From contig LVAO01000012.1 in assembly GCA_001604065.1 (NCBI GenBank), positions 1-45,570 on the forward strand: 45,570 nucleotides of DNA, in the 5' to 3' direction. Source of the DNA: Clostridiales bacterium Firm_09 (GTDB lineage Bacteria; Bacillota; Clostridia; Christensenellales; DTU072). The stretch's first letter is position 1. Each line of letters opens with the position of its first letter. Positions 1 through 45,570 of this stretch are shown one piece after another. The translations under genes were made by a program, and so were the position numbers. Below the pieces are notes generated by a model. The model was not told the origin of the DNA. It made no database searches and saw only the letters and a list, made by a program, of their open reading frames with translations.

Positions 1-10
1 TATCAAACAT

Positions 11-54
11 AATTATCAGCATTCAGGACTTTACACAAAATCCTACACACTACC
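11..54 (+). repeat. IS256-like terminal repeat, copy 1
   Basis: This 44-base stretch recurs at 594-636 with one substitution region and one deleted base. It looks like the outer end of an IS256-family element. Confidence 0.6.
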
Positions 55-159
55 GTTCGAGAGACTGTGAAATAGTTTGTGTAAACCTCCTGAATGCGTA
101 AAATAGAAAACGCATACAGGAAGTTTTGTTATGCAAAGGAAAAGACGCCGGAAGAAATC

Positions 160-330
160 AGACGCAGCGAGTTACTCGGCGAGCTGATATTCCCAGAGAC
201 AGAGACGGCGAATTTGAGCCAAAACTAATAGAATCATTTGATGTATGTCAAGGGGATGACGGTAAGGGATATCAGCGGTCATATTAACGAGGCATACGGC
301 TTTGATGTATCCGAGAGCAACGCAAAATAG
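160..330 (+). pseudogene. IS256-family (Mutator-type) transposase fragment
   Basis: From 192, CCC AGA GAC AGA GAC reads PRDRDGEFEPKLIES, matching the conserved PRDRxGEFEP segment of IS256-family transposases. After a frameshift, the frame starting at 241 reads MYVKGMTVRDISGHINEAYG, matching the next conserved block (MYAKGMTxRDIxxHI), and ends at a stop at 328-330. Only this central part of a roughly 400-residue protein is left, and at least one frameshift separates the two blocks, so the gene is dead. The assignment rests on recalled family motifs. Confidence 0.75.
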
Positions 331-518
331 ACAGGGAAGCGGATAAACTGGGCACCGATCCAACTCCAACTTAACATCTTTTACGGCGATCGTATCCCCG
401 AATAAGGATAAAAAAGATAGTCGGTCCCGCCCGACCGTCGGCGAACTGATGGCAGTTCGACCCCACTCAAATTAAGCCCCCTTATCATTAAGTCAGGATT
501 CCAATTCAAAAAAAGATC

Positions 519-547
519 TTGACATAGACCCAACGAAACGATACAAT
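519..547 (+). promoter_or_regulatory. Orphan sigma-A-like promoter in IS remnant
   Basis: TTGACA (519-524) and TACAAT (542-547) are separated by 17 bases. No recognisable gene follows on the plus strand before the second IS end at 594. It may be a chance match or a leftover outward promoter of the element. Confidence 0.3.
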
Positions 548-593
548 CAAAAACGGCTAAAGGTATCTAATTACCCTTAACCGTATCCAACAA

Positions 594-636
594 AATTATC
601 AGCATTCATGACTTTACATAAATCCTACACACTACC
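594..636 (+). repeat. IS256-like terminal repeat, copy 2
   Basis: Second copy of the end-like sequence at 11-54, in direct orientation. It would mark the far end of the element whose transposase fragment lies at 160-330. Confidence 0.6.
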
Positions 637-689
637 ATAAATATAGTCATGGGACCATACTCTTTATTCCCTTAACAATCCCCCTCTTC

Positions 690-910
690 ATCTTTCCCCA
701 ATTTTGTTGTAATACGCTTGCAGATACTCTATCGGGCGGAAGTACTTCAATGGCCGCATGGTGCGATGGTTGGTGTATCTTAAATGTGCTCTTTCCGTCG
801 ATTATTCAGGTCTTTCAGGCTGCAGAACTAATGCGTGTCATAGAATCTTGCTGGTCTTCCCGGTGCTACGCTCGACCTTGCCGTTATGTCTAGGTGTCAC
901 ATACCTTATC
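690..910 (-). pseudogene. IS481-like (rve/DDE) transposase C-terminal fragment
   Basis: On the minus strand, near 868-905, the sequence reads TPRHNGKVERS, the block carrying the glutamate of the DDE catalytic triad in IS481/IS3-type integrase-core transposases. Further on, in shifted frames, come RFYDTH and SLKDLNNRR, then YTNHRTMRPLKYFRP and IEYLQAYYNKIGE (about 695-790). These match the usual C-terminal order of such proteins. Several frameshifts and stops separate the blocks and no N-terminal part is present, so this is a decayed fragment. From 911 to 1061 I see nothing identifiable. Confidence 0.7.
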
Positions 911-1061
911 TTACGAACTTAGGCTTGACCTATCCCACGATTATCTATTTGATATTACATACAATGGGGCAAAAAAGTACCCTAAAACGACGAAAAGCGT
1001 ATGCCGCACTGGATTGCTAACATACGTTTTTCTGCCAAATTTTGCCTGAAAAGGCTGATTT

Positions 1062-1137
1062 TGGTGCACCTCCAGGGGCTCGAACCCTGGACCCATTGAT
1101 TAAGAGTCAATTGCTCTACCAACTGAGCTAGAGGTGC
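1062..1137 (-). tRNA. tRNA-Lys (anticodon CTT)
   Basis: The cloverleaf is complete: acceptor GCACCTC/GAGGTGC, D arm GCTC/GAGC, anticodon stem ATTGA/TCAAT around CTCTTAA, and a T arm with TTCGAGC. CCA is encoded (1062-1064). It is the last tRNA of the cluster in the direction of transcription and a second lysine isoacceptor beside the TTT gene at 1464. Confidence 0.96.
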
Positions 1138-1153
1138 ATTGTTTTTACAGGTA

Positions 1154-1182
1154 TTGGGGCTGTCCTTGTGGGACAGCCCCAA
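1154..1182 (-). other. Perfect 12-bp hairpin between two tRNA genes
   Basis: TTGGGGCTGTCC (1154-1165) pairs perfectly with GGACAGCCCCAA (1171-1182) around a 5-base loop. It sits between the 3' end of tRNA-Gly(GCC) and the start of tRNA-Lys(CTT). No T-run follows on either strand, so it is not a classic terminator. It could guide processing of the two-tRNA transcript. Confidence 0.7.
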
Positions 1183-1257
1183 TGGAGCGGGAAACGGGAT
1201 TCGGACCCGCGACATTTGCCTTGGCAAGGCAACGCTCTACCACTGAGCCATTCCCGC
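1183..1257 (-). tRNA. tRNA-Gly (anticodon GCC)
   Basis: Acceptor GCGGGAA/TTCCCGC, anticodon stem TTGCC/GGCAA around TTGCCAA (anticodon GCC), T arm GCGGG/CCCGT. CCA is encoded at 1183-1185. It is the first tRNA after the internal promoter at 1274-1302. Confidence 0.96.
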
Positions 1258-1273
1258 GCGTTTTCGTGTCACC

Positions 1274-1302
1274 ATTATACAGTATCATCGACACTTTGTA
1301 AA
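1274..1302 (-). promoter_or_regulatory. Internal sigma-A promoter for tRNA-Gly(GCC) and tRNA-Lys(CTT)
   Basis: On the minus strand, TTTACA (-35, 1297-1302) and TATAAT (-10, 1274-1279) are 17 bases apart, placing the start about 10 bases upstream of the tRNA-Gly(GCC) 5' end. An AACTGTT/AACAGTT hairpin (1301-1318) abuts the -35 element. In the plus direction it is followed by a T-run, so it may be a plus-strand terminator. Confidence 0.75.
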
Positions 1303-1375
1303 CTGTTTTTCAACAGTTTTTTGGGTATCCGTTCCATAAAATCGGACAAGAACTTTATGAAACACAGATTCTTTT

Positions 1376-1459
1376 TGGTGCGACCGAAGAGACTTGAACT
1401 CCCACATCCTAGATACTAGATCCTAAGTCTAGCGCGTCTGCCAGTTCCGCCACGGTCGC
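1376..1459 (-). tRNA. tRNA-Leu (anticodon TAG)
   Basis: A class II tRNA with a long variable arm. Acceptor is GCGACCG/CGGTCGC, anticodon stem CTAGA/TCTAG around CTTAGGA (anticodon TAG). CCA is encoded at 1376-1378. Confidence 0.95.
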
Positions 1460-1463
1460 ATAT

Positions 1464-1539
1464 TGGTGATCCATCGGAGATTCGAACTCCGGACACCTTG
1501 ATTAAAAGTCAAGTGCTCTGCCGACTGAGCTAATGGATC
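1464..1539 (-). tRNA. tRNA-Lys (anticodon TTT)
   Basis: Acceptor GATCCAT/ATGGATC, anticodon stem CTTGA/TCAAG around CTTTTAA (anticodon TTT). CCA is encoded at 1464-1466. Confidence 0.96.
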
Positions 1540-1544
1540 ATATT

Positions 1545-1619
1545 TGGCTGGGGTGGCAGGATTTGAACCTACGGGTGTGGGAGTCAAAGTCCCATGCCTT
1601 ACCGCTTGGCGACACCCCA
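1545..1619 (-). tRNA. tRNA-Gln (anticodon TTG)
   Basis: Acceptor TGGGGTG/CACCCCA, anticodon stem TGGGA/TCCCA around CTTTGAC (anticodon TTG), discriminator G. CCA is encoded at 1545-1547. Confidence 0.95.
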
Positions 1620-1659
1620 ACGGGGACCGAACAACATTGTATCCGGTAGGTATTGTGAT

Positions 1660-1737
1660 TGGGGTGAGTGAAGGGACTCGAACCCACGGCCTCCAGGGCC
1701 ACAACCTGGCGCTCTAACCAACTGAGCTACACCCACC
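1660..1737 (-). tRNA. tRNA-His (anticodon GTG)
   Basis: Acceptor GTGGGTG/CACTCAC, anticodon stem CCAGG/CCTGG around TTGTGGC (anticodon GTG). The base before position 1 is G and the discriminator is C, matching the extra G(-1):C73 pair specific to tRNA-His. CCA is encoded at 1660-1662. Confidence 0.95.
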
Positions 1738-1827
1738 ACTTTTTTGCAGCCGAACCGCAAACAAAAATGCTTTGCGGTAACTCGAACCGATGCGGATTGT
1801 CAAAGTGCGACCCATTGTTTATGGGAA

Positions 1828-1904
1828 TGGCGAGCCTGGAGGGATTCGAACCCGCGACCTACGGCTTAGAAGGCCGTTGCTCTATCCAGCTGAGCTACAG
1901 ACTC
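1828..1904 (-). tRNA. tRNA-Arg (anticodon TCT)
   Basis: Acceptor GAGTCTG/CAGGCTC, anticodon stem ACGGC/GCCGT around CTTCTAA (anticodon TCT), discriminator G. CCA is encoded at 1828-1830. The 90-base gap to tRNA-His contains an ACCGCAAA/TTTGCGGT hairpin (1754-1778) but no gene. Confidence 0.95.
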
Positions 1905-1906
1905 AT

Positions 1907-1980
<74 letters not shown>

Positions 1981-2020
1981 GTAACGCTGTACAGGAGTTC
2001 CTTTTGTGAAACGCTCAATA

Positions 2021-2049
2021 AGTATAATCAAAAAAGCGGTGTTTGTCAA
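2021..2049 (-). promoter_or_regulatory. Sigma-A promoter of the tRNA cluster
   Basis: TTGACA (2044-2049) and TATACT (2021-2026) lie 17 bases apart on the minus strand, about 40 bases upstream of the first tRNA. The near-consensus sequence fits a stable-RNA promoter. Confidence 0.85.
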
Positions 2050-2077
2050 ATGTTTCTACTTAAGTCAACAAACTTTT

Positions 2078-2665
2078 TTACGCCTTTTTCGACAGCAATT
2101 CTGCAAGCGATTCTAATGCTCTTTTGCGATGTGAAACGGCATTTTTCTCTTCAAACGTGGCTTCGGCAAAGGTTTTATTAAGCTCCGTGCTGAAAAATAC
2201 CGGATCATAACCAAATCCGCCTTCGCCCCGCCTCTCATTGAGGATAATGCCCTCTGCTTCGCCTTGTGCGACAATGGTTTTTCCGTCCGGACGGCATAAC
2301 GCTATCGCCGATACAAATTTCGCCTTCCTGTTTTTTATGCCGCGAAGATTATTGAGAAGCTTATCAATATTATCACTGTCGTTATGCCCTTCTCCGGCAT
2401 ACCGTGCAGAATAAACGCCTGGTTCCCCATTGAGCGCTTCGACAACAAGCCCGCTGTCATCGGCAAGCGCGGCACCCCCCGCAATCCTGGTGATTGCGGA
2501 GGCTTTGATTACCGCATTTTCTGCAAACGTCGATCCCGTTTCTTCAATATCTATATGGATTCCCGCTTCTTTGAGCGTCACCATATCGTATCGTGCGCCC
2601 AATATCGCTTTGATTTCGGCCACTTTGTGCACGTTGTTGGTCGCAAGAATCAGCTTTTCACTCAC
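2078..2665 (-). CDS. rdgB: XTP/dITP diphosphatase (RdgB/HAM1 family)
   Basis: This enzyme hydrolyses dITP, XTP and ITP to the monophosphates, keeping damaged purines out of nucleic acids. The family pattern is visible along the 195 residues: LATNNVHKVAEI near the N-terminus, then ADDSGL, SARYAG, GYDPVF and SHRKRA, the nucleotide- and metal-binding segments. I chose the GTG at 2663-2665 because the protein then begins directly before KLILATNN, GGAG lies a few bases upstream and the length fits the family. It overlaps the end of the GH3 gene by eight bases (GTGAGTGA), so the two are probably translationally coupled. A longer reading into the GH3 gene has no family support. Confidence 0.93.
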   Translation of the reverse strand: MSEKLILATNNVHKVAEIKAILGARYDMVTLKEAGIHIDIEETGSTFAENAVIKASAITRIAGGAALADDSGLVVEALNGEPGVYSARYAGEGHNDSDNIDKLLNNLRGIKNRKAKFVSAIALCRPDGKTIVAQGEAEGIILNERRGEGGFGYDPVFFSTELNKTFAEATFEEKNAVSHRKRALESLAELLSKKA

Positions 2666-5117
2666 TAAAGTATTTCTCCGCCTTGCTCTTTTCTCTGTGC
2701 CGGAACGCTCCGATTGCCTTAAACAAACCGCGCAGGAATCTGCCGTTGCACATGTCCACAAGCCCTTCCACGACACCATACGGAACAGCGCCCGCGCTCA
2801 GCAAAGACAAATTGCGCAGAGGTATATACATCGCACCCATACGTGTCATTTTTTTATCGGTAATCGTTGCGTTTTTAGGAAGAATTTTTGTACTGATCTT
2901 TATTGATAAGGTGCGGAAGATGCGCGCAAACAGCTTGCCGTCCAGCTCTCCTACCGCCGTATCGGGAGTAACGATGCGATTCTTGCCGGTCACGCGCTCT
3001 TTGACCGGCCTGCCCAAAAGCGCTTCAAATTGCACCTGAGGGATTTCGGCTGCGGCGGCAATATTATAGTATACCGGCGCGCTCTTTCTGTAATCCGGCA
3101 CATTTTTTAATTCTTCACCTTCAAGTATCACCTGTTTGCTCAGTTTGATGCACTTGACAGAACCGCCTATCATGATCTCATAAACGCCCGGCGCCGCCGT
3201 CCAATCCGAAACAGCCGTATTGTAGAAAGCAAAATCCCTGTAAACCAGTTCCATTTCCACCCGCTTGGTTTCGCCCGGTTCCAGAAACACTTTTGCAAAT
3301 CCCCTGAGCTGCTTCTCCGGCGAAAAAATGACGGGCTTTTGCTCTTTGATATAGAGCTGCGCTGTTTCGGCGCCCGCGACCTTGCCTGTATTCTTTACCG
3401 AAAAAGCCACCTTAAGCGTATCTCCGGCAACCATTTTATCCGCAATTTCAAGTCCGCTGTACTCAAATGAAGTATAGGACAAGCCGTATCCGAACGGAAA
3501 CTGCACAGGCTTTTTTACCGTATCAAAATACCGATAGCCGACAAAGATGCTTTCTCTGTATTCAACATCGTCCTTGGCAAAATAAAGTGTGCTCAAAACG
3601 TCGCCCACGTTGTACGGCCAGGTTTCAGGCAGTCTTCCGGAAGGATTGACCGCGCCCCATAGGACATCATGCACCGCCTCTCCGCCCGCCTCTCCTCCGA
3701 GATAGACATTGAGTACGCCCTTGACCTTGTCCAGCCAGGGAAGCGCTGCAGGCGAGCCGCAGGTCAGAACAACAACGATATTGGGATTGACTTTCGCGAC
3801 TTCGTTAATGAGCGCATTATGCGACTTGGGAAGATCGATGGTTTCCCGGTCGAAGGACTCCGACTCATACATATCCGTAAGTCCCGCAAACACCAGAACA
3901 TAATCCTTGTCCCTGGCAACTTCCGCAGCTTTGTAAAGTTTTGCCTCGTCAATCTCGTCGTCGTCGACACAATAGCCGGGCGCATAGACATAATCAGCAT
4001 GAATCTTGTCCAGGTATTCTGTAAAGCTTACTTTGTTTTTGGGATTCAGCTTGCTGCTGCCGCTTCCCTGCACACGCATTTTTTTGGCAAGCTCGCCGAT
4101 GACGGCAAAGCTTTTGCCCGCTGCCAGCGGAAGGATGCCTTCTCTGTTTTTAAGCAGTACGGTACCTTCTGCCGCCGCACGCCGTGCAAGCGCATGATGC
4201 GCTTCATAATCCGCCTGATACCCTTTGTTCTTTTCGCGAAGCCTTGCGCAATAAAAGATATAATCCAGCAATTGTCCCACGATTTCATTCAGCTTTGATT
4301 CCGCAAGGGTGCCGTTTTTGACAGCTTCTACGATGCGTGCATCGTTGATGCCATTTGAAGAAGGCATCTCCAGATGAAGTCCCGCCATGATACCCTTGAC
4401 ACGGTCTGCAACCGCGCCCCAGTCGGATATGACAATGCCGTCAAAACCCCATTCCTCACGCAAGATATCGGTCAATAAACGTTTGTTATGTGAGGCATAT
4501 TCTCCGTTCACAAGGTTGTAGCTGCACATTACGGTTTTCGGACGCGCTTTTTTTACTGCACGTTCAAAACCCGCAAGATAAATTTCCCGCAGCGCGCGCT
4601 CATCAATCTGGCTGTCTGCGTTCATGCGGAAATATTCCTGCGAGTTGGCAGCAAAATGCTTCAGTGATGTGCCCACGCCTGTGGATTGCACGCCGTCGAT
4701 ATAACTTGCGGCAAGTTCGCCGGTAAGATACGGGTCTTCGCTGAAATACTCAAAATTTCTGCCGCAAAGCGGATTTCTTTTTATATTGATGCCGGGTCCC
4801 AAAACGGTGTCGACCTCCTGCTCCAGAGCTTCTTCACCGATGGCGCGTCCGACGGCATAAACAAGTTCTTTGTTCCAGGTTGCCGCAAGCGTGCAGGCGG
4901 GCGGGAAACAGGTGGAGGGGATGCTCTCTTGGAAGATATTGCCGAGGGAGGCTCTTTGTTTCTCTTTGCGAATCCCGTGCGGGCCATCCGCAACAAATGC
5001 CGACGGAATGCCCAGACGCTTGATCGGCGTGGTTTCCCAGGAACTGATGCCCGAACATAGCGCGGCTTTCTCCTCCAGCGTCAGTTCGCCGAGGAGTCTT
5101 TCTATATTTTGATCCAT
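2658..5117 (-). CDS. Glycoside hydrolase family 3 (beta-glucosidase-like), paralog 1
   Basis: An 819-residue GH3 enzyme, probably a beta-glucosidase or related exo-glycosidase. The N-terminal barrel shows ADGPHGIR, GPGINIKRNPLCGRNFEYFS, KHFAANSQE and VISDWGAV, where D232 is the expected catalytic nucleophile. The second domain has GSGSSKLNP and a fibronectin III-like module near 560-660 (FGYGLSYTSF before it, then NTGKVAGAETAQLYI). There is no signal peptide, so it should act in the cytoplasm on imported oligosaccharides. About 130 residues follow the fibronectin domain; the neighbouring paralog has a similar tail. AAGGAG precedes the ATG. The exact substrate cannot be read from the sequence. 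Confidence 0.9.
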   Translation of the reverse strand: MDQNIERLLGELTLEEKAALCSGISSWETTPIKRLGIPSAFVADGPHGIRKEKQRASLGNIFQESIPSTCFPPACTLAATWNKELVYAVGRAIGEEALEQEVDTVLGPGINIKRNPLCGRNFEYFSEDPYLTGELAASYIDGVQSTGVGTSLKHFAANSQEYFRMNADSQIDERALREIYLAGFERAVKKARPKTVMCSYNLVNGEYASHNKRLLTDILREEWGFDGIVISDWGAVADRVKGIMAGLHLEMPSSNGINDARIVEAVKNGTLAESKLNEIVGQLLDYIFYCARLREKNKGYQADYEAHHALARRAAAEGTVLLKNREGILPLAAGKSFAVIGELAKKMRVQGSGSSKLNPKNKVSFTEYLDKIHADYVYAPGYCVDDDEIDEAKLYKAAEVARDKDYVLVFAGLTDMYESESFDRETIDLPKSHNALINEVAKVNPNIVVVLTCGSPAALPWLDKVKGVLNVYLGGEAGGEAVHDVLWGAVNPSGRLPETWPYNVGDVLSTLYFAKDDVEYRESIFVGYRYFDTVKKPVQFPFGYGLSYTSFEYSGLEIADKMVAGDTLKVAFSVKNTGKVAGAETAQLYIKEQKPVIFSPEKQLRGFAKVFLEPGETKRVEMELVYRDFAFYNTAVSDWTAAPGVYEIMIGGSVKCIKLSKQVILEGEELKNVPDYRKSAPVYYNIAAAAEIPQVQFEALLGRPVKERVTGKNRIVTPDTAVGELDGKLFARIFRTLSIKISTKILPKNATITDKKMTRMGAMYIPLRNLSLLSAGAVPYGVVEGLVDMCNGRFLRGLFKAIGAFRHREKSKAEKYFSE

Positions 5118-5219
5118 ATGATATTCTTCTCCTTATAGAAATTGTACGCCATCCGACGATTCTTCCTCAATCTGCAGACAACGCTTCAAGTCCTGCGCTT
5201 TTGCAGCAGAGACTTATAC

Positions 5220-5248
5220 ATCATAATTTATAACCCCGAAAACATCAA
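5220..5248 (-). promoter_or_regulatory. Probable promoter of GH3 paralog 1
   Basis: TTGATG (5243-5248) and TATGAT (5220-5225) are 17 bases apart on the minus strand, about 100 bases upstream of the 5117 start codon. It lets this gene and rdgB be expressed independently of the upstream GH3 gene. The 214-base gap also holds a GGATGCA/TGCATCC hairpin and a weak open frame (see findings). Confidence 0.55.
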
Positions 5249-5331
5249 GCAAATCGACAAGATATGTGGATGCACGGGAAAAGGCCTGCATCCGCTCTTC
5301 ATGCATGACGCTGTTCTGTACGTCCGTAAAG

Positions 5332-7794
5332 CTATTTTTCTCTTGTCTCAATCTCTCTTAATATCTTATCATATCGGACATTCTCTTTGATTGCCTTCAT
5401 TGTCCTGCCGATGCCGCGCAAAAACTTGCCATTAAAGGCAATCAGCAAGCCGTCCATCGCATCCATGGTCAACATGCCGCCATTGGATGTTGCAATGGAA
5501 CGAAGGGTGTTGGAGCGCATCATCGTTGTCATGAAGTGACGGATCAACCTGCTGTTTTCATCTTTTCCGCGTAGGACAAACGCCGAACCGTAAACCATCA
5601 GAAAACCAAAGATCCTGCCGAATAATGTTCTTCTGTTTTCCAGCACGTTGGAATCTCCCGTAACAGGCTTTTTCGCAAATTCTTTGATGGGCGGCGTACG
5701 TCCGAGAATCTCGGCAAAGGCTTCGTCCCCGAAGGTCCCATCGGGGGCAAAGTAACACGCAATACGCTTATTGATATAGGGATTGGCAAGGGATTTCGCG
5801 ATGATATTCACTTTTTCGCTCAGACGGATATCACGTGAAGAAGCGCCCACACGGATTTCATAGGTTCCGCCTTCCGCACGCCAGCCGCGTTCATTGATAT
5901 TGTAATAACAAAATGCTCTGGGTTCCAGCGTCAGCGAGACTTCTTTGGTCTCGCCGGGCTCCAAAGCAACTTTGACAAAGCCGGCTAACTCTTTTTCTGC
6001 GCGGAAGACTCTGCCTCCAGGATGAGACACATAGATCTGTGCCGTTTCTTTGCCCGCCCGGGCGCCGATATTGGTCACCTTGAAAGAAACCGTAAGAGAA
6101 TCCCCTTCACCAAGCGTTCGCTTGTCAAGAACCAGATCGGAATAAGCGAATTCCGTATAAGAAAGACCGTATCCGAATGGAAACAGCACCTCTTTTTTTG
6201 CCGTATCGTAATAGCGGTAGCCTACAAATATGCTTTCTCTGTATTCAACCGTTCTGGGACCAAGCGGAAAATAATTGAAGCAGGATGTGTCTTTTAAAGA
6301 AAGCGGAAAGGTCTCCGCAAGCTTGCCGGAGGGATTGACCTCGCCGAACAGCAGGTCCGCGGCAGCTTCACCCACTGCCTGGCCGGGAAGATACATATAA
6401 AATACTGCCTTCACCTTGTCAATCCATGGCATTTCGACAGGAGAACCGCCGTAAAGGACAACAATCACATCTTTTCCCGCATCCGCAAGCTTATCGATCA
6501 GTTCGTTCTGGTTGGGCGGGAGGGATAAATGCTTCCTGTCAAAGCCTTCGGACTCATAAAAAAGCGTCAGCCCTGCGAAGACGACAATCGGACCCTCCGA
6601 TTGATGCGCAAGCGCAAGCGCCTCGGACAAAAGCTTTTTATTGCTCTTATCGCCATAGCCGTTGTAACCCGGGGCAAACACGACTTCTGTCTGTGCGCTG
6701 AGCGCTTCCAGAGGTGAAGAAATTTTGTTCGGCCGTATGAGGGAACTGCCGCTTCCCTGATAACGGGGTGTACGTGCAAGCTCGCCAAGAACGGTCAGCC
6801 TTCTGCCCTTTTTTAAGGGAAGCATGCCGCCTTCATTTTTTAACAGCACGGCGCCGTCTGCGGCAACCTTCCGCGCATAAGAATGATGCTCTTCGACATC
6901 ATACTTATAATTGCTTTCTTTGGCGGCATTGACTTTGAAATTGACTTCAAGCAATCTCCTGACGGCGCGGTTTAAGATTCTTATATCCAGATCGCCCTTC
7001 TCTACCGCTTCGACAATTTTTTTGACGCTTTCGCCGCTGCCGCCGGGCATTTCCAGCTCGATGCCGCATTTTAGACCGGTTACTCTGTCATTGATCGCTC
7101 CCCAGTCGGTCATCACATAACCGTCAAAACCCCATTCTCCGCGCAGAACATCTTCGCAAAGCCATTTGTTTTCTGAAGCAAATCTGCCGTTAATGCGGTT
7201 ATAAGAGCACATCAGCGTATAGGGATGACCTGTTTTTACTGCGCGCTCAAAGCTGGCAAGATAGATCTCGCGCAGTGCACGCTCGTCGACCACGGCATCG
7301 ATGCGCATTCTGTTGCTTTCTTGATTGTTGACGGCATAATGCTTCAAAGAAGTGCCGATGCCTTTGCTTTGGACACCGTTGATAAACGCACCCGCAAGCG
7401 TTCCGCTCAGATACGGATCTTCGGAATAATATTCGAAATTTCTGCCGCAGAGCGGACTTCTTTTAATGTTTGCGCCGGGACCCAATACAATTCCTACACC
7501 TTCCTGTTTTGCTTCTCCCGCAATGCGCTCACCGACGCCGCGCACAAGTTCGGGGTCCCATGTGCTCGCCATCGTACAGGCGCAGGGAAAACATGTCGCG
7601 TTGACGCTGTCATTGATGCTTCCGCCTGCTTTTTGCTTACGCAGGCCGTGCGGCCCGTCCGTAACCATATATGGCTCTATTCCGCGGCTTCTGATGCCTC
7701 TGGTGAACCAGAACTTCCGGCCCGAACAAAGAAGCGCTTTTTCCTGCAAGCTCATCTCTGCTATCAGCCGATTGATTCTTTCCTGGATATCCAT
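5332..7794 (-). CDS. Glycoside hydrolase family 3 (beta-glucosidase-like), paralog 2
   Basis: An 820-residue paralog of the gene at 2658-5117 with the same layout. Visible blocks are TDGPHGLRKQK, GPGANIKRSPLCGRNFEYYS, KHYAVNNQES and VMTDWGAI (nucleophile D230). A second domain, a fibronectin III-like module (NIGARAGKETAQIYV) and a C-terminal extension with FNGKFLRGI follow. The extension resembles the paralog's CNGRFLRGL segment. It has no signal peptide and is presumably cytoplasmic. GGAGG stands seven bases before the ATG. Two diverged copies side by side suggest duplication followed by a change in substrate preference, which is inference. Confidence 0.9.
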   Translation of the reverse strand: MDIQERINRLIAEMSLQEKALLCSGRKFWFTRGIRSRGIEPYMVTDGPHGLRKQKAGGSINDSVNATCFPCACTMASTWDPELVRGVGERIAGEAKQEGVGIVLGPGANIKRSPLCGRNFEYYSEDPYLSGTLAGAFINGVQSKGIGTSLKHYAVNNQESNRMRIDAVVDERALREIYLASFERAVKTGHPYTLMCSYNRINGRFASENKWLCEDVLRGEWGFDGYVMTDWGAINDRVTGLKCGIELEMPGGSGESVKKIVEAVEKGDLDIRILNRAVRRLLEVNFKVNAAKESNYKYDVEEHHSYARKVAADGAVLLKNEGGMLPLKKGRRLTVLGELARTPRYQGSGSSLIRPNKISSPLEALSAQTEVVFAPGYNGYGDKSNKKLLSEALALAHQSEGPIVVFAGLTLFYESEGFDRKHLSLPPNQNELIDKLADAGKDVIVVLYGGSPVEMPWIDKVKAVFYMYLPGQAVGEAAADLLFGEVNPSGKLAETFPLSLKDTSCFNYFPLGPRTVEYRESIFVGYRYYDTAKKEVLFPFGYGLSYTEFAYSDLVLDKRTLGEGDSLTVSFKVTNIGARAGKETAQIYVSHPGGRVFRAEKELAGFVKVALEPGETKEVSLTLEPRAFCYYNINERGWRAEGGTYEIRVGASSRDIRLSEKVNIIAKSLANPYINKRIACYFAPDGTFGDEAFAEILGRTPPIKEFAKKPVTGDSNVLENRRTLFGRIFGFLMVYGSAFVLRGKDENSRLIRHFMTTMMRSNTLRSIATSNGGMLTMDAMDGLLIAFNGKFLRGIGRTMKAIKENVRYDKILREIETREK

Positions 7795-7845
7795 TCAGCG
7801 ACCTCCATATAGTATGCCACAGCAATTTGTATTTTCTCCCCAACA

Positions 7846-7874
7846 ATACTACTATATATTGTATTTCTTGTCAA
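7846..7874 (-). promoter_or_regulatory. Sigma-A promoter of GH3 paralog 2
   Basis: TTGACA (7869-7874) and TAGTAT (7846-7851) are 17 bases apart on the minus strand, about 50 bases upstream of the 7794 start. It is back to back with the guaB promoter. Confidence 0.75.
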
Positions 7875-7905
7875 TATAATAAATTTTTCAATTCGGGTCA
7901 TTTCA

Positions 7906-7934
7906 TTGACAATTCTTAAACAGTTGGCTATAAT
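7906..7934 (+). promoter_or_regulatory. Sigma-A promoter of guaB
   Basis: TTGACA (7906-7911) and TATAAT (7929-7934), both perfect consensus, are 17 bases apart. Transcription should start near 7941, giving a leader of about 67 bases before guaB. Confidence 0.9.
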
Positions 7935-7951
7935 AGGATAAATATTTTATC

Positions 7952-9462
<1,511 letters not shown>

Positions 9463-9481
9463 CTCTGATTCATAACGGCGA

Positions 9482-9560
9482 TTGCGGAACATTGTCAAAG
9501 CCGGATTTTACGGGCTCATGTACGGTACAATCCCCGAAGCCTTATTGCCGCATTCCGCAA
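9482..9560 (+). other. Structured-looking spacer between guaB and guaA
   Basis: TTGCGGAA (9482-9489) and TTCCGCAA (9553-9560) are perfect inverted repeats enclosing about 60 bases, with an inner GGCT/AGCC pairing. A competing pairing of CGGCGAT with ATTGCCG is also possible. It matches no riboswitch class that I recognise, and I see no clear promoter in the gap. Confidence 0.35.
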
Positions 9561-9603
9561 AATATGTCGTTGTATTTCAAGTTTTCACAAAAGGATGAAC
9601 ATT

Positions 9604-11139
9604 ATGAATAAAAAACAGACCGTCATCGTACTTGATTTCGGAGGTCAATACAATCAGCTTATCGTCAGACGTGTCCGCGACGCGGGCGTATACAGCGAAC
9701 TTCTTCCCTATTCTACTCCCATCGGAAAAATCAAAGAAATCGACCCGGTAGGAATTATCTTTACGGGAGGGCCCAACAGCGTTTTTGAGAAGGATTCTCT
9801 TTGTGTAAGCAGCGAGATGCTTGAGCTTGGCATCCCCATTCTGGGTATCTGTTATGGCGCACAGCTTATCGCGCATCTGGCAGGCGGCGAAGTCCGCACG
9901 GCAACCACGCGCGAATACGGCAAACAGGACATTACCTATAAACCGGCGCCTCTTTTTGAGGGTATTTCCTCGGACAGCGTTTGCTGGATGTCCCATACAG
10001 ATTACGTTTCACGTGCGCCGCAGGGATACGAAATTCTTGCTTCAACCAAAACCTGTCCTATTGCGGCATTCGGGAATATCCAAAAAAAGATTTACGGAGT
10101 TCAGTTTCATCCCGAAGTTGTCCATACAAGCGGCGGACAACAGATTCTTAAGAATTTTCTTTTTAGAATCATCGGAGCAGCAGGTGACTGGACGATGAGC
10201 AACTTCGTCGCCGATATGACAGAAAAAATCCGTCAGAAAGTCGGCGACAAAAAAGTGCTTTGCGCAATGAGCGGCGGCGTGGACAGCGCGGTTGCCGCTA
10301 CCCTCGTATACAAAGCGGTAGGCCCGCAGCTAACCTGCATGCTTGTCGACCACGGGCTGATGCGCAAAAACGAGTGTGAACAGGTACTCAGCGTCTTTCG
10401 TGACGGACTCGGCATGAATCTCTATAAAATTGATGCCGCGGACCGCTTCATCCACCGCCTTGCAGGCGTCACGGACCCCGAAAAAAAACGCAAAATCATC
10501 GGCGAAGAGTTTATCCGCGTCTTTGAGGACGAAGGCAAAAAACTTGGCAAAGTCAATTTTCTTGTACAGGGCACCATTTACCCCGACGTTATCGAAAGCG
10601 GCTTCGGCAAATCCGCGACCATCAAATCCCACCACAACGTAGGCGGACTTCCCAGCGTCATCGATTTTGACGAAATTATCGAGCCTCTGCGCGATCTTTT
10701 CAAAGACGAAGTGCGCCGCGTAGGCTTTGAGCTCGGTTTATCCAAAGAAATTGTCATGCGCCAGCCCTTCCCCGGACCCGGTCTTGCCATACGCATCATC
10801 GGTGATGTTACACGCGAAAAATTGGATATTCTGCGCGAAGCGGATGCGATCTTCCGCGAAGAAATCGCTCATAACAATCTTGATACAGAAATATGGCAGT
10901 ATTTTGCCGTTCTTACCGGCATGCGCAGCGTAGGCGTCATGGGAGATATGCGCACCTATGATTATACCATCGCCCTCCGCGCAGTTACCAGCATCGACGC
11001 AATGACCGCCGACTGGGCGCGCATCCCCTATCCCGTACTCGAAAAAATCTCCACGCGCATTGTCAACGAAGTGCGCTCCGTCAATCGCATTGTTTACGAT
11101 ATCACCTCAAAGCCACCGGCGACAATCGAATGGGAGTGA
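9604..11139 (+). CDS. guaA: GMP synthase (glutamine-hydrolysing)
   Basis: This enzyme converts XMP to GMP with ATP and glutamine. The N-terminal class I amidotransferase domain has [12 protein letters not shown] with nucleophile C83 and the His/Glu pair in VQFHPEVVH. The ATP-pyrophosphatase domain has the P-loop [12 protein letters not shown], and a C-terminal dimerisation domain ends in PPATIEWE. Two ATGs are in frame, at 9595 and 9604. The second is preferred because AAAGG lies nine bases before it, while it nearly touches the first. The protein is then 511 residues. A terminator follows at once. Confidence 0.96.
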
Positions 11140-11154
11140 CTTCCGACCAATCGA

Positions 11155-11191
11155 AAAAAGGTGCTCTTATACATAAGGGCACTTTTTGTTT
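11155..11191 (+). terminator. Rho-independent terminator of guaA
   Basis: GTGCTCTTA (11161-11169) pairs with TAAGGGCAC (11174-11182), with one G-T wobble, and is followed by TTTTTGTTTT. Confidence 0.88.
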
Positions 11192-11255
11192 TGTCGGCAA
11201 AAAACGCTTATATAGCTTGCAAGGCGGCAATAAATAAGGGCGTCCTTACGACAAT

Positions 11256-11289
11256 CAAAAATGGCGCCCCAATGAGTTGAGCCGCCATT
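11256..11289 (-). terminator. Terminator of the surface-protein operon
   Basis: On the minus strand, AATGGCG and CGCCATT (11283-11289 and 11260-11266) form a stem followed by TTTTTG. It lies about 20 bases past the stop codon of the GLUG protein gene. The 171-base gap between guaA and that gene holds only this and the guaA terminator. Confidence 0.7.
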
Positions 11290-11310
11290 CAGGAACAATC
11301 ATTCAAATCA

Positions 11311-13053
11311 TTACGGCGCTCTGAGGACAGGATAATTGTTTGTTACCGTCTGCCAAACATTGACAAAATCCAATGCCGTCATGTTGGTTAAAGCGTTTGT
11401 TCCTTGCATCTGTGCGGTTAGCAGTCCCGTAACCCCCGTATCCGCAGAAGACCCGATCCCGCTTCCCAGCGGCATACCCGAGCTTTGGACATCCCAATAA
11501 CAATCGGATACCGGCACATGGCCGCCGTCCGTACCGACTCTGCCGATCAGCCCGCCGATGTTGGTGCCGTTGTTCACGGTTACCGTGCCGGTAGAATACG
11601 ATTTTTGCAGGATGCCTCGGTACAGATTGCAACCGACAAGACCGCCTACATTGCTTGCTCCGTCATCCGCGTACACACTGCTGTGGGAGTAACAATTGAT
11701 AATCGTGCCTTTTTGCGAGCATCCTACCAAACCGCCGATTTTCTCAAAGATATGCGGATCTGCGATATTTTTGATGCCGTATACAGAAACATTAGCATAA
11801 GAATTCAGAATTCTGGGATTCCGGTCAACAGAGCCTGTAGATTGAAAACTGTTATTGGCGCCTACAAGCCCGCCTGTCGAAGCATTTCCTTTCACTTGTC
11901 CGCCCGAAACACCGGCATACTGGATGATTGTCAAATTGTTCCCGGTCACTCGACCGACCAGCGAGCCTACACCTCTGGCTCCTGTGATATTTACATTGGT
12001 CATATATATTTTTTGGATGGTGGTAGGTTGATTTGATGCGCTGATGCCGATATGCCCAAAGAGTCCGACGTTGTCTTGCGAAGGTCTGTTAATATACAAA
12101 TCGGACACGGTGTATCCTTGACCGTCAAAATGTCCGGTAAATCTGCCGGTCGTATCGTTGCCGATAGGATCCCAGCCAAGACCGCCGTTTGCAGAACTTC
12201 CGGCATAGGTACTGTATCCGAAAGAAGCAGCAGAAAGATTGTTGTCCAGAACAAAGTATGCGCTCAGAAATTCACGGACATTGGAAAGCTGTTCCCATGT
12301 CGCGATCCGGAAGGGATCCGCCTGCGTGCCCCGTCCCCCGTCAAAAGGACTGTTCAAAACCCAATTCGCATACAAGGTTGCATCGGAAGTCAGGTTGTAT
12401 CTGGTCACACTCTCCATCGCGGCATCATAATATTTTGTGCCGGTTCCGCCCGTACCGCTATAATAGCCGTCAAAAAAATAACCTGTGAGAACCGGCGCTT
12501 CGGCCTGTGCCATGGGCGAATCATAGGTAACCGATACCGTATCAGTTCCCCCGGTGCCGCTTTGTTTATCGAATGTGACGGTATATTCTTTGCCAAAATG
12601 CATACTTAGCGTTTTTGCATAGCCGTTGGTCGCAGCAACCGTAATCCAAAATGCCAGAACATCCGCGTGCGGCGTCACCGTAATCGTTGCTGTCGAGAGA
12701 GCGCCGCCTTGAAGAACGCCGTTTTTATCATCGCTTATCGACACTGTATCATTGCCAAAGGTTTGAATCTCCGATACCGAAACGCTGTAAGAAATATCAT
12801 AGGATGTCGTTTGCTGTCCGACAAAATTATAAAGCTTGACATCAAACGCCGAAGCAAAGGATTCATAGCCGCCGTAAGGCAACAGGATATCGCTTGAAAA
12901 AAAGAAAGAAGAAGAGTCGACGGTATAATCATTATCCAGGCTGTCGGAATATTTGGAAAAAACCGAACCGATAATGAGCGCTGACGTCATGGTGACAATC
13001 AACAGCAAAACTGTGACAATCGAAAAAATATACGATTTACGGATGCTATGCAT
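11311..13053 (-). CDS. Surface protein with InlB-type repeat and GLUG motifs, SipW-type leader
   Basis: A 580-residue predicted secreted protein. The N-terminus has a basic start, a long hydrophobic stretch and the segment IIGSVFSKYSDS, which resembles the leader of SipW-processed proteins such as TasA. Around 165-245 lies an InlB/Flg_new-type repeat (YTVTFDKQSG to ATLYANWVLN). The C-terminal half has repeated GLUG-type blocks: GSLVGRVTG, GGLVGANN, GGLVGCSQKG, GGLVGCNLYRG and GGLIGRVG, ending in DCYWDVQSSG. Such repeats are typical of adhesins. No LPxTG anchor is visible. The ATG at 13053 has AAAAGGA upstream, whereas the earlier ATG at 13077 lacks one. It is the last gene of the operon. Confidence 0.8.
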   Translation of the reverse strand: MHSIRKSYIFSIVTVLLLIVTMTSALIIGSVFSKYSDSLDNDYTVDSSSFFFSSDILLPYGGYESFASAFDVKLYNFVGQQTTSYDISYSVSVSEIQTFGNDTVSISDDKNGVLQGGALSTATITVTPHADVLAFWITVAATNGYAKTLSMHFGKEYTVTFDKQSGTGGTDTVSVTYDSPMAQAEAPVLTGYFFDGYYSGTGGTGTKYYDAAMESVTRYNLTSDATLYANWVLNSPFDGGRGTQADPFRIATWEQLSNVREFLSAYFVLDNNLSAASFGYSTYAGSSANGGLGWDPIGNDTTGRFTGHFDGQGYTVSDLYINRPSQDNVGLFGHIGISASNQPTTIQKIYMTNVNITGARGVGSLVGRVTGNNLTIIQYAGVSGGQVKGNASTGGLVGANNSFQSTGSVDRNPRILNSYANVSVYGIKNIADPHIFEKIGGLVGCSQKGTIINCYSHSSVYADDGASNVGGLVGCNLYRGILQKSYSTGTVTVNNGTNIGGLIGRVGTDGGHVPVSDCYWDVQSSGMPLGSGIGSSADTGVTGLLTAQMQGTNALTNMTALDFVNVWQTVTNNYPVLRAP

Positions 13054-13080
13054 TTTTGTTCCTTTTGCCCTTCGCATCGT

Positions 13081-13620
13081 TTATACAATTTGTTCCCAAA
13101 CAACCCTTACGGTGAGGGTATCGGTAAGTGATTGGTAGATTTCATCATTGCGTCCTGCGGGCCAGTCTATAGTCAGGATAAAATTCAGATCGCTGGACGA
13201 TGCGACCGACATCGAATAGATGCCCGAAACAATCTTTTTGGTTTGGTCGTCCAAACCATATGTAATACCGTTTATCCAGTTTTCTTCCAGCTCCAAATCA
13301 AACGGCAGAACGGTATCCGTCGTTATTTCTATTCTGAAATACAAAGCGACTTCTGTCCTTTGTGAATCTTTATAATTTGAAACGACAATATCATATTGCG
13401 CCGTATCGCCGGGCTTCATCTCGCTCATCTCCAGTGTTACAGGAACGGAATTATCATAAACATTCATCTCTATGACATATCTCGCCGCGCGGATGCTTCC
13501 GTCGCCGGATACAACCGTCAGATAATTGGCCAAAGATATACCGGTCACAGCATACGCAACAAGTATGAGTATCAGCAGACAGGTCTTGATCGGTATTTTT
13601 CTTTTATGATTCATTTGCAT
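13081..13620 (-). CDS. Small TasA/camelysin-like protein with SipW-type leader
   Basis: About 179 residues. A basic N-terminus and hydrophobic stretch (about 10-27) are followed by GISLANYLTVVSGDGSIRAA, in the position where SipW substrates carry their GTxAxY cleavage motif. The mature part looks all-beta: MKPGDTAQYDIVVSN early on, and ILTIDWPAGRNDE near the end in the place of the W-x-W/acidic segment of TasA-like proteins. The start overlaps the end of the signal peptidase gene by 17 bases, suggesting coupled translation, and a second ATG two codons on is equally possible. It is presumably a substrate of the adjacent peptidase. Confidence 0.7.
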   Translation of the reverse strand: MQMNHKRKIPIKTCLLILILVAYAVTGISLANYLTVVSGDGSIRAARYVIEMNVYDNSVPVTLEMSEMKPGDTAQYDIVVSNYKDSQRTEVALYFRIEITTDTVLPFDLELEENWINGITYGLDDQTKKIVSGIYSMSVASSSDLNFILTIDWPAGRNDEIYQSLTDTLTVRVVWEQIV

Positions 13621-14146
13621 TTTTTTGTTTTTTTGCCCTCGCAATCTTCTCCGGCATATCTTTGAGCGTTGCAATAAGCGCAATCACCGCGAACAATACG
13701 ATCATGCCTGTCGGAGTTCTGAGATATCCCAGAAGGATACCGATTTTGGGTATTACCAGAACCACTTTTCCTTCTATCCGGTCAAAGCCTGTCTCCGGGT
13801 CGGCGGTACTGTTTGCATCTCCTTTGGTAATGACACCGTATTCTTTGATCTCTATGATTCTGTGGGTAATCAAGGCGTCGCCTTCGCGGAACGTAATGAT
13901 ATCCCCGACCTTATATTCTTCTTCTTCTTTGATAATGACCATATCTCCCGGGTCAATGGCGTCGCGCATGCTTCCCGTCACTACGATTGCGTTCGCCATC
14001 CCGAATACCTTGGGCAAATCATTCTTGAACAGGTATCTTCCGGCGGCAGTATACAGATTCACGCCGAGAAGAAACAACAGAATTGCAACAACGGCAACAT
14101 TGATTATCTTATAAATTGTCAAGATAAGCTTTTTTTGTTTTTTCAT
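13604..14146 (-). CDS. ER/SipW-type signal peptidase I, copy 1
   Basis: A 180-residue membrane protease that would cleave leaders of exported proteins outside the membrane. It has a TM segment near 10-31, the catalytic serine in VVTGSMRDAIDPGD (S59), and histidine in place of the usual lysine in ALITHRIIEI (H95). KGDANSTAD follows with conserved aspartates, and a C-terminal TM lies near 145-162. The Ser-His arrangement and short length define the SipW/archaeal/ER class rather than the SipS class. It starts one base after the TasA-like membrane gene and overlaps the next gene, so it is tightly embedded in the operon. Confidence 0.88.
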   Translation of the reverse strand: MKKQKKLILTIYKIINVAVVAILLFLLGVNLYTAAGRYLFKNDLPKVFGMANAIVVTGSMRDAIDPGDMVIIKEEEEYKVGDIITFREGDALITHRIIEIKEYGVITKGDANSTADPETGFDRIEGKVVLVIPKIGILLGYLRTPTGMIVLFAVIALIATLKDMPEKIARAKKQKNANES

Positions 14147-14149
14147 GGA

Positions 14150-14914
14150 TTACGCCAGCTCTGCAACAACCGCAATCTGGATGGAATAGGTTGAAGTCAA
14201 ATCCTGTCCTGCCATGGTATCGCGGACATCATCCACGTCCGCAAACCAAAGCCATTCTATATAATAGATTGTTCTCGCATCGCTTGTCAGGTAGATATTA
14301 TTCAGGTTCAGCTGCGAAAGAGATTTCCATTCTTCGTCAAAATACACATCATCTATTTTTATCCTGTAACATATCGGAATATGGTAACGATTGACTTCGC
14401 TGATACGGACATTATGCAGTATGGGTTTGGCGTTCTGATTCTTGACGACAAAAGAATATGTCCCCGTGCTTCCGGGACAAATACTCTTTGTGCCGAGTAT
14501 ATTGATGTTCATCCTTCCCGACCAATGCGTTTCGCTGTCGATATCAAAGACCGTGACTTCGGGAATTTCCGGCTCGGTCAGCGACATGCCCATCTTTTTG
14601 AAGAGCAATGTCGTCTGCAGAACAGACAGCGACAGAAAGATGAACAGGATCGCGACAACCGACAGCTTAAAGAATGCTCTGGGAGGTTCTTTCAGACTTC
14701 CGATGTATTGATCTGCGGGAGAATAAACTTCGCCCGAAGAGGTGACGTATGCGGGGATTTCTCCCTTATATGTGACAAGTGTCGTATTGATTTTCTGGAC
14801 AGAAAAAGCATCTCCTTTACTGAAGACAGGAGATATCTTGATATAAGCAATCACTTTGCCTTTTTTATTATAGACACGCTCATGGCCTATATTAAGTATT
14901 CTTATTTTGTCCAT
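14150..14914 (-). CDS. Membrane-anchored TasA-like protein
   Basis: About 254 residues, not assigned to a named family. Residues 1-80 are polar, with a beta-rich look (NKKGKVIAYIKISPVF), and lack a signal peptide. One TM segment lies at about 82-105. The C-terminal part (about 115-254) resembles the mature domain of TasA/SipW substrates: ICPGSTGTYSFVVKNQN, then IYYIEWLWFADVDDVRDTMA, similar to WKWVDGNDAEDTALG in the neighbouring TasA-like protein. The probable topology is cytoplasmic N-terminus and outside C-terminus. It might anchor or nucleate the secreted partner, which is inference. The ATG at 14914 is chosen because upstream residues overlap a hairpin; AGGAG lies 16 bases away, rather far. 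Confidence 0.65.
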   Translation of the reverse strand: MDKIRILNIGHERVYNKKGKVIAYIKISPVFSKGDAFSVQKINTTLVTYKGEIPAYVTSSGEVYSPADQYIGSLKEPPRAFFKLSVVAILFIFLSLSVLQTTLLFKKMGMSLTEPEIPEVTVFDIDSETHWSGRMNINILGTKSICPGSTGTYSFVVKNQNAKPILHNVRISEVNRYHIPICYRIKIDDVYFDEEWKSLSQLNLNNIYLTSDARTIYYIEWLWFADVDDVRDTMAGQDLTSTYSIQIAVVAELA

Positions 14915-14940
14915 ACGTTTTTTGTCTTTGCTCCTATGTA

Positions 14941-14998
14941 GAATTCTTTCATTTTTTGCCGCCCCGCTAGCCACTGGCAGGGCGGCAAAAATGAATTC
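14941..14998 (-). other. Strong intercistronic hairpin inside the surface operon
   Basis: TTTTTGCCGCCC (14953-14964) is perfectly complementary to GGGCGGCAAAAA (14980-14991). GAATTC lies at both outer edges (14941-14946 and 14993-14998) and can extend the pairing. On the minus strand it follows the stop of the TasA-like gene by about 17 bases. The stem's own T- and A-runs make it terminator-like in part, but no T-run follows the stem. It could reduce read-through or protect the upstream mRNA end, so that the first genes are expressed more than the later ones. Confidence 0.7.
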
Positions 14999-15014
14999 AC
15001 TTCAAATCAGATTA

Positions 15015-15935
15015 TTATATGGACCATTGAGCAGTGTAGGTTGCATCCGCGGTAATAGTGGTTACTCCGCTAGTAAACGCGGGATCCCATCCGGCGAATG
15101 CCGTTACATTGGTATAGGTGGGAGCATTTAATGTTGCGCCGTCATTGACAAGCTGGACTGCGGATCCTTGGGCAAGAACAGGAGTTCCGCTGCCGCCATT
15201 AAAGGTAACCACCCACGGATTGATGAGCCAGTTTTGGGTATAAACAGGAGAAGGCGTCATAATCTGAGTCGCTTTGTTGCTAATGGTGAGTGTCAGGACG
15301 GGTGTATCGTCGGTTGCCCATTTTTGGCCGAGTGCGGTGTCTTCGGCATCATTGCCATCCACCCACTTCCAGTATACCATAACGTAACCGATGGAATTCT
15401 TCTGAAGCGTAATCGCAGCAAGAACTGTCTGGATCCTTGCCGCAAACGCATCGGGAGTGACTCTTGTGCCACCCGCATAAGAAGGTGTGGCCAAAGTATT
15501 GGCAATGCCTACGCCATATGTAATATCGTAAGAAATAAAGGCGTCAACATCCGTATCCATTGCATTGGTTGCTGCTGCCGTGACGGTGCTGCCCGCCATT
15601 GTAAGGTCGACATCCGTTGTCGATCCGTCAAGCATGATGACAAAGCTGCCATATACGCCGGGGGCAAGATAAAGCTCTCCTGCATCGCCCGCAACCGTTC
15701 CGGTTGCATCCGTCGTGGCATTTTCAAAAAGATTGATGGTTGCCGCCGTTGTGGTTGTGTATGTTCCCGCTCCGCCATCCGTTGCCTGATATCCGAATTT
15801 GGCGACGGAAATGGTGTCCGCGCCCAATACGGTTGTGGTATATTTGGCAAAGGTTCCGCTGATGACGCAGGCTGTCGCTACAGTGAGTACAACAACCAGC
15901 ATTGCGATTTTGATAAATAAACTGTTTCTCTTCAT
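15015..15935 (-). CDS. TasA-like secreted protein with SipW-type leader and InlB-type repeat
   Basis: A 306-residue predicted exported protein. It opens with a basic start, a hydrophobic stretch (about 8-24) and VISGTFAKYTTT, a close match to the leader of SipW-dependent proteins (TasA, CotN, camelysin). Residues to about 225 are Thr/Ala/Gly-rich and beta-like, including MVYWKWVDGNDAEDTALG, which TasA-type proteins share. The C-terminus (about 235-306) is an InlB/Flg_new-type repeat from VVTFNGGSG to ATYTAQWSI. AAGGAG lies nine bases before the ATG at 15935; the ATG three codons earlier touches it. Its place just after a signal peptidase suggests it is the main product of the operon. Confidence 0.8.
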   Translation of the reverse strand: MKRNSLFIKIAMLVVVLTVATACVISGTFAKYTTTVLGADTISVAKFGYQATDGGAGTYTTTTAATINLFENATTDATGTVAGDAGELYLAPGVYGSFVIMLDGSTTDVDLTMAGSTVTAAATNAMDTDVDAFISYDITYGVGIANTLATPSYAGGTRVTPDAFAARIQTVLAAITLQKNSIGYVMVYWKWVDGNDAEDTALGQKWATDDTPVLTLTISNKATQIMTPSPVYTQNWLINPWVVTFNGGSGTPVLAQGSAVQLVNDGATLNAPTYTNVTAFAGWDPAFTSGVTTITADATYTAQWSI

Positions 15936-15954
15936 TTTCTTCATCTCCTTATTG

Positions 15955-16023
15955 TTATTTCATGGCTATTCTCTTTTTATTGATATTGTGGCTATTTTTT
16001 TTACTGCCCGGTCGTTTTTTCAT
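15955..16023 (-). CDS. Possible 22-residue basic peptide
   Basis: Between the second signal peptidase and the TasA-like gene, an ATG at 16021-16023 opens a frame coding MKKRPGSKKNSHN and nine more residues, over one third lysine or arginine, and stopping at 15955-15957. A strong AGGAGG (16053-16058) lies upstream but 29 bases away. Nearer to it, an ATG at 16034-16036 opens a five-codon frame whose stop overlaps the peptide's ATG (ATGA). Translation by coupling is conceivable. Base composition is A-rich and there is no family support. Confidence 0.25.
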   Translation of the reverse strand: MKKRPGSKKNSHNINKKRIAMK

Positions 16024-16095
16024 TGAAATAAAACCATATTTTTTTGTTTGCACCTCCTTTTTCTGTTTTTTATTTTCCACTATCGAATGCTATGT

Positions 16096-16731
16096 TCAAA
16101 TTCTGGTTTCATCCTCTTTTTTGTCCTTCATGTTCCTGCGCACATAAATTTCACGGCGTATCGTAACGACAACAAGATAAATCAGTATCGGCGCGCCGAT
16201 AAAAACAATCATTCCTACCGGAGTCTGCAGAAAGACGGCAAAATCCCCCATCTTCGGTATTCTTCCTATATAGATTCCTACGACATTCTCCGGAAGGACA
16301 GGAAGCAGATCGGGCGAAACATTATGGTCGCCCTTTGTCTGAAATGATTTCTGACCGTCCTGTCCGATTTGCACATCAATGACTCTGTGTGTAACAACAA
16401 ATTTGTCTTCAAAAAAGGCAATGATATCTCCCTTCTTTATCTCATCGGTGTCAATCTTCTTTATAAAGACAAGATCCCCTTTCATAATTGTGTCTTCCAT
16501 TGAGCCAGATACGATAATCATGGGAGAAATATTGAAAATGGAAGGAACCTCATCGGGATTGGCCAATCCTTTGATAATCAATACTGAGTTGCAGATGAGA
16601 ATCGGCACAAAAATCACACACAGCACAATGCACAGTACGGTAAGCGCAATCCTGGAAGCTTTGCCTTGCAGTGGGACATATTTTTCTCTTTTGCTTTGCT
16701 TGGAGATGCTGTCGATTGTTTTCTTTTCCAT
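16096..16731 (-). CDS. ER/SipW-type signal peptidase I, copy 2
   Basis: A 211-residue membrane protease, the first gene after the riboswitch. It has a cytoplasmic basic tail, a TM segment at about 28-52, the catalytic serine in IIVSGSMEDTIMKGD (S77), histidine in FVVTHRVIDV (H115), and QTKGDHNVSPD. A C-terminal TM lies near 172-190 with a charged tail. Ser-His chemistry marks the SipW/ER class. It is clearly diverged from copy 1 at 13604-14146, so the two may differ in substrate choice or timing. The ATG at 16731 has AAAGG eleven bases upstream, and the TTG eight codons earlier has none. Confidence 0.87.
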   Translation of the reverse strand: MEKKTIDSISKQSKREKYVPLQGKASRIALTVLCIVLCVIFVPILICNSVLIIKGLANPDEVPSIFNISPMIIVSGSMEDTIMKGDLVFIKKIDTDEIKKGDIIAFFEDKFVVTHRVIDVQIGQDGQKSFQTKGDHNVSPDLLPVLPENVVGIYIGRIPKMGDFAVFLQTPVGMIVFIGAPILIYLVVVTIRREIYVRRNMKDKKEDETRI

Positions 16732-16808
16732 TGTGTACCCAACCTTTTTTAACAAAAAGCAACTTCTGTTCGAGCTGCCCTGAAATCCGATATAAATGAA
16801 TATACCTT

Positions 16809-16853
16809 AAAAAACTTAATGAAAAATCAATAAGCGCGATATAATACACTTAT
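16809..16853 (-). promoter_or_regulatory. Expression platform of the c-di-GMP riboswitch
   Basis: Two exclusive foldings are visible on the minus strand. ATAAGTG (16847-16853), which is also part of aptamer P1, can pair with CGCTTAT (16830-16836), followed by TGATTTTT. Alternatively CTTATTGA (16827-16834) can pair with TCATTAAG (16815-16822), one mismatch, followed by six T. In the first scheme ligand prevents termination; in the second it promotes it. Confidence 0.55.
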
Positions 16854-16932
16854 ATCAGGTGGCAGCTGGCTGCCTCAGAGAGGCCCTGTAGTTTTGCGTC
16901 ATTACCTTGCGATAATTTTGCCGATATCAAGT
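16848..16932 (-). ncRNA. c-di-GMP-I riboswitch aptamer (GEMM-I)
   Basis: On the minus strand the leader shows the GEMM-I signature in order. It reads GGCAAAA, a stem TTATC/GGTAA capped by a GCAA tetraloop, GACGCAAAACTACAGGGCCT, and GGCAGCCAGCTGCC as the second arm. P1 closes with ACTTGATATC (16923-16932) and GATATAAGT (16848-16856), with one bulged G. The base before CAAA is G, the residue that favours c-di-GMP; in the cGAMP-selective variants it is A. It lies about 7 bases after the predicted transcription start and upstream of the surface-protein operon. Confidence 0.9.
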
Positions 16933-16945
16933 TTTAGTTAATTAG

Positions 16946-16974
16946 ATTATATACCCTCTGTCATATAGTGTCAA
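16946..16974 (-). promoter_or_regulatory. Sigma-A promoter of the surface-protein operon
   Basis: TTGACA (16969-16974) and TATAAT (16946-16951), both perfect, with a 17-base spacer. Transcription should start near 16939, directly before the riboswitch. The leader to the first start codon is about 208 bases, so the 340-base gap between obgE and this gene is explained. Confidence 0.9.
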
Positions 16975-17072
16975 TATATATTCCGCGCGATTTTATCTGT
17001 CCGCAACCGGATTTGTCAACGAATCCGCACGAATCGTTCCCGCTTTGCAGAGATTTATGAATTTTTGATGAA

Positions 17073-18335
<1,263 letters not shown>

Positions 18336-18971
18336 CTATTTTTCTTCCTTTATAATATTCGTGTATTGCGGACAATCGGTGCGCAGCAGACACCTCGCGC
18401 AGTCCGGCTTTTGGGCATGGCAGATATACCGGCCGTGAAAAACCATCATGCTGTGCAGTCTGCTCCATTGTTCTTCGGGAAACGCTGCGCGCAGGTCCCT
18501 CTCCACATCGTCGGGTGTTTTGCCTTCTGACAAGCCCAGGCGATGCGCGACGCGGAAGACATGGGTATCCACCGCAATCGCAGGTATGCCGTAAGCAACG
18601 GACAAAATGACAGAAGCTGTCTTTCTTCCCACACCGGGAAGCGCAGTCAGCTTTTCCATGTCTGCAGGTACCCTGCCGCCATGCTCGGCGACAATTGCTT
18701 TTGCCATCGCAATGATGTTTCTGGCCTTATTATTATAGAATCCGCACGGGAAAATATACGGCTTAAGCTCTTCCACCGTCAGTGACGCATAATCCTCCGG
18801 CGTACTGTAACGGACAAAAAGGTCTTTTGTCGCAAGATTGACGCGCTTGTCGGTACACTGTGCGCTGAGCACAACGGCAACCAGCAATTCAAAAGGCGTC
18901 GTAAAATCCAGTTCACACCTTGCTCCGGGATGCATCAAGGCAAGCTTGTCGTAGCATTTTTGATTGTCCAT
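18336..18971 (-). CDS. nth: Endonuclease III (DNA glycosylase/AP lyase)
   Basis: A 211-residue base-excision repair enzyme that removes oxidised pyrimidines. The helix-hairpin-helix LPGVGRKTAS carries the catalytic K117, and VDTHV the catalytic D135. The C-terminal Fe-S loop has cysteines 184, 191, 194 and 200 in the C-x6-C-x2-C-x5-C spacing. Length and order are standard. The ATG has no good ribosome site, but a promoter sits so close that the mRNA may be leaderless. It leads an nth-obgE pair. Confidence 0.95.
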   Translation of the reverse strand: MDNQKCYDKLALMHPGARCELDFTTPFELLVAVVLSAQCTDKRVNLATKDLFVRYSTPEDYASLTVEELKPYIFPCGFYNNKARNIIAMAKAIVAEHGGRVPADMEKLTALPGVGRKTASVILSVAYGIPAIAVDTHVFRVAHRLGLSEGKTPDDVERDLRAAFPEEQWSRLHSMMVFHGRYICHAQKPDCARCLLRTDCPQYTNIIKEEK

Positions 18972-18977
18972 ATTAGT

Positions 18978-19006
18978 ATTATCTCAAAAAATCCATTCAT
19001 TTGCAA
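18978..19006 (-). promoter_or_regulatory. Promoter of nth, placed for a leaderless transcript
   Basis: TTGCAA (19001-19006) and GATAAT (18978-18983) are 17 bases apart on the minus strand. Only six bases separate the -10 element from the nth ATG, so transcription would start at or next to the start codon. A GATAAG/CTTATC hairpin followed by TGTTTTTC lies just upstream and may end incoming transcripts. Confidence 0.55.
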
Positions 19007-19188
19007 CGAAAAACAGATAAGCCGTTTTTTTGTTTTTCTTATCCTTTGAATAATAATATCAGACATCGATGGAATAGTAAGCCTGGAATAGGCAGGTTAT
19101 CAAAACGAAAAGGCGGGCACGAAAACGCGTGAAATGGTACCGCAATTGCATTTTCGGATACTCAAAAACGATGGTCAAGAATATGTAT

Positions 19189-19211
19189 CCGTCCGCAATT
19201 TCCGCGGACGG
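19189..19211 (-). terminator. Strong hairpin after the DUF3343 gene
   Basis: CCGTCCGC and GCGGACGG form a perfect 8-bp stem with a 7-base loop, five bases past the stop codon on the minus strand. The T-run is missing, so it may be a weak terminator or a 3'-end stabiliser. Confidence 0.45.
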
Positions 19212-19215
19212 CGGC

Positions 19216-19434
19216 TCATCTTGCGTAAAAACCAGAGAAACTTGCCAATCCGTTTTCCATTATCAGCGCGCTTACAAGCGCCTGGAATTCGGATGGAAAG
19301 GTTACGCTCAGACCGCAGCTCATGCCGAGATACGAGGGCGTATTGATGATAGCAGAAGCAATCCGTTTTTCTTTGAGCGCGGTCTGCAACCGGAGCGCTT
19401 CGCTCCTGGACTTAAAAGGCGCGAGTGTATTCAT
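19216..19434 (-). CDS. DUF3343 (Se/S carrier-like) protein
   Basis: A 72-residue protein starting MNTLAPFKSRSEALRL. It contains NTPSYLGMSCGLSVTFP, matching the DUF3343 family (putative Se/S carrier-like) around its conserved cysteine, here C40. The family is thought to take part in sulfur or selenium transfer, but no reaction is proven. AAGGAGG sits five bases before the ATG. It diverges from a cysteine desulfurase-like gene only 67 bases away, a pairing that fits a shared role in sulfur or selenium handling. Confidence 0.82.
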   Translation of the reverse strand: MNTLAPFKSRSEALRLQTALKEKRIASAIINTPSYLGMSCGLSVTFPSEFQALVSALIMENGLASFSGFYAR

Positions 19435-19501
19435 TCTTCCTCCTTAGAAAAAGGAAAGCCTTGCGGAGCATACCGCGAGGTACTCCCTAATACACTATAC
19501 T

Positions 19502-20629
19502 ATGTTCTCCGTAAAGATGTGTAGGGGTTATCTGGATAATGCCGCAACTTCGCGTTTCAAACCGCGCTCCGTTCGGTCTGCCGTAAAGAAAGAGCTTGCC
19601 GCAAGCGCCAATCCCGGAAGAAGCGGTCATCGGTACAGTATCGGCGCATTGGAAAAAATGGAGTCCTGCCGCGCGCAGATTTCGGTTCTTACAGGTATGC
19701 CGAAAGCAATTTTCACAAAAAACTGCACCGAAGCACTCAACCTTGCGTTGTTCGGCCTTGATCTGAAAGGCGAAGTGGTGACGACCGTTTTTGAGCACAA
19801 CAGCATACTCCGCCCTTTGAAATTCTTGGAAGATTCGCACAGAATCTCAATGCGCATTGTGCGTCCTGCGGCACCCGTAATCACGGCAAAGGATATCCTG
19901 CCCTATCTGAACAAAGGGGTCTGTCTTTTGGCAATGGCGGAGCAAAGCAATCTTACCGGGGCGCGGCACGAAATTGAAGAAATCGCCGCCGCCGCAAAAT
20001 CCCGCGGCATTCCCGTGCTTCTTGACTGTGCACAATCCATGGGGCATACGAATGCGGATTATAAAAATATAGATTTGATTGCCTCCAGCGGACATAAAGG
20101 TTTATACGGCCCCCAGGGTACGGGATTTCTTGCCTGGCGCGATCTGAAATTAAAACCGCTGTTGTATGGGGGTACGGGCACCGATACCTACAAACTGACC
20201 CAGCCCGACGGTTATCCGGAGGGCCTGGAAAGCGGGACCCAAAACACTTTGGGCGTTGCGGGACTCTCTGCCGGCATCCGCTGGACGCTTGCGCATAAAC
20301 ATCAGTTGCAAAAACGGATGAACGGACTAACCGCACGTTTGCTGGAGGGTCTGAAGAATCTGAAAGGCATACGGATCCTGTACGAACACGGCAACGGCAT
20401 AGTCTCATTCAATATAAAAAACCTCCCTTCCGGGGAAGTCGCCGATATTCTGGATAAGGAGTACCGCATTGCCGTACGCAGCGGGCTGCATTGTGCGCCG
20501 CTTGCGCATCGTTATTTCGGTACAGAAAAACAGGGCGCCGTACGAGCAAGCATCGGTTGGGGGAACGATGAGGACGATATCGACAATCTTCTGTATGCGG
20601 TAAAAAAAAACCTATTTGATAATCGCTAA
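19502..20629 (+). CDS. Cysteine desulfurase-like class V aminotransferase (EF2568 type)
   Basis: A 375-residue PLP enzyme. The N-terminus reads YLDNAATSRFKP, then ANPGRSGHRYS, and the PLP lysine is K199 in ASSGHKGLYGPQGTG. A cysteine stands in RSGLHCAPLAHRYFGT near residue 332, the place of the persulfide-forming cysteine. The LHCAPLAH signature is typical of the EF2568 subgroup seen near selenium-dependent hydroxylase genes. The start is uncertain: the ATG at 19502 lacks a ribosome site and the ATG at 19517 is as plausible. Its last 18 bases overlap the end of the convergent pseudouridine synthase gene. It is distinct from nifS at 40809-41990. Confidence 0.85.
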   Translation: MFSVKMCRGYLDNAATSRFKPRSVRSAVKKELAASANPGRSGHRYSIGALEKMESCRAQISVLTGMPKAIFTKNCTEALNLALFGLDLKGEVVTTVFEHNSILRPLKFLEDSHRISMRIVRPAAPVITAKDILPYLNKGVCLLAMAEQSNLTGARHEIEEIAAAAKSRGIPVLLDCAQSMGHTNADYKNIDLIASSGHKGLYGPQGTGFLAWRDLKLKPLLYGGTGTDTYKLTQPDGYPEGLESGTQNTLGVAGLSAGIRWTLAHKHQLQKRMNGLTARLLEGLKNLKGIRILYEHGNGIVSFNIKNLPSGEVADILDKEYRIAVRSGLHCAPLAHRYFGTEKQGAVRASIGWGNDEDDIDNLLYAVKKNLFDNR

Positions 20630-21331
20630 AATATTTTCAATATCGAACGCCTTCCATGGTATTTCTTCCAACGGCGGCATCACGCGGAACACCATGATAT
20701 CCTTGGTTACCGGATGCGGGAACCGCAATTCGTAGGCCCAGAGCGAAAGATTGGCAGAAGCCGGGGATTTCCCTTTGCCGTATTTCTGATCTCCGTACAG
20801 CGGCGTACCGATATTTGCCATCTGCACGCGCGCCTGATGGCTTCTGCCTGTAATCAATTTGATGTCCACCAGCGCGTGCCCGGCTTTCTCTGCAATGGTA
20901 TGATACTCCAGTATCGCAAGTTTGGCTCCTTCTGTGGCAAGCGGCACGCAATAAACTTCGTTCTTTGCTGCGTCCTTGTAAAGTGCATTCTTCAGAACAT
21001 TGCGGGACTGTTTCGGGATTCCGACGGTCACGGCAAGATATTTTTTCTCCAGTTCCCCTTCCTGGATGCTTTGGGACAAGCGCGCGGCGGATTTGCTGTT
21101 TCTGGCAAACACCATAACACCTCCCGTCGGCCTGTCCAATCTGTGAACCAGACCCAGAAAAGCGTCGCCGGGCTTGTCGTATTTTTTTGCAATATACTGT
21201 TTGAGAAGACTGAGAAGGTCGACATCACCGGACTCATCTTCGCATACCGGAAGGTTCTGGGGTTTGACAACGACAAGAATCTGGTTGTCTTCATACACGA
21301 TGTTCAAATCATCCGTATTAAATGTATTCAT
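20612..21331 (-). CDS. RluA-family RNA pseudouridine synthase
   Basis: A 239-residue enzyme that isomerises uridine in rRNA or tRNA. The catalytic motif is VHRLDRPTGG with D66. Other family blocks are FARNSKSAARLSQS, KKYLAVTVG, TGRSHQARVQ and LYGDQKYG. No S4 domain is present, so the target cannot be named. CGGAG precedes the ATG. It lies 34 bases after the methyltransferase gene and converges on the desulfurase-like gene with an 18-base overlap. Confidence 0.92.
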   Translation of the reverse strand: MNTFNTDDLNIVYEDNQILVVVKPQNLPVCEDESGDVDLLSLLKQYIAKKYDKPGDAFLGLVHRLDRPTGGVMVFARNSKSAARLSQSIQEGELEKKYLAVTVGIPKQSRNVLKNALYKDAAKNEVYCVPLATEGAKLAILEYHTIAEKAGHALVDIKLITGRSHQARVQMANIGTPLYGDQKYGKGKSPASANLSLWAYELRFPHPVTKDIMVFRVMPPLEEIPWKAFDIENILAIIK

Positions 21332-21365
21332 ATTGTTTCTCCGTATGACAATGCGGGCATGGTTT

Positions 21366-22223
21366 TCAGAATCTGATCAATGCGGTCGTACCGCAAGGCA
21401 GGGTGATCCTCGGGTCTGCGGTAGGCAACCCAAGTTCGTACGCTTCGGCAACGCCGCGGCTGCCGAGGGCCAGCTCAAGAATGTTCTTCATCACCGTTGG
21501 CTGAAGTCCGGTGGTGTAGCTGTTGATCATGTAAAAAAGCGGATCCTCGGACAAAATGCCTTTTGTCAGTCCGACCAAATCAAAGATTTTGTCTTCCAGC
21601 TTCCAGGTTTCTCCCCGCGGACCCCTGCCGTAACTGGGCGGATCCATGATGACGGCATCGTAACGCTTGCCCCGCCTCAGCTCTTTTTCTACAAATTTGA
21701 AGCAATCATCAACGATATAGCGGATATTGGCATCTCCCAGACCCGATAGCCTGGCATTTTTTCCGGCGCGTTCGCACATTGCTTTTGCGGCATCCACATG
21801 GCATACCGAAGCACCGGCAGATGCGGCGGCGAGCGTCGCGCCTCCGGTATACGCAAACAAATTGAGAACGTTGACCGCTCTTCCTGCACTTTGAATCATA
21901 TCTATAATTTTTGCCCAATTGAAGGCCTGCTCAGGAAAGACGCCTGTATGCTTGAAACCCATCAGCTTGAGCGAAAATCTGAGCGTCCGCCAGTTCACAA
22001 AAAACTCTTCCGGGACCGGACGCAGAATATTCCATTCTCCGCCGCCGGCAGAGCTTCTTTCGTATACCGCATGCAAGCCCTTGTATGCGCGCATATCCAC
22101 CTCTGCGCGCCAGATAATCTGCGGGTCGGGGCGCAAAAGAAGGATCCCGCCGAAATCTTCCAATTTATAACCGTCGCCGGTGGCAAGGATACGATAATCC
22201 TTCCAGCTCGTTGTACTGTCCAT
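21366..22223 (-). CDS. Class I SAM-dependent methyltransferase (RlmI-like)
   Basis: A 285-residue protein with the SAM-binding motif LNLFAYTGGATLAAASAGA and the catalytic-type loop MDPPSYGRG. HTGVFPEQAFNW sits before the SAM motif. This arrangement is that of the RlmI/YwbD-like 23S rRNA methyltransferases, though the N-terminal PUA domain is missing. The substrate base is not readable here. CGGAG precedes the ATG, which follows the upstream regulator's stop codon by one base, so they are cotranscribed. Confidence 0.82.
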   Translation of the reverse strand: MDSTTSWKDYRILATGDGYKLEDFGGILLLRPDPQIIWRAEVDMRAYKGLHAVYERSSAGGGEWNILRPVPEEFFVNWRTLRFSLKLMGFKHTGVFPEQAFNWAKIIDMIQSAGRAVNVLNLFAYTGGATLAAASAGASVCHVDAAKAMCERAGKNARLSGLGDANIRYIVDDCFKFVEKELRRGKRYDAVIMDPPSYGRGPRGETWKLEDKIFDLVGLTKGILSEDPLFYMINSYTTGLQPTVMKNILELALGSRGVAEAYELGLPTADPRITLPCGTTALIRF

Positions 22224-22224
22224 A

Positions 22225-24996
22225 TTACTCCGTTAAATTGATTCGGCTGTCCAGCTCGGCAACCATATGCGAATAGTCCGTCTGCTTATCGATGACAATA
22301 AGACTGGACAGATAACGCTTGGCTTCCATATACTCGCCCTGCATGGCAAGCGTACGTACCAGACGCAGCAATCCGAAGACCATTTCCTGACGGATGCTTT
22401 TTCTTTCATCCACGAAATCCGAATAAGACACATCGGTGGCAAAGTCGCCTTTGTAAAGAGATAGAATCTGATTCATCAGATCGCTCATTTTAGTGACGAC
22501 GGTCTCAACCTTATATCTCTGCATAAGAGATTTATAATGTGCATAATCGCTCTCCAGATTTTCTATACGCAGTATATAGCGCGAATTGACATAGTCCAGC
22601 TTATACTCGATATTATGGCTCGCAAGTGTCTTCCTGATAATATTATTGGTTGTTTTAAGATTGTTGATAGCCGACTCATAAAGATAATCCTTCCAGAGAT
22701 AATCGATAATCACCGATCTGTCAATGCCCTGCTCTCCCGCAAGAATGTAATGCAAAAAGAGATCTTTTGATTTTCTGGTCTTCCATTGGATAACCTCATT
22801 GCCTACCGCAATACGGATATCGCCGAAAAGATCAATATTGATGCTGCCTGCCGAGTGCTTCTGCTTCTCCTTCTTCTTGAGCGCATCCTCGACTTCCTGC
22901 ACATAATCTGTTTCTATTTTGTTTTGCTTTGCAAAAGCAATGATCTTTGCGAAAATATCGTAATAATTGTCCACGACAATCATTTTCATGCCGTAAGAGA
23001 AAGAGGATTTGAGGATGTTCTTCACAAGGGTCGGCGCATCCTTCAGATCTCCCTTGACCAGCATATGGGTTGTCGCTATTGCGACACCGATCAGCCAGTT
23101 GGTGGAGCGGGCCTGGCTGGACTGTACGCATTGCGTTGCGTATTTGTAAGCCTTCTCGCTGTCCCCCAGCTTCAAATAACTGTAGCTTAAAGCAAGCTGC
23201 AACATCGAAGAATACCTGGGATAATAGGTTTCGCACTGCTTAAGGTAAATATGGGCTACTTCTTTGGCATAATTGGGATCACCGAACCTGGCATAAGCAA
23301 TGCAGCGCTGCCCGATTACATAATAACGCGTCGCGTCGTTCTTCTTGCTCAGCTTGACCGCAAGATCATATTTGGCAAGTGCGTCCTGCACCCTGCCGTA
23401 ATAAAGATCTATCATCCCGAGGGTGCTGTACAAAAGCCCGATATCGGTCTCTATCTCATTGGTTTCGGCAAATGCAAGCGCATCCTTTGCGATAATTTCT
23501 GCCAGCTCCACCTCGCCCTCATAATAACGGAATGCAATCTGGGAGTGCGGTACGACATAAGTGGGCAGATATTCCTTCAGCTTATTGGAAATGGTGATTG
23601 CTCTTCTGTAATTTCCTATATTGAAATAAGCAATGGACAGCTCTTCCATGGCCTTGATATACATGAAGGATTTTTCGGTTTCGGGGGCAAGGATCTTGGC
23701 CTCGTATTCTGTGATGGGAATATTGAGTTCCTTGCGGTAGGGAACGGTTGCAAAATAAAGCATATTGAGAATGGCTGGATTGGAACGGCTTAATTTTGCC
23801 ATTACGGGATTGAGCACTTCTGCGATTTCTGTGCTCCGCTCCTGGGCCATCAGATTTTGGGCAAGCTTGTAAGCGCACAGAGCTTCGGCAGCATTGTCTC
23901 CGGAGTCCGCAAATGTGCCGCACAGCTCCCGCAAGGCAAGATCCGACTTCGCATAATCCTCCCTTGCCGCATGCACATAGGCCAAGAAGAGCTTATAATA
24001 TGGCCGCCCTTCTGCCGCATCCGGAAACTTGATCATTTTTCTTGATTCTGCAAAATCCGAAAGACGCATGAGGCTGATGCTGTCATTCAATATCGCCTTG
24101 ATACACTTGTCGGCTTCATCCAGCCTTTTCTGACGGCAATTGAAAAGAAAAGAGAGGTAATATTCGCCGTTGCGGTACAGATAATCCGCATAAAGCGGGA
24201 TGAGAAGCGCAGGAAATTTGGCATGGAGGACAGAGGCGTATTTCTCGCGGTTTTCATTAAGATAATTGCGCAGTATGGTATTGATGCGGAAGTATCGCAC
24301 ATCCCGTGTCGCGACATAATACTCTTTGCGCGAAAGCATGCGCAGCAGCTCTTCCCCTTGGGGATAAATCTCGCGGACAAATTTGGCGTCAAAGACAACA
24401 AGTTCACTGATATAGGTCAGAAACGCAATCTGTTCCTCGTCCAGACCCTCCAGATAGGTTTTGCAATCGGGACGGGTGATATGATGGGTAAGGATATTCT
24501 CATCTATGAGTTTGGGATAAATCGGTTCGAAGCGGGTATAGTCAAAATTGATGAAAGTATCACTGGAAATGACAATCTTCAGGTTGCTCGGGCAATGCTT
24601 GATCATACGTTCAAGAAGAGACAAATCAAAATCCGGCGAAAGCTTTTCCATGCGTTCAAACACCATAAGACAATTGCCTTTGATTTTTGAAATGTATTCC
24701 AATATCGACATGGCAACCACATTATGATCATTGAACGTGGAATTGCAGTAAAGCAGCTGATACATCTTCAATTTGAATGGCTCGTCGTTCCTCACCACTT
24801 TGTCAAGTAGGGTATGGCAAAACAAATCAAAATCGTCCACAACCGCATTGAACCAGAAAACCGTATGATATCGGTTGGACAGTTCGGTCAGAAAATCCGT
24901 CTTCCCGCAACCGGAAGGTGCAAACAGCATGACCGCAGAGGTATTATTGGACATAATATCGTTGATCAGTGTATTTGTATTCGTATCGTATTTCAT
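22225..24996 (-). CDS. STAND-type ATPase regulator with TPR and BTAD/SARP C-terminus
   Basis: A 923-residue regulator. The N-terminus has the P-loop FAPSGCGKTD (about 25-34), followed by a MalT/STAND-like ATPase region. The middle (about 300-680) is helical, with TPR-like repeats such as IGLLYSTLGMIDLYYGRVQDA. The C-terminus (about 690-923) starts INIDLFGDIRIAVGNEVIQW, looks like an OmpR/SARP winged helix (KSKDLFLHYILAG) and continues into a bacterial transcriptional activation domain (DYAHYKSLMQR onward). Such proteins switch on neighbouring genes on a signal; the signal is unknown. GAGGA precedes the ATG and a clear promoter lies upstream. Confidence 0.8.
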   Translation of the reverse strand: MKYDTNTNTLINDIMSNNTSAVMLFAPSGCGKTDFLTELSNRYHTVFWFNAVVDDFDLFCHTLLDKVVRNDEPFKLKMYQLLYCNSTFNDHNVVAMSILEYISKIKGNCLMVFERMEKLSPDFDLSLLERMIKHCPSNLKIVISSDTFINFDYTRFEPIYPKLIDENILTHHITRPDCKTYLEGLDEEQIAFLTYISELVVFDAKFVREIYPQGEELLRMLSRKEYYVATRDVRYFRINTILRNYLNENREKYASVLHAKFPALLIPLYADYLYRNGEYYLSFLFNCRQKRLDEADKCIKAILNDSISLMRLSDFAESRKMIKFPDAAEGRPYYKLFLAYVHAAREDYAKSDLALRELCGTFADSGDNAAEALCAYKLAQNLMAQERSTEIAEVLNPVMAKLSRSNPAILNMLYFATVPYRKELNIPITEYEAKILAPETEKSFMYIKAMEELSIAYFNIGNYRRAITISNKLKEYLPTYVVPHSQIAFRYYEGEVELAEIIAKDALAFAETNEIETDIGLLYSTLGMIDLYYGRVQDALAKYDLAVKLSKKNDATRYYVIGQRCIAYARFGDPNYAKEVAHIYLKQCETYYPRYSSMLQLALSYSYLKLGDSEKAYKYATQCVQSSQARSTNWLIGVAIATTHMLVKGDLKDAPTLVKNILKSSFSYGMKMIVVDNYYDIFAKIIAFAKQNKIETDYVQEVEDALKKKEKQKHSAGSINIDLFGDIRIAVGNEVIQWKTRKSKDLFLHYILAGEQGIDRSVIIDYLWKDYLYESAINNLKTTNNIIRKTLASHNIEYKLDYVNSRYILRIENLESDYAHYKSLMQRYKVETVVTKMSDLMNQILSLYKGDFATDVSYSDFVDERKSIRQEMVFGLLRLVRTLAMQGEYMEAKRYLSSLIVIDKQTDYSHMVAELDSRINLTE

Positions 24997-25026
24997 AATT
25001 CCTCTTAATCCGCTCGCTGTAAATAT

Positions 25027-25055
25027 ATTGTAAATTATTCGTAAAATGAAGTCAA
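25027..25055 (-). promoter_or_regulatory. Sigma-A promoter of the BTAD regulator
   Basis: TTGACT (25050-25055) and TACAAT (25027-25032) are 17 bases apart on the minus strand, about 30 bases before the start codon. No convincing promoter was seen for the divergent gene at 25140. Confidence 0.75.
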
Positions 25056-25139
25056 GTGAAATCCGACAATAATCTTCTTTTCCAGAATTTCTTTATAGCA
25101 AACCGGCATTGCGCCGCATAGAATGGAGAGAGGTAGCCG

Positions 25140-25442
25140 ATGAGAATTCAGGATTATATCAATAAAAGAAACGGAGAGCCTTCTCCGTCCTCCCGTCAGC
25201 AGCCGCGGCCGGAGTCTGCGCCCTCCTCCAACAATATCTCTCCCGAAGAAATGATTGATAAATACAGCCGGATGAGCGAAGAACAACTGATGCAGGAGAT
25301 GTTCCGGTCCGCATCGGCGAGCCGCGCGAGCGGTCAATTGACCGATGAGATGCTGGACTCTTTTTACAATCAGGCGAAATGCTATCTCTCTCCGGAGCAA
25401 TCCGAGCGGATGAGCGAATTGATCCGTGAGCTTAAAAAATAA
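25140..25442 (+). CDS. Hypothetical 100-residue acidic helical protein
   Basis: Not assigned to a named family. The first 33 residues are Ser/Pro/Arg-rich and probably disordered. The rest is predicted helical and begins ISPEEMIDKYSRMSEEQL, ending in SPEQSERMSELIRELKK. GAGAGG lies before the ATG. The stop codon is 11 bases from the next gene, and the two likely form one operon, divergent from the BTAD regulator. There is no signal peptide or TM segment. A role with the Gly-rich neighbour is inferred from position only. Confidence 0.75.
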   Translation: MRIQDYINKRNGEPSPSSRQQPRPESAPSSNNISPEEMIDKYSRMSEEQLMQEMFRSASASRASGQLTDEMLDSFYNQAKCYLSPEQSERMSELIRELKK

Positions 25443-25453
25443 AGGAAATCCTT

Positions 25454-26158
25454 ATGTTGAACAATATTATGTCCATGCTTCCTTTTATTATGAATTCTAT
25501 GGGAGGCAGCAATAACGGCGGAAGCAATGTCAACGACATGCTCAGAATGTATTCGGCCATGAACGGCATGGGCGGCGGCAACGGCGGCATGGGCGGCGGA
25601 AATCCCTTTGGAAATCCCGCCAATATGTTCGGCGGCATGGGAGGCAGCAATCCTTTCGCCAATTTCGCAAACATATTCAACAGAACGGGCGGCGGAAATT
25701 TCAACGCAGGCAGTGCCAATACTCCCCCTTATACGCAGAATTTCGGAACCTCCGGTGGAGAAAATCAGGATTCGGCCCGCGGATGCGGCCCCAACCCCTC
25801 GGCAGAATGCAAGAATGATGCCGGGACCGGAAGCAATCCCAACCCCGGCCAAGGCAATGCCGGTTCCGGCAACGGTAAGGGGACGGGCGGCATGGATATC
25901 GCCACGATGATGCAGTTGCTCGGCATGATGCAGAATATGAACAACGCAAACAAAGGGCGCGGCAATGCATGCACAAATGACTGGGGATATCCGCGTCCTC
26001 CTTACAGCGAATGCAAGTCGCCGCCTCCTCCGCCTCCGCGCCACTTCTGCGAGCCCCATCGCTACGCCTGTGATGCCGACCGTTATGCCTGCGACCCTAT
26101 CCGTCCGATGCTCCCCCCGGAAATTGCAAGAATGTTTGAAGAAATGTTACATAGATGA
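25454..26158 (+). CDS. Hypothetical Gly/Met/Asn-rich low-complexity protein
   Basis: A 234-residue protein of unknown function. Residues 1-90 are dominated by Gly, Met, Asn and Phe (NGMGGGNGGMGGGNPFGNP). The middle is Gly/Asn/Pro-rich. MDIATMMQLLGMMQNMNNAN precedes a C-terminal part with SPPPPPPRHFCEP and a short repeat, RYACDADRYACDPIR, with regularly placed cysteines. AAAGGA lies seven bases upstream. The composition recalls coat, matrix or phase-separating proteins. No secretion signal is visible. A weak GGTCCG/CGGACC hairpin (26216-26240) follows in the gap to the next gene. Confidence 0.75.
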   Translation: MLNNIMSMLPFIMNSMGGSNNGGSNVNDMLRMYSAMNGMGGGNGGMGGGNPFGNPANMFGGMGGSNPFANFANIFNRTGGGNFNAGSANTPPYTQNFGTSGGENQDSARGCGPNPSAECKNDAGTGSNPNPGQGNAGSGNGKGTGGMDIATMMQLLGMMQNMNNANKGRGNACTNDWGYPRPPYSECKSPPPPPPRHFCEPHRYACDADRYACDPIRPMLPPEIARMFEEMLHR

Positions 26159-26250
26159 TTGGGGTTTCGTTCGATATCTGTTCCGGAACATCGTTTCCGA
26201 TGCCTGTTGCACCGCGGTCCGCTCCCTTATCTGCCGGACCTGGATGAATT

Positions 26251-26679
26251 TTATTTTATAAACAGCTTGCGGCATGCTTCGTCCACCGCGTTAAAGTAAG
26301 CCACTCTGAGAAGCCTTTTTGCCTCTTCCGGCCGTGCCCAGACAAAGGTTTCGATTTCGTCCTTTTTGATTCGGATTTCTGTATTTTCGGGCGCTTTTGC
26401 CAAAAAAAGCGCGACCGTTTTTGTTCCGGCGCATGTATGCATGGGATAAGTTGTTTCCACGCGGAAGCCTTCTGCAAGATTGACCGCCAGTCCGGTTTCT
26501 TCTTTGATTTCACGCAGAGCAGTTTCCTGTTCGGTTTCACAGGCTTCGGCATGTCCCTTGGGAAAGCTCCAGGTTTGTGAGCCTTTTTGAAACAACAGCA
26601 GAAATTCAATGCCTGCGGCGCCTTCCCGGTAAAGAATCACGCCGCAGGATTTATGATGCGGCAATAACATATTCAGCAC
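26251..26679 (-). CDS. Nudix hydrolase
   Basis: A 142-residue hydrolase of nucleoside-diphosphate-linked compounds. The Nudix box is complete from G42 to L64, with the REIKEETGL end and the acidic residues E57, E60 and E61. SCGVILYREG and WSFPKGHAE precede it, as in the (di)nucleoside polyphosphate hydrolase group. The GTG at 26679 is preferred because AAGGA lies six bases before it; the alternative ATG is three codons on. It overlaps the HIT gene's end and is the last gene of the hrcA operon. Confidence 0.9.
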   Translation of the reverse strand: MLNMLLPHHKSCGVILYREGAAGIEFLLLFQKGSQTWSFPKGHAEACETEQETALREIKEETGLAVNLAEGFRVETTYPMHTCAGTKTVALFLAKAPENTEIRIKKDEIETFVWARPEEAKRLLRVAYFNAVDEACRKLFIK

Positions 26680-27014
26680 ATTCTGTCCTTCAATTGCTCT
26701 CCGCCGAGAATATGGATATGCAGGTGCGGCACCGATTGACAGGCATCCGCGCCCTTATTGGATACCAGACGGAAGCCGTTTTTCAGTCCGAGCGCATCGG
26801 CGAGCGCTGCAAGCTTTCTCAGGCATTTTGCAAGAACAGCAGCATCTTCTTCGGTCATTTCGGTGATATCCGCATAATGCCTTTTGGGAATGAGCAGATA
26901 ATGCTTTTTTGCCTGCGGATGGATATCTTCGATAATCATCATCTCTTCGTCTTCAAAAAGCTTTTTCGCAGAGATTTCGCCCTTGATAATTTTACAGAAT
27001 ACACAGTTTTGCAT
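26673..27014 (-). CDS. HIT family protein (HINT-like)
   Basis: A 113-residue nucleotide hydrolase/transferase. It has the histidine triad SVPHLHIHILGG (H97, H99, H101) and an N-terminal CVFCKII, where C4 and C7 may bind zinc with later histidines. The ATG at 27014 is chosen because GGAG stands six bases upstream; two earlier ATGs lack one. The probable substrate class is nucleoside phosphoramidates. It lies between mtaB and the Nudix gene. Confidence 0.92.
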   Translation of the reverse strand: MQNCVFCKIIKGEISAKKLFEDEEMMIIEDIHPQAKKHYLLIPKRHYADITEMTEEDAAVLAKCLRKLAALADALGLKNGFRLVSNKGADACQSVPHLHIHILGGEQLKDRMC

Positions 27015-27053
27015 ATTGATCTCCATAACCATTTTATCTTTGCCAGAAAACTT

Positions 27054-28307
27054 TCATTTTCTGCTTATGACACATTTCAGACCGTCTGAAAACAGACCCT
27101 GGGGAATCAGAACCGCTTTTTCTTGCAGGCTATCGTCTTGCTGCCAATAGCATCGCACATAATACTGCGAATATCCTTCGGCAAACGTTCCCTTCTTTTC
27201 TTCCGGAACAACCTCCTGCGGCACTCCGATATGGCGCTGCAAATATTCTTTTCTTAATTCTTTCTTCACTTGTTCCAACCGTTTGGCGCGCGCTTTGACC
27301 ACTTCCGGCGCCAGCGCCGGATACTTTGCTGCCGCAGTCCCTTCCCGTCTGGAATAAGGAAAGATATGAATATCCGAAAACCTTGCTTCGTTTACAAATT
27401 CCAGCAGATTGCAAAAGGCTTCTTCGGTTTCTGTGGGAAAACCGACAATAACATCCGTTGTTATTGCTGCAAACGGGTCATGACTCCTTATCAGCCCGAC
27501 CTTGGCAAGATAATCCTCCGACGTGTACCGTCTGTTCATGGTCCGCAGCACTTCATTGTCCCCGTGCTGAAGCGAAAGGTGAAAATGCGGACAAAAATTC
27601 TTGAGTGAAAACAATGCTTCCAGAAGCTCTTCGTTCATGCCTTCGACATAAAAGGAACCCAGCCGTATGCGCGCGGGCACATCGCGGATTTCTCGGATAA
27701 GCGCCGCAAGACTTTCTCCGGTATCTTTGCCGTAGCGGGACAAATTGATGCCGGTTATGACGATTTCGTTCGTTCTGCTTGCGAGCGCCCGAATTTCAGA
27801 CGCCGCCTCCGCGACACGTTTTGAACGTGGAAGCCCTCTTAAATACGGGATGATGCAATAAGAGCAAAAATTATCGCATCCATCCTGTATTTTTACATAA
27901 GCGCGGGTACGGGTACCCAAAGGCAGATATCCGGATGACTCATAGAACAATGGCAGCGGGGCAATTTCTGCATATCGCGTGCCGATACGCTCCAACAGCT
28001 TGTCCTTGCCCGCAACGCCGAATACAAGCTCCACTCCGTTTTCTATAAAAAAATCCGCATTCTTTTGCGAAGCGCAACCGCATACGGCGATATACGCATC
28101 GGGATTCTGTTTGCGGATTCTGGAAAGAATCTGGCGTGACTTTCTTTCTGCTTCGGCGGTTACCGCGCAGGTATTGACAATATAAACGTCGGCTTGTTCC
28201 AGACGTTCCGAAGTGATATATCCCATCGCCTTCAGGCCACCTGCAAGCACATCGCATTCATACTGATTGACCTTGCAGCCGAGATTAAAAACCACTGCTT
28301 TCTTCAT
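27054..28307 (-). CDS. mtaB: tRNA t6A37 methylthiotransferase
   Basis: A radical-SAM enzyme converting t6A to ms2t6A at position 37 of ANN-decoding tRNAs. The 417 residues show the N-terminal methylthiotransferase domain with cysteines 11, 47 and the C76/C78 pair. DGCDNFCSYC carries the radical SAM cluster cysteines 144, 148 and 151. Later blocks are LRGLPRSK, TGINLSRYG, LSLQHGDNEVLRTMNR and DVIVGFPTE, with a C-terminal TRAM-like part. The start overlaps the rsmE stop (ATGA), with GGGGAG upstream. Confidence 0.94.
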   Translation of the reverse strand: MKKAVVFNLGCKVNQYECDVLAGGLKAMGYITSERLEQADVYIVNTCAVTAEAERKSRQILSRIRKQNPDAYIAVCGCASQKNADFFIENGVELVFGVAGKDKLLERIGTRYAEIAPLPLFYESSGYLPLGTRTRAYVKIQDGCDNFCSYCIIPYLRGLPRSKRVAEAASEIRALASRTNEIVITGINLSRYGKDTGESLAALIREIRDVPARIRLGSFYVEGMNEELLEALFSLKNFCPHFHLSLQHGDNEVLRTMNRRYTSEDYLAKVGLIRSHDPFAAITTDVIVGFPTETEEAFCNLLEFVNEARFSDIHIFPYSRREGTAAAKYPALAPEVVKARAKRLEQVKKELRKEYLQRHIGVPQEVVPEEKKGTFAEGYSQYYVRCYWQQDDSLQEKAVLIPQGLFSDGLKCVISRK

Positions 28308-29011
28308 AGCTCCCCGATTGCGGCAAGGCCCAGAGTCATTGCGGAGATGGCCGCGGTTTCGGCACGGAGAATCCGCTTGCCCAATGTAACCACGCGTATA
28401 TTTTTTTCTTTGGCATAAGCGATTTCCTGCTCCGTGAATCCGCCCTCGCTGCCAATGATCAGAGCAAGAGATTTGGTGTTTTTTTGCACCGCGTCCTTGA
28501 TATGGCCGGAGCGGCAGTTTTCGTAGCAGAGTATCTGGTTTTCTACGCAGCGGCAGAGTTCGATGGCCTTTTCAAAACGTACAGGCTCTGTCACCTGCGG
28601 AAGGCGCGCTCTGCCGCATTGCTTGGCTGCTTCCAGTACAATTTTTTGCAGTCTGTCAAGCTTGATGCCTGTAACGGAGGTATTCGTGCTGTAAAATGGG
28701 ACAATCCTTCCGGCACCCAGCTCGACCGCTTTTTGGACAATAAAATCCAGTTCTTTGCAAACACCCTGGAACAGAATCAGTTCGCCGTCCACCTCGGTCT
28801 TGTTCTGTTCCCTGCGGAAGACGCGCGCGGTAAGCGAATTTTTTTCTATGCTCTCTATCTTTGCATAACAGTCCCATCCGTCTCCGGTGCAGACGATAAT
28901 GGAAAAACCCACCTTATGTCTTGTTACTTTGACGCAATGTGTAAATTCTTCACCCTTCAAAATGACTTTGTCACCCTCAATATTGTCCGTAAAAAATCTT
29001 TTGAGTTCCAT
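28304..29011 (-). CDS. rsmE: 16S rRNA m3U1498 methyltransferase
   Basis: A 235-residue SPOUT-class methyltransferase acting on U1498 of 16S rRNA. FTHCVKVTRHKVG lies in the N-terminal PUA-like part. The knot region has ALIIGSEGGFTEQEI and VTLGKRILRAETAA, the SAM-binding signature. GGAGGAG stands seven bases before the ATG at 29011. It lies between prmA and mtaB, as in many Bacillota. Confidence 0.94.
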   Translation of the reverse strand: MELKRFFTDNIEGDKVILKGEEFTHCVKVTRHKVGFSIIVCTGDGWDCYAKIESIEKNSLTARVFRREQNKTEVDGELILFQGVCKELDFIVQKAVELGAGRIVPFYSTNTSVTGIKLDRLQKIVLEAAKQCGRARLPQVTEPVRFEKAIELCRCVENQILCYENCRSGHIKDAVQKNTKSLALIIGSEGGFTEQEIAYAKEKNIRVVTLGKRILRAETAAISAMTLGLAAIGEL

Positions 29012-29043
29012 CGTCAATCTCCTCCGGTGTAATTGTGCACATT

Positions 29044-29964
29044 TTATGCAATGAATTCCAATGCATCCCAGTCCCCAAGCGCTTTTTCTTTGCCCAATTT
29101 GAATCCTAATGCGGTAAAACAGTCCATGACCGCCTGCTTTCTTTTATGGATAATGCCGGAACATATCAGCACGCCGTCTTTTTTTATATGGGCGGGCAGT
29201 CCCTCGGACAGACGGATCAGAATATCCGCGGTAAGATTGGCTAGGACAATATCCGCCACAAGCCCTGTCTTTGAAAATAAGTCGCTTTCTTCTATTGTAA
29301 CATTTCTGAGGACATTGTTCAAGCGCGCATTATCATTTGCAGAACGGACTGCAAGACTGTCAATATCACAAAGATAACAATATTCCGCGCCCTTTAACGC
29401 CGCACCGATGCCCAGAATTCCGCTTCCGCAACCGACGTCTATGACATTCTTTCCCCGCACGTCGGTTTCTGAAAGAAGTTCCAGACACAGCTTCGTAGAC
29501 TCATGCTCGCCGGTACCGAAAGCCATGGTCGGATCGATGCGGATAACGGTTTCTTCCGGAGTCGGAACATAGCTTTGCCATTCCGGAACCACCGTGAACC
29601 CGCCAGCGCGGATGGGCTTATAATACTTCTTCCATTCGCTCAGCCAGTCGTATTCCACATAATCGCGCACCGTTATGGCAAGCGAACCCGTATCGATATC
29701 CGTAAGCATCTTCATTTCATCCTTCAGATCCTCTATTTTCCTTTGACAATCCTCGGATGATACAAAACAACTTACAAAAACAGGTCCCCCTCTTCTTTCC
29801 ATGAGATTTTCTTCCACATAATCCCAGCTCAATTTGTCTTTAAGTACTTCGTCAATGTCGTTCGGGTCACTGATTGTAACACCTTGGGCACCTAAAGAAA
29901 AGAAAATGCCGGCAATAAAGTCGGCACCTTCCGAAGTTGTTTCAACGATGATTTCTTTGTACAT
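29044..29964 (-). CDS. prmA: Ribosomal protein L11 methyltransferase
   Basis: A 306-residue enzyme that methylates ribosomal protein L11. The N-terminal substrate-binding domain has DYVEYDWLSEWKKYY. The SAM-binding motif is NVIDVGCGSGILGIGA (near 173-188), with DPTMAFGTGEHESTKL before it and LANLTADIL after it. GAGGAG precedes the ATG. It follows dnaJ by nine bases. Confidence 0.95.
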   Translation of the reverse strand: MYKEIIVETTSEGADFIAGIFFSLGAQGVTISDPNDIDEVLKDKLSWDYVEENLMERRGGPVFVSCFVSSEDCQRKIEDLKDEMKMLTDIDTGSLAITVRDYVEYDWLSEWKKYYKPIRAGGFTVVPEWQSYVPTPEETVIRIDPTMAFGTGEHESTKLCLELLSETDVRGKNVIDVGCGSGILGIGAALKGAEYCYLCDIDSLAVRSANDNARLNNVLRNVTIEESDLFSKTGLVADIVLANLTADILIRLSEGLPAHIKKDGVLICSGIIHKRKQAVMDCFTALGFKLGKEKALGDWDALEFIA

Positions 29965-29973
29965 CGGGTCTCC

Positions 29974-31122
29974 TCACATGTTTCTTATTGTTTTGTTATA
30001 GGCTTCCACTTTGTCGTAGCGTCCGCCTGCAAGCGCTTCCTCCAGGTCCTTCAATTGCTTTTTCTGTTTGGAAGAAAGGTTTTTGGGGATGTCTACAACC
30101 AGCTTGACAAAGAGATCGCCGTACGTGTCGCTCCTAAGACTCTTGACTCCTTTGCCTCGCACGCGGATTACGGTTCCGTCCTGCGTTCCTTCGGGAATGG
30201 TGATCTGGATGGGAGACGTCATTGTGGGAATCTCAATATTGGCACCGACGATTGCCTGATATACGGTAATCGGCAATTCCATGGACAGATTAATGCCTTC
30301 ACGCTTGAACAGCGGATGCGGCTGCACATTAAAAATGACAATCAGATTTCCGTTGGGTGCGCCGGGAGCTCCCGCATGTCCTTCGTTCTGCAGCGTCAGC
30401 ATCTGCCCGTTGTCAACGCCGGCAGGAATTCTGATTTTTGATGTGCGCTGACGGCGTACCTTGCCTTTTCCACCGCAATCGGTGCATTGCTCCATAATGA
30501 TTTTGCCGGTGCCGCCGCAAGCATCGCATACGCGCTCCGACTGTATCATGCCAAGCATGGTGCGTTGTTTGACTACCACCCTGCCCCTGCCGCCGCATTG
30601 GGTGCAGGTCTTGTATGCAGTACCGCCTTTTGCGCCGGTACCCTTGCAGGAATCGCAGCGTTCTATGCGGCTGTAAGAAATCTCTTTTTCTGCACCGAAA
30701 CAGGCTTCCTTGAATGTGAGCGTGATGGGCATTTCGATGTCTTCCCCCGCACGCGGTTCGGCGTTTCTGGCTCCTGTTCCGCCCGTAAAAGCCGAAAAGA
30801 TATCGCTGAAGATATCAAAACCTCCGCCTGCTCCGCCAAAACCCTGGAAACCTCCGAAGCCTTGCCCGCCAAACCCGCCGCTTGCCATCGGGCCATCTTC
30901 ACTGCCGTATTGATCATACGCAGCTTTTTTCTGTGGATCCGACAGTACGTCATAGGCATGCTGGATCTCTTTGAATTTCTTTTCTGCCTCGGCCTTCTGG
31001 GCCGGCCCCGCGGTCGCAAACACATCGGGGTGGTATTTTTTGGCCATTTTGCGATACGCGGACTTTATTTCGTCCGCGCTCGCATTTTTAGAAATACCTA
31101 AGGTCTCGTAATAATCAGCCAT
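29974..31122 (-). CDS. dnaJ: Chaperone DnaJ
   Basis: A 382-residue co-chaperone that stimulates DnaK ATPase. The J domain opens MADYYETLGISKNAS and has HPD at 31-33. A Gly/Phe-rich stretch (about 76-110) follows. The zinc-binding domain has four CxxCxGxG repeats, from CDSCKGTG to CTDCGGKG. The C-terminal substrate-binding part is complete. CGGAAG precedes the ATG, 14 bases after the dnaK stop. Confidence 0.97.
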   Translation of the reverse strand: MADYYETLGISKNASADEIKSAYRKMAKKYHPDVFATAGPAQKAEAEKKFKEIQHAYDVLSDPQKKAAYDQYGSEDGPMASGGFGGQGFGGFQGFGGAGGGFDIFSDIFSAFTGGTGARNAEPRAGEDIEMPITLTFKEACFGAEKEISYSRIERCDSCKGTGAKGGTAYKTCTQCGGRGRVVVKQRTMLGMIQSERVCDACGGTGKIIMEQCTDCGGKGKVRRQRTSKIRIPAGVDNGQMLTLQNEGHAGAPGAPNGNLIVIFNVQPHPLFKREGINLSMELPITVYQAIVGANIEIPTMTSPIQITIPEGTQDGTVIRVRGKGVKSLRSDTYGDLFVKLVVDIPKNLSSKQKKQLKDLEEALAGGRYDKVEAYNKTIRNM

Positions 31123-31136
31123 TTTTCTTCCGTTTT

Positions 31137-33005
<1,869 letters not shown>

Positions 33006-33033
33006 TTATGCCCGAATGTGTGTATGAGCGTTT

Positions 33034-33579
33034 TTATTTTGCTACTTTGACCATTGCGTGACGCAATACCTTCCCGTCTCTGGTGTATCCCTTTTGCAGC
33101 ACCTCGACAACCTTGCCGGCGTTTTCTGCATCCTCGATCTGCAAGATGGCATTGTGAAGACCGGGATCAAAGCATTCGCCGGACGCCTTCATTTCACAGA
33201 CGCCGAATTTGCTGAGCAGCGTATCCATCTGTCTTTGTATCAGCGCGACACCTTCACGGGATTTGTCGTCTGCGATCATTGTCAGCGCTCTGTCAATGGC
33301 ATCCGCAATGGGAAGAAGCCCTGCGATTACATCATTGTTGCCATCGGCTCTTGCCGCACGTATGCTGTCGACGTTTCTTTTACGGTAGTTATCAAAATCT
33401 GCCTGCACGCGCTGCAAAAGATTCTTGTATTCTTCTGCAAGCGCAAGAGCGGCAACAAGCTGTTCTTCGGCAGAAGGTGCAGCAGCCTGCTCTTTGTTCT
33501 CGGCTTGTTCTGAGGCATTGTTCGGTTCGGTCTGTTTTTCTTCTTCAAGAAGCTTGGTTTCGTCTTGGATGTCAGTCAT
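33034..33579 (-). CDS. grpE: Nucleotide exchange factor GrpE
   Basis: A 181-residue partner of DnaK that releases ADP. An acidic, Glu/Gln-rich N-terminal tail is followed by a long coiled coil (LALAEEYKNLLQRVQADFDN) and the beta domain ending in GYTRDGKVLRHAMVKVAK. GAGGA lies five bases before the ATG at 33579. The start overlaps the hrcA stop, a sign of coupling. Confidence 0.95.
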   Translation of the reverse strand: MTDIQDETKLLEEEKQTEPNNASEQAENKEQAAAPSAEEQLVAALALAEEYKNLLQRVQADFDNYRKRNVDSIRAARADGNNDVIAGLLPIADAIDRALTMIADDKSREGVALIQRQMDTLLSKFGVCEMKASGECFDPGLHNAILQIEDAENAGKVVEVLQKGYTRDGKVLRHAMVKVAK

Positions 33580-34633
33580 GTTGTTCCTCATTGCGATGTT
33601 CTATATTTTTATCTTTATCCATAATGGTATTTATCGCCTGCCCGACATAGGACAAAACGGACATTACTTTACTGTAATCCATACGTTCTGGCCCAATGAC
33701 ACCGGCGTGGCCGATTTCTTTGCCGTTTACGGTATATTTTGCAGAGACGATGGCGCATTTATCCATGCCCTTGGTCTCCTCTTTGCCGATCTTGATAGAA
33801 AACTCGATGTCGCCCGCTTCGTCTTCCAGCAGATCGGAAAGCTCTTTTTTGTTGTCGATGATGGAAAGAAAGTTTTTTGCGGACTCAAGGCTTGCCTCGG
33901 GATAATCCAGCATCTTGCTTTCGCCTTCCATAAAGACCTTGGATTCGTCACATTCGCAGTACGACATCAGCAGTGTCAGTACGCTGTCAAACAGCTCGCG
34001 AAATTCTGACAACTCCTTTTGGACGGCTTTGTCGGCATTCTTCAGTTCTCCGACCTTTTTCCCGCAGAAAATTTTGTTGATTAGCAGTGTCGCATCCGTC
34101 AGGAAGTTGCCTTCCAGCATATTTTCTACTGTAATTACCTTATCGCGGATGATGCCGCCGTCCGTAATGATGATGACAAGCGCGGTATGCTCGTCCAGAC
34201 CGATCAGCTTGATTTCTTTGATCACAACGTTATTGATGTTCTTGATGACTATCACAGAGGTATAATTCGTAACGTCGCTGATAATCTTTGCCGCAGTCTT
34301 GACAATCTGCTCTATTTCTCCGAATTTAGAAGAAAACGTGGCGTCTATCTTCTCAATATCCTGCTTGCGGAGGGGGCGCTTGTCAACAAAGTTTTCGACA
34401 TAGAATTTGTACGCCAAAGGAGAAGGTACCCTGCCCGCCGAGGTATGAGGCTGCACCAGGTATCCCATGTCTTCAAGCGTAGAAAGCTCCGAACGAATCG
34501 TTGCCGAACTGATATTCTCAAAATACTTTGCCTTGATTTCTCCCGATGAGACCGGCACCGCTTTTTTGATATATTCGTCCACAACGGCTCTGAGAATTTT
34601 TTGTTTTCTTTCTGAAAGCTTGTTTTCCTTCAT
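33572..34633 (-). CDS. hrcA: Heat-inducible transcription repressor HrcA
   Basis: A 353-residue repressor of the CIRCE regulon. The N-terminal winged helix is visible in LSERKQKILRAVVDEYI, ISSATIRSELSTLEDMGYL and PHTSAGRVPSPLAYKFYV. The GAF-like middle and C-terminal GVIGPERMDYSKVMSVLSYV fit the family. The ribosome site is weak, which suits a low-level repressor. It is the first gene of a nine-gene operon and should repress itself through the CIRCE at 34657-34683. Confidence 0.96.
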   Translation of the reverse strand: MKENKLSERKQKILRAVVDEYIKKAVPVSSGEIKAKYFENISSATIRSELSTLEDMGYLVQPHTSAGRVPSPLAYKFYVENFVDKRPLRKQDIEKIDATFSSKFGEIEQIVKTAAKIISDVTNYTSVIVIKNINNVVIKEIKLIGLDEHTALVIIITDGGIIRDKVITVENMLEGNFLTDATLLINKIFCGKKVGELKNADKAVQKELSEFRELFDSVLTLLMSYCECDESKVFMEGESKMLDYPEASLESAKNFLSIIDNKKELSDLLEDEAGDIEFSIKIGKEETKGMDKCAIVSAKYTVNGKEIGHAGVIGPERMDYSKVMSVLSYVGQAINTIMDKDKNIEHRNEEQHD

Positions 34634-34656
34634 ATTGGCAGACCCGTTTCTGTTTG

Positions 34657-34683
34657 TTAGCAGTCTGTATTGTCGACTGCTAG
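34657..34683 (-). promoter_or_regulatory. CIRCE operator of the hrcA operon
   Basis: TTAGCAGTC (34657-34665), nine bases, then GACTGCTAG (34675-34683). The usual arms are TTAGCACTC and GAGTGCTAA. Here the seventh base is changed to G in one arm with a matching change in the other, so the symmetry is kept. It lies directly over the expected transcription start. Confidence 0.9.
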
Positions 34684-34687
34684 CACT

Positions 34688-34715
34688 ATTATATCATTAT
34701 TATGTTGGATGTCAA
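34688..34715 (-). promoter_or_regulatory. Sigma-A promoter of the hrcA operon
   Basis: TTGACA (34710-34715) and TATAAT (34688-34693), both perfect, 16 bases apart on the minus strand. The CIRCE operator follows within five bases. Confidence 0.9.
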
Positions 34716-34760
34716 GAAAAAAATACAAATAATTCTCGGCAAACGAAAAATTCCGCTGAC

Positions 34761-34793
34761 AAAAAAAATTGCCCCTTTAAGAAAGAGGCAATT
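34761..34793 (-). terminator. Terminator after the diguanylate cyclase gene
   Basis: On the minus strand, ATTGCCTCTTT and AAAGGGGCAAT form a stem with one G-T pair, followed by eight T. It separates the cyclase from the hrcA promoter. Confidence 0.88.
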
Positions 34794-34863
34794 CAAATTC
34801 TTCATAAGGCAAATTTGCCGGAAATTCCGCTGCCATTGCCCTATCCCATATTTGATGCGTCAT
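34777..34863 (-). CDS. Possible 28-residue peptide after the diguanylate cyclase
   Basis: The ATG (34861-34863) lies one base after the cyclase stop codon. The frame reads MTHQIWDRAMAAEF, then PANLPYEEFELPLS, and stops inside the terminator stem. The acidic, proline-containing sequence is protein-like and could be translated by coupling (TAA-A-ATG), but there is no ribosome site of its own and no family match I know of. Confidence 0.35.
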   Translation of the reverse strand: MTHQIWDRAMAAEFPANLPYEEFELPLS

Positions 34864-34864
34864 T

Positions 34865-36214
34865 TTATCTTATAACGCAATAATTCCTTCCGGACTCTTT
34901 GGCTTCAAAGAGCTGCTTATCCGCGATATTGATTAATGCCAGATGATCTTCCACATTGCGCTCGGGATACGATGTGCCGCCGACGCTTACGGTAATCCGC
35001 AGGGTCTGCTGCTGATTCTGTATTTCGGTATCCTCCACGATGCGGCGAAGGCGTTCCGAAAGCTGTTTTACGTCCGCCATGGATGCGCCGGGAAGAACAA
35101 CCAGAAACTCTTCACCGCCGTACCGCAAAAAGACATCCCCTTCGCGAAGCGTCGATTTTGCCGCGCGGGTAAGGCTGATAAGCACTCTGTCCCTGACAAG
35201 ATGACCGTAGGTATCGTTTACATTTTTGAAGTGATCGATGTCAAACATGATAATGCCGAGGGGCATATCGGTTTTTACCGCGCGCGCAAACTCTTCTTTC
35301 AGCCGCGAAAGACCGAAGCGCCTGTTATAGATTCCCGTCAGCGGATCGTTTGCGGCAAGCCTTTGCAACTGATCATGGGTGATGGCATTCTTGAATGCAA
35401 GAGCCAGTCCCTGCCCGAACAACTGGATATTCTTTTGCATTTCTTCAGAAAACTCTACAACGGTTGCAAGAACCACGACGCCGAGGACGATTTCTTTATA
35501 CAAAATTGGTTCTATCAATACCGTCTTGGGTCTGTAGCTGACAATCGCGCTGCTCAGGCTGATATCCTCCGGAAGATGAATGACCAGCCTTTTGCGGTTT
35601 TTGATGACGCTCCAGACAATATTGTTCTCAATCATTTTTTCCGGCATATTGATTCCGAAGGAGGATAGGACGCTCAGCTCGCCTTCCTTATCAACGATGA
35701 TTGCTCCGCCTGCGGCGTTCATATTTTCTATCAGCTTATCAAGAGCCTCCGCCCCCAGTTCGTCCAGATCCAGCTTGCTTGACAGCATCTCCGTAAAATT
35801 CCGGACTGCCGCTTCTGAACGGAAGGCTTTTGCCAACGAACGGACAAGAGAATTGAACGCCTCCGCGCAGTCGCCGATGACATCGTCGGAATCCAACTTA
35901 ATAAAACACTTGTCGTCCTCAAAACCTTCTTTTAAGGGGCACGCCGCTTTATCGTTGATGCGTTTTTCGATGTATCCCATATGCGTATGAAGCTGTTTCA
36001 GCTTTTTGCCCACAATTTTTTTTGCCAGGAAGATATTGAACAATCCGACCAGCAAGCCCGCGGCGATGCACATCGAAAAAAACAACGGGGTCAATACGAT
36101 GTTTTTGTCCACATTGATGAACAGAAGAACAAAAAAAGGGAACACAATCCCTATCATCGCGCCGAAGCCGAGCATGAACACGGCAAGATTCTTAAAAACA
36201 TTTTTGGTGAGCAT
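34865..36214 (-). CDS. Membrane diguanylate cyclase (GGDEF)
   Basis: A 449-residue enzyme making c-di-GMP from two GTP. TM segments lie at about 10-33 and 42-65, then a HAMP-like linker and a GAF-like sensor region (about 140-280). The GGDEF domain (about 285-449) has DPLTGIYNRR, FDIDHFKNVNDTYGH, and the active-site GGEEF at 366-370. The inhibitory RxxD (R357-D360) stands five residues before it, so product inhibition is expected. One oddity is GHLVRD, where most cyclases have GHxxGD. AAGGA precedes the ATG. It is a plausible source of the ligand for the riboswitch at 16848-16932. Confidence 0.93.
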   Translation of the reverse strand: MLTKNVFKNLAVFMLGFGAMIGIVFPFFVLLFINVDKNIVLTPLFFSMCIAAGLLVGLFNIFLAKKIVGKKLKQLHTHMGYIEKRINDKAACPLKEGFEDDKCFIKLDSDDVIGDCAEAFNSLVRSLAKAFRSEAAVRNFTEMLSSKLDLDELGAEALDKLIENMNAAGGAIIVDKEGELSVLSSFGINMPEKMIENNIVWSVIKNRKRLVIHLPEDISLSSAIVSYRPKTVLIEPILYKEIVLGVVVLATVVEFSEEMQKNIQLFGQGLALAFKNAITHDQLQRLAANDPLTGIYNRRFGLSRLKEEFARAVKTDMPLGIIMFDIDHFKNVNDTYGHLVRDRVLISLTRAAKSTLREGDVFLRYGGEEFLVVLPGASMADVKQLSERLRRIVEDTEIQNQQQTLRITVSVGGTSYPERNVEDHLALINIADKQLFEAKESGRNYCVIR

Positions 36215-36256
36215 GACAAGTCCTTATAATCAGTGATATCCACAAGGAATAGATTT

Positions 36257-36285
36257 AATATATACTAAATTCATAGCTTTGTCAA
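36257..36285 (-). promoter_or_regulatory. Sigma-A promoter of the diguanylate cyclase
   Basis: TTGACA (36280-36285) and TATATT (36257-36262) are 17 bases apart on the minus strand, about 43 bases upstream of the start codon. The gene is thus separable from lepA-hemW. Confidence 0.82.
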
Positions 36286-36305
36286 TTGAGGATTTTTGCG
36301 CAAGA

Positions 36306-37421
36306 TTATAAAAAACTCCGCGCGGCCAGGCTTTCCAGAAGCATCTTGTCTTTTTTCATACGGACTCTGCCGTCCGACAGATCCACAAGAGCCTGTATCG
36401 GTTGCAATTGTTTTTGATAATCCTTAAAAAAATCTATATGAAACAAACCATTGATTTCTTCAACCGCGAAACCCTCTTCCAACCTCAACTTGAGCATAAT
36501 ATATTCAAAAAGCGCGTCGCCGGGAGTAAGCCTTGCAATGTTCGCAAGCTGATTGCCGAGGTGCTTTCCTTTCAGATACTCTTTGATGTCCGCAGGATTG
36601 TCATACCGTACCCCGTCAATGAACGAGTGCGCCGCGGGACCCAGCCCGATGTAGTCCTCCCTGTTCCAGTATTTCAGATTGTGCATGCAGGAATACCCGG
36701 GCTGCGCGAAATTGCTGATTTCATATCTCTCATATCCATGATGATGCATAAGAGAATATCCCGCATCGTACATATCCGCGGTCAGATCGTCATCCGGAAG
36801 GGCAATTTCATGCCTTGCCGCAGATTCCGCCATAGGCACTCCGTCAGAGAGCTTCAACATATACATGGAGATATGTTTCACGTGGGGAATGACGCCGCCA
36901 AGCGTTTCCTTTATGCCGCCGATATCCTGCCCGGGAAGCCCCAGCATGATGTCCGCGCTCACATTTTGAAACAGATTCTCCGCCCTCTCCAGCGCGTCCA
37001 ATGCCTGCGCGCGGTTATGAAGCCTTCCAGCGATTCTCAATACCTTGTCATCCAGCGACTGCACACCGATGCTGACGCGATTGACACCCAATGATTTATA
37101 ATCGGCAAGACGGGAAGAAGAACAAGGATTCACTTCGATAGAAAACTCTTTCAGATCAACATATGCGTTTTTGTACATATGTTCAATCACCCGTTCCAGA
37201 AGATTTATGGGCAAAATACTCGGCGTCCCGCCGCCGATATAAAGGGTGTCTATCAAAGCGGCGGGATTCCGATCCATGACAAGGCTGAATTCCTTGCAGA
37301 CTTCATTTATGTATAGTTCTGCCAAATCTGTATCTATGGCTACAGAATAGAAATCACAATAAGCACATTTCTTTGCGCAGAAAGGAATATGGAGATAAAG
37401 CCCTTTATTGTTTGTCATCAT
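36306..37421 (-). CDS. hemW: HemW-type radical SAM heme chaperone (HemN-like)
   Basis: A 371-residue radical SAM protein. [19 protein letters not shown] has C15, C19 and C22, the CxxxCxxC of the HemN/HemW family. [32 protein letters not shown] and GLPGQDIGG follow. HemW is distinguished from true coproporphyrinogen oxidase by the shorter N-terminus before the cysteines, and it delivers heme rather than making it. The start overlaps the lepA stop by 17 bases, the usual lepA-hemW pairing in Bacillota. Confidence 0.88.
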
Positions 37422-39216
37422 CCAGTTTCAAGATGGACATAAATGCCTCAGAGGGGATCTCCACGCTGCCCACCTGGCGCATGCGCTTCTTGCCTTCCTT
37501 CTGTTTTTCAAGAAGCTTCTTCTTTCTGGTGATGTCGCCGCCGTAGCATTTTGCGAGAACATCCTTCCGCAAGGCCTTGACGGTCTCGCGGGCAATCACT
37601 TTGCCGCCGATTGCCGCCTGCACAGGGATTTCAAACTGCTGACGCGGGATAATATCCTTCAGTTTCTCTGCGATTCTCCGTCCCGATGCATACGCATGGT
37701 CGCGGTGCACGATGGTAGACAACGCATCGCAAACCTCGCCGTTCAGCAGGATATCCAGCTTGACAAGATCCCCTTCCATATAGCCGTCCATTTCATAATC
37801 CAGGCTGGCGTATCCGCGTGTGCGGGACTTCAGCGCATCAAAGAAATCGTAGATGATTTCTGCAAGCGGGATGCGGTATTCTATTTTGACGCGCGTTGCT
37901 TCCAGATAGGTCATGTTGATGTAAACTCCGCGTTTTTGCTGGCATAATTCCATCACCGGGCCGACATATTCCGGCGGGGTGAAGACAAACGCTTTGACGA
38001 CAGGTTCTTCAATCTTCTCGATTTCCATAGGATTCGGGAGTCGGGAAGGATTTTCTACTTCCAACACTTCACCGTTGGTTTTGGTGACCACGTAACTGAC
38101 GCTCGGTGCAGTTGTCACAAGATCCAGGTCAAACTCGCGCTCCAGTCTTTCTTCAATGATTTCCATATGGAGAAGTCCCAGAAAGCCGCAACGGAAGCCA
38201 AAGCCCAATGCGCCGGACGCTTCGGGTTCTACGACCAATGCGGCGTCGTTCAGATTCAGTTTATCCAGAGCATCCCTCAGGTCGTTATAACGGGAGCCGT
38301 CGGCGGGATAGATGCCCGCAAATACCATCGGATGGATTTTTTTATAACCTTTCAAAGGCTCTTTGGCGCCGCCCACGGCAAGCGTGATGGTATCGCCGAC
38401 CGAAGTATCCTTGACGTTTTTGATGCTTGCCGCAATATATCCGACATCGCCCGCGGCCAATCTCTCCACAGATTTCATTGACGGCGTAAAAACGCCGACC
38501 TCCGTCACATCGTATTCTTTGCCGTTGGACATCATCCGGATGCGCTGTCCGGCAGCAATCGAGCCATCCACGACACGGATATTGCAGATCGCACCTTTAT
38601 AATTATCATAAATGCTGTCAAAAATGAGCGCGCGCAACGGCTTGTCCTCGCTGCCGTGCGGCGGAGGCAGTTTTTCGACAATCTGCATAAGAAGCTTATC
38701 GATATTCAGACCCTCTTTTGCGCTGATAAGCGGGGCTTCGGATGCATCCAGGCCTATCACATCCTCGATTTCTTTTCTTGTGCCCTCCGGATCGGCGGAT
38801 GCCAGATCAATTTTATTGATGACGGGCAGGATTTCCAGATCGTTGTCAAGCGCGAGATAGACATTGGTCAGCGTCTGCGCTTCAATACCCTGTGTCGCAT
38901 CCACAACAAGGATTGCCCCTTCGCATGCGGCAAGAGAGCGGCTGACTTCGTAAGTAAAATCCACATGGCCCGGAGTATCAATCAGGTTGAAAGTGTATTC
39001 TGTACCTTTATATTTATAATACATTCTGACGGGCGTCAATTTGATGGTGATGCCGCGTTCGCGCTCGATGTCCATCGCATCCAGAATCTGATCTTTCATT
39101 TCGCGTTCGGATACCGCGCCGGTCATCTCTATCAGGCGATCCGCCAGGGTCGATTTGCCGTGGTCGATATGCGCCACAATACAGAAATTTCTGATATATT
39201 TTTGTCTGTCGTTCAT
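37405..39216 (-). CDS. lepA: Elongation factor 4 (LepA)
   Basis: A 603-residue translational GTPase that acts on stalled or maturing ribosomes. The G domain has [16 protein letters not shown] (G1), RERGITIK (G2 region), DTPGHVDF (G3) and NKIDLASAD (G4). The LepA-specific C-terminal domain ends in [15 protein letters not shown] with [15 protein letters not shown]. Length is standard. AGGAAA precedes the ATG. Confidence 0.97.
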
Positions 39217-39248
39217 TTGGTTTCCTGAGTGTAAATTATCTCTTATAA

Positions 39249-39277
39249 AGTATACTTGAAACCTGAAATTTAATCAA
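39249..39277 (-). promoter_or_regulatory. Sigma-A promoter of lepA
   Basis: TTGATT (39272-39277) and TATACT (39249-39254) are 17 bases apart on the minus strand, about 33 bases before the lepA start. Confidence 0.78.
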
Positions 39278-39295
39278 TTATTTTCCCTCAAAACG

Positions 39296-39324
39296 TTGCT
39301 TAAATGTACATATTATACTATACT
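39296..39324 (+). promoter_or_regulatory. Sigma-A promoter of the glycerophosphodiesterase gene
   Basis: TTGCTT (39296-39301) and TATACT (39319-39324) are 17 bases apart, 29 bases upstream of the start codon, divergent from the lepA promoter. Confidence 0.72.
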
Positions 39325-39353
39325 TTTATATACATATACCATTGGAGAAAAAA

Positions 39354-40076
39354 ATGAGACTGTTCCAAGTACCGATAGCGCACAGAGGCCTGCACGACCA
39401 GGAGTCTCCGGAAAACTCTCTTTCTGCCTTTCAGAAGGCGGTAAACAAGGGTTACAACATCGAAACGGATGTCCATCTTCTGAAGGACGGCAAGCTGGTA
39501 TGCTTTCATGATTTCACGCTTTCGCGTATGTTGAACGGGCGTCCGGGATATATAGAAGACCTCCGTTATGAGGATATCGCGGGCGAAAACTTTTTACTCA
39601 GCAACGGCGAACACATCCCCTTATTTGATGATCTGATAAACCTTGTGGACGGCAGGGTAGAGATACTCTGCGAACTGAAGTCCACGAGCTTCCGCAAATT
39701 CAGACTGGAAAAAGCAGTCTATGAGGCAATCAAAGACAAGCCCTGGATCAAAATTCAGGCATTCAATCCTTTTACCGTTCTATGGTTTGCCCGGCACGCG
39801 CCCGAGATCTGCCGCGGACAGCTTGCCACCAGACCGCCCAACAGATTATTGAAGCCTCTTTTTCCCTATCGCTTTCTGCGCCGTTCACATCCGGATTTTT
39901 TTGCCTATGATGTGCGTTTTTTGCCCTGTGATGCCGTCACAAAAGCCTGCAAGGATTACAACATGAAGCTTCTTGCCTGGACGGTGGATTCGGATGAAAA
40001 GGTTGAAACAGCAAAAAAATCCAATGCAAACAACATTATTTTTGAGCATATCCGTCCAGAAAAATATCCTGTATGA
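39354..40076 (+). CDS. Glycerophosphodiester phosphodiesterase
   Basis: A 240-residue enzyme that hydrolyses glycerophosphodiesters to glycerol-3-phosphate and an alcohol. Family blocks are IAHRGLHDQESPENSLSAF, the metal-binding ETDVHLLKDGKLVCFHD and ILCELKS. LLAWTVDSDEKV lies near the end. There is no signal peptide, so it is probably cytoplasmic. GGAGA stands five bases before the ATG at 39354. It is monocistronic between a promoter and a bidirectional terminator. Confidence 0.93.
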   Translation: MRLFQVPIAHRGLHDQESPENSLSAFQKAVNKGYNIETDVHLLKDGKLVCFHDFTLSRMLNGRPGYIEDLRYEDIAGENFLLSNGEHIPLFDDLINLVDGRVEILCELKSTSFRKFRLEKAVYEAIKDKPWIKIQAFNPFTVLWFARHAPEICRGQLATRPPNRLLKPLFPYRFLRRSHPDFFAYDVRFLPCDAVTKACKDYNMKLLAWTVDSDEKVETAKKSNANNIIFEHIRPEKYPV

Positions 40077-40111
40077 GCCAATACCGGCTCTCCGTTGCAT
40101 CGTATACAACC

Positions 40112-40143
40112 AAAAATAAGCTGCCTTCCCGGCAGCTTATTTG
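40112..40143. terminator. Bidirectional terminator
   Basis: AAATAAGCTGCC (40114-40125) pairs perfectly with GGCAGCTTATTT (40131-40142) around a 5-base loop. T-rich ends are present in both directions, better on the minus strand. It ends the glycerophosphodiesterase gene and the operon ending in the small membrane ORF. Confidence 0.88.
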
Positions 40144-40257
40144 TCAAATCATCGTCCTGACTTTTCGTATCAGTTTTTTTGTTTGAGGCGCGGTAATCAA
40201 CATCACCGAACCGACTGTGCCCAGGGCAATCCCTGCCCAGAATCCTATTTTAGCCAT
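40144..40257 (-). CDS. Small single-pass membrane protein
   Basis: A 37-residue peptide, MAKIGFWAGIALGTVG onward, with one hydrophobic segment (about 4-24) and a basic tail (TKKLIRKVRTMI). The ATG at 40257 is chosen because GGGAGG lies eight bases upstream. The frame is open for 40 more codons upstream, to an ATG at 40377 without a clear ribosome site, so a 77-residue form is possible. The N-terminal part recalls DUF6110-type proteins, a weak resemblance. It is the last gene of the aspS-nifU group. Confidence 0.6.
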   Translation of the reverse strand: MAKIGFWAGIALGTVGSVMLITAPQTKKLIRKVRTMI

Positions 40258-40435
40258 CTTATAATCCTCCCTGGATGTAGTATGGACTTCATCCGTAAGG
40301 AATACATTGTAAAAAATTGGTTCTGATGCGTCCGCTAACTTGAACTCTCTCGTCAAAGCCGGGGCACCGGATGCCATGAAATCGGCTCATACAAGGATAG
40401 CGGCAATCCGGCTGGCGCAAAACCCGGCCGATTTT

Positions 40436-40816
40436 TTATTTGCCGGAAACTTTCTTTTGATAATCCTTGATTGCTTCGGCAATTGCTTCTTCGGCAAGCA
40501 CAGAGCAGTGTATTTTTTGTGGAGGCAGACCTTCCAAAGTCTCTACAACGTCGGCATTGCGGATTTTGAGAGCTTCCTCTATGGTTTTTCCTTTGACCAT
40601 CTCTGTGGCAACCGACGAAGAGGCGATTGCCGCCGCACAACCGAAGGTTTTGAATTTGGCATCTGTAATGATGCCTTTCTCTCTGTCAATCTTGAGATAG
40701 ACCTGCATGATGTCGCCGCAGCTTGCGTTTCCTACGGTGCCTACGCCGTCGGCATCCTTGATTTCTCCCACGTTTTTGGGATTTGCAAATATGTCCAATA
40801 CTTTATCATTATACAT
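40436..40816 (-). CDS. nifU: Fe-S cluster scaffold protein (NifU/IscU type)
   Basis: A 126-residue scaffold on which NifS/IscS-supplied sulfur and iron form clusters. The three conserved cysteines are C33 in NASCGDIM, C60 in TFGCAAAIA and C104 in KIHCSVLAEEA, with D35 next to the first. GGAAG lies just before the ATG at 40816, which overlaps the nifS stop by 8 bases. The Clostridia-style pairing with nifS is usual. Confidence 0.93.
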   Translation of the reverse strand: MYNDKVLDIFANPKNVGEIKDADGVGTVGNASCGDIMQVYLKIDREKGIITDAKFKTFGCAAAIASSSVATEMVKGKTIEEALKIRNADVVETLEGLPPQKIHCSVLAEEAIAEAIKDYQKKVSGK

Positions 40817-41990
40817 AGCTTCCGGTTCCTTTTTCCACATTGAACAGGGGGGACATTCCTCTCAGTCTGTCCACGGTTTCTTTGAGGGTCTCGATGGTGT
40901 AATCGATTTCTTCTTTGGTTGTGTCGCGCCCCAAACTGAAGCGGATGGAGCTGTGCGCAAGCTCCTCTCTGACGCCCAATGCAAGTATGACGTGCGAAGG
41001 TTCCAATGAGCCCGAAGAGCAGGCGGACCCGCTGCTGACGGCAATTCCCTTAAGATCCAGCGTCATCAATATGGATTCTCCCTCGATAAATCCAAAGCTC
41101 ATATTGACATTATTCGGGAGGCGTTTTTCTCTGCCGCCGTTCAGATAGCTGTACGGCACCTCGTTCAACACGCGGTCAATAAAATAATCCCGCAGTTCGG
41201 ACATATGCCTGTTATTGCGGTCTCTGTCGCGCGCGCATATTTCAAGTGCTTTTGCCATGCCGACAATCAGCGGAGTATTGGTCGTACCCGCACGCTGACG
41301 TCTTTCCTGGTGTCCGCCGTGAATCAGCTTGTCAAGCCGGACGCCGGAGCGGATATATAAAATACCGATGCCCTTGGGTCCGTGAAACTTATGCGCGGAT
41401 AAGGAAAGCATATCAATATTCATGTTGTCAACGTTAATGGGCTGGCTTTCGATTGCTTGCACCGCGTCGGTGTGGAACAGTATTCCCTCGTCCCTGGCGA
41501 TTTTGCCTATCTCCGCTATCGGCTGTATCGCACCCATCTCATTATTCGCGGTCATTATCGAAATCAACACCGTATCTTCGCGGATTGCAGCACGTATATC
41601 CTCGGGATTGACAATGCCCTCATGATTGACTTTGATATAGGTGACCTCGACCCCCTCCTTTTCCAGCTCATGACAGGTATCCATGATTGCCGGATGCTCG
41701 ATAGCGGAGGTAATCATATGTTTTTTGGCATTTTTGGATGCCCGGATGGCACCTTTCAGTGCCCAGTTGTTGCTTTCGGTAGCTCCCGAAGTAAAATATA
41801 TCTCGGACGCCTTTGCGCCCAGTATCGAAGCGATTTTTGCGCGCGCCTCATCCACTGCCTTCTGCGCATTTCTGCCAAAGGCGTGCAGCGAAGACGGATT
41901 GCCGTAAATCTCGCAAAAATACGGAAGCATCGCGTCCAAAACCTCTTTGTCTACGGCTGTCGTTGCCGAATTATCCAGATAGACTTTCAT
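40809..41990 (-). CDS. nifS: Cysteine desulfurase (NifS/IscS type)
   Basis: A 393-residue PLP enzyme that takes sulfur from cysteine for Fe-S clusters. It starts KVYLDNSATTAV. The PLP lysine is K201 in SLSAHKFHGPKGIG, and the persulfide cysteine is C324 in SGSACSSGSLEPSHV. The ATG at 41990 is chosen because the family begins there; it lies one base after the glyA stop, with no good ribosome site, suggesting coupling. It feeds nifU, which overlaps its end. Confidence 0.94.
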   Translation of the reverse strand: MKVYLDNSATTAVDKEVLDAMLPYFCEIYGNPSSLHAFGRNAQKAVDEARAKIASILGAKASEIYFTSGATESNNWALKGAIRASKNAKKHMITSAIEHPAIMDTCHELEKEGVEVTYIKVNHEGIVNPEDIRAAIREDTVLISIMTANNEMGAIQPIAEIGKIARDEGILFHTDAVQAIESQPINVDNMNIDMLSLSAHKFHGPKGIGILYIRSGVRLDKLIHGGHQERRQRAGTTNTPLIVGMAKALEICARDRDRNNRHMSELRDYFIDRVLNEVPYSYLNGGREKRLPNNVNMSFGFIEGESILMTLDLKGIAVSSGSACSSGSLEPSHVILALGVREELAHSSIRFSLGRDTTKEEIDYTIETLKETVDRLRGMSPLFNVEKGTGSYV

Positions 41991-41991
41991 A

Positions 41992-43242
41992 TTACAATAT
42001 AAAATCCTCTCGATACAGGGGATATTTTGCGACAAGCTGCCGGACAGCCGTCCGTACTTTGTCGTATGCGCCCTGTTTCTCTCTGATGATATCTGCCACG
42101 CATTCTGCAATGGTTATCATATCTTCTTCCTTCATTCCTCTTGTCGTAACACTGGGAGTGCCCAAACGGAGTCCATTGGGATCGACCGGGGAAGCGGTAT
42201 CATTTGGGATAGCGTTTTTGTTGGTGGTGATATTGACCTCATCCAGCATTGTTTCCAGTTCTTTGCCCGTGCAGCCGGTGCCGCGCAGATCAAGAAGCAT
42301 CAGATGGTTGTCCGTGCCGCCCGAAAACAGCTTGAGTCCCTGCGCCATCAGCGCGGAGGCAAGCGCCTTGGCGTTGGCAAGAATCTGTCTTTGATAAGCG
42401 GCGAATTCCTCGCTCTCCGCTTCCTTTAGGGCAAGAGCCTTTGCCGCAATGATGTGCATCAGAGGCCCGCCTTGCATCCCGGGGAACAAGCCCTTGTCAA
42501 GCCTTTTGCCGTATTCTTCTTTTGCCATGATGATGCCACCGCGGGGACCCCGCAAAGTCTTGTGCGTTGTTGTGGTGACAATATCGCAGTGCGGGAAGGG
42601 TGAAGGATGAAGACCCGTCGCGACCAGACCCGCGATATGCGCGATATCGGCCATCAGCATGGCGCCGCATTTGTCTGCAATCGCGCGGAAGCGTGCAAAA
42701 TCAATCGTTCTCGGATACGCTGAAGCACCGCAGACGATCAGTTTGGGCTTGCATTCCATTGCGATGCGCTCTGCTTCATCATAGTCTATATAACCGCTTT
42801 CGTCAACTCCGTAAGCAACAAAGTTGTAATACTTGCCGCTCATGCTGATTTTGTGCCCATGCGTAAGATGTCCGCCATGCCCCAAATTCATGCCCATCAC
42901 GGTATCGCCGTAATTCAGAAGCGAAAAATAAACCGTAATATTGGCGCTGCTGCCGGAATGGGGCTGAACATTGGCATATTCGGCATGAAAAATCCTTTTG
43001 GCACGTTCAATGGCTAAATTCTCCGCCATATCAACATAAGCGCATCCGCCGTAATATCGGTGGCCGGGGTAACCCTCGGCATATTTGTTGGTAAGGTGCG
43101 ATCCCGCGACTTGCATTACTGCGGGCGAAACAAAGTTTTCACTTGCAATAAGCTCGATATTGTTTTGCTGCCGTCTTAATTCCAGCACCATCGCTTCATA
43201 AAGCTCGGGGTCTGTCATGCGGATCTGTCTTAAGTCAACCAT
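41992..43242 (-). CDS. glyA: Serine hydroxymethyltransferase
   Basis: A 416-residue PLP enzyme that interconverts serine and glycine, producing methylene-tetrahydrofolate. [29 protein letters not shown] and [10 protein letters not shown] are conserved. The PLP lysine is K228 in [14 protein letters not shown]. Length is standard. AGGAGA lies eight bases before the ATG. It follows the rseC-like gene by 18 bases. Confidence 0.97.
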
Positions 43243-43260
43243 TTCGCATTCTCCTATGTA

Positions 43261-43734
43261 TTATTCTGTTTTCGTATCCGTATTATCCGCATCATCAGCG
43301 GTTCTGTTTGTTTTTTGTTCATCCGTATTATCCGTAAGGATAGCCGTCAGCCGGGGCGAAAATTCGTTTTTCTTTTTTAATTTTTTATCAATCAGAGCAA
43401 CAATGCCGAAACCCAGAATCAACGCGCCGCCTGCGCAACCCAGGGAAAGCGCAAGATCGTTTGCGACAGAAGTCGCTCCAAGCGCGATAGCAAGCAGGGC
43501 AAGCGGAATAAGATAGACAATCATCGATGCGGATACCACGGCACGGTCGCCGACCGAAACGGATACTCTGTCGCCCTCTTTTGCATCAAGAGTATTTCTG
43601 ACCTTAAGCTCCACGAACATTTCTTCTTTGGGCTTCAGGCACATCCGGCAATTCTCGCAGGCAGTCTTCCTTGGGAAGCGCACTGTGCACCAGCCGTTTT
43701 TTGAGGTTTTTTTGATCTCGCCAATCTCAACCAT
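43261..43734 (-). CDS. RseC/MucC-family SoxR-reducing-type membrane protein
   Basis: A 157-residue protein. The N-terminal domain has TACENCRMC with cysteines 26, 29 and 32, the RseC cysteine motif. Two TM segments lie at about 66-87 and 93-114. A basic stretch (KKLKKKNE) and an Asp/Thr-rich tail follow. Members are associated with electron transport to redox proteins (RnfABCDGE, SoxR), but the role here is not known. AAGGG precedes the ATG, and it follows aspS by 12 bases. Confidence 0.82.
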   Translation of the reverse strand: MVEIGEIKKTSKNGWCTVRFPRKTACENCRMCLKPKEEMFVELKVRNTLDAKEGDRVSVSVGDRAVVSASMIVYLIPLALLAIALGATSVANDLALSLGCAGGALILGFGIVALIDKKLKKKNEFSPRLTAILTDNTDEQKTNRTADDADNTDTKTE

Positions 43735-43746
43735 GCATTTTCCCTT

Positions 43747-45534
43747 TTATTCTTTTTTGAAATCAAGCTCCAGTTCTTTGAGCTGCTTTTCGGTAACGGT
43801 GCTGGGTGCGTCCGACATCAGGCAAACCGCGCTTTGGTTCTTGGGAAAGGCGATCACATCCTTGATGTTATCCGTGCCTGTCAGCAGCATGACCAGTCTG
43901 TCCAGACCAAACGCCAGACCGCCATGCGGAGGTACGCCGTAGCGGAATGCTTCGACAAAGAATCCGAAACGCTCTTTGATATCTTCCTCCGTCAGATTGA
44001 TTTTGCGGAACATCGCTTCCTGGATATCACGCGAATGAATGCGGATGGAACCGCCGCCCGCCTCCTGTCCGTTGATGACAAAGTCATATGCCTTGGCGCG
44101 CACCTTGAGCGGGTTTTTATCCAGATATTTGAGGTCGGCTGTCACCGGACTGGTAAAGGGATGGTGCATTGCTTCCAGACGCTTTTCTTCCTCGTTGTAC
44201 TCATACAGCGGGAAATGCGTCACCCATAAGAAATCGTAGCTGCCCTTTGGGATCAGCTCTTTCTGTTTGGCGATTGCCAGACGCAGGGCGCCCAGCGCAT
44301 CAAAAACAACTTTATTCTTATCCGCAACAAAAAGGATCAGATCTCCCGTCTCGCCTTTGGCGGCTTCAATCAGCATTTTTAGGCTTTCTTCTGTGAAAAA
44401 CTTTGCGATAGGCGAAGTGATGCCCTCGGGCTTCAGCGCGATATAGGCAAGTCCCTTTGCGCCGTACTCCTTGACCACTTCCTGAAACCCGTCAATTTCT
44501 TTGCGTGTGGAAGAAGCCATGCCCTTGGCGTTGATGGCGCGAACACTGTATCCCGTACGTGTCGCATTGTTGAAAACCGAAAACGTCGTACCGCTCTTTT
44601 TGACAACCTTGGTCAGATCGATAAGCTCCAAACCGAATCGGGTATCCGGCTTGTCGCTGCCAAAACGCTCCATTGCCTCTTTGTATTCCATGCGGCGGAT
44701 TTTCTTTGGCAGATCGTAATTGATGGCGGACTTGAAAATCTTGCGTATCAATCCCTCGGCGACCTTCATCACATCCTCGATGTCATCCACAAAGCTCATT
44801 TCCATGTCAATCTGCGTAAATTCGGGCTGGCGGTTGGCACGCAGATCTTCGTCACGGAAGCATTTGGCAATCTGATAATATCTGTCCATCCCCGCAATCA
44901 TCAACAGCTGTTTATAAAGCTGCGGAGACTGCGGCAGCGCATAAAAACTGCCGGGATGCACTCTGGAAGGCACAAGGTAGTCGCGCGCGCCCTCAGGTGT
45001 CGATTTGCCTAAAACGGGTGTTTCGACATAAAGAAATCCTTTGGACGCCATGTATTCGGACACCGCCTTCATCACCTTGTCGCGGGTGATGAGGATGTTC
45101 TGGAGTGAGGCTCTCCGGAGATCCAGGTAACGATATTTAAGGCGGAGCTGTTCGTTCGCCTTGACATCCTCCGTAATGAAAAAAGGTGTGGTATCCGCTT
45201 CCGAAAGGATGCGGAGCTCACGGACTTCGATTTCTATTTCTCCGGTCGGAATATTGAAGTTGATGTTCTTTTCTCCTCTTGCCCCCACAACACCCCGTAC
45301 GGCAATCACGTATTCGTTCCGTATGGATTCCGATTTCGCATATGTTTCGGGAAAATCCGTAGAAAAGCGCAACTGGACGACACCCGTCCTGTCACGCAGG
45401 TCGACAAACACCATGCCGCCCAGATTGCGGTATTTGGCGACAAAGCCCATCGCGACGGCTTGTTTGCCGATATCCGACGAGCGGAATTCTCCGCACATCT
45501 TTGTTCTTTTTAATCCTGTCAAAAATTCTGCCAT
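43747..45534 (-). CDS. aspS: Aspartyl-tRNA synthetase
   Basis: A 595-residue class IIb synthetase charging tRNA-Asp. The OB-fold anticodon-binding domain opens with [11 protein letters not shown] and has [12 protein letters not shown]. Class II motif 2 is visible in [26 protein letters not shown], and motif 3 in [16 protein letters not shown]-like insert lies between. The ATG at 45534 is chosen because the TTG 27 bases upstream lies inside the reading frame end of a preceding gene, where GGAGG is a codon pair of that gene. The start is still somewhat open. Confidence 0.93.
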
Positions 45535-45538
45535 ATGT

Positions 45539-45570
45539 TCATCTGCCGAGTCTGACGGCAATGTCCTCCA
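45539..45570 (-). CDS. C-terminal end of an upstream gene (possibly hisS)
   Basis: The last 32 bases read EDIAVRLGR and stop at 45539-45541, just before the aspS ATG. hisS commonly precedes aspS in Bacillota, so this may be its C-terminus, but nine residues are too few to prove it. The gene runs out of the window. Confidence 0.35.

Follow-up and report, generated by a model that had tools for sequence, protein, structure and literature searches.

A putative c-di-GMP-gated operon encoding two SipW-like signal peptidases and TasA-like surface proteins in a clostridial genome

Results

Organization of the locus

The window, a stretch of 45,570 nucleotides from Clostridiales bacterium Firm_09, carries six closely packed open reading frames on its minus strand. 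In the direction of reading, they encode an ER-type signal peptidase, SipW1 (P0001, 16096-16731), a TasA-like candidate for the major subunit (P0002, 15015-15935), a membrane-anchored TasA-like protein (P0003, 14150-14914), a second ER-type signal peptidase, SipW2 (P0004, 13604-14146), a small TasA-like subunit (P0005, 13081-13620), whose frame overlaps that of SipW2 by 17 nt, and a surface adhesin (P0006, 11311-13077). A perfect sigma-70 promoter, matching TTGACA-17-TATAAT at 12 of 12 positions (16946-16974, minus strand), precedes the run and is the best promoter match of the region, and a hairpin at about 11259-11290 on the same strand (fold z -2.30) lies at its end. The preliminary description of this DNA had proposed a tight minus-strand run of six genes between a promoter and a terminator. 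All of these elements were recovered, the six frames being real and densely packed and the terminator appearing as a terminator-like hairpin. The six genes would share a single transcript.

A further stable hairpin lies 3′ of the major-subunit gene (14948-14995, minus strand; z -4.06), and none of 200 shuffled sequences was equally stable. A hairpin at this position (z ≤ -2.5) recurs in 8 of 10 cassettes. This position resembles that in the sipW-bsaA region of Clostridium perfringens, where a terminator after the main subunit gene gives a short abundant mRNA and a long readthrough mRNA (PMC7395162).

Two SipW-like signal peptidases

Against TIGR02228, whose curated cut-off is 51.85 bits, SipW1 and SipW2 reach 100.3 and 80.0 bits, and they are the only matches to this model in the genome. 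Both harbor the Ser/His/Asp motifs of ER-type peptidases (SGSM or TGSM, THR and KGD; SGSM, THR and KGD in SipW1), in agreement with the preliminary description, which had assigned two peptidases to the SipW (ER) type. As neither reaches the cut-off of 190 bits for the Bacillus SipW equivalog NF046067 (98.6 and 56.4 bits), both are to be regarded as SipW-like rather than SipW in the strict sense. In a phylogenetic tree, SipW1 and SipW2 form separate orthologous groups across all cassettes, with moderate supports (81/94 and 89/88), which indicates two old paralogue groups.

TasA-like proteins and adhesin

Profile comparison connected P0003 and P0005 to the P0002 family (E 2.8e-13 and 7.7e-14), indicating that the three proteins share one domain, and the N-terminal domain of P0006 matched the P0005 family (E 1.7e-7). 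P0002 displays a SipW-type signal sequence with SGTFAKY, a VAPG..W.W..ND..DT..G pattern conserved in 11 homologues and a C-terminal InlB-repeat-like extension. P0003 is predicted to consist of a cytosolic beta-rich N-domain, a transmembrane segment at about residues 80-107 and an extracellular TasA-like domain. P0006 combines a SipW-type N-terminal domain with Flg_new (29.4 bits, cut-off 27) and GLUG repeats (32.5 bits, cut-off 20.5; Pfam). Both the membrane-anchored TasA-like protein and the GLUG/InlB-repeat protein that the preliminary description had placed in the run, the latter at its end, were accordingly found.

No sequence match to the TasA, camelysin, TapA or BsaA families was obtained for the window proteins in Pfam and NCBIfam; in particular, P0002, P0003 and P0005 did not match the TasA/camelysin models (PF12389), and P0003 did not match TapA TIGR04087 in NCBIfam up to E 0.1. 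Solved structures searched by sequence profile gave no convincing homology, and a search for P0003 on plasmids found none. The resemblance appears at the level of predicted structure: a low-confidence model of P0002 (mean pLDDT 47) had the TasA fibre 8aur (Z 7.0) and TasA 5of1 (Z 5.3) as its top matches, and a model of P0003 (pLDDT 76) had 8aur as its second match (Z 7.7 over 121 residues), all these Z-scores being weak, below 8. For P0003, Foldseek retrieved nothing beyond generic beta-sandwich matches. The label TasA-like, proposed in the preliminary description, rests on the signal-peptide type, the shared domain and the predicted fold, and this part stands; a match to TasA or camelysin in sequence does not accompany it.

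A GEMM-I aptamer with the features of a c-di-GMP binder

A scan of the whole window with Rfam located a GEMM-I (c-di-GMP-I) riboswitch aptamer at 16858-16932 on the minus strand, with a score of 54.7 bits (E 4.4e-8) against a gathering score of 35 bits for RF01051, which rules out a chance or weak match. The covariance-model check proposed in the preliminary description consequently upheld a GEMM-I riboswitch before the genes; the 5′ end it had given (bounds 16848-16932) was exact, while the 3′ end was 10 bases too long.

In an alignment of 23 aptamers, the window aptamer has a G at the equivalent of Vc2 G20, a ligand-contact position at which ten other aptamers examined have an A. A G at this position corresponds to the c-di-GMP type and not to the cGAMP type (PMC6274999 and general knowledge). 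A cGAMP-type aptamer is therefore not favoured, and we infer that the window aptamer would bind c-di-GMP.

A GAF-GGDEF protein encoded in the window (34865-36214, minus strand) carries the sole GGDEF domain detected in this genome (147.4 bits) and is a candidate source of the signal. One HD-GYP match was found, and neither EAL nor flagellin was matched, which is weak evidence of absence as the genome is 79% complete.

Alternative folds of the leader

The leader is about 210 nt in length and contains a long hairpin. Fold calculations gave two alternative partners for the aptamer 3′ strand AGCUGCC (A strand, 16861-16867, minus strand): one within the aptamer, and the downstream GGCAGCU (T strand, 16773-16779, minus strand). 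The T strand can act as an anti-terminator by pairing with the A strand, in an anti-aptamer hairpin of -31.6 kcal/mol, and is also the 5′ arm of a predicted terminator, T1 (-8.2 kcal/mol), for which the 3′ arm, AGUUGC, and the U tract, UUUUUGUU, lie at 16751-16764 (minus strand). This combination of a 7-nt complement with an overlapping terminator was reproduced in none of 5,000 shuffles. At length 190, the probability of T1 was 0.93 with the aptamer held folded versus 0.13 with the aptamer free. At lengths 183-186, T1 still forms in the free leader at equilibrium (probability 0.63-0.85); the OFF logic therefore needs an anti-terminator formed earlier to persist.

The same pairing architecture is known from the Cd1 c-di-GMP-I riboswitch of Clostridioides difficile, where the 3′ strand of the aptamer pairs further downstream with the strand that otherwise builds the terminator, giving OFF logic (PMC9262584). 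Cd1 controls flagella through the flgB operon (PMC11477304), whereas the window leader precedes a candidate fibre operon. Given this shared architecture, c-di-GMP may repress the window operon through a Cd1-like OFF switch. Most likely, the bound aptamer would free GGCAGCU for the terminator and so turn the operon off. This leader is not retained in any close relative.

A terminator overlapping the aptamer, the ON type of the relatives, was also searched for in the window leader and was not found. Only a weak alternative hairpin, T2, is present (AUAAGUGU/GCGCUUAU followed by UGAUUUUU; 16830-16853, minus strand; -6.6 kcal/mol). T2, which would give ON logic, has an interrupted U tract and becomes no less likely when the aptamer is held folded.

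The cassette and its riboswitch in other genomes

The order SipW1, TasA-like protein, transmembrane homologue, SipW2, small homologue and adhesin recurs in at least 10 other clostridial loci (L060, L062-L065, L067, L070, L075, L087 and L092), the P0003- and P0005-type members being partly recognised by position only; in [Clostridium] citroniae, all six genes are present in order. An arrangement unique to this genome is thereby ruled out. The preliminary description had not recognised the arrangement as described: it is a conserved clostridial cassette rather than a one-genome oddity, but a full-text literature search, covering few subscription papers, found no paper on a two-SipW cassette or on a SipW/TasA-type operon with a c-di-GMP riboswitch.

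Searching the homologous loci, as had been suggested, revealed that the cassette is preceded by GEMM-I in four lineages: the window, L060 (a tandem pair), L064 and L070. Within the family of the window, SipW-type or TasA-like surface genes follow each of the 21 GEMM-I leaders that could be read. Most cassettes retrieved with SipW2 do not carry GEMM-I, and the riboswitch is thus no inherent part of the cassette. Across 391 sampled genomes of the class, GEMM-I beside SipW was not supported as a general clostridial rule; only two further same-contig neighbours (G053:C16 and G263:C163) were seen by eye among the matches listed. In their architecture, most of the related leaders resemble ON switches.

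Discussion

We put at roughly two in three the probability that this locus forms a c-di-GMP-gated operon that builds an anchored SipW/TasA-type surface fibre, with a leader that is most likely of the OFF type. In the mechanism that we propose, SipW1 would free the main TasA-like subunit P0002, which would polymerise outside the cell. P0003 would keep its transmembrane segment and present the same type of domain outside, and could therefore anchor or start the fibre. SipW2 would process both P0005, the minor subunit, and the adhesin P0006, and these two would cap or decorate the fibre. The stable hairpin after P0002 may split the message into an abundant part, for SipW1 and the main subunit, and a scarcer part, for the anchor, SipW2, the minor subunit and the adhesin. 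Binding of c-di-GMP to the GEMM-I leader would decide whether transcription reaches the genes, the bound aptamer freeing GGCAGCU for the terminator and shutting the operon off, unlike in most related leaders.

The direction of the switch is where the relatives disagree with the window. Were the same fibre operon under an ON switch, with the bound aptamer blocking T2 or otherwise permitting readthrough, c-di-GMP would promote the matrix, as fits its role as a promoter of sessile life. In a scan, the aptamer 3′ end formed the 5′ arm of the terminator in 18 of 22 family leaders, and inspection by eye added one more; the same terminator type stands in the cassette leaders of L060, L064 and L070, and this design matches the pilM-type ON logic (PMC9262584). 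We nevertheless consider an ON switch rather unlikely here, since the window leader has no such terminator, T2 being weak, interrupted in its U tract and no less likely with the aptamer folded, and since the leader has a strong A-T-H arrangement that chance would not be expected to produce. Action of the riboswitch mainly on SipW1 translation or on mRNA stability appears quite improbable: the length of the leader and its stable hairpin would suit it, and mixed transcription-translation effects are seen with the B. thuringiensis Bc1 leader, which is likewise long (PMC11218506), but the bases just 5′ of the SipW1 ATG are in a similar state in the free and bound folds and the predicted change is greatest at T1. 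That Bc1 GEMM-I leader is scarcely responsive to c-di-GMP in vivo (PMC11218506).

The products themselves could instead be non-polymerising surface adhesins or enzymes processed by SipW, their likeness to TasA reflecting a common beta-sandwich only. The missing family-level match to TasA and the middling Z-scores of P0003, shared with unrelated beta-sandwiches, point that way. Against this, three or four proteins that share one domain accompany dedicated peptidases in one operon, the pattern of a fibre system, TasA is the clear first match of P0002, and SipW-type signal peptides are present; we regard non-fibre proteins as unlikely.

A c-di-GMP-gated fibre operon would share parts with several known systems. 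Like tapA-sipW-tasA of Bacillus subtilis, the window would combine a dedicated ER-type peptidase for a putative beta-sandwich matrix protein with a candidate anchoring or starting protein (PMC10151520). The B. subtilis operon has one peptidase and no riboswitch in its described control, and TapA is not homologous by model to the window anchor, whereas in the window the operon has two peptidases together with an adhesin and an uncleaved type II membrane homologue. In C. perfringens sipW-bsaABCRSD, sipW is likewise first and the main fibre subunit second (PMC7395162), but there is a single SipW, control is by the BsaRS two-component system and temperature, and the window proteins had no NCBIfam match to its proteins. 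Several TasA-like subunits are also encoded with SipW in the Bacillus cereus operon sipW-calY1-bc_1280-calY2 (PMC10151520), which has one SipW and, in the literature consulted, no described c-di-GMP riboswitch; the sipW-calY-tasA-type system of this species has an accessory assembly protein, CapP (PMC13082335). Direct control of surface attachment genes by a c-di-GMP riboswitch is known from the c-di-GMP-II riboswitches of the type IV pilus and the CD2831/CD3246 adhesins of C. difficile and from B. thuringiensis cbpA and Bc1, but these cases involve another riboswitch class or other surface proteins and no SipW/TasA system.

The preliminary description had suggested a matrix system switched directly by c-di-GMP. 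Direct riboswitch control of a SipW/TasA-type operon is strengthened, because the cassette carries GEMM-I in three other lineages and all readable GEMM-I leaders of the family precede SipW-type or TasA-like genes. The implied ON direction is doubtful, because the window leader is OFF-like while most related leaders are ON-like. A wider, tentative reading would see a fibre system of ancient origin in clostridia, in which two ER-type peptidases that cannot replace each other serve the shaft and the anchor and tip side, respectively, repeatedly placed under direct c-di-GMP riboswitch control and possibly inverted here, such that c-di-GMP would shut fibres off where related leaders turn them on.

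SipW/TasA fibres are mainly known in Bacillus and C. perfringens, under protein regulators. What appears new, at the level of sequence, is the two-peptidase cassette and a c-di-GMP riboswitch on a SipW/TasA-type operon, the kit itself recurring in distant clostridia. If the proposed reading is true, the riboswitch would tie the second messenger to matrix fibres without an intervening protein, in several lineages of clostridia, among them a cultured species associated with humans, and would provide a first testable function of c-di-GMP in gut bacteria that have been little studied. The conservation of two peptidase paralogues in each operon raises the question of why one fibre needs two signal peptidases, and the presence of ON-type and apparent OFF-type leaders at the same genes offers a natural experiment on the change of sign of a riboswitch.

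Organization of the operon and its proteins

The operon runs from 16974 to 11259 on the minus strand of the window, which is itself one end of a 118-kb contig from a source genome of 1.44 Mb that is 79% complete. A perfect minus-strand promoter lies about 14 nt ahead of an aptamer of the GEMM-I class (c-di-GMP-I riboswitch, RF01051), which is followed on the same strand by six genes that overlap or are separated by small gaps. These form two blocks separated by a very stable hairpin (z -4.06). The first encodes the ER-type signal peptidase SipW1 and the TasA-like protein P0002, the candidate major subunit, while the second, close-packed with starts and stops near each other or overlapping, encodes the membrane-anchored TasA-like protein P0003, the second peptidase SipW2, the small TasA-like subunit P0005 and the Flg_new/GLUG adhesin P0006. 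A 22-codon basic reading frame (MKKRPGSKKNSHNINKKRIAMK; 16022-15954, minus strand) was also observed within the 160 nt that separate SipW1 from the main-subunit gene, and eight tRNA genes are clustered at 1065-1980 (minus strand).

The two peptidases, which have the ER-type Ser, His and Asp motifs, score above the TIGR02228 cut-off and below the strict Bacillus SipW cut-off; they are the only TIGR02228 proteins of the source genome. P0002 bears a SipW-type signal (SGTFAKY). No model in the libraries searched recognised P0002 or P0005, and P0003 matched only beta-flower, below threshold. Comparison of profiles made from homologues in other clostridia revealed one domain common to P0002, the outer part of P0003 and P0005 (E 2.8e-13 and 7.7e-14), and a more distant relation between the N-domains of P0006 and P0005 (E 1.7e-7). 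The AlphaFold2 model of P0003 was fair (pLDDT 76) and that of P0002 poor (pLDDT 47). Against PDB chains pre-ranked by Foldseek, this poor P0002 model best matched the TasA fibre 8aur (Z 7.0, rmsd 3.4, 137 residues), followed by TasA 5of1 (Z 5.3); for the outer domain of P0003, 8aur ranked second, level with other beta-sandwiches (Z 7.7, rmsd 2.7, 121 residues). The two models support, short of proof, a TasA-like fold.

Within the P0003 family, the cytosolic N-terminal part (loci L067, L075 and L092; window 14914-14670) is rich in beta structure, and some members show weak beta-flower matches there. Members from L060, L070 and L073 contain large extracellular inserts, and four members have carboxypeptidase-regulatory-like matches.

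Conservation of the cassette

Cassette loci were gathered with three SipW2 query sequences before their flanks were inspected, and therefore give no measure of cassette frequency. The full order, SipW1, TasA-like protein, TM protein, SipW2, small subunit and larger surface proteins, was found in L060, L062, L063, L064, L065, L067, L070, L075, L087 and L092, and partially in L061, L069, L073 and L074, the middle genes of some loci being identified from position alone. Each of the six window proteins has a match in L070, which comes from the cultured [Clostridium] citroniae WAL-17108. In a tree spanning Lachnospiraceae, Oscillospiraceae and the window's order, all SipW1 and all SipW2 sequences form separate groups with moderate support (81/94 and 89/88); on this phylogeny the two peptidases are therefore old paralogues, both retained.

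Of 10 cassettes, 8 have a stable hairpin (z -2.5 or lower) after the main-subunit gene, with unrelated sequences. In C. perfringens, a terminator located after bsaA leads to two transcripts, sipW-bsaA mRNA in abundance and a scarcer readthrough mRNA (PMC7395162). By analogy, we infer that the window hairpin would provide plenty of shaft subunit and little anchor and tip.

Association of GEMM-I with SipW operons

GEMM-I precedes SipW1 in the window, L060 (two aptamers in tandem), L064 and L070, and in no further cassette whose upstream DNA is complete. By eye, a divergent LytTR-type response-regulator-like gene lies upstream of SipW1, with no GEMM-I, at L062:4810-5595, L063:3545-4264 and L087:840-1706. 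In the window organism's own family, GEMM-I is present in 9 of 40 genomes; 22 aptamers besides the window's were read, and all 21 with intact downstream DNA precede SipW-type peptidases or proteins bearing SipW-type signals. Since SipW-like peptidases occur in 38 of the 40 genomes, a peptidase unaccompanied by GEMM-I is the more frequent situation. In the class as a whole, such pairings are rare among the matches listed.

One of these 21 aptamers, the second GEMM-I of the source genome, leads an operon of the same SipW-type kind (contig C1, L035:212-5134), encoding three proteins with AWF/AYF signals (234, 258 and 1045 aa), the first with a sub-threshold camelysin match (16.7 bits versus 22.5); no clear terminator was found in its leader. 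Tandem aptamers stand upstream of TasA-like or SipW operons in L043:2286-2645 (three), L042:5106-5323 (two) and L060:4677-4938 (two). Relatives harbor another c-di-GMP-led operon (L046, L049, L051, L042, L052), in which two SipW-like peptidases flank a conserved pair of proteins, about 510 and 560 aa long; Pfam searches with four of these proteins gave no family match.

Six aptamers (L041, L044, L045, L047, L048, L050; genomes G003, G004, G012, G018) have A at the equivalent of the Vc2 ligand-contact position G20, a substitution linked to cGAMP recognition. All six precede adhesin-like genes of about 1,200-1,290 aa, and the same four genomes have SipW operons with G at this position. A also occurs in L039, the third L043 aptamer, L054 and L070.

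Predicted sign of control

In the OFF logic of Cd1, a strand downstream of the aptamer has two alternative partners, the aptamer 3' strand and the terminator strand; in the ON logic of pilM, the aptamer 3' strand itself belongs to the terminator (PMC9262584). Leaders are pilM-like in 18 of 22 family cases by scan and one further by eye, as well as in L060, L064 and L070, and the window leader departs from all of these. According to fold calculations, the AGCUGCC strand of its aptamer is able to pair, inside a -31.6 kcal/mol hairpin, with GGCAGCU lying 80 nt downstream, and GGCAGCU can alternatively form terminator T1 with AGUUGC-UUUUUGUU (-8.2 kcal/mol; 3' arm and U tract 16751-16764). T1 reached a probability of 0.93 with the aptamer constrained to its folded state; with the aptamer unconstrained, the anti-terminator reached 0.92-0.95 while the T1 3' arm was still under synthesis. 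None of 5,000 shuffles combined a complement of this length with an overlapping terminator, in a test devised after the feature had been noticed.

These calculations suggest, with a probability of roughly 0.55, that the window riboswitch is an OFF switch. At lengths 183-186, T1 is also accessible to the free leader at equilibrium, so this reading requires the earlier anti-terminator pairing to persist. An ON switch, the logic of the pilM-like leaders from which the window's departs, appears unlikely, and action by other modes would be somewhat less likely still.

Novelty and c-di-GMP supply

GEMM-I riboswitches, SipW-like peptidases and TasA-like fibre proteins are each of an already known kind. 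Neither the riboswitch/SipW-TasA combination nor the two-peptidase cassette was found in the open full texts searched. All functional steps of the proposed fibre operon are putative.

The source genome, 79% complete, contains one GGDEF protein (GAF-GGDEF, window 34865-36214) and one HD-GYP-type match, and searches of it for EAL and flagellin gave no match. Unless the absent fifth of the genome alters these counts, the c-di-GMP circuit of this organism would be very small, and its two known outputs would both be SipW-type surface operons.
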